From Symploca sp. SIO2C1 (lineage in GTDB: Bacteria > Cyanobacteriota > Cyanobacteriia > Cyanobacteriales > Coleofasciculaceae): 64,000 bases of DNA. How positions within the stretch are numbered: position 1 is the first letter of the stretch; every line of letters starts with the position of its first letter. The notes under the pieces were generated by a model, which worked only from the letters and a program-made list of their open reading frames with translations, searched no databases and was not told the DNA's origin. The stretch covers positions 1 to 64,000 of the forward strand of contig JAAHGL010000022.1 in the NCBI GenBank assembly GCA_010692635.1, read 5' to 3'. Positions 1 to 64,000 of the stretch are shown piece by piece. Position numbers and translations under genes: made by a program.

Positions 1-1450
1 TTGACAGTGAAATTCTGCTGAGCATTGTTATTACCCTGAACAAAAATTACTTGGTCTGTACTATCACTCACTGTATTGTTACTGACGGTGAAATTCTGTT
101 GTGCATTGTCATTACCCTGGATAAAAATTCCTTGACCAGTACTGTTCGTCACTGTATTGTTGTTGAGGGTAAAATCCTGGATACTATTACCAGAAGCTTG
201 CAGAAAAATCCCTTGGTCAGTGCTATCGTTGACTGTGCTATTGTTAATGGTAAACTGCTGTTGGTTTTGCTCAGAACCTTGGAGAAAAATTCCCTGAAGA
301 GTACTATCACTAACTGTCGTATTGTCGATCGTTAGCTGTTGTTGAGTATTACCATTACCTTGGAGAAAAATTCCCTGACCCCCACCACCATCACTACCAA
401 CGGTTGTATTGTTAATCTGACTATCTTGAATATTTAACTGCTGGCTCGTATTGCCATTAGCTTGGATGAAAATTCCTTGACCAGCACTATTACTAACTGT
501 CGTATTATTAAGGTTTAACTCCTGGTTGGTACTACCATTACCCTGGAGGAAAACTCCTTGCTCAGTACTACCACTCACAGTAGTATTGTTGATAGTTAAC
601 TGCTGTTGGTTGTTATCTGAAGCTTGGGCAAAAATTCCTTGAGTAGTGCTATTGCTAACTGTAGTATTATTAACGGTTAACTGCTGCTGGGAATCCTCAG
701 AAGCTTGGAGGAAAATTCCTTGACCTGCACTACGATCAACTGTAGTGTTATTAACGGTTAACTGCTGTTGGGTATTCTGGGCAGCTTGGATAAAAATACC
801 CTGACCTCCACTACCATCACTAGCAACGGTTGTATTGTTAATTGTGTTAGTCTCAAGAGTTAACTGCTGTCGGGTATTACCAGAAGCTTGAACAAAAATA
901 CCTTGACCAGAATTACTATCAATGATGTTACTACTCACAGTTCCAGTTTGTTGGGAATTTTCAGAAGCTTGGAGGAAAATACCTGGTTTACCACTGCCGT
1001 TAATGGTATTGTTATCGAGGGTTAATTGCTGTTGGGTATTGCCAGCAGTTTGAGCGAAAATACCTTCTGCACCACTACTGGTAATTTGGTTATTGCTAAC
1101 GATACTAGTACCACCGATATTATCCAGATTAATTCCTTGTTGACCACTACCGCTAATAGTATTGCTGTTGATGGTTAACTCCTGTTGGTTATTGCCAGCA
1201 GTTTGAGCGAAAATCCCTGCTGCAGCACTATTAGTAATCTGGTTATTGCTAACGATACTGGTGCCACTGATATTATCCAGATTAATTCCTTGTTGACCAC
1301 TACCGCTAATAGTATTGCTGTTGATGGTTAACTCCTGTTGGGTATTGCCAGCGGTTTGAGCGAAAACACCTGCTGCTCCACTGTTGGTAATCTGGTTATT
1401 GCTAACGATACTAGTACCACTGATATTAGCTAGATTAATTCCTTCCCCAG
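1..1450 (-). repeat. Tandem beta-helix coding repeats (~78-84 bp units)
   Basis: The unit is marked by recurring GTTAACTGCTGTTGG-type segments at about 430, 510, 597, 675, 757, 859, 1021, 1160 and 1328. Spacing is about 78-84 bp for most and double that near 1000-1350, where a longer unit ending in a GTSIVSNNQIT segment alternates. All spacings keep frame with the surface-protein gene. Copies near 1130-1330 are nearly identical in DNA, which suggests recent duplication. Confidence 0.8.
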
Positions 1451-2873
1451 TAGCATTGGTAATCTCATTGTCGCGAATCGTGAAGTTTTGGATACTGTTC
1501 CCTTGGATACCATTACCAGCAACATTTGCGATCGCAAATCCTGATAGGGTAGTATCGTTCCCCAAAGTGATGGTTCCGGTGACTGTAGGCAAATTACCGC
1601 TACCGGATAGGGGGAGTTGCTCATTCATTACTCCCGTATCAAACAGTGACACTCCCGCAAGATTATTGAATGAAGCACTAATTTGTTGTATTGGTCCTGT
1701 GGAAAGTACTGATACCCCATCAGGAATGGTAAATGCGGGAATTCCTGAATTTTCCCCAAACTGCACATAAACAATATTCCCTGTTTGGGCTACATCTATG
1801 GCAGACTGTACTTGTCCAAAAGGATTCTCAAAGGTGCCATCCCCAACCCCCGTACTCAATCTGACATGTTGGAAGAAGTAGGGTTGGTTGGTGTTGGGAT
1901 TAGTTGCTGTTAGGGTAAGCTCCTCAGTAAATAACTCCGATTCCCATTGCTCATCGACAATAATTTGCTGTTGACGGGTGACTGATTCCCCTAATCTTGC
2001 GATAACTTGCTCCGACTCTTTACTATCAGTATGATTGCCAGGGAAACTTGCTCCAATACTAAAAATTATATTAGTGCCGAAAGTAGTGTCATTCTGCACA
2101 GATAAGCCCAACCTTAGACTATCATAGGGACGAGCTTCTAGCCTTGCTCGCCAACCGAGGATACTATCACTCTCAGCAGCGTCATAATAGTAACCTCCAA
2201 GATAGCCCCGAAGCTCCCCCGTAGTTCCTAAATTAACAATCTTTACCCCCGCTTCGACATCCAGCCCCGTCATTGCCGCTTCAAACAGTCTCGTTTCCCG
2301 ACGCTCCCGACTCCCTGACATCACCAAAGAATTGCCTTGGAAGAAGGGATTGCTAAAGATAGGGGTAGTTTGGGAGATATTCTCTGTTACTAGCTGACGA
2401 GTATCCCCAATTGGCACATAGACATTTGTGCGAAAATCCCAATATTCTCCCAGGCTTTCTAAGCCAGCACCAAGTTGATGGAAGATACTGCTATCAGTAT
2501 TACGGCTGTCATAAGCGAGGTAGCTACCGAAAATCCGCTGACTATTGGAGTTGTAGAAGCGGTGTCCTAGGATGAGATTACTGCTGATGTTCGTGTCGTT
2601 ATCTAGCAGTAGTCTACCTTCGAGGAAAGTCAGGTTCCTACCAGGATTTTGTAGTAGGGGAATGAAAGCTTCAAATCGACCAAAACCATCGTGGCTAGCA
2701 CCAGAAGTAGTATAACCGACTCCGAAATTCGGCGAGATTCTCAGGTCATCAGCAGTACCTTTAGCTGAAGGGAGTTCCTCGTTGCTGTTGCTGTTAGTTG
2801 TTTGGGCAAATGCGGCGGGAATGCCTCCCAAAAGTAGTAAAATCGCGTAGAAAACCAGACTTAAGTATTTCAT
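1..2873 (-). CDS. Inverse-autotransporter-like outer-membrane protein with beta-helix repeats (C-terminus outside window)
   Basis: I translated this on the minus strand from an ATG at 2873; the frame stays open to the left edge, so the C-terminus is missing. Residues 1-22 form a signal peptide ending AFA. About residues 30-310 look like an intimin/invasin-type beta-barrel: alternating aromatic and small residues, and a repertoire of LEGRLLLD, ILGHRFY and FGSYLAYD strands. A short linker follows, then from about residue 330 a DUF1565/parallel-beta-helix region opened by a GTFENPFGQVQSAID segment. From about nt 1400 down to the edge there are many imperfect repeats of roughly 26-28 residues, with conserved NxQQxLTI and QGIFAQ segments, as in right-handed beta-helices. 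Inverse autotransporters export a C-terminal passenger, so the helix is inferred to face the outside. Family placement is from motif reading only. Confidence 0.75.
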   Translation of the reverse strand, partial: MKYLSLVFYAILLLLGGIPAAFAQTTNSNSNEELPSAKGTADDLRISPNFGVGYTTSGASHDGFGRFEAFIPLLQNPGRNLTFLEGRLLLDNDTNISSNLILGHRFYNSNSQRIFGSYLAYDSRNTDSSIFHQLGAGLESLGEYWDFRTNVYVPIGDTRQLVTENISQTTPIFSNPFFQGNSLVMSGSRERRETRLFEAAMTGLDVEAGVKIVNLGTTGELRGYLGGYYYDAAESDSILGWRARLEARPYDSLRLGLSVQNDTTFGTNIIFSIGASFPGNHTDSKESEQVIARLGESVTRQQQIIVDEQWESELFTEELTLTATNPNTNQPYFFQHVRLSTGVGDGTFENPFGQVQSAIDVAQTGNIVYVQFGENSGIPAFTIPDGVSVLSTGPIQQISASFNNLAGVSLFDTGVMNEQLPLSGSGNLPTVTGTITLGNDTTLSGFAIANVAGNGIQGNSIQNFTIRDNEITNATGEGINLANISGTSIVSNNQITNSGAAGVFAQTAGNTQQELTINSNTISGSGQQGINLDNISGTSIVSNNQITNSAAAGIFAQTAGNNQQELTINSNTISGSGQQGINLDNIGGTSIVSNNQITSSGAEGIFAQTAGNTQQQLTLDNNTINGSGKPGIFLQASENSQQTGTVSSNIIDSNSGQGIFVQASGNTRQQLTLETNTINNTTVASDGSGGQGIFIQAAQNTQQQLTVNNTTVDRSAGQGIFLQASEDSQQQLTVNNTTVSNSTTQGIFAQASDNNQQQLTINNTTVSGSTEQGVFLQGNGSTNQELNLNNTTVSNSAGQGIFIQANGNTSQQLNIQDSQINNTTVGSDGGGGQGIFLQGNGNTQQQLTIDNTTVSDSTLQGIFLQGSEQNQQQFTINNSTVNDSTDQGIFLQASGNSIQDFTLNNNTVTNSTGQGIFIQGNDNAQQNFTVSNNTVSDSTDQVIFVQGNNNAQQNFTV

Positions 2874-3198
2874 AGATTGGGTGACAAGAGTCCTTAAGCT
2901 TCCTTACACAAGCTCAGATACCCAATCGGTAAATTTAAGATGAAGAATGACAGGGAGCGGAATTAAGAATTAAGAATTAAGAAAAAAGACATGCTTATAG
3001 AGTAAGGATTCTATCGATCTCAAACTGATAGGTTATTTCCGCCGCGCTGCACTAGTTGTCTATGATTGACATCACCTAATTTTTACCAAATTGTCACAAA
3101 TATTTATAACTACAATCATTCATTGTCAAGTAGAAATCACCGAAACTAGTTGATATGAGTAGTTGATTTTTAATTCAGTTGTGATGGGGAATTGAACC
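2874..3198. other. Intergenic region with a partial MITE end and a heptamer array
   Basis: This is the upstream region of the minus-strand surface-protein gene. It holds a short TAAGAAT array at about 2963-2985 and a partial copy of the CTAGTGCA-ended element (about 3021-3055, containing TTATTTCCGCCGCGCTG). No tRNA or other gene was seen. Confidence 0.6.
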
Positions 3199-3360
3199 AT
3201 GCTTGAAAAACTCTTCTTAGCTATCTTGGTTACTTTTTCCCTCTATCTATCGGTAGACTTCAATAAGTTTTACCCCTCTTCAATATCCTCAGTCAAGCAA
3301 TTACCAAAAGTCACCAATCAAACTGTAAGTCATTTGCCCATCAACAGTACTAATGACTGA
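3199..3360 (+). CDS. Small hypothetical membrane or secreted protein (53 aa)
   Basis: ATG at 3199, stop TGA at 3358-3360. The N-terminal 20 residues are hydrophobic (LEKLFLAILVTFSLYLSV), like a signal peptide or single membrane segment, followed by a polar tail rich in Ser, Asn and Lys. There is no strong ribosome binding site, only a purine run GGGG about 12 nt upstream. I do not recognise a family. It lies between two minus-strand genes and may be a chance ORF. Confidence 0.35.
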   Translation: MLEKLFLAILVTFSLYLSVDFNKFYPSSISSVKQLPKVTNQTVSHLPINSTND

Positions 3361-3463
3361 CTATTAGCAATATTTGGGTTGAGGGGGCATATTGATGTCC
3401 AAGGGCGCACGTCGGTGCGCCCCTACTCAATTTAATGCAACAGGTCTACAAAATATCAATTTT

Positions 3464-3934
3464 TTACTCACCAACTTTTTTGACATTACCTGCTCTAACC
3501 CAACCTTCTTGGCTGGTATCAGGTAGGCGCACTTTCTGCCATAGTTTATCATCACTATCTTTGAGAATAATGATTTCTTGATTGTAGGCAATACCACCAA
3601 TGCGGTTGGCATTTGCAGAAGGTTTATCCCTAAGACTCAATCCTTCTGGCCAAGTAACAGTAGCTTTATAAGCTCCCGGCTCTAGTTTCTTCTTTGGTGA
3701 CTCAGTGGGAGTCGGTGCAGGTTTTTTGTCCAATGGGGAGGGAGAAGCCTTAGGAGAAGTGGCTGTTTTAGCAGATGGAGACGGTTTTGGTTTCTCCTCA
3801 GGAAAGATCGGTTTTTCTGGAGTATCTGACAACTTCGTAAAGAAATAATATCCAGCCGCTACTCCAGCACCCACCAAGAGGGAGATACCGAGAAAGAAAC
3901 CGATAATGAATTGAGCTACACCTGACAAACTCAT
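3464..3934 (-). CDS. SH3b-domain protein with N-terminal membrane anchor
   Basis: The start is placed at the ATG at 3934 (MSLSGVAQF). A longer in-frame reading adds 15 residues of Asn-Lys-Gln-Gln-Thr-Thr that are simply the translated TTGTTTG heptamer array. The protein of 156 aa has one membrane helix (about residues 8-30), a Pro/Lys/Ser-rich linker (about 35-85), then a bacterial SH3 domain (about 90-156) with a GLSLRDKPSANANRIGG segment and a closing EGWVR. Such proteins usually bind cell-wall or periplasmic partners. It is the last gene of the rpmH-ycf46 strand, 55 bp after the AAA gene. Confidence 0.75.
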   Translation of the reverse strand: MSLSGVAQFIIGFFLGISLLVGAGVAAGYYFFTKLSDTPEKPIFPEEKPKPSPSAKTATSPKASPSPLDKKPAPTPTESPKKKLEPGAYKATVTWPEGLSLRDKPSANANRIGGIAYNQEIIILKDSDDKLWQKVRLPDTSQEGWVRAGNVKKVGE

Positions 3935-3975
3935 TGTTGTTTGTTGTTTGTTGTTTGTTGTTTGTTGTTTGTTGA
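3935..3975. repeat. TTGTTTG heptamer array
   Basis: About six tandem TTGTTTG-type units lie directly upstream (minus strand) of the SH3-protein ATG, in the position of the expected ribosome binding site. Confidence 0.85.
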
Positions 3976-3989
3976 TCAATAACTATCAG

Positions 3990-5504
3990 TTACCAAACTT
4001 GTCGCTGAATGCGACTTGTAAAACGGCTATCCCTAGAAGCCATGCGAGCTTTGCCAGCAGCCGCCCAATTTTGCAGGAACTGGATTTGCTCTTGGGCAGT
4101 CCGAGCTAGAGGAATAATCTGGCTAGCAGCTTCTAAGATATCATCCGTCGTAAAGTCTCGGTTTTGACTGAAGCCAATGTGCATTGCTTCGATCAAAGTC
4201 TGCTCAATTTCTGCTCCAGAAAAGTCAGGGGTTTCGTAAGCCAAACGCTCTAAATCATAACTCTTGAGGTTGTGAGGTCGTAGTCGAGATAAATGTAGCT
4301 CAAAAATAGCATAACGTTCTTCCTGAGTTGGCAAACCGACAAAGAAAATTTCGTCAAATCGCCCTTTACGGAGCATTTCTGGAGGTAAAGCTTGAATATT
4401 ATTAGCTGTGGCGACAACAAATACAGGGGATTGCTTTTCAGCTAGCCAGTTGATGAACGTACCAAAGACGCGACTAGTAGTCCCTGCATCTCCTTTAGAA
4501 TCAATTCCAGAGAAAGCTTTATCAATTTCATCAATCCAAAGAATGCAGGGAGCTAAGGCTTCGGCTAATTGAATCATCTGCCTGGTACGGGATTCAGATT
4601 CTCCTACCAAACCACCAAACAGACGTCCTACATCTAAACGCAGTAGGGGGAGATGCCAGTGGTGGGCGATCGCTTTTGCTGTTAGAGATTTCCCAGTTCC
4701 CTGAATTCCTACCAGTAATAAACCCCGTGGATGAGGTAAACCGTATTGCCTGGCTCGTTCCGTAAAAGCTCCACCCCGTCGCAGTAGCCAGTCTTTCAAG
4801 TTATCTAAGCCGCCGATATCAGAAATTTTCTCTTGAGTTGGGTAAAACTCCAAGATTTGTGTTTGGCGAATTGATTGACGTTTTTCTTCTAAAATCAGTT
4901 CTACATCTTCTGGTTTAATTTCCCCATGAGAAGCGATCGCGCGGGCGAGAACTCGACGAATCCGCTCTAGAGATAGACCTTGAGCTGAACGCATTAACTC
5001 ATCTAGGACTTTATTATTCAAAGATTGACCTGTCGCTCCTAGTAACCGTGCTATCTCCCCTCTAATTTCGGAGGCTTTGGGTAAAGGAAATTCTAACACC
5101 GTCAGTACTTCTGTCAATTCTGGGGGTACTGCCACTATTGGTGTCACGATCGCAATATTTTTTGGTTGGGACTTGAGCCTTCGTGACAGATTCCTTAGTT
5201 TACGAGAAACTGCAATATCTTCCAAAAATCGGTTAAAATCCCTTAATATAAAGATTGCTGCATTGCTTTGGGCTACTTGATCAACAAATTCTAAGGCTTG
5301 TAGGGGATTACGCTTGCCAAAACCGACATCATTGAAGTTACCTTGATAACCGTCAACAAAATCCCAGATATACACAGCACGATTGCCCAAATTTTTAGCT
5401 GATTGTGCGATCGCTTCTTCCACTCTCTCTTCTTCCAAGGTTGGAATATAAATTAAAGGATAGCGGGCTCGTAAAAGTAGTTCAAACTCATCATTGAAAC
5501 TCAT
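3990..5504 (-). CDS. ycf46: Ycf46-like AAA+ ATPase
   Basis: Start at the ATG at 5504 ([20 protein letters not shown]); an upstream TTG would add three residues but has nothing to favour it. The 504-aa length and N-terminus match the cyanobacterial/chloroplast Ycf46 family. The AAA+ module lies at about residues 225-450: Walker A GIQGTGKS, Walker [12 protein letters not shown], a sensor-1 region VFVVATANN, and an arginine-finger region MLRKGRFDE. The N-terminal ~200 residues resemble a degenerate second AAA fold without a Walker A. Ycf46 homologues have been linked to inorganic-carbon use in cyanobacteria; that role is known from the family, not shown here. It follows the DUF177 gene across a 122-bp heptamer-rich gap. 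Confidence 0.88.
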
Positions 5505-5560
5505 AGCAGCCAAGAAAATTTTTTTAATTTTTTAAATAAAACAGATATTAAACTTCCTTC

Positions 5561-5620
5561 CCTTCTGTCTCCTGCCTCCTGCCTCCTGCCTTCTGCCTTC
5601 TGCCTCCTGCCTCCTGCCTT
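5561..5620. repeat. CTGCCTC/CTGCCTT heptamer array
   Basis: Eight or more tandem heptamers (CTGCCTC alternating with CTGCCTT) fill the gap between ycf46 and the DUF177 gene. Related runs occur at about 6205-6230, 9437-9468 and 51573-51600. Confidence 0.85.
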
Positions 5621-5626
5621 CTAAAA

Positions 5627-6133
5627 CTATCCAGGAAGTTTTCCCTTAAAGGCTTCCAAGGCTTCCCAGCGCCGATCCTTTAATGACATACTACCTTGTT
5701 CATTAATCGGGATTCCTAGACATTCTTGGTCACACAGCTGTTGTAGAGGCATTACTAGGCATAGTTGCTCATATAACCAAGTATCCACTTGAAAGTAACC
5801 TTGTGGGTGCAAAGTTTCTACTAAATCTTCCAGTAAGATTTCTTGCTCTAACGGAACATAATTTGATTGTTCTGCCAAGTCGTCCAACCAAATCAATTCT
5901 GATGTGTCAAGTATTAAACGGTGATTGTACTGTTGTAAGCAGCGGTGACAGGTCAAAGTAAGAATTGTTGAACCTTGACCCGAAACTTCTAGGTAATTTC
6001 CTTGATGGGTTACTTTTAGGCGTCCTCTTACTGGAGTCAGGGTTTCCAAACCAGCAAGGCACTCATTTACCTCAATTACCTCTGTTTGATCTGGTAATTT
6101 AAGTAGCCCAGGAATATAAATTGCCTCCATCAT
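5627..6133 (-). CDS. YceD/DUF177 family protein
   Basis: The start is the ATG at 6133 (MMEAIYIPGLL), because an AAGGG motif lies 7 nt upstream; a longer frame begins at 6160. The 168-aa protein carries a CHRC pair (about residues 70-73) and a second LCDQEC pair near the C-terminus, consistent with the metal-binding YceD family, which in bacteria and plastids is linked to 23S rRNA accumulation and often neighbours rpmF. Here it sits downstream of khpB in the rpmH-yidC cluster, a usual cyanobacterial order. Confidence 0.8.
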   Translation of the reverse strand: MMEAIYIPGLLKLPDQTEVIEVNECLAGLETLTPVRGRLKVTHQGNYLEVSGQGSTILTLTCHRCLQQYNHRLILDTSELIWLDDLAEQSNYVPLEQEILLEDLVETLHPQGYFQVDTWLYEQLCLVMPLQQLCDQECLGIPINEQGSMSLKDRRWEALEAFKGKLPG

Positions 6134-6289
6134 TTTTTTACCCTTCTCCCAAAGAAGCACATTTAAGAATTACAGTGTTTTGCCGCTTAATGAGGTATAT
6201 CTTACTCCTGCCTCCTGCCTTCTGCCTCCAAGCGACAAACTCTGTACTTCACTTAGATGAAAACCGCTGTAAGTAGTTACCAAGAATGT

Positions 6290-6805
6290 TTAATTACTCA
6301 CCTCTTCAATTCTTCTGCGCCGACTAACAACTAGCCTTCTGTCTGGTTCTTGTCCCCGACTCTGAGTTTTCAAATCTTCACAGTCCTTTAATAGAGTATG
6401 AACTTGACGCCGTTCTGCTGAGGACAAAGATTTCAGTTCAAACTCTTGACCTGTTTTGCGGACTTGCTCTGCTGCCTCAGCTGCTATCGCCTGGAGTTCA
6501 GCTTGACGCCGAGCTCGATAGCCATCAAGTTCAACCGTATAAGAAGCTTGCTGCTGTTGGTCTTGATCCAAGTTCAAAATCGTGTTAGCTAGGTACTGGA
6601 TAGCATCAATGGTTATTCCTTGCGAACCAATCAAGATTTCTATTTGTTCGGAAGTCAGTTTTGTGTGATCGATGGTTAACCAGTAGCTATGCTCATCTCT
6701 ATCTAAGAACTCACTATCTGTTGCCTTAACCTCAGCGGTTAATTTTAAGAAGCGCAGAAGTGTTTCTAGCCATTGCTCACCTCGCGCCATTAGCGGATTG
6801 CTCAT
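6290..6805 (-). CDS. khpB: KhpB/Jag RNA-binding protein (KH + R3H)
   Basis: The 171-aa protein has a KH-type domain (about residues 45-105, with a VGSQGITIDAIQYLAN-like GxxG loop region) and an R3H domain (about 110-170: YRARRQAELQ, then RRQVHTLLKD). KhpB/Jag binds RNA and is regularly encoded next to yidC. Its ATG is 2 bp after the yidC stop, so translation is probably coupled. Confidence 0.9.
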   Translation of the reverse strand: MSNPLMARGEQWLETLLRFLKLTAEVKATDSEFLDRDEHSYWLTIDHTKLTSEQIEILIGSQGITIDAIQYLANTILNLDQDQQQQASYTVELDGYRARRQAELQAIAAEAAEQVRKTGQEFELKSLSSAERRQVHTLLKDCEDLKTQSRGQEPDRRLVVSRRRRIEEVSN

Positions 6806-6807
6806 AA

Positions 6808-8076
6808 CTAACTTGAAGCTTTTTTCTTAGAACGCTTGCGCTCAAAAGGTAATGATTCTCTACCGTCACTCTTCTTTTCCTCTTTCTTGGCGCGCTTACG
6901 CTCAGAAGAGGTAGAATCTCGACGCTCCTCAGGTTTTTCTTCTTTCTTAGTACGCTTTGGCTCAAAAGGTAGTGCATCTCTACCTTCTTTAGCTTTTGCC
7001 TCTTTTTCTTGCTGCTCCATCATCTTCTGAATGTTTTCTGGCAGGGGTTCCCGCATCAGAATGAAAGTCTGGATCGTCTGAAAAACATTGGCAATAACAA
7101 TGTACATCAACACCCCAGCCGGTAGTGGGAAGAAGAAGAACATCCCAGAAAACATGACTGGGAGATATTTATTAACTGCATTTTGCTGGGAGTTAGCATC
7201 ACTGGCATTTTGACCGGATAGTACCTGGTTGAGATACATACTGATGCCAAAGAAGACAATCATACCGAAGATATCCCAGTGAATTGTCCCATCTTCTTCA
7301 AAAGCACCGACACGTCCTAGAGCATCAATGAAAAGGAATCCTCTATTCGCCGCCAATCCAGGAACCTTACCTTGAAGGGTTACTTCTCCTGGCTCCAATG
7401 CCTCGATGGTACCGTCATCCTTAATTAACACCCGTTCTTGACCTTTGGTTACCTCCCACTTAGGAGTAATTTGGGTTTCTGGATAATCAGCTAGTAAGGC
7501 TGGGAGGGGTTTGCCTTCAACAGTTTGAAAATCAACTTTAGTTTTTTCCCCAACTACCAAGCGATTACCTGCAGGAAGAAGTGCAGCGATCTGAGCATGA
7601 ACTCCATCTGCTATATAGACATTCTGGGGTTTTGTCGCAAAAGCTTGGGGTTGAATGTATTCTACTCGCTCTGCTGGCAAGATTTGGAGGTTTACTGAGT
7701 AGTTGATGTCAGCAAATGGCGATCCCCGCAAAGTAGCGAACAGTGCAAATAGAACTGGCATTTGGAAGAGCAATGGTAAACACCCTGCTAAAGGGTTACC
7801 AAACTCTTTGAAAATTTTCCCCATTTCCTCCTGCTGTTTAGAAGGATCATCTTTATAGAGCTTCTGAATTTCCTCTTGTCGCTTTTTCATCAGCGGTTGA
7901 GTAATTTTCATCCGCCTCATATTGCGAATTGAACCAGCGTTTAGGGGAAATAGAGCAAAACGAATTACCAGAGTCAGGAAGACGATTGCCAGACCATAGC
8001 TTGGCACAATCCCGTAAAAGAAATCCAGGATTGGCAGCATGACGTTGTTAGAAAGAAACCCAATACCAAAATCCAT
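6808..8076 (-). CDS. yidC: YidC/Oxa1 membrane protein insertase
   Basis: This inserts membrane proteins, including thylakoid proteins, alone or with SecYEG. The 422-aa protein has a membrane segment at the N-terminus (about 15-40), the Oxa1 core with [19 protein letters not shown], a cytoplasmic coiled region, then hydrophobic segments near residues 95-115, 268-285 and 300-335. Between about 125 and 255 is an inserted hydrophilic domain, as in cyanobacterial YidC. The C-terminal ~60 residues are very basic with three imperfect repeats ([34 protein letters not shown]), a tail that may contact the ribosome. It lies between the PH-domain gene and khpB. Confidence 0.95.
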
Positions 8077-8162
8077 TCGTATGAAGCCAACCTAAGCGCT
8101 GTAAAGTTTTCTGAATCTAATGTATCTAATCTTTGTCCAAATGCGGGTTGAAAAGCTGCAAC

Positions 8163-8555
8163 CTAAGCCTTTACTGAGTCAATGGGTTTGCCAGTTTTCT
8201 TGGCTGCTTTTTCGGCAATATAGTCAAATATTTCCCGAAAACGAGGAACTGCCCGCATTTCTAGTCGGCTACCATCTTTAAGGGTAACGGCAATATCTCC
8301 CCAAGCACCGATACCACGGGGAATTTTGATGATTTTACTAACGTCTGCGTAAATAATGTCTGTGCGATCGCGACCTTGCCACCCCCCTGTTATCGAGACC
8401 CGGCGGTCTGTAATGCGATAGCGCAACCATAAGGCTCTCACGATCGCGGCGACTGTCAAGGGCAAGCAAATTACTGTAAATCCTAACAAAATGTTAATAA
8501 TCAGATCGCCCACATGGGGACCACCCTCATAGAATACTGTTTCTTTAATGGCCAT
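8163..8555 (-). CDS. PH-domain (bPH) membrane protein of the yidC cluster
   Basis: The 130-aa protein has a hydrophobic segment at about residues 18-45 (IINILLGFTVICLPLTVAAIV) and a bacterial PH-like domain (about 48-115: RYRITDRRVSITGG, then ADVSKIIKIPRG). Function is unknown; it is a regular member of the cyanobacterial rnpA-yidC cluster. Its start overlaps the end of rnpA by 11 bp, suggesting coupled translation. Confidence 0.8.
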   Translation of the reverse strand: MAIKETVFYEGGPHVGDLIINILLGFTVICLPLTVAAIVRALWLRYRITDRRVSITGGWQGRDRTDIIYADVSKIIKIPRGIGAWGDIAVTLKDGSRLEMRAVPRFREIFDYIAEKAAKKTGKPIDSVKA

Positions 8556-8949
8556 TAAGCACCTTTGCCTCTACCAACAACTGCTTTAATTCTCGCAAAA
8601 ATTGGTCATAATCGCACTCTTGCGATCCTGGTCGCACCACTACTACCAGTTGCCAGCCTGGTAATATTTGAGGTAGTAAGTGGCGTAAAGCAGCCCGAAC
8701 CTGACGCTTAATGCGATTGCGAACCACTGCCTTTTTACTGACTTTTTGGCTGATAGAGATGCCAATACGAGTTGGCGGTTTACCCTTATCCATCCCTATC
8801 GACGTCTTTTGAGCTGCGTTGTCCACTGCCTTTGTGTGCTGAGGTAACCCCCGCAAAGTCAAATGACGTCCTGAGCGACGAATTCCTTGTTGATAAACCG
8901 CCTTAAAATCTCGCCAGTGTTTGAGTCGATGAGCCTGAGGCAATCCCAC
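8545..8949 (-). CDS. rnpA: Ribonuclease P protein component
   Basis: This is the protein subunit of RNase P, which matures tRNA 5' ends. The 134-aa protein contains the family motif KAVVRNRIKRQVRAALR (RNR box) and an N-terminal LKHWRDFKAVYQQG. The start is a GTG at 8949. Directly upstream lies a TTAGAAT array with no clear ribosome binding site, so the exact start is uncertain. A ~25-residue insertion (about 35-58) separates the two halves of the fold compared with shorter homologues. Confidence 0.93.
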   Translation of the reverse strand: MGLPQAHRLKHWRDFKAVYQQGIRRSGRHLTLRGLPQHTKAVDNAAQKTSIGMDKGKPPTRIGISISQKVSKKAVVRNRIKRQVRAALRHLLPQILPGWQLVVVVRPGSQECDYDQFLRELKQLLVEAKVLNGH

Positions 8950-8950
8950 A

Positions 8951-9022
8951 GAATTTAGAATTTAGAATTTAGAATTTAGAATTGGGAATTGGGAATTGGG
9001 AATTGGGAATTGGGAATTGGGA
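8951..9022. repeat. AATTTAG and AATTGGG heptamer arrays
   Basis: About four AATTTAG units run directly into about six AATTGGG units. The array separates rpmH from rnpA and touches the rnpA GTG start. Confidence 0.9.
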
Positions 9023-9044
9023 AGAAAGTTTGATATACCTCACT

Positions 9045-9083
9045 CTCTCAAACTGGTAGGTTATTTCCGCCGCGCTGCACTAG
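9045..9083 (+). repeat. Partial CTAGTGCA-family element (3' end only)
   Basis: The conserved end AACTGGTAGG...TTATTTCCGCCGCGCTG...CACTAG is present, but the opposite end of the element is missing. It lies between rpmH and rnpA. Confidence 0.6.
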
Positions 9084-9134
9084 CTTGTCTTACTTCGCCA
9101 GCTCCCCAGCTTCCCTAGCTTCCATTGGAACTCC

Positions 9135-9272
9135 TTAAACAGAGAGACGATGACGTCCTTTGCTCCTGCGGGCTTTAATCACTAGCCTCCCATTTTTAGT
9201 GCGCATCCGTGCGCGAAAACCAGACTTTCTTTTTTGCTTGCGCTTCGTACCGCCTAAAGTGCGTTGAGTCAT
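9135..9272 (-). CDS. rpmH: 50S ribosomal protein L34
   Basis: This 45-aa ORF was read directly from the sequence: start [18 protein letters not shown], then [20 protein letters not shown] and ending GRHRLSV. That is the highly conserved L34 sequence. It is the first gene of the rpmH-rnpA-yidC cluster, with an extended -10 promoter about 58 bp upstream. Confidence 0.97.
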
Positions 9273-9329
9273 GAGCCGTCATTTCCAAACAAAGTATGTA
9301 ATTGTTTTTATAAACAATCACGATCTACC

Positions 9330-9360
9330 ATTATATCATTTGAACTGGAAAAAAGTTCAA
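9330..9360 (-). promoter_or_regulatory. Probable rpmH promoter
   Basis: On the minus strand an extended -10 motif TGATATAAT lies at 9330-9338, with TTGAAC at 9355-9360 as a possible -35 (19-nt spacer, long). TTGAAC and GTTCAA form an inverted repeat around the spacer. The 5' leader also contains a small hairpin, ATTGTTT/AAACAAT, at 9301-9318. Confidence 0.5.
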
Positions 9361-9426
9361 CCAACTTTCAACTTCGGCTAACGCTTCGAGGAGATTGATT
9401 TTCATGGGGTTTCTCTGAAAGTCCCA

Positions 9427-9527
9427 CTAGCGCAAGAAGGCAGAAGGCAGGAGGCAGAAGGCAGAAGGCTAAGGTAAGCTTTTTAACTCTTTTTAACTGG
9501 TGGGTTATTTCCGCCGACCTGCACTAG
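9427..9527 (+). mobile_element. CTAGTGCA-family MITE-like element, copy 1
   Basis: It begins CTAGCGCAAGAAGGCAG, contains a GGCAGAAGG-type heptamer run, then GTAAGCTTTTT and TTATTTCCGCCG, and ends CTGCACTAG. The two ends are inverted copies of CTAGTGCA (one mismatch). Full copies also lie at 52188-52328 and 56633-56773. Confidence 0.65.
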
Positions 9528-9585
9528 GAACAATTACCATACAAGTGTACTCTAACTTCTGAGTGCCTCCATTAACTTGTTCCCA

Positions 9586-9783
9586 AGGGTGAAGAAATTT
9601 ACAGTGGCTCTGAAGAAACACCGAATCAGGAGTTTCTCAGTCAGGAGCCAGGAGTCTCCGAGTCAGGAGTAAAGAGATTTGATCCAATTGTCTTCACTCA
9701 TTACTCATTACTCATTACTCATTACTCATTACTCATTACTCATTACTCAAAAAAGCTCTCCCACACCTTTTTTAGTTCACCCT
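9586..9783 (-). mobile_element. GGGTGAGGTGAAA-family MITE-like element, copy 1
   Basis: In reverse orientation this matches the elements at 35540, 41373 and 54421: a GTGTGGGAGAGCTTTTTTGAG end, a TAATGAG heptamer array (seven units, 9699-9748), an AAATCTCTTT-type middle, and an AGCCACTGTAAATTTC end. Terminal GGGTGAA/TTCACCC repeats are imperfect here. It lies just upstream of the Wzt-type gene. Confidence 0.6.
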
Positions 9784-9828
9784 GTTCCTCATGCTGCTTC
9801 TTTGCTTCTTCGTTGACTTGAACATCCA

Positions 9829-11694
9829 ATGAAAGATCCGATCATTTATACTGAAAATTTATCTAAAGTTTATCGACTTTACAGCAAGCCTCACTATCGT
9901 TTTCTGGATATGTTTGGACTCTTAGGCAAGAAACTAGGAGCTTACACTGAGCATAAAGCTTTGGACGGAATCAATTTAGAAATCCAGCGGGGAGAGAAGG
10001 TTGCGTTTATTGGACGGAATGGTGCGGGAAAGAGTACCTTTTTAAAGTTGGTTACCAATGTGACTAAACCAACTTCGGGACGGTTGGTTGTTAAAGGGAA
10101 AGCACACGCGCTATTGCAGATTGGTACGGGTTTTCACCCTGATTTTACAGGCAGGGAAAATATCTATGCTTATTTAGCTCAGTTAGGAGTAACTGGGAGA
10201 GAGGCGAAGATTAAGTGTTCGGAGATTATTGAATTTGCTGAATTAGAAGAGTATATTGATCAGCCAGTGAAAACCTATTCCACTGGCATGGGAGTCCGGT
10301 TAATGTTTTCCACTTCTACGGCAATTTCTCCCAATTTACTGGTTTTGGATGAAGTGCTCGGGGTTGGGGATGCTTATTTTGCTCAGAAGAGTTATGAGCG
10401 GATACAGGAATTATGCGATCGCGAAGGCACAACGCTACTATTGGTAAGTCATGACGTTTACTCAGCTTCTCGGATTTGCGATCGCATGATTTGGATAGAT
10501 CGAGGTCGTATTTTAATAGATGGAGACCCTGCAACGGTAGTTAAAGCTTACGAAGATTCGATTCGAGTTCAAGAAGAGCAACGTCTGCGATTGCGTAAAC
10601 TGGAAAAATTAAAGGCGATTAAAAGTATAAGTTCTACTCAATTATCTACATCCATTTTGCTTGAAATCAGAAGTCGTGATAATACGCCGTTGCCATGTCC
10701 TGTTTATTTTAGTGATATTTCTATAGAACAGAAAGGTCAAGTTGTTGCTAGCTTACCTTTAGATTCTGAGTCATTTGCTCAGGAGCAAGTATCCCATCTG
10801 CAAAGGGAGGCAACTAATTGGGGAAAATCAGTCCTCTGGGAAAACAAGCAGTCTCGTCCCTTGCTCAATTATGGCTCTTCCTTTCATAAGATAGCTGGCG
10901 TATTTGTAACAAATTACCCAAGGGACGATCTAGATGAAAGTTGCGAATTAGCGATTGAGTATTGGTCTCAGAAGCCATGTAATTTAGAATTACGTGGATT
11001 TATCAATCAACAGGAGATTAATTTAGGCTCGTTTAAGACAGTCGAAGGTAAGTGGTTTCAACATAGGGTGAAATTATTTCCTCAAGAACAGTTAAGGGAA
11101 CAAATATCTGTAAACACTGTAACTGAAGTTAACTCTACTGGAGTACAAGGCTCAGGAGCGATTCAGGTTTTAGATGTCAAGGTAGTAAATGAGCAAGGTA
11201 GAGTGAGCTATCTACTATCTCACGGCAAGCCAATGAATTTGCTAATTGACTATATTATCCAGAAACCTGACCTTAGAGAAAAAGCTCAAGTTTTAGTGGC
11301 TTTCCATCGAGATGGTGTTCAAGATGTTTGTAGAATTATTACTCGCGATCTTTTGTTTGATGCGGCTGAAAATTCTTCCGGTACTATCTGCTTGCATTTA
11401 CCTAAATTATATATAGCTGCAGGGACTTATTCGGTAACAGTGATGGTAGCTGAAGAAGGATACTATGAAAAAGAACAAACTCTGTTCTATACAATTAATC
11501 CGGGGGTTTATACTTGTCTTGCCAAAATATTTGATATCGTAATCAGGAATGGAGGGGTTGTTGGCTCTGGTACAGGAGTAGTTGGTGAAGGTGAATGGGT
11601 GATCATGAACGGCAATGACTCAAACTCAGAGCATACAAGAGATTTAGAGAATCTAATCCCGCAGGAGCTTTCAAATGTTAACAGAGCTAATTAG
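9829..11694 (+). CDS. Wzt-type polysaccharide ABC transporter ATP-binding protein
   Basis: This is predicted to power export of an O-antigen or other glycan across the inner membrane. Walker A GRNGAGKST is at about residues 62-70, the ABC signature YSTGMGVRL at about 151-159, and Walker B LLVLDEVLGVGD at about 168-179, with the H-loop in LLVSHDVYS. After the ~245-residue ATPase comes a long C-terminal region (about 260-610) of beta-rich character, as in Wzt proteins that recognise the glycan end. No Wzm permease gene lies next to it, which is unusual. The following methyltransferase gene overlaps its 3' end by 20 bp. Confidence 0.85.
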   Translation: MKDPIIYTENLSKVYRLYSKPHYRFLDMFGLLGKKLGAYTEHKALDGINLEIQRGEKVAFIGRNGAGKSTFLKLVTNVTKPTSGRLVVKGKAHALLQIGTGFHPDFTGRENIYAYLAQLGVTGREAKIKCSEIIEFAELEEYIDQPVKTYSTGMGVRLMFSTSTAISPNLLVLDEVLGVGDAYFAQKSYERIQELCDREGTTLLLVSHDVYSASRICDRMIWIDRGRILIDGDPATVVKAYEDSIRVQEEQRLRLRKLEKLKAIKSISSTQLSTSILLEIRSRDNTPLPCPVYFSDISIEQKGQVVASLPLDSESFAQEQVSHLQREATNWGKSVLWENKQSRPLLNYGSSFHKIAGVFVTNYPRDDLDESCELAIEYWSQKPCNLELRGFINQQEINLGSFKTVEGKWFQHRVKLFPQEQLREQISVNTVTEVNSTGVQGSGAIQVLDVKVVNEQGRVSYLLSHGKPMNLLIDYIIQKPDLREKAQVLVAFHRDGVQDVCRIITRDLLFDAAENSSGTICLHLPKLYIAAGTYSVTVMVAEEGYYEKEQTLFYTINPGVYTCLAKIFDIVIRNGGVVGSGTGVVGEGEWVIMNGNDSNSEHTRDLENLIPQELSNVNRAN

Positions 11695-12622
11695 ACGTTT
11701 TTTTAAAGAAGAAAATAGCGATCGCCAACAGGAACAAGAGGTTATCTTAGAGGATACTGATATTCCCGAAACTATTCTGCTAGATTTTCCAGCTTGTATT
11801 GAGCGAGATTTTCCCCAAGAGTTTCCTCTGGCTTGGGAAGCTTGTGAACAAATTTTGACTGCTACTAAAGGAGCTGACTTTTCGCCACTTGAGCGTCATT
11901 CTCCTGGCTTGAAAGGATTTGACTGGGAAAGTTATATTCGTTTAAGCGTGATCCGGATGGTGCGAGTATTAGCTAACTTATCTGAGCAGGGTGTTAGTAA
12001 AGGTCGTTTACTGGATCTTGGTGCTTACTTTGGTAACTTTTCCTTAATGTGCTCTAAGGCTGGCTACCAAGTGGATGCTTTAGATGGTTATGGAGCTTAT
12101 GGTGAGGCATTAAAAAGTGTAACTCAGCTTTTATCTACTTCCGATGTTCAAGTTTTGGATTTTGATGAAGTTGGGTATGAACTACAAGAACTTGAACCTG
12201 AAACCTACGATGTAGTTTTGTGCATGGGAGTCATTGAACATATCCCTCATACTCCTCGACTTTTATTAGCATCTTTAAATCAGGTTCTGAAACCAGGGGG
12301 ATTGTTAGTTCTTGATACTCCCAATTTAGCGTATCTCTATAATCGTCAGAAGTTGGCAAGAGGAGAAAGTATCTTTCCTCCAATTTCCTTACAATATTTT
12401 ACCGAAATCCCTTTTGAAGGACATCACCGAGAATATACCCGCTCGGAAATAGAATGGTTACTCAATACCATTGGTCACCAAGATATACGGTGTAGCTTAT
12501 TTAACTATAGTATTTACGGATTGTCAGTTTTACAAGGGACTGATTTGGATAACTATAAGACTATGTTGGCGATGCCAGATAATCGAGAGCTTATTTTGAC
12601 AGTTTCGCGAAAATCAGCCTAA
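11675..12622 (+). CDS. SAM-dependent methyltransferase (class I)
   Basis: The 315-aa protein has the Rossmann motif I LLDLGAYFGNFS (about residues 109-120), an acidic motif II around VDALDGYGAY, and a motif IV/post region DVVLCMGVIEHIPH followed by LKPGGLLVLDTPN. The fold is that of UbiE/methyltransf_11-23 type enzymes. It overlaps the end of the Wzt-type gene, so it is probably translated with it; Wzt/methyltransferase pairs often modify or cap glycans before export. The substrate is not readable from sequence. Confidence 0.8.
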   Translation: MLTELIRRFFKEENSDRQQEQEVILEDTDIPETILLDFPACIERDFPQEFPLAWEACEQILTATKGADFSPLERHSPGLKGFDWESYIRLSVIRMVRVLANLSEQGVSKGRLLDLGAYFGNFSLMCSKAGYQVDALDGYGAYGEALKSVTQLLSTSDVQVLDFDEVGYELQELEPETYDVVLCMGVIEHIPHTPRLLLASLNQVLKPGGLLVLDTPNLAYLYNRQKLARGESIFPPISLQYFTEIPFEGHHREYTRSEIEWLLNTIGHQDIRCSLFNYSIYGLSVLQGTDLDNYKTMLAMPDNRELILTVSRKSA

Positions 12623-12656
12623 TTGAATTTGAACAACACTGGTTCTGAACTATATT

Positions 12657-14918
12657 GTGATTTCACTTAAACCAATTCAAGATCTTGAATATGCTTCAAT
12701 AGCTACTCAAAACTTTCCTACATTAGCTTCAATCAAATCTGCATTAAATATAGAAAATGAAGTAATGTGGGTTGTTCCTTTACAAGATGTTCCCAAGCTA
12801 GATGCAGAGCTTGTAAGCTTTGCTCAAAATTTTTTTGAGTTAAATGCCAGTTTGCATTACCCTCAAAGAATTGTTTGGATTCAGCCATTAACTCCAGAAC
12901 TAACGCTAACCCTGGAAGAAGCAGAGCAAATTTTAGGACTTATTGCTGGAGTCACTTTGCTGGAAAAAGATACTTGTCTTGACGGTAGAGAATGTTATGT
13001 AGTTGGTGGAACTGTCAGACAATATGCAATGGGTCTAGGATTGCAGTGGTTACAGAAAGACTTATATAAGTTTAACAAAAAAAGTGATGATCAAGTTTAT
13101 TCTTGGTTGGAAACTTCTCAAGAATCCAGTAAAGCTATTCACTTTATTGAGTTACCGGAAAATAATGAAATTGATAATGACTGGTATACAGCAGTATCTA
13201 GTCTAATCAAAAAACTAAAAAAGCAAAATTCAGCACCTACTTTAGGGGTAAGTTTACCTAGAGTTCCGACTGTACCCGATACAGATTTTTCGGTAGCCTT
13301 GGAGCAACTTAAAACAATAGTTGACTCAGAAAAAATCACTGAATCTTTAGCCTGTCAACTGGTTGACTCAGAAATTGAAGTGACTGATTCTTTGTCAATT
13401 TTAAAATTTGCTCACATTAATAAGCTATCTTTTGATTTTTCAGTCAATCATTTATCGGCAATGCTCCCCTACTTTGCTCAAGGTGCTTATATACCCCTTG
13501 AGTTTGATTTAAGAATTCCCGCTTTTTATAAATCTCATAGAACTACAGTAATAGAGATGCCAAGGTGGAACAACTGGATATCAAATTACTGTGAGTTTAA
13601 CAATTTGCAAGCAGTATTTAATCCTGAAATTGTTTTTTTTTATAAATTGGCAATTGCTTTGAATAGAGATATTAGAGAATTGTATTTAAATCAACTAAAT
13701 TCAAATCCAGAATTAAATACAATATGGCATTATTTCAACGTTTATAATTGGAGTGTAAATTCCACTAAAATACTTAGATTTTTACTGATTTCAATTGAAG
13801 AATACTTAAACATCAAGGTTGATTTTAGTTTTTTCAACCAAGGATATCTGAAAAAATACGACTATCTAAACTCTATTGATTTTCTGAACAACCTACGCCA
13901 ACAAAGTCTAGAGTATAGTCAGCCAGAAACTAAAACCATCTTAGCAGAACAAATTAACTATCACCAATATCTAGAAAATAGAACACTGACTCCCGATGCA
14001 GAGAAATTAATAGCAATTTTGCCTAATACATTAGGTAAAACTTTAGAAATTGGCTCAGGTTATGGACTAACTGCTCAAAAAGTCATTCAAAGAACATCTG
14101 AATATATCGGCATCGATTTACACGAAGCTCAAGTTGAAGCCTTAAATAAATTAGGAGGTCAAGGAATGATCGCCGATATGCACAATTTGCCCTTTGAAGA
14201 TAATTCATTTGACACTGTAATTGCTGATAATGTACTTGAACATGCTTATGCTCCTCAATTAGCCTTGGCAGAAATTAGGCGTATTCTCAAGCCTCAAGGA
14301 TGCTTGTATGCTCTAATTCCTTTAGATTATAAGAGTAATCGTTATCAACTAAAAGCTCATTTATGGAAAGCTGATGAAAAATCAATCCATGTTGCTTCTT
14401 GTTTAGCTGGTTTACAAGTTAAGCATATGGAAATTATTGAGCTGAGTAAGTTGGAAAATTTTGGCTGTTTTCCTTCTTGTCAAGGCAAAGTTTGTCTTGT
14501 AATCATGGAAGCTAAGGATGTTGCAATCAATCCTGACTTTTCTGACTTCAAGTTGAATAGCATTGATGGTGGAGTTAACAAAAATCAAATATCTACTGAT
14601 AAAGATGAGCTACTAAATTTGCAAAATAAAGTTATAGAAATAGTTGCTCAAGGAATATTGGATCTTAAAAGCTCATTTCAAGAAGAAGTCAATAAGAGAG
14701 ATAAAATTATTGTCGATGTTCAAGAAGAAGTCAATAAGAGAGATAAAATTATTGTCGATGTTCAAGAAGAAGTCAATAAGAGAGATAAAATTATTGTCGA
14801 TGTTCAAGAAGAAGTCAATAAGAGAGATAAAATTATCGAAAAATTGAGCAAAGCTAAATTAGTGGAAATGCTCGTTATGAAATTAAAATATTGGTATCAT
14901 GAGTTGGTAAAAAAATAA
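12657..14918 (+). CDS. Large protein with methyltransferase domain and C-terminal repeated coiled coil
   Basis: GTG start at 12657, 34 bp after the previous gene; 753 aa. Residues 1-440 are not recognised. A class I methyltransferase domain spans about 455-610: motif I LEIGSGYGLT, acidic YIGIDLHEAQ, then FDTVIADNVLEHAYAP and LKPQGCLYALIP. Residues about 674-730 are four copies of a 14-residue unit (EEVNKRDKIIVDVQ), predicted as a coiled coil. Translated repeats like this often act as oligomerisation stalks or length rulers in glycan biosynthesis. It belongs to the glycan region with its neighbours. Confidence 0.75.
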   Translation: MISLKPIQDLEYASIATQNFPTLASIKSALNIENEVMWVVPLQDVPKLDAELVSFAQNFFELNASLHYPQRIVWIQPLTPELTLTLEEAEQILGLIAGVTLLEKDTCLDGRECYVVGGTVRQYAMGLGLQWLQKDLYKFNKKSDDQVYSWLETSQESSKAIHFIELPENNEIDNDWYTAVSSLIKKLKKQNSAPTLGVSLPRVPTVPDTDFSVALEQLKTIVDSEKITESLACQLVDSEIEVTDSLSILKFAHINKLSFDFSVNHLSAMLPYFAQGAYIPLEFDLRIPAFYKSHRTTVIEMPRWNNWISNYCEFNNLQAVFNPEIVFFYKLAIALNRDIRELYLNQLNSNPELNTIWHYFNVYNWSVNSTKILRFLLISIEEYLNIKVDFSFFNQGYLKKYDYLNSIDFLNNLRQQSLEYSQPETKTILAEQINYHQYLENRTLTPDAEKLIAILPNTLGKTLEIGSGYGLTAQKVIQRTSEYIGIDLHEAQVEALNKLGGQGMIADMHNLPFEDNSFDTVIADNVLEHAYAPQLALAEIRRILKPQGCLYALIPLDYKSNRYQLKAHLWKADEKSIHVASCLAGLQVKHMEIIELSKLENFGCFPSCQGKVCLVIMEAKDVAINPDFSDFKLNSIDGGVNKNQISTDKDELLNLQNKVIEIVAQGILDLKSSFQEEVNKRDKIIVDVQEEVNKRDKIIVDVQEEVNKRDKIIVDVQEEVNKRDKIIEKLSKAKLVEMLVMKLKYWYHELVKK
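14679..14846 (+). repeat. Four tandem 42-bp repeats in a coding region
   Basis: Four units of 42 bp start at 14679, 14721, 14763 and 14805. The first three are essentially identical in DNA; the fourth diverges at its 3' end. They encode a 14-residue coiled-coil unit in the preceding methyltransferase gene. Confidence 0.92.
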
Positions 14919-14930
14919 ATAAAATGGTTA

Positions 14931-16931
14931 ATGTGTGGAATTGTCGGCTCATATAAACCTACTGGACAAAGCTGTAGCTCAGAAATTTTGGGTATAATGC
15001 GCGATCGCATGACTCATCGTGGACCGGATGGTGCTGGAATATGGCAATCACCTGATCAAAAATGTACCTTAGGACATCGTCGCCTTTCCATCATTGACTT
15101 ATCCGATGCCGCAGCTCAACCGATGCTCAACCAAGCCGGAACAGTTGCTCTTACCTTCAACGGGGAAATCTACAACCACAGCCAAATTAGACAGGAACTA
15201 GAATCCCTCGGCAAATACCACTGGAAAACGAACCACTCCGATACAGAAGTTCTCCTCCACGCCTACGAAGAATGGGGACTCGACTGCCTTCACCGCTTCT
15301 ATGGCATGTTCGCCTTTGCCATTTACGACACCCGTAACCCAGATAAACCAGTTTTACACCTAGTGCGCGATCGCGTGGGTATTAAACCCCTCTATATTAC
15401 CCAAACCAAATCTGGCGAATGGCTCTTTGCTTCTGAGATTCGAGCCTTACTCGCTCATCCTGATATTACTCCAGAAATGGATCGTACCGCTTTCTGGCAC
15501 TATCTGACTTTTATTGTTACTCCTGCTCCTCTTACCCTATTTCGGGGTATCTTTAAACTCCCCGCAGGTTATACCATTACTATTGACTACACTGGACAAG
15601 CCACTGCTCAGCAATATTGGGATTGTCAACCCAGTTCAACTGAGAGCTTCACAGAACAAGACTTAAGTGAAGAAGATGCGATCGCAGAATTAACCCGACT
15701 ACTTAAACAGTCTATCAGCCGTCGCATGGTTTCTGATGTTCCCTTCGGCGTACTTCTTTCTGGTGGTGTGGATTCTTCCCTCAATGTTGCTCTGATGAGC
15801 GAATTAATGAACCGTCCCGTCACAACATTTACCATTGGTTACGAAGGCAAAGAAGACTACAATGAATTTCAATTTGCTCATCGTGTCAGCAAACGCTATC
15901 AAACAGAGCATCATGAAACTTTGATCAATCGGCAGCAGATGCAAGACTTTTTGCCTCTGCTAGTGCAATTACAAGATGAGCCGATTGCCGATAACGTCTG
16001 TATTCCCTTGTACTTCTTAGCAAAACTGGTTCATGACAGTGGTACAACCGTTGTTCAAGTGGGAGAAGGAGCAGACGAAAATTTTCTCGGTTACTGGTGG
16101 TGTGAGCATTATCGCCACAAGTATGAAACTGTCTATCAACCCGCTTCTCAAAGCCTCAGTTGGTGGCAGCGCCTCCTTTCTTTCGGTAAAGCAAAAATGC
16201 CGGGATTGAGTGGAGAAGACTTAGAAATTCAGCAGCGTGCTGAAACGAGACAAGAACTCTTTTGGGGGGGAGCAGTCTGTTGGTGGGGAGAAATGCGCCG
16301 TCAACTTACTCCTGATTTAGACCCTTTCCAGCAAAAAATCCACTGTCCAATTAAAGGTTTATTACCCCCAGAACACCAGCAACTGGATAGTCATGCTATT
16401 GTTCAGTCTTATCTAGGACAGTTAGAGGGAAAGTTAACAGAGCCAGAGGTTTTACAAAAAATTCCCTACTTAGAAATGAAGCAGCGCCTGCCAGAACACT
16501 TACTGATGCGGGTTGATAAGTTGACTATGGCTCATTCTATCGAAGCGAGAGTTCCCTTCCTTGATCATGAAGTAGTAGAATTTGCCTCCCGCATCCCCCC
16601 TCACTACAAGCTACAAAATGCGATCGGCAAGTCAATTCTCAAAAAAGTTGCTCTGCCATACCTCGATCATGATATGGTGTATCGAAAAAAGCAAGGATTC
16701 GGTGCACCGATGGAGGAATGGTTTAAGGAGGGAGATTTCGGACAACGCTGTTTAGCTGCTTTTGAGCGCTCTGAGATTAGGAAAGAGGGTTTTCTCAATA
16801 ATCAGTATTTTACCGATTTACTAAAACATCAGATGAGTACTGGAGGAGGTTATAGTTTTCATTTATGGACGGTGTTAAACGCTATCCTGTGGCATGAATC
16901 TTGGGTTGCTGGGAATCAAGATTGCTTTTAA
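14931..16931 (+). CDS. asnB: Asparagine synthase (glutamine-hydrolysing) family amidotransferase
   Basis: The 666-aa protein begins MCGIVGS, so Cys2 becomes the N-terminal nucleophile of the glutaminase domain (about 1-210). The synthetase domain follows with the PP-loop LLSGGVDSS at about residue 280 and conserved VPFLDHEVVEFA and RKKQGFGAP segments. It converts aspartate to asparagine or, in surface-glycan clusters, may amidate a sugar acid. Placement after the methyltransferase (12-bp gap) in a glycan region favours the second possibility, but that is inference. A second member lies at 20234. Confidence 0.9.
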   Translation: MCGIVGSYKPTGQSCSSEILGIMRDRMTHRGPDGAGIWQSPDQKCTLGHRRLSIIDLSDAAAQPMLNQAGTVALTFNGEIYNHSQIRQELESLGKYHWKTNHSDTEVLLHAYEEWGLDCLHRFYGMFAFAIYDTRNPDKPVLHLVRDRVGIKPLYITQTKSGEWLFASEIRALLAHPDITPEMDRTAFWHYLTFIVTPAPLTLFRGIFKLPAGYTITIDYTGQATAQQYWDCQPSSTESFTEQDLSEEDAIAELTRLLKQSISRRMVSDVPFGVLLSGGVDSSLNVALMSELMNRPVTTFTIGYEGKEDYNEFQFAHRVSKRYQTEHHETLINRQQMQDFLPLLVQLQDEPIADNVCIPLYFLAKLVHDSGTTVVQVGEGADENFLGYWWCEHYRHKYETVYQPASQSLSWWQRLLSFGKAKMPGLSGEDLEIQQRAETRQELFWGGAVCWWGEMRRQLTPDLDPFQQKIHCPIKGLLPPEHQQLDSHAIVQSYLGQLEGKLTEPEVLQKIPYLEMKQRLPEHLLMRVDKLTMAHSIEARVPFLDHEVVEFASRIPPHYKLQNAIGKSILKKVALPYLDHDMVYRKKQGFGAPMEEWFKEGDFGQRCLAAFERSEIRKEGFLNNQYFTDLLKHQMSTGGGYSFHLWTVLNAILWHESWVAGNQDCF

Positions 16932-16983
16932 TTGAAGATTTTATTAAAAATACACCTAAAACCTAAAACCTAAAACCTCATCT

Positions 16984-17232
16984 ATGGTTAAGCATATGAT
17001 ATCTAATTCTGTAAGTTTGCTAGCTCGAATCACTCAAACTCCGGGTCAATGTGGTGGTAGACCTTGTATTCGAGGAATGCGAATTCGAGTAAGCGATATT
17101 CTGGAAATGTTGAGTTTAAATGTTAGTCGCGATGAGATTTTAGCAGACTTTCCAGATCTAGAACCTGAAGATATTCAGGCGTGTTTGTTGTTTGCTGCCA
17201 AGCGTATTGATGTTCCTCGATTGAGTGCATGA
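16984..17232 (+). CDS. DUF433 antitoxin-like protein
   Basis: The 82-aa protein has the DUF433 signature: TPGQCGGRPCIRGMRIRVSDILEML, then RDEILADFPDLEPEDIQACLLFAA. DUF433 proteins carry a helix-turn-helix-like fold and are usually the antitoxin partner of DUF5615 PIN-like toxins. The stop codon overlaps the ATG of the following gene (ATGA at 17229-17232), the usual arrangement. The frame could start at the second Met, at 16999. Confidence 0.88.
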   Translation: MVKHMISNSVSLLARITQTPGQCGGRPCIRGMRIRVSDILEMLSLNVSRDEILADFPDLEPEDIQACLLFAAKRIDVPRLSA

Positions 17233-17300
17233 AATTTTGGATTGATGCTCAATTACCACCAAATTTAGCTTCTTGGTTAACTGAAACTTTTGGAGTATAG
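17229..17300 (+). pseudogene. Truncated DUF5615 PIN-like toxin
   Basis: The ORF begins MKFWIDAQLPPNLASWLTET, which is the start of DUF5615 toxins (normally about 110 residues), but stops after 23 residues at TAG 17298-17300. I find no convincing continuation in other frames. The acidic residue in WIDAQLPP is part of the PIN active site, but the rest of the domain is gone, so the toxin is presumed dead while the antitoxin stays intact. Confidence 0.75.
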
Positions 17301-17410
17301 TCATTTGTTGAAATTGGCGATAGATAGCGTAAGAGCTACTGTAAGCAGATCGAACTAAACAAATCAGGTATTGACAAAATGACTTTGCTGTGAATTCATC
17401 TCTTCGCGAT

Positions 17411-17439
17411 CGCTCTGAGATTAGGAAAGAGGGTTTTCT
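17411..17439 (+). repeat. 29-bp exact duplicate of the asnB 3' region
   Basis: The 29 bases at 17411-17439 are identical to 16767-16795 within the first asparagine-synthase gene (encoding RSEIRKEGF). Here the piece is non-coding, between the broken toxin gene and the next methyltransferase gene, and marks a past duplication and deletion event. Confidence 0.9.
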
Positions 17440-17505
17440 AACCCTGTAGTGTAATATAATGCGTTGTCAATAACGATTAAAGCCTGAGCTGATGGAGGAT
17501 TTTTC

Positions 17506-18234
17506 GTGGATCAAACAGCTTATGCCCTAGAAGCAGAGGTAGAAAGTGAGCATTGGTGGTTTGTAGGACGACGGCGTTTGCTCTCAAAGCTCATTGCTCA
17601 ACTAGAAATCAGTCAGGATGCTAAGATATTGGATGTTGGTACAGGTACAGGAACTAACTTGCGACTATTGCAGCAGTTAGGCTTCAAGAGAGTAACAGGT
17701 CTTGACTTTAGTGAAGACGCTATCCATTTTTGCAAACAGAAGGGCTTAGGCATTGTTCAACAAGGTAATGCTTGTGCCATGCCTTTCGCTGATGAAAGCT
17801 TTGATATTATTTTTGCAACAGATATTATTGAACATATTGATGAGGATCTGCAAGCTCTATCAGAAATTTACCGTGTACTCAAAGTAGGAGGCACAGCGAT
17901 TATTATGGTTCCGGCTTTCCAATTCTTATGGGGAGTTCAAGACCGTATCAGCCATCATAAGCGGCGCTATCGCAGGAAGCAACTTTTAAGCCAAATCCAT
18001 ACTTCCGGCTTAGTTACTTTAAAAAATCATTATTTCAATTATATTTTGTTTATACCAATCTTGCTAGCTCGAAAAATTATTGATTTGCTTAATCTTAAGG
18101 TGGAAAATGAAAATCAGGTCAATACAAAATTTATCAATGCAATCTTGACTTGGATTTTTACTATTGATGTAGACACATCTCCTTTACTACGTCCACCTTT
18201 TGGTGTTTCTGTCCTTGCTGTCGCTAAAAAATAA
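17506..18234 (+). CDS. SAM-dependent methyltransferase (class I)
   Basis: GTG start at 17506 with a good GGAGG 8 nt upstream. The 242-aa protein carries motif I ILDVGTGTGTNL (about 44-55), VTGLDFSEDAI, an AMPFADESFDIIFATDIIEHIDED stretch and LKVGGTAIIMVPA. The C-terminal ~70 residues contain a hydrophobic stretch (YILFIPILLARKI) that may bind a membrane or lipid-linked substrate. It ends 23 bp from the convergent membrane glycosyltransferase gene. Confidence 0.83.
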   Translation: MDQTAYALEAEVESEHWWFVGRRRLLSKLIAQLEISQDAKILDVGTGTGTNLRLLQQLGFKRVTGLDFSEDAIHFCKQKGLGIVQQGNACAMPFADESFDIIFATDIIEHIDEDLQALSEIYRVLKVGGTAIIMVPAFQFLWGVQDRISHHKRRYRRKQLLSQIHTSGLVTLKNHYFNYILFIPILLARKIIDLLNLKVENENQVNTKFINAILTWIFTIDVDTSPLLRPPFGVSVLAVAKK

Positions 18235-18257
18235 ATCTCATGAACGAAATTACCAAT

Positions 18258-20123
18258 TTATTTTCCATAAACGTCAACTTGCTTCACTAGTAACTCCGAC
18301 TTTCCAGGTTCTTCTCCATTATTAAACAGAAGATATAACTCTTGATTATCTGCTATCGGAACTATCCAAGGGTTATCATTAGTCCTAATATTTTCACCTT
18401 GCTGCAATATAGCGTGAGCCAAAACTAGATCTTTTTTCTCGGATAAGATAGAAAATGAACCACTCCCTTCTTTCAGCTCAACATCATAGTTAATATATAT
18501 AACAGACAAAGAAGAAGTATCAATAGAGCTAATTAATTGATATTCATATTTATTGAGATCACTTTGAATCAACAAATGATCTACCTCATTTTCCGTAAAA
18601 GATAGATTTGGGGAAGTAGTCGCTTTTTGCCAATCTAAAGTTTCTAAAGTATCAAAAGCTTTAACTTTGTCGGCGATAACTGATTGTTGTAGCTGCTCTG
18701 CCTTGATGTATGCCTGTCCTAATTCTGCAAGAGCCTTCACATCGTCGATAACATAATTACCTAAAATTAATAGTATAGAAGTAGTTATAGCTAGAGAAAT
18801 TATTTTTTTATATTGAGATAAAAACTGAGTATGAATAAGTTTAATCCCGCAATTCAACAAAAAGTTAAGAGTTAGAGCCAAGGCAAAAACATAACTTAAA
18901 GGAACGTAACGAATATATCGGCTTTCATAGTAGACAAGCCCCAAACTGCCTAAACAGTAGACAAGAGGTAGTGCAGTGATATAAGCAGTAGTCCATTGTT
19001 TCCACAGTACCAGAACAATTACCACTAAACACAGAAGCCAAAATCCATACTCTGTCAAAAGTGAAGCAACTATTTGAAAGTAATCTGTACCTAGGGGTGT
19101 ATGTGAAGAGTTATGATCAAACGGAATATTAGACAATCGAAACCAAATTGTTTTTAACACGTAAAGTGGGTGTTCTTTCCAAGCATTTAAATATTCTGCC
19201 TTCCAATATTGTTCTGCCTCAATAGAATGGTAAATAATTCCTTTTTTAGATAAAAGTTCCACTGCTTTGGCATCACTTACAAAATAACCATAATCGTTAG
19301 GTAATTGCCCAAGACCACACCACATTGCATACCGACCAGCATTTGACGTAAACTGCCAATAACCCCACTTTATTTTATTATAAAATCCCCATAAGAGTAA
19401 TAAACTAGAAAATCCAATACAAAGAGCACTTAATGACTTTATTCTTGAATTTTTAATGGTTACAAGAACAGTCCAAATTGATAAGGGAATAATTAATAAA
19501 ATTAAATCAGGGCGTACAAGAGTGGAAAGGCTAACCCATAATCCTAATAAAAACCACAGCCAAATTTTGTTTTGATTTTTGGAAAATAACATTAGTGCAA
19601 GCATCCAAACTATGAGGCTGGGAGATACACTTTCAGCTAAAATCATGATACTGCCAAAAGACCACAAAGGTGCTATAGCATAAATTCCTGTACAAAGTAG
19701 AGCAATACCATAGTGAACTTTAATTTGACGCAGAATATAATAAAGAGGAAAAATAGTAAAGCTATCAAAAATCGATTGAGCAATACGTAATGATTGTGGA
19801 TCATCAGCTCCTAAAAGTGTCCAAAAGGTTAAAAATAAAGAGTAGCCAGGAGGATATTTATTTGTAGACCAACTTAAATTTAATAAGTCCTCCATTCCTT
19901 GCAAATAAATTGGACTAATTCCTCCAAAATAATTGATTTTAGCCCATTCAATATAAGAATCTTCTAAACCACCATGAATGAGAAAAAATTGGTAACGAAC
20001 CCAAACCCCTAGTACTGTCACACTCAATAAAGCCACAGCTAGGAGAAAAGGGAAGCGTATTTCTGAAAGATTGGAGATAATCTTCCTTAAAAGTGGACGA
20101 TGATTTACCACAACTAAACTCAA
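18258..20123 (-). CDS. Multi-pass membrane glycosyltransferase-like protein (GT-C, PMT/ArnT type)
   Basis: The 621-aa protein has about ten to twelve hydrophobic segments in residues 20-470, followed by a soluble C-terminal domain. An acidic pair in the first external loop (LEDSYIEWAK, about 57-66) and the loop KYPPGYSLFLTFW match the dolichyl/undecaprenyl-phosphate-sugar-dependent GT-C (GT39/GT83) architecture. It probably transfers a sugar from a lipid carrier on the periplasmic face. It is the only minus-strand gene in the glycan region, transcribed divergently from the second asnB across a 110-bp gap. Confidence 0.7.
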   Translation of the reverse strand: MSLVVVNHRPLLRKIISNLSEIRFPFLLAVALLSVTVLGVWVRYQFFLIHGGLEDSYIEWAKINYFGGISPIYLQGMEDLLNLSWSTNKYPPGYSLFLTFWTLLGADDPQSLRIAQSIFDSFTIFPLYYILRQIKVHYGIALLCTGIYAIAPLWSFGSIMILAESVSPSLIVWMLALMLFSKNQNKIWLWFLLGLWVSLSTLVRPDLILLIIPLSIWTVLVTIKNSRIKSLSALCIGFSSLLLLWGFYNKIKWGYWQFTSNAGRYAMWCGLGQLPNDYGYFVSDAKAVELLSKKGIIYHSIEAEQYWKAEYLNAWKEHPLYVLKTIWFRLSNIPFDHNSSHTPLGTDYFQIVASLLTEYGFWLLCLVVIVLVLWKQWTTAYITALPLVYCLGSLGLVYYESRYIRYVPLSYVFALALTLNFLLNCGIKLIHTQFLSQYKKIISLAITTSILLILGNYVIDDVKALAELGQAYIKAEQLQQSVIADKVKAFDTLETLDWQKATTSPNLSFTENEVDHLLIQSDLNKYEYQLISSIDTSSLSVIYINYDVELKEGSGSFSILSEKKDLVLAHAILQQGENIRTNDNPWIVPIADNQELYLLFNNGEEPGKSELLVKQVDVYGK

Positions 20124-20233
20124 TGATTTTTTACTTGATTCATGATGGCGTATGGATTATACTGCAATCTTGAGTGTAAGACAACATAGTATTTTTTTTC
20201 AGTAAGATACTGTTATATTAAGGAGCTTTGGTA

Positions 20234-22132
20234 ATGTGTGGGATTTGCGGTCTTATCTATTCTGAGTTGGAACGACCCGTCGATCCTAAATTAGTTCATA
20301 CAATGACAACGGCTATTACCCATCGAGGACCTGATGAAGAAGGGTATTATATCAAAGCTAATCTTGGTTTAGGTTCCCGTCGCCTCTCAATTATCGATCT
20401 TGAAGGAGGCAAACAACCTATCTACAATGAAGATAGAACAGTTTGTGTTGTTTTCAATGGTGAACTTTATAACTATCGAGAGCTAACTCATTCTTTAACT
20501 CGTTTGGGACATAATTTTTACAGTTCAACAGACACAGAAGTCCTAGTGCATGCTTATGAAGAATTTGGACTAGAGTTTCTTGAATATTTGAATGGGATGT
20601 TTGCTTTTGCTTTGTGGGATGAAAGAAAGCAAACCCTTGTCTTAGGTCGCGATCGCATGGGAATTAAGCCACTGTATTACACGACTTATGATGATGCTTT
20701 AATTTTTGGTTCTGAACTAAAAACCATTTTAAGCTATCCGAATATTCCCAGAAATATAGATTTAGTTGCACTAAATGAATACCTAAGTTTTGAATATATT
20801 CCTACTCCTCGAACTATATTTCAAAATATATTCAAGCTACCTCCTGGTCATGCTTTAAGCTTTTCATGTGGACAGATTAAAACCTGGAAGTACTGGGATG
20901 TTAACCTAATACGCAGTGAACAGATAAAACCCAAAACAGTTAAAGAATATGAAACAGAACTTTTAATTATTCTGAAAAAAGTAGTCCAAAAAGAAATGGT
21001 CAGTGATGTTCCCATTGGCGTGTTTTTAAGTGGAGGTATTGATTCAAGTGCTGTAGCAGCTTTAATGTCAGAAATATCTCCCGGTAATGTTAAAAGCTTC
21101 TCTATTCGTTTTGACGATCCCTCCTTTGATGAATCTACTTACGCTCATCAAGTTGCCCGCTATCTACAGACTGAACATTATGAGCTTACTCTAACTCCTC
21201 AAATAGTTTTAGAACTCGTCCCTCAAATTCCTAACTTTTTAGATGAACCATTAGGAGATTCTTCATTCATTCCAACTTTCCTACTTTCTCAGTTTACTAG
21301 CCATCATGTAAAAGTTGCATTAGGTGGTGACGGAGGTGATGAGCTATTTGCCGGATATTCTACCTTACAAGCTCATCGGCTTGTTGAGTACTATGAAGCA
21401 TTACTACCAGGATTTATTCGGCATCAAATCATTCCTTACTTGGTTGATCAAATGCCAGTTTCTTTTGATAATATCAGCCTTGACTTTAAAATTCGTCGAT
21501 TTATTTCAGGTCGAGGACTACCGCTAATGATTCGCCATAATCAATGGCTAGGCTCCTTTACAGTATCCCAAAAGAAAGAGCTGTTGCAAAGTTGGACACA
21601 ATTTCTTGAAAAAGATACTTATGATACTGCTTATGGACATCAACAAAAATCTCAGGCTAAAGAAGCAATTAATCAACTATTATATTGTGATTTAAAGATG
21701 TATTTAGAAGGAGATATATTACCGAAGGTTGACCGTGCAAGTATGGCAAATTCGTTAGAAGTTAGAGTTCCTTTATTAAATCATACTCTAGTAGATTATG
21801 TTGCACAGATTCCTCACAATATGAAATTACATGGTTTAACAACAAAATATATATTACGCAGAGCTATGCGACAGTCAATTCCTCAAGAAATTATTAAAAG
21901 AAAGAAAAAAGGATTTAATATGCCTGTTGCTAAATGGTTCACTGGTGAGCTTCGTCCACTACTCCAAGATATGCTGTCTAAGACGCGATTAAGTAAAGAA
22001 GGTTTTTTCAATCCTATATATGTAGACAAACTACTACAAGACCATATGCAAGGAAGACAAGATCATCGTAAATTGCTATGGACTTTACTAGTATTTGAGC
22101 TATGGTATGAGCGCTGGGTAGAGAAAAATTAA
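20234..22132 (+). CDS. asnB: Asparagine synthase (glutamine-hydrolysing) family amidotransferase, second copy
   Basis: The start is the ATG at 20234, giving MCGICGLIY with Cys2 as nucleophile and AAGGAGC about 8 nt upstream; a TTG two codons earlier would block the catalytic Cys. The 632-aa enzyme has a glutaminase domain (about 1-210), the PP-loop FLSGGIDSS (about 257-265), ALGGDGGDELFAGY and a C-terminal RKKKGFNMP. Its divergence from the 14931 copy suggests a different substrate. It is followed by two methyltransferase genes. Confidence 0.9.
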   Translation: MCGICGLIYSELERPVDPKLVHTMTTAITHRGPDEEGYYIKANLGLGSRRLSIIDLEGGKQPIYNEDRTVCVVFNGELYNYRELTHSLTRLGHNFYSSTDTEVLVHAYEEFGLEFLEYLNGMFAFALWDERKQTLVLGRDRMGIKPLYYTTYDDALIFGSELKTILSYPNIPRNIDLVALNEYLSFEYIPTPRTIFQNIFKLPPGHALSFSCGQIKTWKYWDVNLIRSEQIKPKTVKEYETELLIILKKVVQKEMVSDVPIGVFLSGGIDSSAVAALMSEISPGNVKSFSIRFDDPSFDESTYAHQVARYLQTEHYELTLTPQIVLELVPQIPNFLDEPLGDSSFIPTFLLSQFTSHHVKVALGGDGGDELFAGYSTLQAHRLVEYYEALLPGFIRHQIIPYLVDQMPVSFDNISLDFKIRRFISGRGLPLMIRHNQWLGSFTVSQKKELLQSWTQFLEKDTYDTAYGHQQKSQAKEAINQLLYCDLKMYLEGDILPKVDRASMANSLEVRVPLLNHTLVDYVAQIPHNMKLHGLTTKYILRRAMRQSIPQEIIKRKKKGFNMPVAKWFTGELRPLLQDMLSKTRLSKEGFFNPIYVDKLLQDHMQGRQDHRKLLWTLLVFELWYERWVEKN

Positions 22133-22167
22133 TCAAAAATTTAATTAGTAATCAGTGAGGTAAATTT

Positions 22168-22926
22168 ATGACCTTTAATAAAGCCGACTTGCAGAAAGAA
22201 CACTATGAAAAGATTTATGAAGATTATGACAAGAGCTACTATGATGCACCATCAATGGCATTTCGCCAAAAGTTTGTCTACGATATCATGTTTCAAGACT
22301 TAGATCTCAATAACAAAAATGTTGCTGATTTAGCCTCAGGTAGTGGATTCAACTCTTTAGCTGTAATGGAACGCTATCCAAAAGCTAGGCTAACTGGTTT
22401 TGACATTTCTTCTAAAGCTTGTAGAGGCTATCGACAAAATACTGGTTGTGATGCCTATGAAATTGATCTAACTAAATCAATTGATATTAGTCAGACTTTT
22501 GACATAGCAATGATCTTTGGTGGTATTCATCATTGTGTTTATGACTTAGATAGTACCTTTCGGAATATTGCATCAATCCTTAAACCTGGAGGAGTACTAC
22601 TGATGTGGGAACCTAACAAGGAATGCTTCTTAGATAAAATACGAAGTTTTTGGTATCAAGCAGATAAATATTTTGAAGCTGATACAGAAGATTCTCTAGT
22701 TCATCAAGAACTCTTAAATTTAGCATCGAATTATTACTCTAGTATGGATGTTCATTATATGGGAGGTCCGGCTTATTTTTTAATTTTGAATAGCTTAGTT
22801 TTCAGGATTCCAATTGCAATTAAGCCAATAATTGCTCCACCCTTATTTCTAGCAGAACAGGTATATAACAAATTACCACATAAAATTTGGTTTCCTTACT
22901 TTATTGCTCGTTGGTCTAAAAAATAG
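22168..22926 (+). CDS. SAM-dependent methyltransferase (class I)
   Basis: ATG start at 22168 with GAGG about 8 nt upstream. The 252-aa protein carries NVADLASGSGFNSLA (motif I, about 50-64), LTGFDISSKA, FDIAMIFGGIHHCVYD and LKPGGVLLMWEP. The C-terminus has hydrophobic stretches near 205-245 that could associate with a membrane. It lies 35 bp after the second asnB, probably in the same transcription unit. Confidence 0.8.
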   Translation: MTFNKADLQKEHYEKIYEDYDKSYYDAPSMAFRQKFVYDIMFQDLDLNNKNVADLASGSGFNSLAVMERYPKARLTGFDISSKACRGYRQNTGCDAYEIDLTKSIDISQTFDIAMIFGGIHHCVYDLDSTFRNIASILKPGGVLLMWEPNKECFLDKIRSFWYQADKYFEADTEDSLVHQELLNLASNYYSSMDVHYMGGPAYFLILNSLVFRIPIAIKPIIAPPLFLAEQVYNKLPHKIWFPYFIARWSKK

Positions 22927-22998
22927 TTAATACATACTTGACGATTGACTTATGTCGTGGCAATATGAAGCGCTAATCTAGTTAAATATTTGCAACAT

Positions 22999-23808
22999 AT
23001 GACTAACAACATTGGAATAGAAACTATCCAAGATTTTGGAGAACAATTTACAGCCTATTCAGAGATTTCCGGTTATTTTGCCAGTATTGAAATTCTCCAA
23101 GATGTCCTCGGTCCTTTGATGGAGGTATCAGATTTTCGCGATAGATCTGTAGTTGATTTAGGTTCAGGAAGTGGTAGATGGGTTAAAATTTTTAATCAAT
23201 TAGGAGCTAGACAAATCACAGTTATTGAACCCTCAAATGCTATTGAAGTCTGTAAAAAAAATAATGCTGCTTTAGATAATGTCATTTATTACCAAACAAC
23301 AGGAGACAAAATTCCTGATGGTATTTACGATATAGTTTATTCCTTTGGTGTTATTCATCATATTCCCGAACCAGATCCAGTAATGTCACGCATTTTTGAA
23401 GTTTTATCTCCAGGAGGAAAAGCAGTAATCTGGATTTATGGATGGGAAAATAATGAATTGTATTTAGCCTTAATCAATTTTTTACGGATTATTACAGTGA
23501 ATATATCTCACAATAATCTTGATAAAATATCTGCATTAATGGTGAAGTTAGTACGTTTTTATAGTCGTTTAACACAATACTTTCCCTTGCCATTAAAAGA
23601 TTATATGCAAACAGTAATTGACAAACTTAAAGACTACGATGTAAAGCATATAATCTACGATCAACTTAATCCTCATTATGCTAAATATTATCGCCGTCAG
23701 GAAGCTATAGATTTGTTAGAAAAGGTGGGCTTTGAAAACATAAAAGCTTACCATAAAAATAATTATAGTTGGACTATTTTGGGAGAGAAACCCAAATTGA
23801 AAAAATAA
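22999..23808 (+). CDS. SAM-dependent methyltransferase (class I)
   Basis: The start is taken as the ATG at 22999 (MTNNIGIETIQDFGEQF); an in-frame TTG lies three codons earlier. The 269-aa protein shows SVVDLGSGSGRWVKIF (motif I), ITVIEPSNAIE, YDIVYSFGVIHHIPEPDPV and LSPGGKAVIWIYG. The opening GxQF/TxYxE segment is common in methyltransferases acting on glycans. It is the last gene of the glycan region. Confidence 0.8.
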   Translation: MTNNIGIETIQDFGEQFTAYSEISGYFASIEILQDVLGPLMEVSDFRDRSVVDLGSGSGRWVKIFNQLGARQITVIEPSNAIEVCKKNNAALDNVIYYQTTGDKIPDGIYDIVYSFGVIHHIPEPDPVMSRIFEVLSPGGKAVIWIYGWENNELYLALINFLRIITVNISHNNLDKISALMVKLVRFYSRLTQYFPLPLKDYMQTVIDKLKDYDVKHIIYDQLNPHYAKYYRRQEAIDLLEKVGFENIKAYHKNNYSWTILGEKPKLKK

Positions 23809-23926
23809 TTTCGATTATTAGGTTAAACATTAGCATGAGGAATGAATAATTTGTAGTATAATCATACCTACAAAATAACCCTTTCTGTGGTTTAATTTTG
23901 GTGCTGCTGGTAAGCGATCACTTGTC

Positions 23927-25171
23927 ATGTCAAACTCATCTCCTCCCGAACCACCATCATCTCGCAGAAAAATTCTGAACAAGGATGAGTGGATTGCGAT
24001 TATTGTCGCCTTCACGACAATTGCCTTCATCTTCTCCTGGGTGCTGGGTAGAAAGAATGGGGGATTCAACTTAAAAGACTCTCAGTTTACCCTAAATTTG
24101 CCCAAGCCAGCTTCTGTACCCACAGCTACTGACGAGCAGATAGCATCACCTCCAACCATCCCTGGTTTGGATGGTGATAGTGAGCAGTTACCATCGTCTC
24201 AAGCAATTCCTGGTTTGGATGGTGATAGTGAGCAGTTACGCTCGTCTCAAGCAATTCCTGGTTTGGATGGTGATAGTGAGCAGTTACGCTCGTCTCAAGC
24301 AATTCTTGGTTTGGATAGTGATAGCCAACAGCTGGATGGTGAGCAGTTAGATAGTGAGCAATCGCCATCATCTCAAGCAACTGGTAGTCCAGATGATGAC
24401 ATGAAAGAGTTGCCATCCTCAGCAATAACTTCGAGTATCACTTCACAAGAATCTAGACTTTCGAGTGAAGAGGAAACGGCATCTCCTGAATCTACTACAG
24501 AATCCCCTGCCGCGATCGCACCGACAACATCGCCTACTACTAGCCCAACTCCCCTAGGAGAACCGATTGAGTTCTCTGATGTTCCTGAAGAGCACTGGGC
24601 AAATCGTTTTATTCTGGTTCTCTCTGCACAGCAGATTATCGCTGGTTTCCCTGGTGGTAAATTTCTCCCGAATAAACCAGTGACACGAGCAGAGTTAGCA
24701 GCTCTCATCCAAAACGTATTTGAGAAAGACAATACTAAGGACGCGATCGCTTTTAATGATATACCAGCCGACTACTGGGCAAATCCCGCGATCGATGAAG
24801 CTGTTAAAACTGGGTTTATGAAGGGGTATCCAGGAGAAATCTTCCGTCCTAGTGAGAAAGTCCCTCGTGTGCAAGTTTTAGTTGCTCTAGCTAGTGGACT
24901 AGATACTACCCCTCCATCTACACCAGACAAAACTGTAGATATCTACCAAGATAAAGAGCAGATACCTAAATGGGCAATAGAGAAAGTGGCAACTGCCACT
25001 GAATCAGGTTTGGTTGTGAACTATCCGGAACCGGAATTGTTGAATCCTAATAAACCAGCTACTCGGGCCGAAGTAGCTGCTATGATTTATCAAGCTTTGG
25101 TTATTTCCGGACAAGCAGAAGAGTTCTCTTCTGAATATATTATTCCTCCTACTACCCAAAATTCTCCCTGA
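23927..25171 (+). CDS. SLH-domain protein with N-terminal membrane anchor
   Basis: The 414-aa protein has a short cytoplasmic head, one membrane helix (about 22-41: EWIAIIVAFTTIAFIFSWVLG), a Ser/Gln/Asp-rich low-complexity linker (about 65-205) with 16-residue repeats, then three SLH domains (about 218-270, 283-335, 345-405), each with the WAxxAI and TRAE-type core. SLH domains bind secondary cell-wall polymer, so it probably ties the inner membrane to the peptidoglycan layer. The downstream gene is convergent. Confidence 0.88.
   Translation: MSNSSPPEPPSSRRKILNKDEWIAIIVAFTTIAFIFSWVLGRKNGGFNLKDSQFTLNLPKPASVPTATDEQIASPPTIPGLDGDSEQLPSSQAIPGLDGDSEQLRSSQAIPGLDGDSEQLRSSQAILGLDSDSQQLDGEQLDSEQSPSSQATGSPDDDMKELPSSAITSSITSQESRLSSEEETASPESTTESPAAIAPTTSPTTSPTPLGEPIEFSDVPEEHWANRFILVLSAQQIIAGFPGGKFLPNKPVTRAELAALIQNVFEKDNTKDAIAFNDIPADYWANPAIDEAVKTGFMKGYPGEIFRPSEKVPRVQVLVALASGLDTTPPSTPDKTVDIYQDKEQIPKWAIEKVATATESGLVVNYPEPELLNPNKPATRAEVAAMIYQALVISGQAEEFSSEYIIPPTTQNSP
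24159..24350 (+). repeat. 48-bp tandem repeats in the SLH-protein linker
   Basis: Three near-identical 48-bp units and a degenerate fourth encode 16-residue units of the type IPGLDGDSEQL(P/R)SSQA. Copy 2 and copy 3 are almost identical in DNA, implying recent expansion. Confidence 0.9.
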
Positions 25172-25253
25172 GGTCGAGAGATATCCCTCTGCTGTAACTT
25201 TCCGAAATTCTGACGAAATTAGGTCATTACAGCCAACGAAACCTAATATTGCA

Positions 25254-26783
25254 TCAATGAATATCGGTCGGATAATCTGTATGAACTGCTTCCAACTTCA
25301 TCAGAATCCTCGGTTTTAGTTTCTCAAACTCTTTCTTCAGAATCTTTTTACTCGCCTGTGGTTGGGAAGTTGAAACTATTGTCTGACTAGTATTTGCCCA
25401 GTCGGTCAACATTTTGCACTGGTTAGGAGCAATGGTTGCAGTCATGACATTAGCACAGTGTTGTGGTTCTGAGAGGGCAAAGAACAAGATGCGGTAACAT
25501 CCAGCTTCTCCCAAAAGCCTAGTTACTTTCTGACCTAGAGTTGTTTTGAGATCCAGGTAGCAAGGAAGCCAACGCGCACCATATTCCTGGTTATGCAAGG
25601 CAGTAATCCATAGCACCATGGGATGGGGTGAAGTCAAAAACAGGAAGTAGTTGTAGCGCATACTAACCAAACGGTTCTGAATATCCTGCTTTGATAACAT
25701 AACCCAGAGGGTACCTAAAGCTTCTCGACTCGTGTGAATGATATGGGGAAAAACAATTTTTGATAGGGGTTTATCCTTAGGCCAGGAAGCGCGGCGACAA
25801 ATTTCATCTGCTGTGGGAGCACGCCTCGATTTCGGTTCTAATTGTACCAGTCCATGATTAGCTCGACCCAAGTTGCTACCTACAGGTCGCCCCTCTCCCA
25901 ATTCCTGCTCTAAAGGTTCTAATGTCTTCAGTATTTCTCCAGCACTTTGAGGACGATCGCCAGGCTCTTTTGCCATGCATTGCATGACGAGCTCCTCTAA
26001 CGCCTTCGGTAATTTCAAGTCTGGGTTAATCGAGTGGAAGGATTTAGGGGAGACATAGTGATGAGCTTTGTACCAACCGCCGAAGGAACGGGTTTCTGAC
26101 AAAATAGGCATTTCGCCACTCAACATCTCAAACATCATCACACCGAAGCTGTAGATGTCAGAGCGTCGATCAAGTTCTTTTCCTTCCATCTGTTCTGGGG
26201 AACAATAAGCGAGAGTGCCCATAAAAGACTGAGTTTGAGCAACGTCAGACTGGAGGAGCTTGGCAATCCCAAAGTCAAGAATTTTGACCAATTCACCGAA
26301 AGAGGTATCTTGAATGATCAAAATATTACTGGGTTTAATATCTCGATGAATTATTGGGCAGAGTTCACCTTTAACTAGGATGCCTTTGTGAGCACATTGC
26401 AGTCCTAGACAGATTTGGCGCGTTATATTGAAAAACCTAGTTAAACTGAGGTGCTGTGGTCGAATGAGGTCGCTTAAACTCTCTCCTTCTAAGTATTCCA
26501 TAACATAGAAGGAAACGTCGTTTTCATCTGCGCCAAAGTCCCTAACTCGTACAATGTGATTACTTTTTTCACCAAGTAAGGCACAGATGGTTGCTTCCCG
26601 CTCAAAGCGCTCGCGCATTCTCTGATTGAGCAATGTCTGGGCAATAAACTTGACGGCAACAATCACCTCTCCCAGTAGCATATCTTTGGCTTGATACACC
26701 CGACCCATAGCACCTTGACCTATCAACTTTACGAGTTGATAGCGATTGGCGAGTAAGCGACCAATATAAGGGTCAGTCGTCAT
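25254..26783 (-). CDS. Serine/threonine protein kinase (Hanks type)
   Basis: The 509-aa protein has a complete kinase domain in residues 14-290: glycine loop IGQGAMGRVY (21-30), Lys45 in VAVKF, Glu62 in the C-helix, catalytic HRDIKPSN (146-153), DFG at 170-172 and a YSFGVMMFEML helix. There is no membrane segment after the kinase. The C-terminal ~190 residues form a conserved-looking but unnamed domain, rich in Trp and aromatic residues. Substrates are not evident from neighbours. Confidence 0.92.
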   Translation of the reverse strand: MTTDPYIGRLLANRYQLVKLIGQGAMGRVYQAKDMLLGEVIVAVKFIAQTLLNQRMRERFEREATICALLGEKSNHIVRVRDFGADENDVSFYVMEYLEGESLSDLIRPQHLSLTRFFNITRQICLGLQCAHKGILVKGELCPIIHRDIKPSNILIIQDTSFGELVKILDFGIAKLLQSDVAQTQSFMGTLAYCSPEQMEGKELDRRSDIYSFGVMMFEMLSGEMPILSETRSFGGWYKAHHYVSPKSFHSINPDLKLPKALEELVMQCMAKEPGDRPQSAGEILKTLEPLEQELGEGRPVGSNLGRANHGLVQLEPKSRRAPTADEICRRASWPKDKPLSKIVFPHIIHTSREALGTLWVMLSKQDIQNRLVSMRYNYFLFLTSPHPMVLWITALHNQEYGARWLPCYLDLKTTLGQKVTRLLGEAGCYRILFFALSEPQHCANVMTATIAPNQCKMLTDWANTSQTIVSTSQPQASKKILKKEFEKLKPRILMKLEAVHTDYPTDIH

Positions 26784-27114
26784 GATGAATGTTCTACCAG
26801 CTTGGAGCAGTTGTGGGATATACCTAGTTATCAGTTTCGCTTATAGTGCCGTTTGGGTAGTGAGCTACAAAAAAACTTAACTTTAATTACCTAGCATTTG
26901 TTTCTGTCCTCATTTAAGCCGTTTTTCCAGAATCATACTGCCTCTTTTAGAGTTAATTTGCCAATAAAATCAACCGAAATTGTACTGCTAATATTATAAC
27001 GATGTAAACAACTCTCTATTTTCAGCCATTATAGGAGTTTGTAAAATAGAGCTAGTCAATTGAGTTAACTCACCCAAATATCTAAATTCAAGCATAATAT
27101 TTTTAAACATAATT
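26784..27114. other. Intergenic region, no gene seen
   Basis: AT-rich spacer of 331 bp between two minus-strand genes. I see no ORF with a supported start, no repeat family and no clear hairpin. It probably holds the kinase promoter and the end of the kinase-upstream spacer. Confidence 0.5.
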
Positions 27115-27567
27115 TTATTGTGTTTGGCGCTCTAGAGTTGCCTCCATTGTGCTAGTGAGGTAGTGACCGGCCATGATGCTACTAGTCAGGTAATAAGTGT
27201 TATCATCAAGTTTGTGACGTGTCTCAAAGCCACTGCGTCGTTGGCGATCGCCTAAAACCCAGTAGCGTTGAATAATTGATTCTGGAGTTACCCAACCTTC
27301 ACCCTCAACACGACCTAAAACACTGTGCTGTAAAACAAAAGTGTATTGTCGCTCTCCAATATCAAGATGACCCCGATATTGAAAAGAAATATCATCACGC
27401 TCACTTTTAGGGAATACCAACTTTGTGACCATCGTGAACCAGTTGTCTTGACCCCAGGCAATAATTGTTTTACCTCTAACTATAATTGGCATCCCATTTC
27501 TCTCTAGCCAACTTCCCTGGAGTGTCCAGCGTCCTGCCTCCATTAAAAAGGTATGATGATCAGCCAC
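27115..27567 (-). CDS. Conserved hypothetical protein (150 aa)
   Basis: The protein starts MADHHTFLMEAGRWTLQGSWLE and is rich in Trp and beta-strand-like segments (IIVRGKTIIAWG, YTFVLQHSVLGRVEGEGWV). It has no signal peptide, membrane helix or known catalytic motif that I can identify. It resembles small lipocalin-like or DUF-type cyanobacterial proteins, but I cannot name a family. It is a single gene between the kinase and anmK. Confidence 0.65.
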   Translation of the reverse strand: MADHHTFLMEAGRWTLQGSWLERNGMPIIVRGKTIIAWGQDNWFTMVTKLVFPKSERDDISFQYRGHLDIGERQYTFVLQHSVLGRVEGEGWVTPESIIQRYWVLGDRQRRSGFETRHKLDDNTYYLTSSIMAGHYLTSTMEATLERQTQ

Positions 27568-27730
27568 AGTGTTACCCTTCGCCTATTATCTAACATTCTT
27601 TCATTGTCCTCACTAAAGGTTAGTAATTAGCATAGCTACACCGAATACCAAACTGGTCTAGATGAGGAAAAAATAAGTTAAGTTTACGTATAAGTATAAC
27701 CGGAGTATTACAGAGTACCAGTAAGTTACT

Positions 27731-29005
27731 CTAACAGCAAGAACTCAGAGGACAATGAAGATTCCCTAGTTCCCTGGCTGCACTTGCTCCAGTAACTTGA
27801 GGCAGATTGCCAGGTATACCTAGAAAGCGCCAATGAGCCAAAACTGCAAAAGCGATTGCCTCTTTGAAGTCTCCGTTTACTCCAACCTCATCAGTGGTTA
27901 ATACTTGTACGGGTGCTAAGAGAGTTTGCAGACGCTCCTTCAAATAGAGATTACGACTACCACCACCACATAAGAGAACCTCGTCCGGCATCTGGGGCAA
28001 AAAATGACGGTAGCTATCTACAATTGAGGCAGCTGTTAGTTCGGTTAGCGTTGCTAGCATGTCAGCAGTGCTTAGATTATAACTGGAACCCATTGCCAAG
28101 CACTGATTTAGGTAGTCAGCACTAAATAACTCTCGTCCCGTAGATTTGGGTGGCGGTAGCTGGAAGAAATCTTGGCTGAGTAGTAATTCTACCAAAGCAT
28201 CCGACTTAATTCCACTAGCAGCCCAACTACCATCTCGATCATAGGTTTGCCTACCATTAGTGAAATGCTCTACGGCTAAATCTAATAGTGCATTACCAGG
28301 ACCAGTATCCCAGCCACATACTAATTCTGTCCAGTTACCTTGAGATGCTGGTAGGTAAGTAACATTACCAATGCCACCAATATTTTGGATACATCGGTGC
28401 TTCGTCGGATGACTTAGTAAATAAGCATCTACTTTTGGTACCAGTGGAGCCCCCTGTCCCCCAGCTGCAATGTCAGCAGCCCGGAAATTGCTAACAGTTT
28501 TGATTCCAGTTAGTTGAGCAATTACTTCTCCTCGTCCTAACTGGAGACTGTATCCTAAAGCGTTCGTCAATAAACCGGGTTGCTTTTGGGGAAATACTGA
28601 TATTTCGCTGTTGTTCTCACGAGAAACCGGGTTTCTGAGAACATTAGAGTTAATTGGCGGCTGGTGGTAGACAGTTTGTCCGTGAGAGCCAATTAAATCA
28701 GCAGGAGAGTTGCCTACCTGAATTTCTTGGGCAGCCTGAGCAAATTGTAAAGCGATCGCATCATCCAGTGTGGCTAACTCTACCATTGAGATAGCTTTAC
28801 CTGCACAGACTTCCAGAATTTGCTCTCTTAGTGTTTTGGGGTAGGGATAAGTGGCACTAGCTACTAGTTCAACCTTTAAATCCACATCAGTACCAGCAAT
28901 CTCTACTAATGCAGCATCAATACCATCTACCGATGTACCACTTATTAAACCAATTACACGGGTAACATGCTCTTCTTGAGAGGATAATCCATACTCATTA
29001 CTCAT
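27731..29005 (-). CDS. anmK: Anhydro-N-acetylmuramic acid kinase
   Basis: AnmK phosphorylates 1,6-anhydro-MurNAc in peptidoglycan recycling. The N-terminal [18 protein letters not shown], the GSHGQTVYH segment and GWDTGPGN are family hallmarks of this ASKHA kinase. At 424 aa it is longer than the usual ~370-390. Part of the excess is a ~30-residue stretch (about residues 118-147) that contains two AACCCGGTTT units and looks like an in-frame repeat insertion. The ATG at 29005 lies within an ATGAGTA heptamer array, so the true start could shift to a later codon. Confidence 0.92.
28566..28655 (-). repeat. In-frame AACCCGGTTT repeat insertion within anmK
   Basis: Two direct copies of AACCCGGTTT about 50 bp apart lie inside the anmK reading frame (minus strand), between the conserved [12 protein letters not shown] and [11 protein letters not shown] segments. 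The same AACCCGGTTT core occurs as an inverted pair in intergenic DNA at 56548-56622. Confidence 0.55.
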
Positions 29006-29058
29006 TACTCATTACTCTTGAGAAACTAGGGAATTGGGAATTGGGAATTGGGAATTGG
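28990..29058. repeat. ATTACTC and AATTGGG heptamer arrays
   Basis: ATTACTC units (28992-29016) overlap the anmK start codon, and AATTGGG units follow at about 29031-29058. Confidence 0.85.
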
Positions 29059-29184
29059 GAAAGATATTGTTTCTCTTATTCGTAGGGAAAACTCTTGTTC
29101 CTCCTGCCCTCTGCCTCCTGCCTTCTAATGCTCATTACTCCTTCCTGACCAGATTTTATAACTTAAGCGTGAAAAGTCAGAACC

Positions 29185-30000
29185 TTAACGCAGAAGTGCT
29201 CTCCAAGTCGCAGGACCGACAACTCCATCTGGTTCCAAGCGGAAGTTACTTTGAGCTGCTTTAACCGCTGCTAATGTTTCTGAGCCAAAAACCCCATCCG
29301 CTTCTCCCTGCAAAAACCCAAGGGATCTGAGCCGATCTTGCAACCGTGATATAGCTGAACCTCGCATACCTTCTTTGAGAATTGGTAAATCAATAGATGT
29401 GGGCTGAGGGTTCGCCGCTGTCTGCGAGATGGTAGCGGAGTTGTTCTGAGCAGGACTATTCCTTTTAGGGGTTGTTTGCAATGCACTAGGAATGGGGAAA
29501 GAAGATGCGGAGTTATCTGAGGAAGTAGCAGCAGGTAAAGTAGGTCTTGCTGGATTATTAGGAATGAGGGGAGGGGGATTCAGATTGGTTGGGTTATTGG
29601 GAGTAATGGGAGTAGAGTTTACAGCCGATGGTGTACTGGGAAACAAATGATCCCAAGTAGTAGGACCGGTGATACCATCGACAGTGATACCTGCTGTTTG
29701 CTGGAATAAAGAGACGGCGCTTGCGGTACTTTCGGCATAGATACCATCTACAGCACCAGTGTAGTAGCCCAAAAGCTGGAGAGCTGCCTGAAGTTCAGCG
29801 ACAGCCTTGCCTTCACTGCCGATGCTTAGAATTGGTCTAGTAACTGTTGCTACTGATATTCCCTGAGCAATTATCGTTGTGGCTACCTCCGTTTCAGCTG
29901 CAACTACTGGTTTTGCCAAGATTAAGGTAAGTCCACTCAACAAGCTCCAACAGACTAAACAGCTAGTATTCGCTAAACTCAGCATCATACTTTTAGCCAT
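29185..30000 (-). CDS. Secreted protein with two peptidoglycan-binding domains
   Basis: The start is taken as the ATG at 30000 (MAKSMMLSLANTS); a GTG two codons earlier is possible. The 271-aa protein has a signal peptide (about 1-33), a first PG_binding_1 domain (about 58-110: GSEGKAVAELQAALQLLGYYTGAVDGIY...), a long Pro/Asn/Ser-rich linker (about 115-200), and a second PG_binding_1 domain (about 207-271: GMRGSAISRLQDRLRSLGF). No catalytic domain is present, so it is probably a wall-binding structural protein. Confidence 0.85.
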   Translation of the reverse strand: MAKSMMLSLANTSCLVCWSLLSGLTLILAKPVVAAETEVATTIIAQGISVATVTRPILSIGSEGKAVAELQAALQLLGYYTGAVDGIYAESTASAVSLFQQTAGITVDGITGPTTWDHLFPSTPSAVNSTPITPNNPTNLNPPPLIPNNPARPTLPAATSSDNSASSFPIPSALQTTPKRNSPAQNNSATISQTAANPQPTSIDLPILKEGMRGSAISRLQDRLRSLGFLQGEADGVFGSETLAAVKAAQSNFRLEPDGVVGPATWRALLR

Positions 30001-30059
30001 AAGCACAAGTCTGCTCTATTTTATAGCAATTTACTGCACAATTATTGGTAGAATTAAGT

Positions 30060-30593
30060 TTACCGAGGACTAAACTCAATGACATCTTCCCTAATGGTGA
30101 CATCATAGCTGCCGAAAAAACCCTGTCCGAGGAGTCCAATATCCAGGAATTCGTTGATAGTCACGACAATATTGTTTGCCTCAACTCCTCCTGCTGCGAC
30201 GGAGTTCACACGACCAAAGGCAACTGGTACTAAGCCACCAGCTGTTTCTGAAATCCCAACCCCCTCCTTTTTGACTTTTAAAGCAGCTGCCATCTGAGGA
30301 GTGATTGCTACCCCAGAAGCACCGGTATCAAACAACATTTCAAAGGTTTTTGTGCCATTAAAAGTCACATCAACTACAGGAATGTTGGCTACTCTACGTT
30401 TGATCGGAACTTGTAGCTCCCCAGTTCCGGGTTGTCCGATACCACAAAGTTCCCCAAGGTCGATGACATTACCGTTGTCATCGGTCATAAAACATGGTAT
30501 TCCTTCTTGGGAATGGGCAACTGTAGGAATCAAGGAAATTCCTGCGATCGCAATTAACCCCGTCAGTAATTTTTTTGGTAAATACTGTTTCAC
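30060..30593 (-). CDS. Secreted retropepsin-like aspartic protease
   Basis: The 177-aa protein has a signal peptide (about 1-28, ending AHS), then a clan AA protease domain with the catalytic MLFDTGASGVAIT at about residues 88-100 and a second GLLGQGFFGSYDVTI segment near the C-terminus. Single-domain enzymes of this type (TIGR02281/PerP-like) act as dimers in the periplasm. It is 53 bp after the start of the PG-binding gene on the same strand; common regulation is possible. Confidence 0.85.
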   Translation of the reverse strand: MKQYLPKKLLTGLIAIAGISLIPTVAHSQEGIPCFMTDDNGNVIDLGELCGIGQPGTGELQVPIKRRVANIPVVDVTFNGTKTFEMLFDTGASGVAITPQMAAALKVKKEGVGISETAGGLVPVAFGRVNSVAAGGVEANNIVVTINEFLDIGLLGQGFFGSYDVTIREDVIEFSPR

Positions 30594-30715
30594 TGATATA
30601 GCTCAATTTGTATAGGAATACAGTCAACTACAAGTTGAAGTTGGAATATTCCGGATTTCCTACTCAATTGTTCCTACCACGGTTCAAACCATGCGCAACA
30701 TAATTTCAAATTTCT

Positions 30716-32119
30716 TTACCTCAGCAAAGGATCAACTTCCAAATTACCGTTTGGCCACAACACTACCCGAAACTGAGCAAGGGGTTCTTTGGGTACTAAT
30801 CCTTCAGTACCAATACCAGCTGCTTCTGGTTTGAGCAGCTCTTCTAGGGGTGTTTCTTCAATATAATCCCAACCTGATTGATTCGTTGGCTCATAGTCAG
30901 CAATGACCCCATCTTCAGTAACACCAACTCGATAAGCTAGTTCCCTTTGGGCAAGCTTACTTCCTTCCCAGCGATTGCGAAGGGTTTCTGTTAGTTGCTC
31001 ATCCAAATCACTAATCAACTCAGAGTCAGTCATTTCTGGTCCTAAACCTGGTTCACCCTTATAACCGAGCCAGGGACTTACTTCCAGGATACCAGTATTA
31101 TTAAACACCACTCGGAATGAAGCTAGTGGTTCATTATTGTCGGCAGTGGGGGTGTAGAGTAACTCAGGTAGGGGAGTTTCGTCCGCCGCATCAATATCTG
31201 TATCATCATTGGCTGGTTTGTAGCCAACAATTTCTCCATCCTTGCCCACGCTAACGCGATAGGACAAATTTTGCTCCAACTCTCCTCGATTCTCCCAAGC
31301 TTGATTAACTTTTTTGTAAAGAGACCGCTCCAAAAAACGCACCTCAGTCGGCTCAGTTATCTCCGATTGGAGGGCCTCCTCTAGTTCAGTGGTGGTGGGG
31401 GGAGTCGGAGAAGGTTCGGTTGCCTGCTCTTCACTAGTGTTTTCACTAGAGGTTTCCTCGGTGGTTGCTGGTTTAGGTTCCGGCATCTCTGGAATAGGCA
31501 CGAAGAATAAAGCAACTGCTGCTAATACCAAACTAGTCATTCCCAGTGCTACTGGTGCCGCTCGTTCTGCCACGGGTATTTCAGCTTTGCGATAGCGCCT
31601 GGAGACTGGCTCTATTCCCACATAAATATCTGGTAGGGTGCGCCCATCTGCCAGAAACTGATCTATTGCCTCCACCAAGTCGAACAGCTGTACTGTTGTT
31701 AAATCAATCTTTAGTGATTTTCCTGGCTCCTTCTGAGCAGAAGACGTTTCTGAAGCCAGATCTACACCAGAGCTAGCAAGAGGAGCCTCAGCAGTCGCTA
31801 GCTGTGTTAATCGGTGCAAGTTCTTCTCCTCAGCTTTCTCCAATTGCACCATTACTGACTTATCCCCATCTAGTTTTGGATGGGACACTTGACTCAAACA
31901 TTCCTGAGCATAGCGACTAACAGCACTCACCAGACTTTCAAAAAAGTCTCGCCCTCCCTCAAGAAGGTACTCCTGATTAGGAAAATGGCATTGTGCATTG
32001 ACCAGAATAGTCATCAAGGGTCTAGGATCAAGCTGACCATTAGGTGTAGCATTAGGGTCGCTCAAGCCTTCTAGGATAAGCGTGCAGTTAGGTAGACTAT
32101 ACTGGCGTCGAATTGTCAT
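30716..32119 (-). CDS. DUF4335 protein
   Basis: The 467-aa protein begins MTIRRQYSLPNCTLILEGLSD, the DUF4335 start, with the conserved N-terminal domain over about 1-180. A predicted membrane helix (about 185-205: APVALGMTSLVLAAVALFFV) separates it from a Glu/Pro/Thr-rich linker and two related C-terminal modules (about 265-355 and 365-467), each with a YRVGV-type strand, a PLPELLYTP/PLEELLKP segment and an ASFRVVF/AQFRVVL strand. Function unknown. It is encoded next to a DUF3038 gene, as is usual in cyanobacteria. Confidence 0.85.
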   Translation of the reverse strand: MTIRRQYSLPNCTLILEGLSDPNATPNGQLDPRPLMTILVNAQCHFPNQEYLLEGGRDFFESLVSAVSRYAQECLSQVSHPKLDGDKSVMVQLEKAEEKNLHRLTQLATAEAPLASSGVDLASETSSAQKEPGKSLKIDLTTVQLFDLVEAIDQFLADGRTLPDIYVGIEPVSRRYRKAEIPVAERAAPVALGMTSLVLAAVALFFVPIPEMPEPKPATTEETSSENTSEEQATEPSPTPPTTTELEEALQSEITEPTEVRFLERSLYKKVNQAWENRGELEQNLSYRVSVGKDGEIVGYKPANDDTDIDAADETPLPELLYTPTADNNEPLASFRVVFNNTGILEVSPWLGYKGEPGLGPEMTDSELISDLDEQLTETLRNRWEGSKLAQRELAYRVGVTEDGVIADYEPTNQSGWDYIEETPLEELLKPEAAGIGTEGLVPKEPLAQFRVVLWPNGNLEVDPLLR

Positions 32120-32245
32120 CAGATCTTTTTACTGAAGACTCCCATTACAACTAATTACTAGGTTAACGCGACAGGAAAGTGGGGGAGTGTATATCACCTT
32201 CCAGTAAGCACAATCGCCTATATTCATCTTACTTGCTAAATGCAT

Positions 32246-32872
32246 CTAAACTTCTCCATCAAATAGGCTAGACCAAAATCGCTGCATCCCAGAAGTTCCA
32301 GTACAAAACAGCAGCTTACTCAACAATAAGAGTGCCAACTCATTTAACTTCTCGTCAGAAGAACTGTAAGTAGCCACTTTCGCTCGGCGCGGATTCATAC
32401 GGCTACGGAAATGAGCCCGGAATCTTTCGAGATACTCAGACAAGCGAAAATGGTTGTCGAGGGGAATCTGCTTTTCGTTCAATTGTTGATCAGCTAGTAG
32501 CAGCTGCCGAATCAAAACAGTCATTCTGCGTGCTAGATGACAGGAAATGAGCACTAACGCCTTTGCTTGCTCCAGTTCTAAGGGATTGCGACTGTAGGAG
32601 CGCCGCCAAGGATTACTACAGCGCAGACGCCACAGAACAACACGATTTTTGATAATGTCCTGGAGTTCTAGCTCCTTGGCTACCAACAGCATCTCTTCAG
32701 AACCCCCCAGTTCCAAAGATTCAATCGCGAGTAGCATCAGATCAATCTGCTGCCGAGTTCGTGGTGGACAATACTGCTCTGAGAGCGCTGGGTCAGCTAA
32801 ACTATCCAGGATCATTGGTTTTGACTCGGCAGGAGGACTATTGGTCAGCATTAAACTCACAGGTTGATTCAT
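32246..32872 (-). CDS. DUF3038 protein
   Basis: The 208-aa, helix-rich protein carries the DUF3038 core (about 35-195: RQQIDLMLLAIESLELGGSE, then LVLISCHLARRM). No catalytic motif is visible. DUF3038 and DUF4335 genes are regular neighbours in cyanobacteria, suggesting a shared but unknown function. The gap of 126 bp to the DUF4335 gene makes one transcript plausible. Confidence 0.85.
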   Translation of the reverse strand: MNQPVSLMLTNSPPAESKPMILDSLADPALSEQYCPPRTRQQIDLMLLAIESLELGGSEEMLLVAKELELQDIIKNRVVLWRLRCSNPWRRSYSRNPLELEQAKALVLISCHLARRMTVLIRQLLLADQQLNEKQIPLDNHFRLSEYLERFRAHFRSRMNPRRAKVATYSSSDEKLNELALLLLSKLLFCTGTSGMQRFWSSLFDGEV

Positions 32873-33016
32873 TAGGGATTTTGTTTGTACTGGCTTCTCT
32901 CAAGAAAATGTCCAGTGGATCGGGAGGATGTAAACTAACTTAATTGTGACATTGGCTTTTCCAGTTTTTGATGTTACCTAATGTAAAACAGCACAGAAAG
33001 TGAGTTCTACCTGTCG

Positions 33017-33535
33017 ATGGATTTAAAGTCTTTAATTCGAGATATCCCGGACTTTCCCAAACCAGGAATTGTGTTTCGAGACATCACTACCCTACTAAGC
33101 AATCCCGAAGGACTGCGCTACACCATTGATATTCTTGCCCAAAATTGTCAAGATGCAGGACTAAGAGCTGATTACGTGGTAGGAATCGAATCCCGTGGTT
33201 TTATTTTTGGTGTCCCCTTGGCCTACCAAATAGGAGCTGGGTTTATCCCTGTCCGTAAACCAGGCAAGTTACCAGCAGCAGTACAAAGAGTTGAATATCA
33301 ATTGGAGTATGGCACAGACCAGGTAGAAATGCATCAAGATGCTTTTCAAGCTGGTAGTCGGGTTTTGATTGTGGATGATTTAATGGCTACAGGAGGTACT
33401 GCAGCGGCTACAGCTAAGTTAGTACAACAAACTGGCGGTGAACTAGTAGGCTTCGGCTTTATCATTGAGCTACCAGAGTTGGGAGGACGCCAGAAGTTGC
33501 CGGAAGTACCAATCATTACATTGATTGAATATTAG
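33017..33535 (+). CDS. apt: Adenine phosphoribosyltransferase
   Basis: This salvages adenine to AMP using PRPP. The 172-aa protein matches the family length and shows [18 protein letters not shown] near the N-terminus and the PRPP-binding motif [16 protein letters not shown] at about residues 115-130. ATG start at 33017, divergent from the DUF3038 gene. Confidence 0.95.
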
Positions 33536-33564
33536 TCATTGGTAATTGGTCATTAGTCATTAGT

Positions 33565-33606
33565 ACAAAGGACAAACAACAAATAACAAACAACAAATAA
33601 CAAATG
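33565..33606. repeat. AACAAAT-type heptamer array at a gene start
   Basis: Tandem AACAAAT/AACAAAC units run directly into the ATG of the DppB-type permease (ACAAATGACAAATA), occupying the ribosome-binding region. Confidence 0.8.
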
Positions 33607-34632
33607 ACAAATAAAACTTGGAATTGGCTAAAAATGTTGGTCACTAGTGAGACGTTTCTTTATGTGATGAAGCGTCTATTACAAGGACTGTTGACCTTAT
33701 TGTTAGCCTCTGCTCTGAGTTTTTTGATTATTCAATTTGCACCGGGAGATTATCTAGATACCCTCAGGCAGAATCCTAAAATTTCCCCTGAACGCATCGA
33801 AGAGCTAAAACAGCAATTTGGTCTAGATCAGCCAGGATACATCCAATATTGGCGCTGGCTAGGGCGAGTAGTCACTAAATTTGACTTTGGTACCAGCTTT
33901 GTCTATTTTCGACCCGTGTCAGAGTTGCTGGTAGAGCGGATGGGGGCAACTTTACTGCTGGCAATTTCTTCGATTATTGTCACTTGGGCGATCGCTATTC
34001 CTTTAGGAATTATTGCTGCAGTTAAGCAAAATCGTGCTACTGACCGCATTTTGCAAGTAATGAGCTACACAGGTCAAGGTTTTCCTAGCTTTATCACTGC
34101 TCTGGTGCTACTCATCCTGGCTCAAAATCTTTCCCCTCTCTTTCCTGTAGGGGGCATGACTAGTATTAATCACGCCGATTTATCCTCTCTAGGCAAGGTT
34201 TTGGATATTGCTTGGCATATGATTTTACCAACAATTGCTCTTTCTATCACTAGCTTTGCTGGTTTACAGCGAATTACTAGAGGACAATTGCTAGAAGTGC
34301 TGCGTCAAGACTACATTCAAACTGCTCGCGCCAAAGGACTTCCAGAAAATAGAGTCCTCTATATCCATGCTCTGCGCAACGCCATTAATCCTTTAATTAC
34401 TATTCTCGGCTTTGAATTTGCTAGTTTACTCAGTGGCTCGTTTATCGCTGAATATTTCTTTAATTGGCCTGGTTTAGGGCGTCTAATTTTGCAAGCAGTG
34501 ACTGCTCAAGATATTTATTTAGTGATGGCAAGTTTGATGATGGGGGCTCTGATGTTGATTGTGGGGAATTTGTTAGCAGACTTATTACTCAAAGTAGTTG
34601 ACCCCCGGATTCGTCTGGAAGATCTTAAATAG
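33604..34632 (+). CDS. DppB/OppB-type ABC transporter permease
   Basis: The 342-aa protein has six predicted membrane segments. The N-terminal LLQGLLTLLLASALSFLIIQFAPGD and the cytoplasmic EAA loop (LEVLRQDYIQTARAKGLPENRVLYIHALRNA, about 235-262) are typical of peptide/nickel/opine importer permeases. Partner permease, ATPase and binding-protein genes are not in the window, as is common in cyanobacteria where these genes are scattered. The start lies in a heptamer array, so the first ~15 residues are uncertain. Confidence 0.9.
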   Translation: MTNKTWNWLKMLVTSETFLYVMKRLLQGLLTLLLASALSFLIIQFAPGDYLDTLRQNPKISPERIEELKQQFGLDQPGYIQYWRWLGRVVTKFDFGTSFVYFRPVSELLVERMGATLLLAISSIIVTWAIAIPLGIIAAVKQNRATDRILQVMSYTGQGFPSFITALVLLILAQNLSPLFPVGGMTSINHADLSSLGKVLDIAWHMILPTIALSITSFAGLQRITRGQLLEVLRQDYIQTARAKGLPENRVLYIHALRNAINPLITILGFEFASLLSGSFIAEYFFNWPGLGRLILQAVTAQDIYLVMASLMMGALMLIVGNLLADLLLKVVDPRIRLEDLK

Positions 34633-34660
34633 AGTTTGATAAATTCAGCTAATAGCTAAT

Positions 34661-34704
34661 GGATAATTGATAATTGATAATTGATAATTGATAATTGATA
34701 ATTG
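34661..34704. repeat. ATAATTG heptamer array
   Basis: About six tandem ATAATTG units fill the gap between the permease and DUF561 genes. Confidence 0.85.
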
Positions 34705-34749
34705 TCAATTATCCATTGGTAAACTGTTCACTGGTTAGTGTGAATAATT

Positions 34750-35499
34750 ATGGTTATGCATCCTCAACTAGAGCAAGTATTTGACCAAGGTCGAGTTCTG
34801 AAAGTCATTAGCGGCTTGAATAACTTTGACCCCAAGCGCGTTGCTGCCACCGTCAAGGCAGCTGACAGAGGTGGTGCTAGTTTCGTAGATATCGCTGCTG
34901 CTCCAGCTTTGGTAAGATTAGCGCGAGAGTTGACTAATTTACCTATTTGTGTATCAGCAGTAGAACCAAAGCAATTTGCGATCGCTGTTGAAGCTGGTGC
35001 TGATCTAATCGAAATTGGTAACTTTGATAGCTTTTACGCTCAGGGACGGCGGTTTGAAGCAGAAGAAGTGCTGGCATTGACTAAGGAAACGCGATCGCTT
35101 CTACCGAAAATCACCCTATCTGTTACCGTTCCCCACATTCTAGAGCTAGATCAGCAAGTGCAACTAGCTGAAGAATTGGTGCAAGCAGGTGCTGACATGA
35201 TCCAAACAGAAGGTGGTACTAGTAGCAAGCCCAGCTCAGCTGGAACATTGGGTTTAATTGAAAAAGCTGCACCTACCTTAGCCGCAGCTTATGAAATTTC
35301 CCGTGTTGTTACTGTGCCAGTACTATGTGCTTCTGGTTTGTCGAATGTGACAGCACCAATGGCAATTGCTGCTGGTGCCAAAGGTGTTGGTGTCGGTTCT
35401 GCCATCAATCAATTGGATAATGAAGTGGCAATGGTTGCTGCTGTTCGTAGCTTAGTGGAAGCTTTAGCAACAGTTCCCTACAACCGCATCCGCGTATAA
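34750..35499 (+). CDS. DUF561 TIM-barrel-like protein
   Basis: The 249-aa protein matches the DUF561 family of cyanobacteria and plastids: HPQLEQVFDQGRVLKVISGLNNFD at the start, PICVSAVEPKQF, ADLIEIGNFDSFYAQGRRF, and a phosphate-binding-like GAKGVGVGSAINQL near residue 220. The strand/helix alternation with Gly-rich turns suggests a TIM-barrel enzyme. Its substrate is not known to me. A second ATG at 34756 is equally possible as start. Confidence 0.85.
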   Translation: MVMHPQLEQVFDQGRVLKVISGLNNFDPKRVAATVKAADRGGASFVDIAAAPALVRLARELTNLPICVSAVEPKQFAIAVEAGADLIEIGNFDSFYAQGRRFEAEEVLALTKETRSLLPKITLSVTVPHILELDQQVQLAEELVQAGADMIQTEGGTSSKPSSAGTLGLIEKAAPTLAAAYEISRVVTVPVLCASGLSNVTAPMAIAAGAKGVGVGSAINQLDNEVAMVAAVRSLVEALATVPYNRIRV

Positions 35500-35539
35500 A
35501 AGATTATCTCAAAAGTCCCTATGCTGAAGGGGTGACAAA

Positions 35540-35669
35540 GGGTGAGGTGAAAAAAGGTGTGGGAGAGCTTTTTTGAGTAATGAGTAATGAGTAATGAGTA
35601 ATGAGGGTCGAAACTTTTGTCAAATCCTCTTTCCTTCTACCTCCTAGCTCCTCAGGAGCCTCCTGCCTC
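35540..35669 (+). mobile_element. GGGTGAGGTGAAA-family MITE-like element, copy 2 (3' truncated)
   Basis: It begins GGGTGAGGTGAAAAAAGGTG, then GAGAGCTTTTTTGAG and four TAATGAG units, then AACTTTTGTCAAATCCTC. The right terminal repeat seen in the 41373 copy is missing, and the TTG start of the following SGNH gene lies where it would be. Confidence 0.65.
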
Positions 35670-35674
35670 TCAAC

Positions 35675-36589
35675 TTGGAATTATTGACTCTAAGCAGAAG
35701 GCGGGTGTTTTTGGGTAAAAACAGAGTTGAAAATTCAGTGTCCATCCACTTAAAAAATTATCCCGGTTGGGCGATTTTCTCTCTAGCTGTCAATGGGCTG
35801 CTGGTACTGGGGATCGCTTGGTTGCTCCTGCGGGAGTATCATTTGTCTGCGTCTTCAACTGTCAGTTCTTCTGCTGCGACTGCTCACTTAGCTGAACCGA
35901 AGCCAACATCTAAACCCAAGCCACAATTGGGAGTTCGCCACAAACTGAATTACCAGCAGTGGGTAGAGTTATTAGCTCACGAAGCTCAAGCCGTAAGAAA
36001 CCAACAGCCGGAACATTTAACCATACTGGCGGGAGATTCCTTGAGTCTCTGGTTCCCTCCTGAATTATTAACCTCAGAAACAACCTGGCTCAATCAGGGA
36101 ATTTCTGGGGAAACTTCAGCTGGATTGCTCAATCGCATAGATTTGTTGGATGATACCTATCCCAGTGTCGTTTTTGTGATGATCGGTATCAACGATTTAA
36201 TTCGGGGAGTGGCAGGGGAAACCATAGTAGCAAACCAACAGCTGACAATTCGTCACTTGCGTCAAGCTCACCCCCAAGCTCAAGTAGTTGTCCAGTCAAT
36301 TTTGCCCCACAGTGCAGAAAAAGCAACTTGGGAAGGACGCGATCGCCTTTTATCTATTCCTAATAGGAATATCCAGGAAATTAACGAGCAGCTTAAAGAG
36401 ATTGCTCAAATTGAAGGAGCTATCTATCTAGAACTCTATCCTCTTTTTGCTGACAGTGATGGTACCCTCAAAACGGAGCTCAGTACCGATGGCTTACACC
36501 TCAATCAACAAGGTTATCAGGTTTGGAGCTATGCTCTACAAGTCCTCAATCAGGTTTTATTGGACAGTGAACAGTTATCATTAAACTGA
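35675..36589 (+). CDS. SGNH/GDSL-family hydrolase with N-terminal membrane anchor
   Basis: The frame opens at a TTG (35675) right after a MITE remnant; a GTG at 35738 (VSIHLKNYPGWAIF) is an alternative, so the first ~21 residues are doubtful. A membrane helix (about 32-52) is followed by a Ser/Pro linker and the SGNH domain (about 110-295): block I LAGDSLSLWF, block II GISGETSAG, block III MIGINDLIRG, block V STDGLHLNQQGY. The catalytic Ser, Gly, Asn, Asp and His are all present. It probably deacylates a lipid or envelope polysaccharide. Confidence 0.85.
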   Translation: MELLTLSRRRVFLGKNRVENSVSIHLKNYPGWAIFSLAVNGLLVLGIAWLLLREYHLSASSTVSSSAATAHLAEPKPTSKPKPQLGVRHKLNYQQWVELLAHEAQAVRNQQPEHLTILAGDSLSLWFPPELLTSETTWLNQGISGETSAGLLNRIDLLDDTYPSVVFVMIGINDLIRGVAGETIVANQQLTIRHLRQAHPQAQVVVQSILPHSAEKATWEGRDRLLSIPNRNIQEINEQLKEIAQIEGAIYLELYPLFADSDGTLKTELSTDGLHLNQQGYQVWSYALQVLNQVLLDSEQLSLN

Positions 36590-36662
36590 ATTTAGAATTT
36601 AGAATTTAGAATTTAGAATTTAGAATTTATTTTCGGCGAAAACAAACACACTTAATCCTGGA
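36588..36662. repeat. TTTAGAA heptamer array plus shared 3' segment
   Basis: About five TTTAGAA units are followed by a ~35-bp segment containing CACACTTAATCCTG. The same combination recurs at 47695-47762 after sdhA. Confidence 0.75.
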
Positions 36663-36704
36663 TTTCACTTTAACTCACATCTTGCACTATGCATCATAAA
36701 TACT

Positions 36705-36921
<217 letters not shown>

Positions 36922-36984
36922 CTTAATAACCGAAAAAAGAACAATCAATTTCAGTACTGAAACCGTCCAATCTTATCACTGCTG

Positions 36985-37029
36985 CCTGCTCCTAAGTTCC
37001 CCTCCAAGGAGGGGTTAGGGGTGGGTTGC
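36985..37029 (+). repeat. Dispersed GGAGGGGTTAGGGGTGGGTT repeat
   Basis: A short palindromic CCCCTCCAAGGAGGGG core followed by TTAGGGGTGGGTT. Other copies lie at 52212-52246 (reverse) and 56717-56752, in both cases inside CTAGTGCA-family elements. Confidence 0.7.
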
Positions 37030-37080
37030 TCCCTACCTTCACAGCTCAATTTTCTCTATTGCGTGCAAGATCTCAGTTTA

Positions 37081-37183
37081 TACCAAATCCGGTTATTGTG
37101 GGGTACTTATCAAAATCCCCAAATCTTTTCCAGACAAAGGCTTTGATTTTTTTTAATAGACCCTTGGTAAAGCGGATTTGGTA
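37081..37183. mobile_element. TACCAAATCCG-family MITE, copy 1 (103 bp)
   Basis: The ends TACCAAATCCG and CGGATTTGGTA are perfect inverted repeats, flanked by TTA on both sides. It differs by one base from the copy at 52366-52468. It ends 50 bp before the dynamin stop, directly against a TTAAGTTGACAC end of another family. Confidence 0.88.
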
Positions 37184-37233
37184 TTAAGTTGACACCAATG
37201 GTAGTTGAATCCCTACTCCAAGCTCCCCTGCCT

Positions 37234-39297
37234 TCACTGGGATAATAGTAAATCCCCATACACAGATTCAACAGTACGTACTTCTTCAGAAACCTCAGCA
37301 TCTAAACTCCTCAGGCGCTTTAATTCTGCTTCTTGGTTAATTTCCTGGGATTCCTTCTGCTTGAGCAAATTATCCAATTCTGCTTTCCGAGATTGAATAT
37401 CATCATTAATCCGCTTGCTAACTTCCTGCTCGTAAGCCTGAAAACAATCTTTGACCCCTTGATGAATTGTCTCCCATTGCTCGTTTGCTAGCTGAGGCAG
37501 GTATTTAATAAATTCCTTTTTAGTGGCTTTAATCAATTCTTTACGAGCTTGATCTACTTGTAGGGCTCCAATACCTAAGCCCATCAAAGCAAAACCCAAT
37601 GGACCAAAAAACATACCAGTAAAAATTACTAAAAAACTACTGATACCAATTACAGCAAACCAATTAACTAAGATATTTTTCCAATCGAAGCCTGCACCAG
37701 CCAAAACTACACCAGCTACATTACCGGAAGCTAAGGATAAAAAGCCCATTGCCCAACTAGCCCAAGCTGGTGAATTTTCTTCTTGATCTATATTTGCCCT
37801 GGGATGTAACTTTTGTCCAATTAACTTCTCTGTCATGGAATCTGCTACCTGACTATAGGTTGCACCATAACTAGCAGCACTTTTAGCTAGTTGGGAAAAG
37901 GCTTCCGTGATTTTTCTTTCAGCAGTCAATTCCCAAGCGGCAACTTTATCATTGAGATACTGCTCAAACGCTTTCTGGAAAGCAGCATTAAACTCATCTC
38001 GCTTCCCTTGTTGCAGAGAATCCCAAAATCCCATGTCAGGCTGATAGCGCAGAAAATCCGATTCAAAAGTATCGCCTAAATTTAAAATGTATTCTCGGAA
38101 AGAATCGGCAATAGCTTTGGCTTGGCGATCGCGAGTGGTGATAATCTCTTGAGTAAATTGATTGCAGATCTCATTGAGCTTGGTAAATTCTGGTTCAACG
38201 GAACTAATTCGTTGCTTCAACTCATTGGCATCCTCCTCCAGCAAGGGAATGCGCCGTTCAATTGCTTCATGAACGCGATTGTAGCTTAGCCGTGCAATAG
38301 TCCTTGCTTGTCGCATTTCGGCAACAGCTCGTTCTTGGGTTAAAAAAGTATTTAGTGCTCCGATAAATTCTGGAAAACCAGTCCCCGCTAAGGAAGCCTC
38401 CGGGTTTTTCACCCGCAGGCGCAGAGCCATTAGGGAGGAAATCTCAAATACTCTTTCTTCGTAAATATCCTGTCCATTCACCCAACAATATTCAGCTAAG
38501 TTGGATTGGAAAACTTTACGCAGTTTCTCTTCTGCTACTGTTAGTTCTTCGGTATCATCAGGGTCAATTAGTCCCTTACGGATTTCGTCCCAAGCGTTGA
38601 TGAGAAAGAAAACACTCAACCCGCGACCTTTGATATAATTGTCCAGATAGCGGCGTTCTTCGAGAGTACAAGGCTGAGTTGCTCTAAGGACAAAGAGGAT
38701 CGCATGGCAATTATTAATATAACTCAGAGAAAGTTCGTTCCGCGCTTCGGTATCATTTAATCCAGGACTATCAACAATTTCAATACCCTTTTCCAGTAAG
38801 GGTAAGGGATACTCCACTACAGCATAGTCAACGTCAGGAAATGCTTGCCTTTGCTCCTGTTCTAATTGCTTGGCTTCGGCGGGGTCAATGGTATAGTTTT
38901 GCTTAAAGCTCTGAAAATCTAGTTGTTGAGGAGTTTTACCATCTTTAAAGTAAATAGTGACTTGCTTTTGAGAGCCATAGCGTAACACTGTAAGTAAGGC
39001 AGTGCAGGGATTAACATCACTAGGTAATAAATTTTCGCCGATTAAAGCATTGAGGAAAGTACTTTTACCTCGCTTCATGTCCCCTAAAACCAACAGTCGG
39101 AATACTCCCTGACGCAAGTTTTGGCTAGCTAAACTCAAATCTTCTATTTCTGTTGCTAAACCAAGCTCTCCGGAACTATCCTTACCTGCTAATTCGGCTT
39201 CCGTGAGTATATCAGCCATCTTACCCAGACAACTAGCCACCTGAGAGCGCACTTGAGCAACTCTTGCCAAATCTTGAAGGAAGTTGTCGGTTTTCAT
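37234..39297 (-). CDS. Bacterial dynamin-like protein (BDLP1 type)
   Basis: The start is the ATG at 39297 (MKTDNFLQDLARVAQ), with AGGGG 9 nt upstream; a GTG would add six residues. The 687-aa length and sequence follow Nostoc punctiforme BDLP1 closely, as far as I remember it. GTPase domain about 60-310: P-loop LGDMKRGKSTFLNAL, switch-2 VDSPGLND and G4 NAWD. Long helical neck/trunk segments surround a hydrophobic paddle (about 545-600: ILVNWFAVIGISSFLVIFTGMFFGPLGFALMGLG), which inserts into membranes. It probably remodels or fuses membranes. It is transcribed alone. Confidence 0.95.
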   Translation of the reverse strand: MKTDNFLQDLARVAQVRSQVASCLGKMADILTEAELAGKDSSGELGLATEIEDLSLASQNLRQGVFRLLVLGDMKRGKSTFLNALIGENLLPSDVNPCTALLTVLRYGSQKQVTIYFKDGKTPQQLDFQSFKQNYTIDPAEAKQLEQEQRQAFPDVDYAVVEYPLPLLEKGIEIVDSPGLNDTEARNELSLSYINNCHAILFVLRATQPCTLEERRYLDNYIKGRGLSVFFLINAWDEIRKGLIDPDDTEELTVAEEKLRKVFQSNLAEYCWVNGQDIYEERVFEISSLMALRLRVKNPEASLAGTGFPEFIGALNTFLTQERAVAEMRQARTIARLSYNRVHEAIERRIPLLEEDANELKQRISSVEPEFTKLNEICNQFTQEIITTRDRQAKAIADSFREYILNLGDTFESDFLRYQPDMGFWDSLQQGKRDEFNAAFQKAFEQYLNDKVAAWELTAERKITEAFSQLAKSAASYGATYSQVADSMTEKLIGQKLHPRANIDQEENSPAWASWAMGFLSLASGNVAGVVLAGAGFDWKNILVNWFAVIGISSFLVIFTGMFFGPLGFALMGLGIGALQVDQARKELIKATKKEFIKYLPQLANEQWETIHQGVKDCFQAYEQEVSKRINDDIQSRKAELDNLLKQKESQEINQEAELKRLRSLDAEVSEEVRTVESVYGDLLLSQ

Positions 39298-39421
39298 GAA
39301 GCATACCCCTAGCACTGCAATTGGTTAATATAGTCAGCTACAAACTGAAGCCACAGCATTCCGGATACTTGGCAGTATATTGTGGATTTGAGCGAACGGT
39401 GAGTAATATCTGTTGACCTTC

Positions 39422-39455
39422 AAAAAAAGCAGCTTGTTCTTAATAGACAAGCTGC
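39422..39455 (-). terminator. Rho-independent terminator of groEL
   Basis: On the minus strand GCAGCTTGT and ACAAGCTGC form a perfect 9-bp stem with a 9-nt loop, followed by seven T. It lies 38 bp after the groEL stop. Confidence 0.92.
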
Positions 39456-39492
39456 CTTGGGTGTTTATCCTAATGCTAGGAAGCGGTGGGGA

Positions 39493-41184
<1,692 letters not shown>

Positions 41185-41209
41185 TTAGTCTGAATCGTCA
41201 TTAGCAAAT

Positions 41210-41236
41210 TTAGCACTCTTGACTGGAGAGTGCTAA
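41210..41236 (-). promoter_or_regulatory. CIRCE operator (HrcA site)
   Basis: TTAGCACTC, nine bases, GAGTGCTAA: a perfect match to the CIRCE consensus, ending 35 bp before the groEL start. HrcA is expected to repress groEL here and to release it on heat stress. Confidence 0.97.
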
Positions 41237-41256
41237 TTGGAATTTGGTTCGGATAT

Positions 41257-41717
41257 CACCCCCTTGTGGGGGCAGGGCTGTTTCATTCCTCACGTAAAAT
41301 CAAGTTATGGGGAGACAGGGAATTAGGGAAGTGGGGAATTGGGGAAGTCTCACCTTAATGGGTGCGGCTACGGGGTGAGGTGAAAAAAGGTGTGGGAGAG
41401 CTTTTTTGAGTAATGAGTAATGAGTAATGAGTAATGAGGGTCGAAACTTTTGTCAAATCCTCTTTCCTTCTACCTCCTACCTCCTCCGGAGCCTCGGAGC
41501 CTCCTGCCTCGGAGCCTCCTGCCTCATGTTTCTTCAAAGCCACTGTAAATTTCACCTCACCCGCGGCTACGTGATTAATGGGAGACACTTTATCTAGCAA
41601 GGGCTTCAGCCATTATAGTAGGATTGCTATACTTTGTTCTCCCAAATTCCCTACCTCCGTAAAAACCTACAATTCTAGACTTTTCCTAAGAATGAAACAG
41701 CCCTGCTTGTGGGGGTG
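41257..41717. mobile_element. Composite inverted-repeat element between groEL and comFB
   Basis: Outer inverted repeats CACCCCC...AGGGCTGTTTCATTC (41257-41288) and its complement (41690-41717) enclose 400 bp that include a complete GGGTGAGGTGAAA-family element. No supported gene lies inside. This fills most of the groEL-comFB gap. Confidence 0.65.
41373..41562 (+). mobile_element. GGGTGAGGTGAAA-family MITE-like element, copy 3 (most complete)
   Basis: Ends GGGGTGAGGTGAAA and TTTCACCTCACCC are inverted. The inverted repeat extends outward imperfectly on both sides (TTAATGGGTGCGGCTAC left, GCGGCTACGTGATTAATGG right). It contains four TAATGAG units and a purine-rich heptamer segment. Confidence 0.75.
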
Positions 41718-41847
41718 AACAGGGCTAATTTAGTGACATTCTCTCACTGTTGAATCCTGCTGTGATCAAAGCTACTTTTCACAAATTTTTCACATTTCCT
41801 TTATACTCTTAATGTTTAAGGTGACATCTACCGAATACCTACATCAC

Positions 41848-42390
41848 ATGAATAACTCCAAAATAGAAAATGAAACTATTGAATTAAATCAAGTTACTAG
41901 TCGAACTCATATAAATGTAATGGAATCGCTAGTTGCTCAGGAAGTCGAGCGGCAGCGATCGCGAATGCCTGAAAATCTAGCTAAGTATATCGATGCGGTA
42001 GAGGTGGCAACCTATGCCTTAAATCGTTTACCACCTCTGTATGCTTGTAGTAAAGAAGGCTGGCATTATCAAAAAAGACAAGCTCAGCATAAGTTGCCGT
42101 CTCAGATTACTACTGCTGTTCGTCAAGCGATCGCCGCAGTACAAAGAGACCCAATCAAGCTCTCAAATCCCCTCAAACCAGAAGAGACAGAATTAAAGGA
42201 AGCTAAGGCAGCTCTAGAAGCATTGCAAGATTTGCTAGAGTACAGAGAAATTTCCTGGCAGAATTTGGTTGATGTTGTACAAAAAGCCCTAACTCAAAAA
42301 GCAGTTGATAGTGTTAAGCAAGTTCTTCACAAAAAAGCATTGGGACATCAAACCCACCAGCAGACAAAAAAATTAACTGCTCCTAGTTAG
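41848..42390 (+). CDS. ComFB/CdgR-family protein, copy 1
   Basis: The start is the ATG at 41848 (MNNSKIEN), which aligns with the second copy; a longer frame opens at 41812. The 180-aa protein has the ComFB core NVMESLVAQEVERQRS (about 25-40) then YIDAVEVATYALNRLPPLYACSKEGW (about 48-73). Cyanobacterial ComFB proteins have been described as c-di-GMP receptors (CdgR) that affect cell size and motility; this is family knowledge. The stop codon touches the left end of a MITE inserted at 42388. Confidence 0.88.
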   Translation: MNNSKIENETIELNQVTSRTHINVMESLVAQEVERQRSRMPENLAKYIDAVEVATYALNRLPPLYACSKEGWHYQKRQAQHKLPSQITTAVRQAIAAVQRDPIKLSNPLKPEETELKEAKAALEALQDLLEYREISWQNLVDVVQKALTQKAVDSVKQVLHKKALGHQTHQQTKKLTAPS

Positions 42391-42615
42391 GGCTTGCTGA
42401 ATCAGTCGTAATTGTCGGGTTGCCATAGGTGTTAGGTATTAGGTATTAGGTGTTAGGTGTTAGGTGTTAGGTATTAGGTGGTAGGTGTTAGGGATTTTCT
42501 ACTTGTGGTGCAAGGTTTTTGAACTAAAAGATACCATTTCCTTGCACTTGGGCTAGAAAAAAAATGATTGAAAGCCTTTTCTGGCATAGCTTCCACACTC
42601 ATACAGCAACCCCTA
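42388..42615 (+). mobile_element. GGGCTTGCTG-family MITE, copy 2
   Basis: Ends GGGCTTGCTGAAT and (reverse strand) GGGGTTGCTGTAT are flanked by the 6-bp direct repeat TAGTTA (42385-42390 and 42614-42619). The right ~100 bp match copy 1 at 36817-36918, but the heptamer array here is AGGTGTT/AGGTATT (about 42427-42492) instead of GTCAGGA. The left target copy contains the comFB stop codon. Confidence 0.85.
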
Positions 42616-42831
42616 GTTAAGATTAGTTTGATAGTCGTTATCGTTTGTAATTAGATATTCAATTAATTACTACTTAGGGCAGACGTAAATAGTCATATTT
42701 CGTGCATAAGAGGCATCAACTCAGTATTAAATCGTGATTCCAATGAACTAATAGGGAATAATAAATTTAACTATTTTTTAAAATTATCTACTTATTCTTT
42801 TAAGCTATATTAACTGTTGAACCTAATATTT

Positions 42832-42959
42832 AAGTAGGTGGACAGAAGTAAATACACATCGGTAGACCGGGTTTTGAAGGAGTGAAACTGCTATATGGCA
42901 AGTTTCTTAGCTAAACCGAAGTCTACAAATTTACTTTTGTTTTTTACACCTACCTATTT
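42832..42959. repeat. Imperfect inverted-repeat element upstream of comFB copy 2
   Basis: An AAGTAGGTGGACAGAAGTAAAT arm-type segment (42832 on) and its imperfect complement (ATTTACTTTTG...ACACCTACCTATT) lie about 60 bp apart, with GTAGAC/GTCTAC as inner match. This resembles a ~128-bp MITE. The remaining gap 42616-42831 is AT-rich with nothing recognised. Confidence 0.45.
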
Positions 42960-42991
42960 ATCTGGTCTTAGGAACTTCAGGCAAGCATCAG

Positions 42992-43573
42992 ATGAATAAC
43001 CTCAAAACTGAAGATCAAACTTTAGCATCGCATCAAGACTCAAACAGAACTCACAAAAATGTAATGGAATTGTTCGTGAGTCAGGAAGTAGAGCAGCAGC
43101 GATCACAACTTTCTGAAAATCTAGCTAAGTATATCGACCCGATAGAGGTGGCAACCTATGCTCTGAATCGTTTACCACCGCTGTATGCTTGTAGTCAGCA
43201 AGGCTGGCAGTATCAAAAACTACAGGCTCAAAGCCAGTTCCAGCAGATTACTATTGCTGTCCGTCAAGCGCTCGCTGCAGTACAAAGGGATCCTATCAAA
43301 CGCTCCACTCCCCTTATACCCTCAGAAGAAACTGAATTACAAGAAGCTCAGGCGGCGTTGGCAGGACTACAAAACTTGCTACATCAAAGAGAAGTTTCTT
43401 GGAATAATCTCGCTAATACGGTGCAAAAAGCCCTAACTAAAACAGCTACTGAGGCGATTAAGCAAGTCCTACCCAAAAAAGCTCGAAAAAATCCTATCCA
43501 CCAGGAATCAAAGGAATTAAATTTGGTTGTATATGATTGGAAAGATAGCATTATAGAAAGCAAAGATGAGTAG
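42992..43573 (+). CDS. ComFB/CdgR-family protein, copy 2
   Basis: The 193-aa protein is a close paralogue of the 41848 gene: THKNVMELFVSQEVEQQRSQLSENLAKYIDPIEVATYALNRLPPLYACSQQGW-type core (about 20-76), then the same RDPIKxSxPL...EETEL segment. It has 12 extra acidic C-terminal residues. The pair arose by tandem duplication and diverged mostly at the ends. Family knowledge suggests binding of c-di-GMP. Confidence 0.88.
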   Translation: MNNLKTEDQTLASHQDSNRTHKNVMELFVSQEVEQQRSQLSENLAKYIDPIEVATYALNRLPPLYACSQQGWQYQKLQAQSQFQQITIAVRQALAAVQRDPIKRSTPLIPSEETELQEAQAALAGLQNLLHQREVSWNNLANTVQKALTKTATEAIKQVLPKKARKNPIHQESKELNLVVYDWKDSIIESKDE

Positions 43574-43721
43574 CGATACTTGCTTTCTGTGCAGACAATG
43601 CGATCGCTCTCTCTTTCAGAAGGGGATCTGCCCAAGTCTGTTAAAAATATTATTGAGAAATACCCCAAAACTGAATATGGCGCTTATCCTGGGAGCTTAG
43701 AGAAATGTGTGGAGGTATATC

Positions 43722-44033
43722 ATGGAGCAATTAATTAAGTATCGCATTGTCTGTACCCTAAGCTTTGGGGACATCTATGGACAAATCATGATTTGGTTAA
43801 TCGTCATTTTCCTTAGTCTCGCTTCTGCACTAGCTCTGTGGAGTGCTGAACGCCAAATTTACGCCTTAGCCACTGTCGGACTAATCTTAGTGCTGTCTTT
43901 GCCGTTCTTACTCTTTGCCTTTGTAACCACACTACTCAACCATATTGAGCTCGATCCCATAGAAGTAGACGCCAAAAATCCCACAGCTCGTCGGCAGCCA
44001 CCTACCCAGAAACCAGCAGAAGCAAGCAGCTGA
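43722..44033 (+). CDS. Small membrane protein, unknown function (103 aa)
   Basis: The start is the ATG at 43722 (MEQLIKYRIVC) with GGAGG 7-8 nt upstream; a GTG start at 43707 would overlap that site. Two hydrophobic segments (about 22-43 IMIWLIVIFLSLASALALW and 50-75 ALATVGLILVLSLPFLLFAFV) are followed by a polar, Pro-rich tail. I do not recognise the family. A good terminator follows, so it ends its transcript. Confidence 0.7.
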   Translation: MEQLIKYRIVCTLSFGDIYGQIMIWLIVIFLSLASALALWSAERQIYALATVGLILVLSLPFLLFAFVTTLLNHIELDPIEVDAKNPTARRQPPTQKPAEASS

Positions 44034-44068
44034 TTCAACTGTTGATTATAGTTGGTAATTGCCAGAAG

Positions 44069-44096
44069 TTCCCTGCCTTGTGGTAGGGAATTTTTT
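44069..44096 (+). terminator. Rho-independent terminator
   Basis: TTCCCTGCC and GGTAGGGAA form a stem with a TTGT loop, followed by six T. It lies 36 bp after the small membrane protein stop and separates it from the methyltransferase/prenyl-synthase pair. Confidence 0.88.
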
Positions 44097-44167
44097 GTGG
44101 GGTCAATTGTAGACCTTTCAAAATAAGTACACACGATACAAGAAAAGTAAAGAGAGCTAAACAAATA

Positions 44168-44890
44168 ATGCCTACAGACCTATATCAAGGTATGTCCGAT
44201 TTCTATAATGCCTTCATTGGAAGGAATCGAGATTACAGAGCAATTGCGATGGAGCTGCTCAAGCTCTTCGGCAATCAGCAACACATCTTGGATGTGGGAA
44301 TCGGGACTGGCTTGCTCGTAGAGCAACTTCTTGAGTTGCGATCTGAACTCCAAATCACTGGGATAGATACGAGTAAGTCACTACTTGCTCAAGCTCAGGC
44401 TAGCTTAGGGACTCAAGTAGAACTCTACTGCCAGGATGTATGTAACCTGCAACTTGATAAGATGTTCGACGTTGCCTATTCTCGTGGAGGTGCCTGGGCT
44501 TTTGTTCAGGATGGCGACACTATCTTACTTGCAAGCCACATCTTGGAGCTAGATGCTATTGAGCAGAGCTTTGAACGGGTTGCAGCACACCTACGTGATG
44601 GAGGGCGTTTTATTATCATCTCGTCAAACGCCAACCATAGTAAACAGGATGAATTAGATGGGGAAGTTTCATTCGGGAGAACCGTTAGCAAACATTGGGT
44701 TGACGGGGAGCAATATCTTGTTCTTGACTATAGGTGTCATAGGCAAGGTATTCTTACGGGACACCAGAAAGTACGAATGCGATTGCTCGAACTAGAGTAT
44801 GTAGAAAGTATGCTGCGAGCAGCAGGTTTCCAAAACATTTCCTATGACAGTCACGAATGCCGAATTTATCAGAAAGAAAGTGCTAAATGA
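44168..44890 (+). CDS. SAM-dependent methyltransferase paired with a prenyl-synthase-like gene
   Basis: The 240-aa class I enzyme shows HILDVGIGTGLLVEQL (motif I, about 39-54), ITGIDTSKSLL, the acidic strand FDVAYSRGGAWAF and RDGGRFIIIS. Its stop overlaps the ATG of the next gene (ATGA at 44887-44890), so the two are translated together. I saw no GCGATCGC site in 44161-45960, unlike most of the window, which may point to transfer. The substrate could be an isoprenoid or its precursor, given the partner, but this is inference. Confidence 0.8.
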   Translation: MPTDLYQGMSDFYNAFIGRNRDYRAIAMELLKLFGNQQHILDVGIGTGLLVEQLLELRSELQITGIDTSKSLLAQAQASLGTQVELYCQDVCNLQLDKMFDVAYSRGGAWAFVQDGDTILLASHILELDAIEQSFERVAAHLRDGGRFIIISSNANHSKQDELDGEVSFGRTVSKHWVDGEQYLVLDYRCHRQGILTGHQKVRMRLLELEYVESMLRAAGFQNISYDSHECRIYQKESAK

Positions 44891-45921
44891 GCAATTATTT
44901 TCATCTCATGCAAGAGACATCACAAGCAACGGATCCACTTATCGAACGCTATATGGATAAGTTGAGTCCGGAAGTGAAGCAACTTCCGATGAAGCGGCAT
45001 GGTAACCTTCGACTGCGGGATCTCCAGATCCGAACAGGTTATGAGATTAACGGAGGTAAAGATTGGAAGGAGATTCTTCCCGCCTGTGCAAGTTTTGAGA
45101 TCCTAAACTGCTCGACTTATGTGATCAACTGGTTCCTCGATGAAAAGCATGGCTATGAAAGCCCTGAGAGTAAGCGAAAGCTGGTAATTGCTGGGTTTCA
45201 ACTTAGAGAAGTTGCTCAACAGATCTTAGAAGATCATGACATGACTTCACTCTTACCACTTCTGAGTAATATCAACAACCGAGTCTATCTTGGTCAGATG
45301 ATGGATATTCATGATCTAAAGGTTGCTAGAATGAGTGATTATCCAAACTACCAGGATTTTCTAGAAGCTTATCAGCAACGCTGTAGATTACTTTCCGGTG
45401 TATTCTACGGCAGCTGTTTCTTGGCAGGCTCAATCATTGCGGGGAAGGCTGACGAACTGCTGTACGAAATGGGCGCTATCTATGGAGCAGCCACTCAGGC
45501 TGCGAATGATTTTGGTGATTTTGCACTGCCAGTAAAGCGCTTATCGAAGCTGGAGAAACCATATCAGGATCAATTTTCGGACTTCATGAATGGAAAACTC
45601 ACTTTGCCAGTGTATTTAATGACTCAAAGGGCTAACGAGGAACAACGAAAGCGACTCGAAGAGTTGAGGCTTGGAGCTATTGACGGGAACAGCTATCGGG
45701 AAATTCTAGACATACTGGTTGACAAGGGGGTTTACTCTGATTGTCTAATCTACCTCAAGCAAGAGCACAAGCGATGTAAGAGTATGCTCTACACTAAAGA
45801 TAAGACGGTGCATCGAGACATAATTGCCTCAATCTTAGTGAGAATCACCTCGAACAAGTTCCTGTCGCAGCTCAGAAAGAACATCGAAGATAGAACAGAT
45901 TTGCCGAGCTGTTTAGCTTAA
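44887..45921 (+). CDS. Divergent trans-isoprenyl-synthase-fold protein
   Basis: The 344-aa protein follows the polyprenyl-synthetase layout: a SFEILNCSTYVINWFLDEKHG helix (69-89) where the first DDxxD motif should be, YLGQMMDIHDL (134-144), AYQQRCRLLSGVFYGSC (161-177), and QAANDFGDF (204-212) where the second DDxxD sits, then GKLTLPVYL (236-244). The first Asp-rich motif is lost and the second reads NDFGD, so it may have altered or no condensation activity, or act as a terpene-cyclase-like enzyme. It is coupled to a methyltransferase. Family placement is by pattern reading, not a search. Confidence 0.65.
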   Translation: MSNYFHLMQETSQATDPLIERYMDKLSPEVKQLPMKRHGNLRLRDLQIRTGYEINGGKDWKEILPACASFEILNCSTYVINWFLDEKHGYESPESKRKLVIAGFQLREVAQQILEDHDMTSLLPLLSNINNRVYLGQMMDIHDLKVARMSDYPNYQDFLEAYQQRCRLLSGVFYGSCFLAGSIIAGKADELLYEMGAIYGAATQAANDFGDFALPVKRLSKLEKPYQDQFSDFMNGKLTLPVYLMTQRANEEQRKRLEELRLGAIDGNSYREILDILVDKGVYSDCLIYLKQEHKRCKSMLYTKDKTVHRDIIASILVRITSNKFLSQLRKNIEDRTDLPSCLA

Positions 45922-45963
45922 TTTTTTAAAGTAGAACATAGAGAAGCCGAGCCAAAACAAAAG

Positions 45964-47691
45964 ATGTTAGAACACGATGTAATTATTGTCGGAGGCGGAT
46001 TGGCTGGATGTCGCGCTGCCTTGGAGATTAAGCGCACTCAACCCCAATTAAATGTTGCTCTAGTCGCCAAAACTCACCCAATTCGTTCCCACTCCGTTGC
46101 TGCTCAAGGAGGTATGGCTGCCACACTGAAAAATGTAGACCCCGAAGACAGTTGGGAAGCTCACGCCTTTGATACGGTTAAAGGTTCGGATTACCTAGCG
46201 GATCAGGATGCTGTAGAAATCCTCACTCGCGAGGCTCCAGATGTGGTAATTGAGCTAGAGCACATGGGTGTGCTCTTTTCTCGTTTACCCGATGGTAGGA
46301 TTGCTCAACGGGCTTTTGGGGGACACTCTCACCGTCGTACCTGCTATGCAGCAGATAAAACAGGACATGCTATCCTCCACGAGCTGGTAAATAACCTCCG
46401 GCGTTACGGTGTCTGCATCTACGATGAGTGGTATGTAATGCAGCTGATTTTGGAGGATGCTCAAGCCAAGGGCGTTGTAATGTTCAATATTCTGGACACT
46501 AACGTGCAAGTAGTGCGAGCCAAGGCAGTAATGTTTGCTACCGGAGGTTATGGAAGGGTATTTAACACTACCTCCAATGACTATGCTTCCACTGGGGATG
46601 GTTTAGCCATGTCAGCTGTTGCAGGTGTGCCCTTGGCAGATATGGAATTTGTCCAATTTCATCCAACGGGTTTATATCCAGTAGGAGTCTTGATTTCGGA
46701 AGCAGTGCGGGGAGAAGGAGCTTATCTAATTAACGCACAAGGCGATCGCTTTATGGCCAACTATGCTCCGAAACAAATGGAGTTAGCACCCCGGGATATT
46801 ACCTCGAGAGCTATTACCCTAGAAATTCGTGCTGGTCGTGGCGTAAACTCTGATGGTAGTGCTGGAGGTCCCTTTGTCTATCTTGACTTACGGCACATGG
46901 GTAAAGAGCAGATTATGAGCCGAGTTCCCTTCTGCTGGGAGGAAGCGCACCGATTATTAGGGATTGATGCGGTATACCAGCCAATGCCCGTGCGTCCTAC
47001 GGGTCACTACTCAATGGGTGGTATTCCAGTAAACACAGATGGACAAGTGCGCAGTAGTATTGATGGACTAGTTGAAGGCTTCTTTGCAGCTGGAGAATGT
47101 GCCTGTGTCTCAGTGCATGGAGCCAATCGGCTAGGTAGTAACTCCCTGTTAGAATGTGTAGTTTATGGGCGCAGAACTGGAGCTGCGATCGCTCAATACG
47201 TCCTTAACAGAAAATTTCCCGAAATTGACGAACAATCCTACCTCAATGCTGCTCAAGGAGAAATCAACAACCTTCTTGAGCAATCGGGAACCTTACGCAT
47301 TGCTCAGGTGCGTCAAGCTCTTCAAGACTGTATGAGTCAATACTGTGGTGTTTTCCGCACCCAAGAGTTAATGAGTGAGGGATTAAATCAGCTCAAACAA
47401 CTGCAACAGCAGCTACCGCAGGTTTATTTAGATGATAAGGATAAGTGCTGGAACACGGAAATTATTGAAGCCTTAGAATTACGTAATTTAATGGTGGTGG
47501 GAGAACTAATCTTGACTTCTGCCTTGAATCGGCAAGAAAGTCGAGGTGCTCACAGCCGGGAAGATTATCCCCAGCGAGATGATACTAATTTCCTCAAGCA
47601 CACTTTAGCTTATTACTCGTCAGCAGGTATTGAACTGCAATACAAACCGGTGAGTATAACTTTGTTTGAGCCGCAAGAGCGGAAGTATTGA
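45964..47691 (+). CDS. sdhA: Succinate dehydrogenase/fumarate reductase flavoprotein subunit
   Basis: This oxidises succinate and feeds electrons to the quinone pool. The 575-aa protein shows the FAD dinucleotide motif VIIVGGGLAGCRAALE (about 6-21), the flavinylation segment SHSVAAQGGMAA with the His, the substrate motif QFHPTGLYP, and RPTGHYSMGGIPV with the active-site His. No sdhB or sdhC lies next to it, usual in cyanobacteria. ATG start at 45964, 42 bp after the prenyl-synthase-like gene. Confidence 0.95.
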   Translation: MLEHDVIIVGGGLAGCRAALEIKRTQPQLNVALVAKTHPIRSHSVAAQGGMAATLKNVDPEDSWEAHAFDTVKGSDYLADQDAVEILTREAPDVVIELEHMGVLFSRLPDGRIAQRAFGGHSHRRTCYAADKTGHAILHELVNNLRRYGVCIYDEWYVMQLILEDAQAKGVVMFNILDTNVQVVRAKAVMFATGGYGRVFNTTSNDYASTGDGLAMSAVAGVPLADMEFVQFHPTGLYPVGVLISEAVRGEGAYLINAQGDRFMANYAPKQMELAPRDITSRAITLEIRAGRGVNSDGSAGGPFVYLDLRHMGKEQIMSRVPFCWEEAHRLLGIDAVYQPMPVRPTGHYSMGGIPVNTDGQVRSSIDGLVEGFFAAGECACVSVHGANRLGSNSLLECVVYGRRTGAAIAQYVLNRKFPEIDEQSYLNAAQGEINNLLEQSGTLRIAQVRQALQDCMSQYCGVFRTQELMSEGLNQLKQLQQQLPQVYLDDKDKCWNTEIIEALELRNLMVVGELILTSALNRQESRGAHSREDYPQRDDTNFLKHTLAYYSSAGIELQYKPVSITLFEPQERKY

Positions 47692-47694
47692 AGA

Positions 47695-47803
47695 GAATTT
47701 AGAATTTAGAATTTAGAATTTAGAATGTATTTTGGGTGAAAAAACACACTTAATCCTGAATTGCTATTTTTTTCTTAATTCTTAATTCTTAATTCTTAAT
47801 TCT
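47695..47803. repeat. TTTAGAA and TTCTTAA heptamer arrays
   Basis: TTTAGAA units (47695-47727) are followed by a CACACTTAATCCTG segment shared with 36655, then TTCTTAA units (about 47773-47802). Confidence 0.8.
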
Positions 47804-47863
47804 GCTATAATTGATGGCTACGCGATTGTGAAACCTTAAACAATATAAACTTAACGGTCTAAA

Positions 47864-48619
47864 ATGCTGGTTTTTGTGGTGCCACTGCAAAGCATGGCTG
47901 TTTCAAAGTCTTGGGAACAGGTATCTCAACTATTTGAACGGTGTATGCTATCTGTTTGTCAGCAAAATTCAAGACATTTCCATGTAATTGTAGTTTGCCA
48001 TGAAAAACCAAATACTACTTTCAAAAATTCTAAACTTAGCTATATTCAGGTGGATTTTCCTGTGCCAGATCTCACCTCTGGCATCCCAGGTGACATCCTC
48101 AATCAGAAACGTGTAGACAGAGGGCGAAAACAGTTAAAAGGGCTAGTAGCAGCACAAGAGTTTCATCCTACTCACACAATGCTTCTAGATGCAGATGATC
48201 TTGTTAGCAAACGACTGGCAGAACTAGTTCATCAGAATCCTCAAGGGAATGGATGGTTTTTTAAAAAAGGTTATCGTTATACTTCTGGAAGTAATTGGAT
48301 TTATAAAAAGTCAAACGACTTCTATACAATGTGTGGAAGTTGTAATATCATTCGCTATGACCTCAATAAAATTCCAGACAATCCTGAATACAACCGTGGT
48401 TATGGCTACTATAAGTTTTATCTAGATCACGCAAAAGTGGTCAAGGTTTTAGCAGAAGCAGGTACACCTCTAGAAGCCTTGCCTTTTTTTGGGGCAGTCT
48501 ATGTGACTCAAACCGGAGAAAATACATACTTTGATAGCTCTCGCCTCTATCAAGGAATCGGTCGATATATTAATTATCGATTGGTAACGCGATCGCTAAA
48601 AGAAGAATTCATGCTTTAG
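47864..48619 (+). CDS. Glycosyltransferase-like protein (GT-A fold)
   Basis: The 251-aa protein begins MLVFVVPLQSMAVSKSWEQV and has the first GT-A strand/helix, a HVIVVCHEKPN strand and the metal-binding TMLLDADDLVSKRLAEL (DxD type, about 106-122). Aromatic and Gly-rich acceptor loops follow (WFFKKGYRYTSGSNWIY). It resembles small GT2-like enzymes of surface-glycan synthesis. It lies between sdhA and a GT4 gene, each separated by heptamer arrays. Confidence 0.72.
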   Translation: MLVFVVPLQSMAVSKSWEQVSQLFERCMLSVCQQNSRHFHVIVVCHEKPNTTFKNSKLSYIQVDFPVPDLTSGIPGDILNQKRVDRGRKQLKGLVAAQEFHPTHTMLLDADDLVSKRLAELVHQNPQGNGWFFKKGYRYTSGSNWIYKKSNDFYTMCGSCNIIRYDLNKIPDNPEYNRGYGYYKFYLDHAKVVKVLAEAGTPLEALPFFGAVYVTQTGENTYFDSSRLYQGIGRYINYRLVTRSLKEEFML

Positions 48620-48633
48620 CCCTCTAGAGAGAA

Positions 48634-48762
48634 TTAATCAATTATCAATTATCAATTATCAATTATCAATTATCAATTATCAATTATCAATTATCAATTA
48701 TCAATTATCCATTATCAATTATCCATTATCCATTATCCATTATCAATTATCCATTATCCATT
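48634..48762. repeat. ATCAATT heptamer array (long)
   Basis: About 18 tandem ATCAATT/ATCCATT units, the longest array in the window, lie between the two glycosyltransferase genes and end about 20 bp before the GT4 start. The 3' part is mixed between the two variants. Confidence 0.92.
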
Positions 48763-48782
48763 GATACCTTTTAACGTCCAGG

Positions 48783-49970
48783 ATGAAAATTCTAGTTGCC
48801 AGCCATACTTATATTGTTGACCTCAATTGTGAGAAGCTACGATCATTAGCTTCCTTGGAGCCTGATATAGAAGTAACCGTGGTTGTACCCCGCCGCTGGC
48901 GTCCTGGGGGTGTCCAGAACAGGATAATTGAAACCCAGCCACGTCAAGAAGGTTCGTTTCGGGTAGTGCCGGTTGCCAATTTTAGTCAAAATAACCAAGG
49001 ACTACTTACTTTTGGTGCAGAGATCATTCCTTTATTACGCCAGTTTCGACCCCAAATTATTCAGGTGGAACAAGGAGCAAAATCTTTAGGTTACGCTCAG
49101 TTGATTACTCTTAACAAACTGTTGGGACTGAAGGCGAAAAATCTCTTCTTTACCTGGTGGAATCTCCCCTACGATGTTAAATTCCCAGTGTCCCTACTAG
49201 AAGCTTATAATCTGCGCCATACCCACGGATTGATTTGTGGCAATCAAGATGGAGTAGAGGTTTTGCAGCAACATGGCTACCGAGGTTCAGTAAAAGTCAT
49301 GCCTCAGTTGGGTGTAGATGAAAGTCGCTTCCGTTGGCAACTCCAACCAGAATTGCAAAATCAGTTGGGAATTCAAGCCGATGAATTTGTCGTGGGATTT
49401 ATCGGACGGTTTGTAGAAGAAAAAGGCTTACTAACTCTAGGTAAGGCACTAGCTAGACTGCAAATTAAACCCTGGAAATGGCTGCTACTGGGGCGTGGTC
49501 CTTTACAATCAGTACTGAAGGAAAAAGCTGTTGAGTGGGGAATTCAAGACCGGATAATTTGGGTTGAGAGCGTTCCTCATGAGGAAGTACCTCGCTATCT
49601 CAATCTGATGCAGACTTTAGTACTACCTTCAGAAACCAACTATCAATTTAAAACTCTGACTGCTGTTGGCTGGAAAGAACAATTTGGTCATGTGTTGATT
49701 GAAGCAATGGCTTCTAAAGTACCAGTGATTGGTTCTAACTCTGGGGAAATTCCCCATGTAATTGGTGATGCTGGTTTGGTTTTTCCGGAAGGGGATGTTG
49801 AGGCTTTACGAAATTGCCTGAAGCAGCTGATGGAACAACCTGAGTTAGCTCAGAAGCTAGCTGAAAGGGGTTATGAACGAGCAATGAGCAAGTACACGAA
49901 TCAGGCTTTAGCAAGGCAACAATTGGATTTTTACCGGGAATCACTGGTAAACCTGCCCCTTGTATATTGA
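48783..49970 (+). CDS. GT4-family glycosyltransferase
   Basis: The 395-aa GT-B enzyme has FVVGFIGRFVEEKGLLTLGKAL (donor-binding start, about 200-221), an RIIWVESVPHEEVPRYLN segment and the nucleotide-sugar motif EAMASKVPVIGSNSGEIPHVIG (about 306-327; EX7E). The last nine codons belong to an 86-bp sequence that is repeated at 51476, so the C-terminus (VNLPLVY) may have been replaced by repeat DNA. The glycan product is not readable. Confidence 0.88.
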   Translation: MKILVASHTYIVDLNCEKLRSLASLEPDIEVTVVVPRRWRPGGVQNRIIETQPRQEGSFRVVPVANFSQNNQGLLTFGAEIIPLLRQFRPQIIQVEQGAKSLGYAQLITLNKLLGLKAKNLFFTWWNLPYDVKFPVSLLEAYNLRHTHGLICGNQDGVEVLQQHGYRGSVKVMPQLGVDESRFRWQLQPELQNQLGIQADEFVVGFIGRFVEEKGLLTLGKALARLQIKPWKWLLLGRGPLQSVLKEKAVEWGIQDRIIWVESVPHEEVPRYLNLMQTLVLPSETNYQFKTLTAVGWKEQFGHVLIEAMASKVPVIGSNSGEIPHVIGDAGLVFPEGDVEALRNCLKQLMEQPELAQKLAERGYERAMSKYTNQALARQQLDFYRESLVNLPLVY

Positions 49971-50028
49971 GGACTTGCTGAAAAAAGCCAAATTTTTCCG
50001 CTTCGATAGTACTCTCTAGGGATACCTC
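49943..50028 (+). repeat. 86-bp duplicated segment, copy 1 (includes the GT4 3' end)
   Basis: It starts inside the GT4 gene (ACTGGTAAACCTGCCCC) and runs past its stop through GGACTTGCTGAAAAAAGCC to GGGATACCTC. The copy at 51476-51562 differs by one substitution and one extra T. Confidence 0.92.
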
Positions 50029-50197
50029 CCTGACTACTGCTAGTGAGTAGATTTGATTGACGGACAACAAGCGTGACTAAATGTTATAGTAACTAATATG
50101 TTGCTAATTAGCAATATAAAATCACAAAACAGCAGCTAAGAGCAAAAAATAGCTGGTTATGTGAAGCGGAACTGTAACATAGAGGAGAGTATAAATA

Positions 50198-50392
50198 GTG
50201 TTAACAATTGTGAGTAAACGGGTTTACGTTACTTTGCCAGACTCAATTTTTGAGGATTTGGAATGGTGGGCAGAATCGGAGGGTAGACCGACTGCTAATC
50301 TTGCAGCTTTCTTAATTGAAGTTGCCATTAGACAAGCTAAAGAAGGGGGCAAGTTCCATGAACAAAAACCCCAGAATCAACAAACAAAGTAA
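50198..50392 (+). CDS. Ribbon-helix-helix (CopG-like) protein
   Basis: GTG start at 50198 with GAGGAGAG about 9 nt upstream; a second GTG at 50210 is possible. The 64-aa protein has the RHH pattern: strand KRVYVTLPDSIFEDLEWWAES, then TANLAAFLIEVAIRQA. It is probably DNA-binding. It heads a three-gene operon in which the next ATG comes 2 bp after the stop, as in regulated nuclease or toxin-antitoxin modules. Confidence 0.82.
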   Translation: MLTIVSKRVYVTLPDSIFEDLEWWAESEGRPTANLAAFLIEVAIRQAKEGGKFHEQKPQNQQTK

Positions 50393-50394
50393 CA

Positions 50395-50604
50395 ATGCAA
50401 CCAAAAGCTACAAGCGACTGTTTAACGAATCTAGCCGATTTACAAATAATTGCCTCTCAAGTACTTCAGTCGGTCTCTTCATTGAGACAAGCTCAGCAAA
50501 TTTCTGTACAACAGGCAGAAGCTGATAGAGCTGTGATGTCTGAAATTTTGCAGTATCTCTCTAATCAGTATCCAGGCAACGGAAAAGGAGGGACAAGTCA
50601 ATGA
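50395..50604 (+). CDS. Small helical protein, unknown (69 aa)
   Basis: The ATG lies 2 bp after the RHH stop, and its own stop overlaps the Uma2 ATG (ATGA at 50601-50604). The sequence is mostly amphipathic helix (LADLQIIASQVLQSVSSLRQA, then QAEADRAVMSEILQYLSNQ), compatible with a coiled coil or adaptor. I recognise no family. Tight coupling on both sides supports it being real. Confidence 0.7.
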   Translation: MQPKATSDCLTNLADLQIIASQVLQSVSSLRQAQQISVQQAEADRAVMSEILQYLSNQYPGNGKGGTSQ

Positions 50605-51197
50605 CCCACACACCAGTAAAACTGACCTTTGAGCAATATCTCGAATATGACGATGGCACTGATAACCGCTATGAAGTATTTGATGGAGAGTTGGTAGAAG
50701 TGCCCGCGGAAAGTGAATTAAACAGCTGGATAGCTAAATATTTGGAACGTAAAATTGAGACTGTCGTACCTATGCGACAAGTCAGACTACAGAAATTAGA
50801 CCTAGCCGTTCCTGTATTCCCCAGAATGCCCCTCAACCGCCAACCTGACTTAACTGTTGTTAGACCAGAACATATACAACAGATGGCGAAACTGGGGAAA
50901 ATGGCTATCACACTCGATATGGCTCCCCCACGGTTGGTTGTTGAGGTAGTTAGCCCCTACAGAAACCAAAAGGATGAGAACTACCAGAGGGATTATATTG
51001 ATAAAGTACATCAGTACCAGGAGCGCGGCATTCCTGAATACTGGATTGTTGACCCACAAACAAGGGTTGTGACTGTACTGTTGTTGGTGAATGGTAGATA
51101 TCAGGCTACTGAGTTCTCTGGGAATCAGCGGATTGTTTCGAGGACTTTCCCTGAGCTGGAGCTGACTGCTAAGCAGGTTCTGGAGGCAAGGTATTAG
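50601..51197 (+). CDS. Uma2 family (DUF820) putative endonuclease
   Basis: The 198-aa protein has the restriction-endonuclease-like fold of Uma2: YRYEVFDGELVEV-type start (here NRYEVFDGELVEV), the active-site RQPDLTVV (Asp, about 78), RLVVEVVSP (Glu, about 112), a Lys in YIDKVHQYQ and the typical GIPEYWIVDPQ. Uma2 genes are very numerous in cyanobacteria, and their biological role is unclear. It is the third gene of the RHH operon. Confidence 0.88.
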   Translation: MTHTPVKLTFEQYLEYDDGTDNRYEVFDGELVEVPAESELNSWIAKYLERKIETVVPMRQVRLQKLDLAVPVFPRMPLNRQPDLTVVRPEHIQQMAKLGKMAITLDMAPPRLVVEVVSPYRNQKDENYQRDYIDKVHQYQERGIPEYWIVDPQTRVVTVLLLVNGRYQATEFSGNQRIVSRTFPELELTAKQVLEARY

Positions 51198-51370
51198 AGG
51201 GAACAGGTTAGTGCAAGTTTGCACGAGTTTCACTGGAATGTGGGATGGAAGCGATCGCACCCGATAATAGCTTTACACTTCCAGCAGCTGGATCACAATG
51301 GAGAGGTGTAGGTTGGGTTGAGGAACAGATACTGTTGGCGAAATATTTCGTAATCTAGCAAAACCGCTGA

Positions 51371-51442
51371 AAGCCCCCTAAATCCCCCAATTCTGGGGGA
51401 CTTTGAGTCCGGGCTCCCCCAGAATTGGGGGCTGGGGGGCTT
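51371..51442. repeat. 72-bp hairpin element
   Basis: The arms AAGCCCCC...AATCCCCCAATTCTGGGGGA and its near-perfect complement lie around a ~14-bp centre. It is a strong stem, 174 bp after the Uma2 stop. It has no T tract, so it is more likely a dispersed palindrome than a terminator. Confidence 0.75.
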
Positions 51443-51475
51443 GAATAATCTTTGTTTCGTCGCCAATGTCGTGTA

Positions 51476-51562
51476 ACTGGTAAACCTGCCCCTTGTATAT
51501 TGAGGACTTGCTGAAAAAAGCCAAATTTTTTCCGCTTCGATAGTACCCTCTAGGGATACCTC
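51476..51562 (+). repeat. 86-bp duplicated segment, copy 2
   Basis: Copy of 49943-50028, here non-coding. It is followed by a GGCAGGAGGCAGAAGG heptamer run (51573-51600) in the gap between the Uma2 operon and the 114-aa gene. Confidence 0.92.
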
Positions 51563-51761
51563 TGAAGAAACAAGGCAGGAGGCAGGAGGCAGAAGGCAGA
51601 AGGGAAGAGGGTTTGACTTGTTTCTTCTATTCATTATGAAGACATGAAGAGAGTTGATAAGCCAAAGGTAGTTGAGCTGAAAGCAACAGACCCAAAAGCT
51701 GATTCCACTGAAGCTTGTCTACGGCTTAAACAACCTAGTAAAAAATTCGAGGATACTATCC

Positions 51762-52106
51762 ATGACAACAGTACGACCAGGACAAGTAAGACCACAAGTT
51801 AGTGAAACTGAAACCCACTCCAGAAATATTCTCGGTCCAACTATTAAAGTAAACTTTGCTTTTGAAGGTATTGGTGCTCAAGCAACCGAGAAAGACCTAG
51901 TGGCAACTGAGACAACAGAGAAAGATAAATTTGAGTACACTGTCGAGTGGAAAGGGACTCCAGACGTTGCTGGTCTAACTGCGGGATTCTATGCGATCGC
52001 AGCTGTAGCTGAAATTGGTCCAGCTAAGCATGCTTGTGCTCAGTTCATTTTTGGCTACGGCTATGTTGCTAAGGCGCTGCTCCAAGTTTACAAAGCTTTC
52101 TCCTAA
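51762..52106 (+). CDS. Hypothetical protein of the SUKH islet (114 aa)
   Basis: ATG at 51762 with GAGGA about 8 nt upstream. The first ~50 residues are polar; the C-terminal half is Ala/Gly-rich and fairly hydrophobic (GLTAGFYAIAAVAEIGPAKHACAQFIFGYGYVAKALLQV). There is no signal peptide. I recognise no family. It is bracketed by repeats (51476-51600 and 52188-52468) and followed by a 44-aa ORF and a SUKH gene. Confidence 0.55.
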   Translation: MTTVRPGQVRPQVSETETHSRNILGPTIKVNFAFEGIGAQATEKDLVATETTEKDKFEYTVEWKGTPDVAGLTAGFYAIAAVAEIGPAKHACAQFIFGYGYVAKALLQVYKAFS

Positions 52107-52187
52107 GGGACTAAGCTCAGCAGTTGTAAACCCAAATGCACCTTACTCCTGAGGTACTCAGGATAACAATCCTAAAATGGCAGGTTA

Positions 52188-52328
52188 CTAGTACAAGAAG
52201 GCAGAAGGCACCAACCCACCCCTAACCCCTCCAAGGAGGGGAACAGAAGGCTCCAAGGGAAGAAAGCTTACTTTACAAGCTTTTTAACCTTTTTGAACTG
52301 GTCACTTATTTCCGCCAAGCTGCACTAG
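52188..52328 (+). mobile_element. CTAGTGCA-family MITE-like element, copy 2
   Basis: It begins CTAGTACAAGAAGGCAG, contains the reverse CCCCTCCAAGGAGGGG repeat (52212-52246), AAGCTTACTTTACAAGC and TTATTTCCGCC, and ends CTGCACTAG. Same order as the 56633 copy, opposite orientation. Confidence 0.75.
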
Positions 52329-52365
52329 TGCCTGCTTATTTCCTCACCGAGAGAATGGGGATTTA

Positions 52366-52468
52366 TACCAAATCCGGTTATTGTGGGGTACTTATCAAAA
52401 TCACCAAATCTTTTCCAGACAAAGGCTTTGATTTTTTTTAATAGACCCTTGGTAAAGCGGATTTGGTA
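52366..52468. mobile_element. TACCAAATCCG-family MITE, copy 2 (103 bp)
   Basis: It is identical to 37081-37183 except for one base (C to A at element position 38), with the same perfect 11-bp terminal inverted repeats and TTA on both flanks. It ends 31 bp before the small ORF at 52500. Confidence 0.88.
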
Positions 52469-52499
52469 TTAGGAGACAAGGGAGACACAGGAGCACACA

Positions 52500-52634
52500 A
52501 TGACTAGATCAACAACGGTTGAAGACCCAATCAATGGAAACAACGAAGAATACGACAACTTGACTAGGATTAAAGATAAAGGTGTACCTGCGACTCCAGG
52601 CTTCCTAGAAGTTCCACTACTTCCAGTTGTCTAG
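52500..52634 (+). CDS. Small peptide gene (44 aa)
   Basis: ATG at 52500 with AGGAG 7 nt upstream, stop TAG at 52632-52634. It starts MTRSTTVEDPINGNNEEYDN; the first ~30 residues are polar and acidic and the last ten are hydrophobic with Pro (PGFLEVPLLPVV). I recognise no family. The good ribosome binding site and the SUKH gene 15 bp downstream support translation. It could be a secreted or modified peptide, or merely a leader ORF. Confidence 0.45.
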   Translation: MTRSTTVEDPINGNNEEYDNLTRIKDKGVPATPGFLEVPLLPVV

Positions 52635-52649
52635 ACTAGTTTTTTAACC

Positions 52650-53279
52650 ATGAGTTCTTTCAATTGGGAAGGCTTCTTACGGCAGTGGAGTCAAGAGTTA
52701 CTCAACTCAAAGAGGAATGACCAAGAAAAACTGCCATTAGAGGTTATTGAATCTGGTTGGTTAGGTTATCCCGGCGCGACGGAAGAGCAAATTACCTATG
52801 CAGAAACTCGCTTGGGAACGATTCTACTACCATCCTATCGAGAGTTTCTTAAAGTCAGTAACGGTTGGCGTCAGACCACACCTTTCATTGACAAACTTTG
52901 GTCCACTGAAGACATTGAATGGTTTGCGGTCAGGCATCAAGCTTGGATTAATGCTTTTATAGAACGATATAGGGATAATCGTGTCAATGGACGAGATGCT
53001 TCCTTACAAAATCCCTTGATTTCAAATGCCGAATACTTTGTCTACGGTGAAGCTCAAGACTGTAGTAAACTTCGACTGGAATATGTGCAAACAGCTTTGG
53101 AAATCACTGACAAAGGAGACTCCGTTATCTACCTCCTCAATCCCCAAGTGATTACTGAAGATGGTGAATGGGAAGCTTGGTTTTTCGGGGACTGGCTTCC
53201 TGGTGCAGACAGATATAAATCTTTCCAGCAAATGATGCAGGCAGAATATCAAAATTTCCTTGAATTAAAGGAAACATGA
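52650..53279 (+). CDS. SMI1/KNR4 (SUKH) family protein
   Basis: The 209-aa protein shows the SUKH core: ESGWLGYPGATEEQITYAETRLGTILLPSYREFLKVSNGWR (about 35-75), then a Trp-rich second half (GEWEAWFFGDWLPGADRY). SUKH proteins are often immunity proteins against contact-dependent or polymorphic toxins, but they also occur as solitary genes. No polymorphic toxin is visible nearby. It lies 15 bp after the 44-aa ORF. Confidence 0.8.
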   Translation: MSSFNWEGFLRQWSQELLNSKRNDQEKLPLEVIESGWLGYPGATEEQITYAETRLGTILLPSYREFLKVSNGWRQTTPFIDKLWSTEDIEWFAVRHQAWINAFIERYRDNRVNGRDASLQNPLISNAEYFVYGEAQDCSKLRLEYVQTALEITDKGDSVIYLLNPQVITEDGEWEAWFFGDWLPGADRYKSFQQMMQAEYQNFLELKET

Positions 53280-53774
53280 TGCACAAATATGCATCATTAA
53301 AATAAGATTTTTGCTCAGATAAATTATAGCTTTTTATTTTTTTGGCTAACAAAATTATGGAATAAAAATCTTTATATAAAATCATCCTGACGCAATATAT
53401 TGGATACTGTAAATGTTGATTAGGGTGATATTATGATGACACTTCTCGAGTTTATATCTATCTTAAGAAGTAGTTGTTTTAGATTTTTATGAGAAAGTTG
53501 TTCCTGCAATTTGCCTGCCAATTTTACTCGTACAACTCTAACATTACATAGCAATCACTAATACTTTTCCTTGAAAAGGAAGATTAACATCATCAATTTT
53601 AAGTCCCTTGTCTATTCAAGAGCATCTCCAGAAAAAAAACTGAAACCCTTATGGTATATAGGTCAATATTGAATTTTTGGAGATGTCTAATGAAAGACTT
53701 AAACCAATGTAACACCTGAACAAGAAAAGTCTAGATATATCTAGGGACTGGTCTAAAAGTCCTGAAATATCTTC
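53280..53774. other. Intergenic region, no gene seen
   Basis: This 495-bp AT-rich stretch between the SUKH and LuxR genes holds no supported ORF and none of the repeat families found elsewhere. A 19-codon ORF at about 53432 was judged chance. It probably contains the LuxR promoter. Confidence 0.5.
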
Positions 53775-54419
53775 ATGATGGTCATGCAAAATCCTAACCA
53801 GAACAATGCCATCCCTGCTACCAAAAGGTCAGATTTTCAGCTCAAGTTATCCAATTCCTCTTTTTCTCAAAACCATGAGCAATCAGATTTAGTACAAGAA
53901 GGTATTGAAGAGCTGATTGATGGAATCTTAATTATAACTGCTCACAGGGAACTGATTTATGCCAATGGTAATGCCCGCCGAATTTTGCGTCTACTCAACC
54001 AGGATATGAAACGTAGTCATAAGGTGTCTGGAGAAATCTGGCATATTTGTCAGTTTCTGATTGGGAGCCGTAGTTTATTCCCTGAGCAAAATTGGCAGAT
54101 TAATTGTGAAATTTTCATTGACGACTCAACAGCTATGCAAGTGATGGCTCGATGCTTGAAATTAGCAACCATCGAACAAAATTGTCTACTGATAACCTTA
54201 AAAGACAAATATCAAACCATCAAAAATATAGCAGTTGTCGAAGCAAAAGACTATAACTTAACGAACCGAGAAAAAGAGGTTTGGTTACTCCATCGAGCTA
54301 AGTATACCTACAAACAAATTGCCTCGGAATTGTACATTACTCCTAATACAGTTAAGAAGCATATGAGAAGTATTCATTCCAAGCAAAAATATACCTTGAG
54401 TATTAAGGATGAAGTATGA
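53775..54419 (+). CDS. LuxR-family transcriptional regulator with N-terminal PAS-like domain
   Basis: The 214-aa protein has a PAS-like region (about 38-145: IEELIDGILIITAHRELIYANGNARRILR) and a C-terminal LuxR HTH (about 155-205: YNLTNREKEVWLLHRAKYTYKQIASELYITPNTVKKHMRSIHSK). There is no receiver domain, so it probably responds through its PAS domain or a partner. The start has several in-frame ATGs (53775, 53778, 53784). It is transcribed alone, ending against a MITE. Confidence 0.87.
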   Translation: MMVMQNPNQNNAIPATKRSDFQLKLSNSSFSQNHEQSDLVQEGIEELIDGILIITAHRELIYANGNARRILRLLNQDMKRSHKVSGEIWHICQFLIGSRSLFPEQNWQINCEIFIDDSTAMQVMARCLKLATIEQNCLLITLKDKYQTIKNIAVVEAKDYNLTNREKEVWLLHRAKYTYKQIASELYITPNTVKKHMRSIHSKQKYTLSIKDEV

Positions 54420-54420
54420 T

Positions 54421-54533
54421 AGCCTTTTTGAGTAATGAGTAATGAGTAATGAGTAATGAGTGAAGAAACTTTTGTCAAATCCTCTTCCCTTGGAGCCCTC
54501 TGTCTTGAAAGCCACTGTAAATTTCACCTCACC
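54421..54533 (+). mobile_element. GGGTGAGGTGAAA-family MITE-like element, copy 4 (5' truncated)
   Basis: It starts inside the element (CTTTTTGAG, then four TAATGAG units, AAACTTTTGTCAAATCCTC) and keeps the right end ACTGTAAATTTCACCTCACC. The left terminal repeat is missing, at the LuxR stop codon. Confidence 0.7.
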
Positions 54534-54758
54534 CCCCGTAAAAACCCAGGATTGACTTGCATTTGAGCTTGCAGACTTGTATAAGCACTCATCTTTGGAG
54601 AGGTCAGCAGTTGGGTTGTGATATTCCACTTAAGTATGAGGTGCTAACACCTAAATATCACTAAATATCTAATTTCCTACCTTAAGACATATTGCTTTGA
54701 GCTAGAGCATCCATTGCGTAACCAGAATTAGATGTAGGGGCGAAGCATTCGGCATTGG

Positions 54759-54870
54759 TGTCAACTTAAAGTGAAACCCTTGCCCCACCTGGAGTTTAAA
54801 CTCCAGGCTAATAGCTCAAGTCATCTAAAGATGACTCAATTTTCCCAAAAATCTTCAGTCCTGGAGTTTA
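54759..54870. repeat. GTGTCAACTTAA-family repeat segment
   Basis: It starts GTGTCAACTTAAAGTGAAA and contains CTTGCCCCAC, a CTGGAGTTTAAACTCCAG palindrome and CAAGTCATCTAAAGATGACT. In reverse orientation the same modules lie at 63350-63442. The rest of the gap up to pyrD (54871-55044) shows nothing recognised. Confidence 0.6.
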
Positions 54871-55044
54871 GACTATGACAAAATAGCCCAGTCTTCTTTT
54901 TGGGCTGAGAGTTGAGTAAATGAATTGAAAATAAGTGTATTAAGTCTTGAGAAGAAAGCTTGAAGTTAAAAACTTAACCACTACGAGAGTTGAAATTTGA
55001 CACTTCATACTTCATACTTCAATCTTTCTCAATCCTCCCTGAAC

Positions 55045-56199
55045 ATGGATATTTATCAAGTTGGTATTCGTCCGCTATTATTCTCTGCATTGAAAGCGGA
55101 TCCGGAGTGGTTACATAAACAAGCTCTACGATTGTTAGCTTGGCTGGATGACAATGGAGAGCATCCCCCAAGCCGATGGATTAATGCTCAATTGCAAACA
55201 AATTGTTGTTTGAATGATCCTCGCTTAAAGCAAGAGCTTTGGGGTTTGAAATTCCCTAATCCTCTCGGCTTAGCGGCTGGATTTGACAAGGATGGAGTGG
55301 CTGCCAGAATTTGGAGCTCTCTTGGTTTTGGTTTAGCTGAACTTGGCACAGTAACGTTTCATCCACAGCCAGGAAATATGCGCCCTCGCCTATTTCGCTT
55401 GGTTAAAGACAAAGCTGTCTTGAACCGGATGGGATTTAATAATCAGGGTGCAGAGGTAATGGCTAAAAGGCTTGCTAGTTGGAAGACTGATAAGTTAAAA
55501 GCTGAAAGTTCTTACTTGCAACCAATTATTCCCCTTGGTATAAATTTGGGTAAATCCAAGATAACACCACTAGAAGAGGCGGCAGCTGATTACCAGGAAA
55601 GTTTTCGTCTGTTGAAAGATTGGGGAGATTACTTTGTCATCAATGTTAGCTCACCGAATACACCAGGATTGCGATCGCTTCAAGATGCGGAGCAGCTACG
55701 TTTAATCTTTGATGCTCTCCAACAAGAAAACCAAGGAGCAAAGCCAATTCTAGTGAAGATTTCCCCAGATTTAGGTTGGGAAGCGATCGCAGATATTCTT
55801 AATCTTGCTCAAACTTACCAGTTAGCAGGAATTATTGCCACTAATACTACTATCCGTCGCGATCTGCTGAAAACTCAAGTAATTGAGGCAACAGGCAAAG
55901 CAGTTACAGAAGAAGCAGGCGGTATTAGTGGAGCGCCACTACAGCAGCGCTCTACAGAAGTAATTCGCTTTATCCGTCAGCAAACTCAAGGCTCACTACC
56001 CATTATTGGTGTGGGAGGTATCTTCACTGCTGAGGATGCCTGGGAGAAAATTACTGCTGGTGCTAGCCTGGTTCAGGTGTACACCGGCTGGATTTATGAA
56101 GGGCCTTGGATGGTGCAGCGAATTATGGCAGGGTTGCTACAAAAGTTAGAGGAAAGGGGATTAACATCAATTTCTGAAGCAGTAGGTTCCGAAGATTGA
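55045..56199 (+). CDS. pyrD: Dihydroorotate dehydrogenase (quinone), class 2
   Basis: This is the fourth step of pyrimidine synthesis. The start is the ATG at 55045 ([13 protein letters not shown]), as in class 2 enzymes; a TTG frame would add 16 residues. The 384-aa protein has the N-terminal membrane-associating helices, [32 protein letters not shown], the catalytic-Ser segment [11 protein letters not shown] (class 2), KISPDLGWE and the FMN phosphate site GVGGIF...ASLVQVYTG. Confidence 0.95.
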
Positions 56200-56250
56200 T
56201 GTATATATAGCGTTTCTCATTTAGATGAGGTACTTTCGTTCTTGGTTTTT

Positions 56251-56355
56251 GGGAATGGGGAATGGGGAATGGGGAATGGGGAATGGGAATGGGGAATAGG
56301 GAATGGGAATGGGGAATGGGAATGGGGAATGGGGAATAGGGAATAGGGAATAGGA
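56251..56355. repeat. GGGAATG heptamer array
   Basis: About 13 GGGAATG/GGGAATA-type units with slips to 6 bp. A related, shorter ATTCCCT run lies at about 60790-60818. The flanks share a TACCTCA...AAATG segment in opposite orientation with that site. Confidence 0.85.
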
Positions 56356-56547
56356 TATGTACCTCACGGATGGGAGAACTGCTATAGAAGTAAACAGTTA
56401 GCTTTGGTGATTTACTTTTGCGATCGCTTAGGGTGTATCTACTATATTCAAAGGCGAAGAAACTGCTGTTCAAAAATTGACAATGGACAATGAACAATGG
56501 ATATTGTGGAACAAGCTTCCTAGAAGACGGATTCAGTATTGGATAAA

Positions 56548-56622
56548 AACCGGGTTTCTGGTGAGGAGAATAACTTTTATATCAGCATTTTTTCCTAGGA
56601 AACCCGGTTTGACCAATCGACT
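56548..56622. repeat. AACCCGGTTT inverted pair
   Basis: AAAACCGGGTTTC and GAAACCCGGTTT flank about 50 bp. The same core occurs twice inside anmK. Confidence 0.6.
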
Positions 56623-56632
56623 AGCTATATTA

Positions 56633-56773
56633 CTAGTGCAGCGCGGCGGAAATAACCGGCCAGTTAAACAAGATGAAAAAGCTTACTGCACAAGCTTTCT
56701 TCCCTCCTGCCTCGGAGTTCCCCTCCTTGGAGGGGTTAGGGGTGGGTTGGTGTCTTCTGCCTTCTTGCACTAG
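56633..56773 (-). mobile_element. CTAGTGCA-family MITE-like element, copy 3
   Basis: It begins CTAGTGCAGCGCGGCGGAAA and ends CTTCTTGCACTAG, giving an 8-bp inverted end CTAGTGCA. It contains AAGCTT...AAGCTTTC and the GGAGGGGTTAGGGGTGGGTT repeat. It stops 1 bp before the ndk stop codon. Confidence 0.78.
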
Positions 56774-56774
56774 A

Positions 56775-57224
56775 TTACTCGTATATCCAAGTATTTAAGG
56801 CTGGCTGCCAATTAGCAAGTTCCTCTTCCTTGAACCAGAGATTAATTTCCTTCTGTGCTGTCTCGATGGCATCTGAACCATGGATCAGATTACGACCGAT
56901 ACTTATGCCATAATCACCGCGAATTGTGCCTGGTTCAGCAGTCAGAGGATTTGTCGCTCCAATAATCTTTCTGGCTGAAGCCACAACACCTTCACCTTCC
57001 CAGACCATTGCCACTACAGGACTAGAAATGATGAAATCCACTAACTTGCCAAAAAATGGTCTTTCCTTATGAACATCATAATGTTGTTCGGCAAGTTCGC
57101 GGCTAACATTCATCAGCTTTAGTCCAACCAGAGTAAAGCCTTTTGCCTCAAAACGACTGATTACTTCACCCACAAGAGAGCGCTGTACGCCATCTGGCTT
57201 GATCATGAGAAATGTCCGTTCCAA
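56775..57224 (-). CDS. ndk: Nucleoside diphosphate kinase
   Basis: This balances nucleoside triphosphates by phosphate transfer. The 149-aa length is normal; [15 protein letters not shown] at the start, the ATP-site [16 protein letters not shown] and the active-site His in GRNLIHGSD (about residue 115-118) are present. ATG start at 57224 with GAGGAGAGA upstream. Confidence 0.97.
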
Positions 57225-57382
57225 GTGTCTCTCCTCAAATTTTTAAACAAATTACTTACCACAGATTAGACCAGAAAGTTGCTTAATGCCCAATGATTAG
57301 TCATTGGTCATTAGTCATTAGTACAAAGGAAAAATGACGCTTGCATCCCACGACTTGCATTACGTGGGATGAGCTTAAAGCC

Positions 57383-58468
57383 TTAACTTGTCACCAATGA
57401 CTCCCCAGTCTCTCGTTCTCTCGAAGCGGTAGAGAGTGCTAACTCAATCAACTTATCAACTAACTCTGGGAAGGGAATACCCGTTGCTGCCCAAAGTTGG
57501 GGGTACATACTGGTAGAAGTAAAACCTGGTAGGGTGTTAATTTCGTTAAGGAAAATTTCTCCAGTAGCTTCAACATAGAAGAAATCCACTCTTGCTAAAC
57601 CAGCGGCATCAACAGCAACAAATGCCTGAGTGGCCATCTCCCGAATTTGATTAGTAATGTTATCTGGCAGTGGTGCGGGAATTAACAACTCGGCTCTGCC
57701 TTCAGTGTATTTGGTTTCGTAGTCATAGAAATCACTTTCATAGGTAATCTCGCCAACTACGGATGCTTTGGGATGTTCGTTGCCTAAGACAGCGCATTCT
57801 ACTTCCCGTACCACTACTCCAGCTTCTACAATGATTCTGCGGTCGTAACTAGCAGCACTATCCAAAGCTGCTTCTAATTCAGAACGCGATCGCACTTTGG
57901 CAACCCCTACTGATGAGCCTAAATTGGCTGGTTTGACAAAATAGGGATAATCTAGGGTTGCTTCAATTTGGTCACAAACTTTAGGAAACACGCAAGGACT
58001 AGACCAAACTTGCGATCGTAGAACTTCAACGTATGGCACTTGGGGTAATCCTACCTTAGCAAAGGCTGTCTTCATTGCCAGTTTGTCCATACTCACTGCT
58101 GAACCGAGTACACCTGTGCCAACAAAAGGGACTTGCATTAAAGTCAGTAATCCCTGAATTGTGCCATCTTCTCCATTAGGGCCATGAAGGATAGGAAACC
58201 AGACATCCACTTCTGTTACCTGAGAGGGAAATTGCCAGAGATTACCACCGGTTGGAGATGGTAGAGTTTTTCCCGATTCGAGTACTTGTTGAGCTATCTC
58301 TCCTGTTTGCCAAATGCCGTCTTTTTGGATATAAACTGGCAATAGTTCGTACTTTTGAGTATTTGGGTCTACATTTAAAGCCTTAGCGATCGCTTGTGCA
58401 GAAATAATCGATACTTCGTGCTCCCCTGAACAACCACCAAATAATAGTCCAACCCGTAATTTTGTCAT
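57383..58468 (-). CDS. ddl: D-alanine--D-alanine ligase
   Basis: This makes the D-Ala-D-Ala dipeptide for peptidoglycan. The start is the ATG at 58468 ([12 protein letters not shown]), with AAGGA 7 nt upstream; the longer frame adds six residues. The 361-aa ATP-grasp enzyme shows [61 protein letters not shown] and the metal-binding Glu/Asn. The two genes upstream on the same strand are unrelated. Confidence 0.96.
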
Positions 58469-58516
58469 GACTAATCCTTCTGGCACTCCTCATCGCAGAT
58501 AGGGTATCTTGACACT

Positions 58517-58538
58517 CCCCGCGCCTAAAGGCGCGGGG
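58517..58538. repeat. IS605-type right-end hairpin
   Basis: CCCCGCGCC, TAAA, GGCGCGGGG: a perfect 9-bp stem overlapping the tnpB stop codon. Such subterminal hairpins mark IS200/IS605 ends, and in active elements the region also yields the guide RNA. Confidence 0.85.
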
Positions 58539-59220
58539 ATTCTAAGTTCACCGTAGCCACTTGCTCTACCAGGGTCACCCCAAATAGAGTAGAGGCAGCT
58601 ACTCCCTTAGCGTTACTTCGGGGATGCCCTCCCCTAGACTTTGCTTTAAGCAAAATATTTACTGCCGCATTTGTATCCCGATGCAAGGTACAGCCACACT
58701 GACAGACGTGAGTCCTTGTACTGAGAGATTTTTTGACTAGCCGTTTACATCGAACTCGCTTGATAGCTTGGACAGGATAGGTGTGAATATCCCACTTACC
58801 TAATAGCTTAAGCTCCCCAATACCTTTGTTATCCGTAATAGTGAGTCGTCGCTTACTCTTGTGAAGCTTCCATCCTGATGTCTTGTACTCAACTGAACGG
58901 TTGTCTTTCTGAAACCTAGGATATCCTTTCTTTCCAGGCTTCTTGGATTTGCAATTATCGTAAAACCGATTAATTGCAATCCATGTCCGTTCAGCAGAAG
59001 CCTGACAAGCCATTGAGTTGAGGTCTTTGACAAATGTGAATTCGTTACGTAGTTCTGTTGAGTATTTGTTCAAGTCAAAACGCTTGAGATTAGCCTGTCT
59101 TGGTGCATCCATCCAATAACGTAAGCACTTGTTACGGATAAACTGAACCGTTCTAATGGCTTCATCGATAGCTCGGTATTGAGCTTGTTTAGCTTGGACT
59201 TTGTACTCTAGAACTAGCAT
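58525..59220 (-). pseudogene. tnpB: IS200/IS605 tnpB with internal deletion of the RuvC core
   Basis: The start is the ATG at 59220 (MLVLEYKVQAKQAQYRA). Residues 1-~175 match the TnpB N-terminus (HTH/OrfB_IS605 region ending near IKRVRCKR). The sequence then jumps to LVKKSLSTRTHVC and the end RDTNAAVNILLKA. About 170 residues normally between, with the RuvC Asp and Glu and the first zinc CxxC, are gone, leaving 231 aa against the usual ~400. The frame is intact, so it is either a decayed element or a nuclease-dead derivative. No tnpA is present. Confidence 0.85.
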
Positions 59221-59287
59221 TGAATCGACCTGTGTCAATGTTCTTGTTATATTATACCTAGTACAATGACATGTGTCATGACACAAA

Positions 59288-59467
59288 ATGAAGGACAAGA
59301 AACTAGAAGTAAGGATGACAGCTTACGAAATGCTTCAACTAGAGCAGGAAGCTACTAGGCGTGGCATGACCAAATCAGAATTAATGAGAAGTCTGATAGC
59401 AAAATTTCCAGAACCAAAGGACTTCAAGGCGCTTAAAAGCGCTACCTTGCCTTCATCCGCCATCTAA
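59288..59467 (+). CDS. Small RHH-like protein beside tnpB (59 aa)
   Basis: ATG at 59288, stop at 59465-59467; the gene is divergent from tnpB, 67 bp away. The sequence KKLEVRMTAYEMLQLEQEATRRGMTKSELMRSLIAKFPEP fits a ribbon-helix-helix DNA-binding protein, with a short tail encoded by the element's hairpin DNA. Similar small RHH genes beside tnpB are, from memory, common in cyanobacteria. It may repress the tnpB promoter in the shared gap. Confidence 0.65.
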   Translation: MKDKKLEVRMTAYEMLQLEQEATRRGMTKSELMRSLIAKFPEPKDFKALKSATLPSSAI

Positions 59468-59477
59468 AGATAGGCGG
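59457..59477. repeat. Hairpin after the RHH gene (element end or terminator)
   Basis: CCGCCATCT and AGATAGGCGG form a stem with one bulge, followed by TTTT; another hairpin GCGCTT/AAGCGC lies at 59429-59442. Either the left-end structure of the IS605-type element or a terminator for the RHH gene. Confidence 0.6.
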
Positions 59478-59610
59478 TTTTCGGCTGCGTCAATAATAAC
59501 AGACTTTGAAAACATGGGGATTAAGCGATCGCAAGCAAGCAGGTCGTGCCAGCCAAAAAAGTACTCTACACTAGAAAAAGGTTCCCCTAAACTCCCCATA
59601 AGTGTAAGCT

Positions 59611-60585
59611 ATGGTTCAGTCTCAAACCCCGATCGACGAACAACTCCGTCCTTTTCCTGACCATACCCAACTACCAGAATCTGATGGAACCTTTGTGAAG
59701 AACTTTCAAGAACATCCCCAAAGCTTGCTTTTGACTGATTCTATTGAGCCAGTCTTGCAAGAACTTCACCCTGATAATCACTATGCGATCGGTCAAGATT
59801 CCGGCATCTACTGGCGCGAGACAGACCCCCCCGAAAAAGGTGCTGAAGCTCCTGATTGGTTTTATGTGCCTGGAGTGCCGCCGCGACTCGATGGTAAGAT
59901 TCGACGCTCTTATGTCCTCTGGCGGGAGTATGCCACACCTCTAATTGCCCTGGAGTTTGCCTCAGGTAACGGTGCAGAAGAAAGGGATAAAACACCGTTG
60001 CAAGTAGTCAAGGGAACAGTGCAAAAACCAGGAAAATTCTGGGTATACGAACAAATTATTCGTATTCCTTACTATGGGATATTTGTTATCGATACAGGAG
60101 AGTTGGAAGTTTACCACTGGGAAGATGGGACTTATGAGCGTTTAAGTGCTAACGATCGAGGTCACTATCCGATTAACCGGATGAATGTAGAAATAGGAGT
60201 GTGGCGAGGGACTTATCTAGGTCAATCGGAACAAGCTTGGTTGCGGTGGTGGGATCTTAATGGGAATCTACTCCTGACAGGGAAGGAACGGGCAGTGATT
60301 GCGCAGCATGATGTTGAGAAGGAACGGCAACGAGCTGAACAGGAACGGCAACAAGCCGAGCAGGAACGGCAACGAGCTGAGCAGGAACGACAACGAGCTG
60401 AGCAGGAACAGCAACGAGCTGAGCAGGAACGGCAACGAGCCGAGAAGGAACGGCAACGAGCCGAGCAAGAACAGCAAAGAGCTGACCAAGAACAGCAAAA
60501 ACGGCAACAGTTGGCAGCTCAATTGAAGGAGATCACTCCCGAACAACTTCAGAAGTTAGGAATTGATCCGGAACTTTTGGCATAA
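59611..60585 (+). CDS. Uma2 family (DUF820) protein with C-terminal heptad coiled coil
   Basis: The 324-aa protein has a Uma2 nuclease-like domain (about 45-215: APDWFYVPGVPPRLDGKIRRSYVLW, active-site LIALEFASGNG, then KFWVYEQIIRIPYYGIFVID) and a coiled coil (about 232-300) of about nine QERQRAE heptads encoded by near-identical 21-bp units, ending ITPEQLQKLGIDPELLA. This long subfamily is common in cyanobacteria. It has no apparent operon partner. Confidence 0.87.
   Translation: MVQSQTPIDEQLRPFPDHTQLPESDGTFVKNFQEHPQSLLLTDSIEPVLQELHPDNHYAIGQDSGIYWRETDPPEKGAEAPDWFYVPGVPPRLDGKIRRSYVLWREYATPLIALEFASGNGAEERDKTPLQVVKGTVQKPGKFWVYEQIIRIPYYGIFVIDTGELEVYHWEDGTYERLSANDRGHYPINRMNVEIGVWRGTYLGQSEQAWLRWWDLNGNLLLTGKERAVIAQHDVEKERQRAEQERQQAEQERQRAEQERQRAEQEQQRAEQERQRAEKERQRAEQEQQRADQEQQKRQQLAAQLKEITPEQLQKLGIDPELLA
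60315..60503 (+). repeat. 21-bp tandem repeats encoding coiled-coil heptads
   Basis: Nine units of the type CAGGAACGGCAACGAGCTGAG encode QERQRAE heptads in the Uma2 gene. High DNA identity suggests copy-number change by slippage. Confidence 0.9.
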
Positions 60586-60636
60586 TCCTATATGCGATCG
60601 CATACTAATGGGAAATAACAATTCAACAATACAGAC

Positions 60637-60751
60637 TAGGACTTACGCACCCAACTGTCATGCTGAGGTGATAGTGAAGCATCACCGGCCGTTTGGAGAT
60701 CCTTCGCTATCGCTCAGGATGACATAATTCTGTTACGGTGCGTAAGTCCTA
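60637..60751. mobile_element. TAGGACTTACGCACC-family MITE, copy 1
   Basis: TAGGACTTACGCACC and GGTGCGTAAGTCCTA are perfect 15-bp inverted ends of a 115-bp element with AGATCCTTCGCTATCGCTC in the middle. A copy missing the left end lies at 63266-63346. The gap up to 60974 otherwise holds only an ATTCCCT run (60790-60818). Confidence 0.85.
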
Positions 60752-60974
60752 ATTGCTTACAGCATGTCTCAGTCTAGTGAGGTACAGATCCTATTCCCTA
60801 TTCCCTATTCCCCATTCCCAAAAACCAGGCTCTTTGTACCTCATCTAAATGAAAAACGCTGTATATCGAACTCTCGTTATTATTAAGGCAAACCTTTGTG
60901 TTCTTTGTGCCTTTGTGGTCAATCAAACTCTTCCACCCCTAGAAATTTAAGATTGAACCTGTACTTTTTCTTCA

Positions 60975-63122
60975 TTAACCAAACCATTTTTGACGAAGCT
61001 GTTCGTAAGTTCCATTTTCAATAAGTTTAAGCAGAGCTACATTAATCTTTTTGCGGTAAGGACTATTTATAGGAACAGCAAGACCATAGGATAGATTATC
61101 AAATACTGGACCAACTACTTGGGCTTGACCTTTACCATTTTGGTTGGCATAGTATTCCAGGATAGGAGCATCATAAACAATGGCTTCTACTTCCTCAGAT
61201 TGTAAGGCAAGAAAGGCTTCCTCCTTGGTATCATACTTAATAATCGCCATTCGCTGATTTTCTAGGAAAGTAACTGCACTACTGCTAGTCACTGTAGCTA
61301 CACGCCGACCGAATAAGTCTTCTAAGTTGTTGATATCACCCTGAAGTTCTTGAAGAGTGAAGGTAGTGGTAACACTGGCAGTAAAAAAGGCAAAGACAAA
61401 GTACCCAGCACACATCCAGATTAGAGCCACAAAGCGACCGAGAGGTCTTTTCGGTGTTTTATCTCCATAGCCTACAGTAGTCACTGTAACAGCAGACCAC
61501 CAGAAAGCTTCCCAAATCCCTTGGAAATAACTATGAGGAAAGTCAGAATTGTGATGACGTTCTGTCAGCCAAATAATGTGAGCTGTCACCAGTAAAATCA
61601 GAATAAAACCACCAATTCCATAGTAGAGCGTAGGTGATTTAAAAGCTGAGAGGAACTTTGTCAGCAGATTGGGAGTTTTTTCAGAAGCATTTGCTGAAAC
61701 TAAAATCTGTAGACCTGTGGAATAGTAAGGTAAGGAAAAATCTACACCTGTTTCTCGTTCTGAAGTCATGCCGATTGCAGAAATTGCCACATCTGCTTCC
61801 TGGCGTTTGACATCATCAAGGAGTTTAGCAATAGAGTTCACCCCGTAAAGTTGGTAATCAACTCCGATTTCATTAGCAATCATCTCCCAAAGCTCAATGC
61901 TAAATCCCCCGTATTCTCGCTGTTCATAGGTTACAAATGGTTCAAATCGCTGAGTTACCACCTTGAGGGTTTTGCCCTCTGCTGCTTTAGTATTCGATGA
62001 ACTATTGCCAGCTGCCTCTTCCACTTCCTGGCTCTTGACATTCTTCTGTTGGGGGAGTGACTTTTCTTGAGCAATAGCTGCATCTTTGGCTAACTTTAGC
62101 CATAAGCTTACTTGAGGACGATTGTCTTGAATCCATTTTTGAGCATGGCGGATAATATCGGCATTCTCTCCTTCACCAGCAACCATGAGAGCATTTTGAG
62201 ATGCGATATCAGCTAAGGGAATCTCCAACAATTCCAAAAGTTTTCTTACATCTGGTTTTGCCTGCAAGAAGTCAGTATTGGCAACTACGCGGATATCATT
62301 AGTAGGAAAACCAATATTGCAGGGTTCAGATGCACATCCAGACAACTTAGCAATAGTTGTTTGGTCTTCAAGATTAGTTTGTTCCTCTAACAAGCTAGAA
62401 AATGGAACCTTCAACCAAATCACATCCTTGCCTGGTTGCAATGTCCCCAAGATCCAGTTAGGAGTCCAATTGTAAAACAGGATGGGTTTTCCCTGTTGAT
62501 ATTTGGCAACCGCGTCGCTCATTAATGGAGAATAATCCCCCTGTACTTGCTCAACGGTATCCTTTAGCCCATAAACATCTAAGTGGTGTTCAATAACTGC
62601 TGCACAAGACCAATCTAGATTACAACCGATGAGCTCAGCTTTGCCATTACCGTCTCCATCAAATTCCTTAGCGATGTTAGGGTCTTTGAAGTCAGCTATG
62701 CTTTTAATGCCTAGGAAATCAGCACTGAGTGTATCTATCATGTAGCCTTGTAGAGCCCCACCTTTTTCTATAAAGCCAATAGCTTCCACTTTTTCTTTAA
62801 TCTCTGGTTGCTGATGATAATCTCTAACATTGGGAAACCAACTATTAGCCCAAAGATCAAGATCACCTCTAGCAGTATCTCGGTAGAAGTCTGCCGTAGT
62901 TCGTGTAACGGGCTCTTTGACTTCGTACCCCAGCTCTTCGAGCAACAATTTCAGAACTTCTACCTGAAACCAACCAGTATCCCAGGTAGGGCGAGCAATT
63001 CTGATGGGGGGAGAATTTGCTGACACACTGAGGCTTGGTGTTGACACTGTCAAGATAATTATCAGAGCAACACTCAAACAGAGTAAGCATAAACGAAAGG
63101 GTTGAAGAGCGAACTTAATCAC
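60975..63122 (-). CDS. Fused glycine-betaine-binding (OpuAC/ProX) and ionotropic-glutamate-receptor-like K+ channel
   Basis: The 715-aa protein has a signal peptide (1-35). An OpuAC/ProX-type binding domain (about 40-345) carries aromatic ligand-box candidates W47, W51, W91, W94, W171, W219 and W223. A low-complexity linker (345-383) follows, then a glutamate-receptor-type module: S1 half (384-480, with TSERE and VDFSLPYY), TM1 (about 498-520), pore loop with K+ filter TVGYGD (549-554), TM2 (about 562-585), and S2 half (590-715, with VYDAPILEYY). The second part matches GluR0-type bacterial receptors. The first part resembles osmolyte importers. It predicts a two-domain ligand-gated K+ channel in the inner membrane. 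Confidence 0.88.
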   Translation of the reverse strand: MIKFALQPFRLCLLCLSVALIIILTVSTPSLSVSANSPPIRIARPTWDTGWFQVEVLKLLLEELGYEVKEPVTRTTADFYRDTARGDLDLWANSWFPNVRDYHQQPEIKEKVEAIGFIEKGGALQGYMIDTLSADFLGIKSIADFKDPNIAKEFDGDGNGKAELIGCNLDWSCAAVIEHHLDVYGLKDTVEQVQGDYSPLMSDAVAKYQQGKPILFYNWTPNWILGTLQPGKDVIWLKVPFSSLLEEQTNLEDQTTIAKLSGCASEPCNIGFPTNDIRVVANTDFLQAKPDVRKLLELLEIPLADIASQNALMVAGEGENADIIRHAQKWIQDNRPQVSLWLKLAKDAAIAQEKSLPQQKNVKSQEVEEAAGNSSSNTKAAEGKTLKVVTQRFEPFVTYEQREYGGFSIELWEMIANEIGVDYQLYGVNSIAKLLDDVKRQEADVAISAIGMTSERETGVDFSLPYYSTGLQILVSANASEKTPNLLTKFLSAFKSPTLYYGIGGFILILLVTAHIIWLTERHHNSDFPHSYFQGIWEAFWWSAVTVTTVGYGDKTPKRPLGRFVALIWMCAGYFVFAFFTASVTTTFTLQELQGDINNLEDLFGRRVATVTSSSAVTFLENQRMAIIKYDTKEEAFLALQSEEVEAIVYDAPILEYYANQNGKGQAQVVGPVFDNLSYGLAVPINSPYRKKINVALLKLIENGTYEQLRQKWFG

Positions 63123-63240
63123 AGTGTAAATTGATGCAACTTTTACATGATTGCGAGACTTATATCTTAGTTCAGCTTCTGTGATCTACTCAGTTCTGCC
63201 TTGTAAGTAGGGAGCAGTAGGGATGCATTACCTGTCATCG

Positions 63241-63442
63241 GTGTCAACTTAAGCTAGAGATAGCTGATAGTGAAGCATCTAGGCCGTTTGAAGATCCTTC
63301 GCTATCGCTCAGGATGACATAATTACCAAAAGGTGCATAAGTCCTAGATTTTTGAGCAAATTGAGTCATCTTTAGATGACTTGAGCTATGAGTAAGGAAC
63401 TTAAGTTCCTTGTGGGGCAAGGATTTCACCTTAAGTTGACAC
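63241..63442. mobile_element. GTGTCAACTTAAG-family element with nested TAGGACTTACGCACC remnant
   Basis: GTGTCAACTTAAG and CTTAAGTTGACAC are perfect 13-bp inverted ends. Inside, 63266-63346 is a left-truncated copy of the 60637-60751 element (AGATCCTTCGCTATCGCTC, GGTGCATAAGTCCTA). The modules 63350-63442 match 54759-54846 in reverse. Confidence 0.75.
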
Positions 63443-63654
63443 GAATGATGGCCATTCGCCCCTACTTTCTGGTGGTGAATTTTTTCATCGGTACTGCCTT
63501 GAAGCGTTGCTGTGGAATAGCTATGAGAAATGCTGTATGACTCTGTTGAATAATCAAAGGTAGACGAAGCAGCCTCAAGTGGGCTGTAATGATCTCATTG
63601 GTTCAGTATTGCGTGACAACTGGCCGATATCTAATGACTCATGACAAATAACTA

Positions 63655-64000
63655 ATGACAAAATCTACTCACAACCGTTTTCGTACTGCTGCTCAATCAG
63701 GGGAATTTTTAATTACTGCTGAGATAGCCCCTCCTAAGGGAGGTAATCCAGCCCACATGGTTAAAATGGCTCAAGCACTCAAAGGTAGAGTTCATGCAGT
63801 TAATATTACCGACGGTTCTCGGGCTGTTATGCGGATGTCTCCCTTGGCAGCATCAGTAATTTTGTTGCAACATGGTATTGAACCAGTTTGTCAGATAGCC
63901 TGTCGCGATCGCAACCGAATTGGGATACAAGGGGATCTTTTGGGAGCCCAAGCTTTGGGTATCCACAATATCCTTGCTCTTACCGGTGATCCTGTGAAAG
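63655..64000 (+). CDS. metF: Methylenetetrahydrofolate reductase-type protein, N-terminal part
   Basis: I translated the 115 codons from the ATG at 63655 to the right edge: FRTAAQSGEFLITAEIAPPKGGNP, VNITDGSRAVMRMSPLA, ACRDRNRIGIQGDLLGAQALG and NILALTGDPVK. These match the MetF/MTHFR TIM barrel (start EIAPPKG, substrate/FAD strands RDRN and LTGDP). The enzyme makes 5-methyl-THF for methionine synthesis. The ATG sits in a short run of ACTAATGACAAAT-like repeats. Confidence 0.9.
   Translation, partial: MTKSTHNRFRTAAQSGEFLITAEIAPPKGGNPAHMVKMAQALKGRVHAVNITDGSRAVMRMSPLAASVILLQHGIEPVCQIACRDRNRIGIQGDLLGAQALGIHNILALTGDPVK

Follow-up and report, generated by a model that had tools for sequence, protein, structure and literature searches.

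A GluR0-type K+ channel with a ProX-like N-terminal domain: a widespread bacterial fusion and a candidate link between betaine and K+ flux

The reverse strand of a 64,000-nt window of Symploca sp. SIO2C1 (contig JAAHGL010000022.1; the window is the whole stretch of DNA analysed, and all coordinates are positions in it) carries an open reading frame that starts with GTG, stops at 60975-60977 and contains no internal stops. Its product combines a substrate-binding domain and a ligand-binding channel in the following parts:

60975..63122, minus strand: OpuAC/ProX–GluR0-type K+ channel fusion gene, 715 aa (open reading frame, Pfam domains, intact orthologue)
63015..63122, minus strand: predicted signal peptide or N-terminal hydrophobic helix, residues 1-36 (sequence; helix 2-26 in the model)
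62127..63008, minus strand: OpuAC/ProX-type substrate-binding domain, residues 39-332, last helix to about 355 (Pfam PF04069, phmmer, Foldseek)
62838..62840, minus strand: W95, equivalent to ProX W65, first Trp of the cation cage (alignment)
62826..62828, minus strand: V99, at the position of ProX H69 (carboxylate contact), replaced in this protein (alignment)
62610..62612, minus strand: W171, equivalent to ProX W140, second cage Trp, flanked by C167 and C173 (C136 and C142 of ProX) (alignment)
62466..62468, minus strand: W219, equivalent to ProX W188, third cage Trp (alignment)
61971..62087, minus strand: linker from the binding domain to S1, residues 346-384, 39 aa (pLDDT, length comparison, dN/dS)
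61683..61970, minus strand: S1 half of the amino-acid-binding domain, residues 385-480, with Arg456 (Pfam, structure match, alignment, model)
61560..61634, minus strand: M1 transmembrane helix, residues 497-521 (Ion_trans_2; helix in the model)
61461..61529, minus strand: pore helix and selectivity filter, residues 532-554 (Pfam; filter conservation)
61461..61478, minus strand: filter TVGYGD, residues 549-554 (sequence)
61344..61445, minus strand: M2 transmembrane helix, residues 560-593 (Pfam; model)
60978..61343, minus strand: S2 half of the amino-acid-binding domain, residues 594-715, with Asp651 (Pfam, structure match, alignment, model)

As read from the sequence, the N-terminus has a basic n-region, a hydrophobic core and the ending VSA. 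Pfam coordinates and the structure model agree on the module order S1-M1-P-M2-S2, and the chain terminates at S2, M4 being absent. The gene is flanked by two copies of a short element (60637-60751 and about 63262-63346), the former MITE-like with perfect 15-bp terminal inverted repeats (TAGGACTTACGCACC). A TnpB-type transposon open reading frame (Cas12f1-like TNB domain) and a Uma2 gene, at 58525-59298 and 59611-60585, separate the channel from a D-Ala-D-Ala ligase gene (57383-58486); at the Symploca locus L009, the ligase gene directly follows the channel gene.

An earlier note, made from the sequence alone, had described this frame as one polypeptide joining an OpuAC/ProX-type domain to a GluR0-like channel, and had suggested Pfam searches and a structure prediction as checks. 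Both bear the description out. The OpuAC profile matched residues 39-332 nearly end to end (6.7e-46; profile positions 2-256 of 257), SBP_bac_3 matched residues 389-715 in a manner split by the pore (2.4e-26), Ion_trans_2 matched residues 510-588 (3.6e-14), and the glutamate-receptor models Lig_chan and Lig_chan-Glu_bd were found at 1.7e-13 and 5.1e-12, each of these matches exceeding the curated Pfam cut-off. A Pfam match to the eukaryotic-type N-domain (ANF_receptor/Peripla_BP) was not found in the protein. The ProX equivalog model of NCBIfam scored 347 bits against a cut-off of 215, and the nearest solved structures were E. coli ProX for the front half (1r9l, 1.5e-61, phmmer) and the ligand core of Nostoc punctiforme GluR0 for the back half (2pyy, 1.9e-51). 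In an AlphaFold2 model built from 41 fusion proteins (mean pLDDT 84.9), two clamshells were seen along with M1 (497-521), a pore helix (532-548) and M2 (560-593); Foldseek with this model recovered 1r9l and 2pyy (TM 0.80 and 0.83 by target) together with AMPA-receptor LBD-TMD chains. The linker is predicted to be disordered (pLDDT below 50 at residues 358-382) and, at 39 aa, is the longest of the compared set, relatives having 16-36 aa. No frameshift or assembly join between the domains, which the same note had named as grounds for refuting the fusion, was found, and the orthologue of Symploca sp. SIO1C2 is intact and 79% identical to the SIO2C1 protein over its full length. Comparison of these two gave dN/dS values of 0.15 for OpuAC, 0.17 for S1, 0.10 for S2, 0.33 for the pore and 0.35 for the linker. 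Because the OpuAC value is similar to those of S1 and S2, the OpuAC domain is constrained like the rest of the protein.

The intact fusion is present in more than 50 loci, isolates and chromosome-scale contigs among them. A scan of one genome per species located full-length fusions in at least six phyla, namely Cyanobacteria, Actinomycetota (Acidimicrobiia, Nitriliruptoria and Jiangellales), Chloroflexota, Desulfobacterota/Myxococcota-type MAGs, Bacteroidota and Kiritimatiellota, the last two represented by one MAG each. The isolates include Salsipaludibacter albus, Haloactinopolyspora alba and Halomicronema sp. CCY15110, and about 11 of 293 genomes in the order of SIO2C1 carry the fusion. The comparison with other cyanobacteria that had been proposed at the outset shows that the fusion occurs there and in other phyla; it is a multi-phylum family and not peculiar to cyanobacteria. 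A separate arrangement was seen in a Chloroflexaceae genome (L067:294-2465), where ProX is followed by SBP_bac_3 with no channel, making a tandem double binding protein.

The history of the two halves was followed in unrooted trees. In the channel-half tree, 26 stand-alone cyanobacterial channels form a clade apart from all fusions (starred branch), and in the free tree a Phormidium/Geitlerinema group that has no N-domain is nested among the fusions; this group is therefore read as a case of N-domain loss. A strict single fusion clade is not rejected for the channel half (p 0.21), and for the OpuAC half, where the fusions group together and apart from stand-alone ProX, the tree constrained to a single fusion clade has the better likelihood (AU p 0.85). 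Multiple independent fusions are not needed to account for these results. One ancient fusion with later losses of the N-domain is the simplest reading, and the trees are compatible with it. An origin of the OpuAC part from the host's own ProX was ruled out, the ProX copies of the SIO2C1 genome (L001 and L003-L006) grouping far off with E. coli ProX. Natural intermediates of N-domain loss are provided by L098 and L099, which have lost the OpuAC lobe that carries both Cys and two of the cage Trp, and by L100, where mere scraps of the OpuAC domain remain; all three keep the channel. Because all or half of the N-domain has been lost while the channel stays, the domain is dispensable in some cyanobacteria.

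The outer binding site was compared across 61 fusions and 45 stand-alone ProX proteins, using E. coli ProX numbering and the roles that W65, H69, W140, W188, C136 and C142 have in the 1r9l structure. Positions 65 and 140 are Trp and the C136/C142 pair is complete in all 61 fusions, and position 188 is Trp in 53, the other 8 having Phe or Tyr. His69 is found in 51/61 fusions and in 45/45 stand-alone ProX. The SIO2C1 protein has the full cage and the disulfide cysteines (W95, W171, W219, C167 and C173), so far in agreement with the earlier proposal that its Trp-rich box points to betaine or a similar quaternary osmolyte; that proposal needs qualifying at the His69 position, where Val99 leaves the carboxylate contact of ProX unmatched.

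The inner site was examined in 45 fusions and 33 stand-alone channels. The S1 Arg and S2 Asp that had been recognised by eye were confirmed by alignment as Arg456 and Asp651; they are conserved in 45/45 and 43/45 fusions, respectively. The positions equivalent to T480 and T655 of GluA2 are more variable. Ser or Thr occupies the first (G451 in SIO2C1) in 31/33 stand-alone channels and in only 14/45 fusions, and Thr occupies the second (S615 in SIO2C1) in 31/33 against 15/45, so that SIO2C1 lacks the Ser/Thr at 451 and has it at 615. Ser/Thr is missing at one or both positions in 37/45 fusions compared with 1/33 stand-alone channels, an association with the intact N-domain that rests on 3 independent pairs; with just 3 such pairs, a tie between relaxed pocket and N-domain is not claimed. 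Because the T480/T655-type hydroxyl contacts are altered, glutamate is not to be assumed as the inner ligand; the change lowers the case for glutamate and leaves the GluR0-type fold unaffected, and an alpha-amino acid is a plausible ligand from the residues conserved. The K+-selective filter that the note had read in SIO2C1 stands, TVGYGD being present at residues 549-554 and in 43/45 fusions. Two Jiangellaceae fusions (L047:4806-6938 and L058:5161-7041) have the degenerate filter PFGAGN in its place and are probably not K+ selective.

The gene neighbourhood provided evidence of a different kind. A gene for a BCCT (betaine/choline/carnitine) transporter lies within 5 kb of the fusion in 41 of the 48 non-cyanobacterial loci, a set that includes close relatives; 4 of the 7 loci that have none are truncated on one or both sides by a contig end less than 1 kb away. 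The linkage spans Actinomycetota, Chloroflexota, Delta-type and Kiritimatiellota genomes with differing orientations, and in Delta-type loci the BCCT, an extra OpuAC gene and the fusion follow each other in that order on the same strand. In 8 of the 12 genomes searched whole, with BCCTs matched to loci by coordinates, the linked BCCT is the sole one of the genome; by a rough estimate, the chance that a sole BCCT falls within 5 kb of a given gene in a genome of 2.6-6.6 Mb is about 0.2-0.5%. The sequence SAG[ML]GIGL[ML]F or a one-letter variant occurs in 31/35 of the adjacent BCCTs, the other 4 being unmatched by the pattern, and we take its GxGIGL motif to be the mark of BetP-like betaine, not choline, carriers. 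A stand-alone ProX gene is also present in about 31 fusion loci. In L017, L021, L027, L030 and about 27 more, stand-alone ProX directly adjoins the BCCT, and no ABC ATPase or permease was noticed among the clustered neighbours of these pairs. Binding proteins are not known to serve BCCT carriers. In the flanks read of 16 cyanobacterial fusion loci, SIO2C1 included, neither a BCCT nor any conserved neighbour was found; the one BCCT of the SIO2C1 genome is away from the fusion locus. In two related cyanobacteria, a putative cation/proton antiporter, identified by eye, adjoins the fusion on the opposite strand (L140:7664-9262 and L141:5071-6666).

Known systems resemble the fusion in part. Synechocystis GluR0 (Slr1257) is a K+ channel of the plasma membrane whose two soluble parts lie outside and are needed for function; a ligand-gated K+ conductance and an inverted topology have been shown for it alone, and it acts in volume regulation, affecting cell volume under KCl upshock (PMC13099474). 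The SIO2C1 protein shares with GluR0 and with NpGluR0 of Nostoc punctiforme the S1-M1-P-M2-S2 order, the S1 Arg, the S2 Asp and the ligand-core fold, and its K+ filter is as in GluR0. Unlike them, it has OpuAC before S1, and Gly instead of Ser/Thr at position 451. Prokaryotic iGluRs consist of a ligand-binding domain and a pore, without an N-terminal domain, according to two reviews (PMC3483616, PMC12551409), as the earlier note had maintained of the described receptors. A 2010 domain survey of 100 sequences makes no mention of OpuAC or betaine (PMC2950845), and no description of an OpuAC–iGluR fusion was found in the open-access literature. With ProX of E. coli ProVWX (1r9l), the protein has in common the full-length OpuAC fold, the three cage Trp and the disulfide Cys pair; ProX, however, serves an ABC importer, whereas the SIO2C1 domain is fused to a channel and has Val99 for His69. 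OpuAC also sits covalently on a membrane protein in ABC betaine importers with an OpuAC–permease fusion (in the SIO2C1 genome L001, a 662-aa frame), but there the partner is an ABC permease and not an ion channel. Eukaryotic iGluRs (AMPA, NMDA, kainate and plant GLR) likewise have a second clamshell N-terminal to S1-pore-S2, but theirs is of the LIVBP type and M4 is present. Because the bacterial protein has an OpuAC-type N-domain, no M4 and a K+ filter, its second clamshell was acquired independently.

A K+ channel with a betaine cage and a betaine importer next door fits a device tying K+ flux to betaine. The reading we prefer, at a probability of roughly 0.6, is a GluR0-type K+ channel with an outer ProX-like domain that binds betaine and modulates the pore. 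The channel would lie in the plasma membrane with both clamshell sensor domains outside the inner membrane, and the inner amino-acid-type S1/S2 domain would drive the pore. The outer domain would bind glycine betaine or a related quaternary ammonium compound used as an osmolyte, and its closure on this ligand would modulate how the inner domain opens the K+ pore. In osmotic adaptation, uptake of K+ and glutamate comes first, followed by their exchange for compatible solutes (PMC13099474); K+ flux may in this way be linked to whether the osmolyte taking the place of K-glutamate is present. Where a BCCT importer is the neighbour, K+ exit could also offset the charge from Na+-coupled betaine uptake. 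The suggestion in the note that osmolyte sensing is coupled to K+ flux draws independent support from the BCCT linkage in other phyla, and lacks that support in cyanobacteria, where the linkage is missing. Since the linker of the SIO2C1 protein is long (39 aa) and predicted to be disordered, coupling could be weak there. We infer the ligand, the coupling and the physiological role; the likeliest function is that of a K+ channel modulated by betaine. More tentatively, the proteins may form a family gated by betaine or by the coincidence of betaine and an amino acid, acting as a switch by which K+ is exchanged for compatible solute, inherited together with a Na+/betaine BCCT importer in several phyla and representing an independent bacterial two-clamshell channel; this fuller version falls somewhat short of even odds.

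The main rival is an N-domain that does not gate, and linker disorder and cyanobacterial N-domain loss require it to be taken seriously. The amino-terminal domain of AMPA receptors is largely an assembly, anchoring and clustering module. The ProX-like domain would be such a module too, perhaps binding betaine, and the inner domain alone would gate the pore. This is consistent with a linker that is long, variable and disordered in the model, and with the existence of close relatives devoid of the N-domain and of the half-deleted intermediates L098-L100. It is nevertheless unlikely: the ligand cage and disulfide are near invariant across several phyla and a mere scaffold needs neither, nor does it need the betaine importers that these genes adjoin. 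For the SIO2C1 lineage in particular, the outer domain may have drifted to another ligand or be decaying, which would leave a K+ channel gated by amino acids and bearing a vestigial N-domain. Val99 in place of His69, the longest linker of the set, the lack of a BCCT neighbour and the eroded N-domains of other cyanobacteria point in this direction, but the retention of the three cage Trp and both Cys, and an OpuAC dN/dS of 0.15 that is not above that of S1, make it rather improbable. That OpuAC captures betaine and delivers it to a neighbouring BCCT or ABC importer, the channel half being mainly a membrane anchor, would agree with the linkage to BCCT and further stand-alone ProX genes; we regard it as very improbable given the intact K+ filter in 43/45, the invariant S1 Arg, BCCT carriers not known to employ binding proteins, and cyanobacterial fusion genes with no BCCT nearby. 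An artefact of assembly or gene calling that joined two genes has a negligible chance: the SIO2C1 genome is a 470-contig assembly, with no sign of such an error at the gene itself, and locus L059 is broken by a frameshift, but the independent intact orthologues, at more than 50 loci that include isolates and chromosome-scale contigs, rule out an assembly join or frameshift.

The fusion is a new and widespread architecture of prokaryotic iGluRs, whose N-terminal sensor is of the OpuAC type and was acquired independently. Reviews place the addition of the amino-terminal domain in eukaryotes; here, bacteria gained an N-terminal sensor of another origin, probably in a single event. As a betaine-modulated K+ channel, the protein would be a candidate for a known physiological step, the release of K+ as osmotically stressed cells accumulate compatible solutes.
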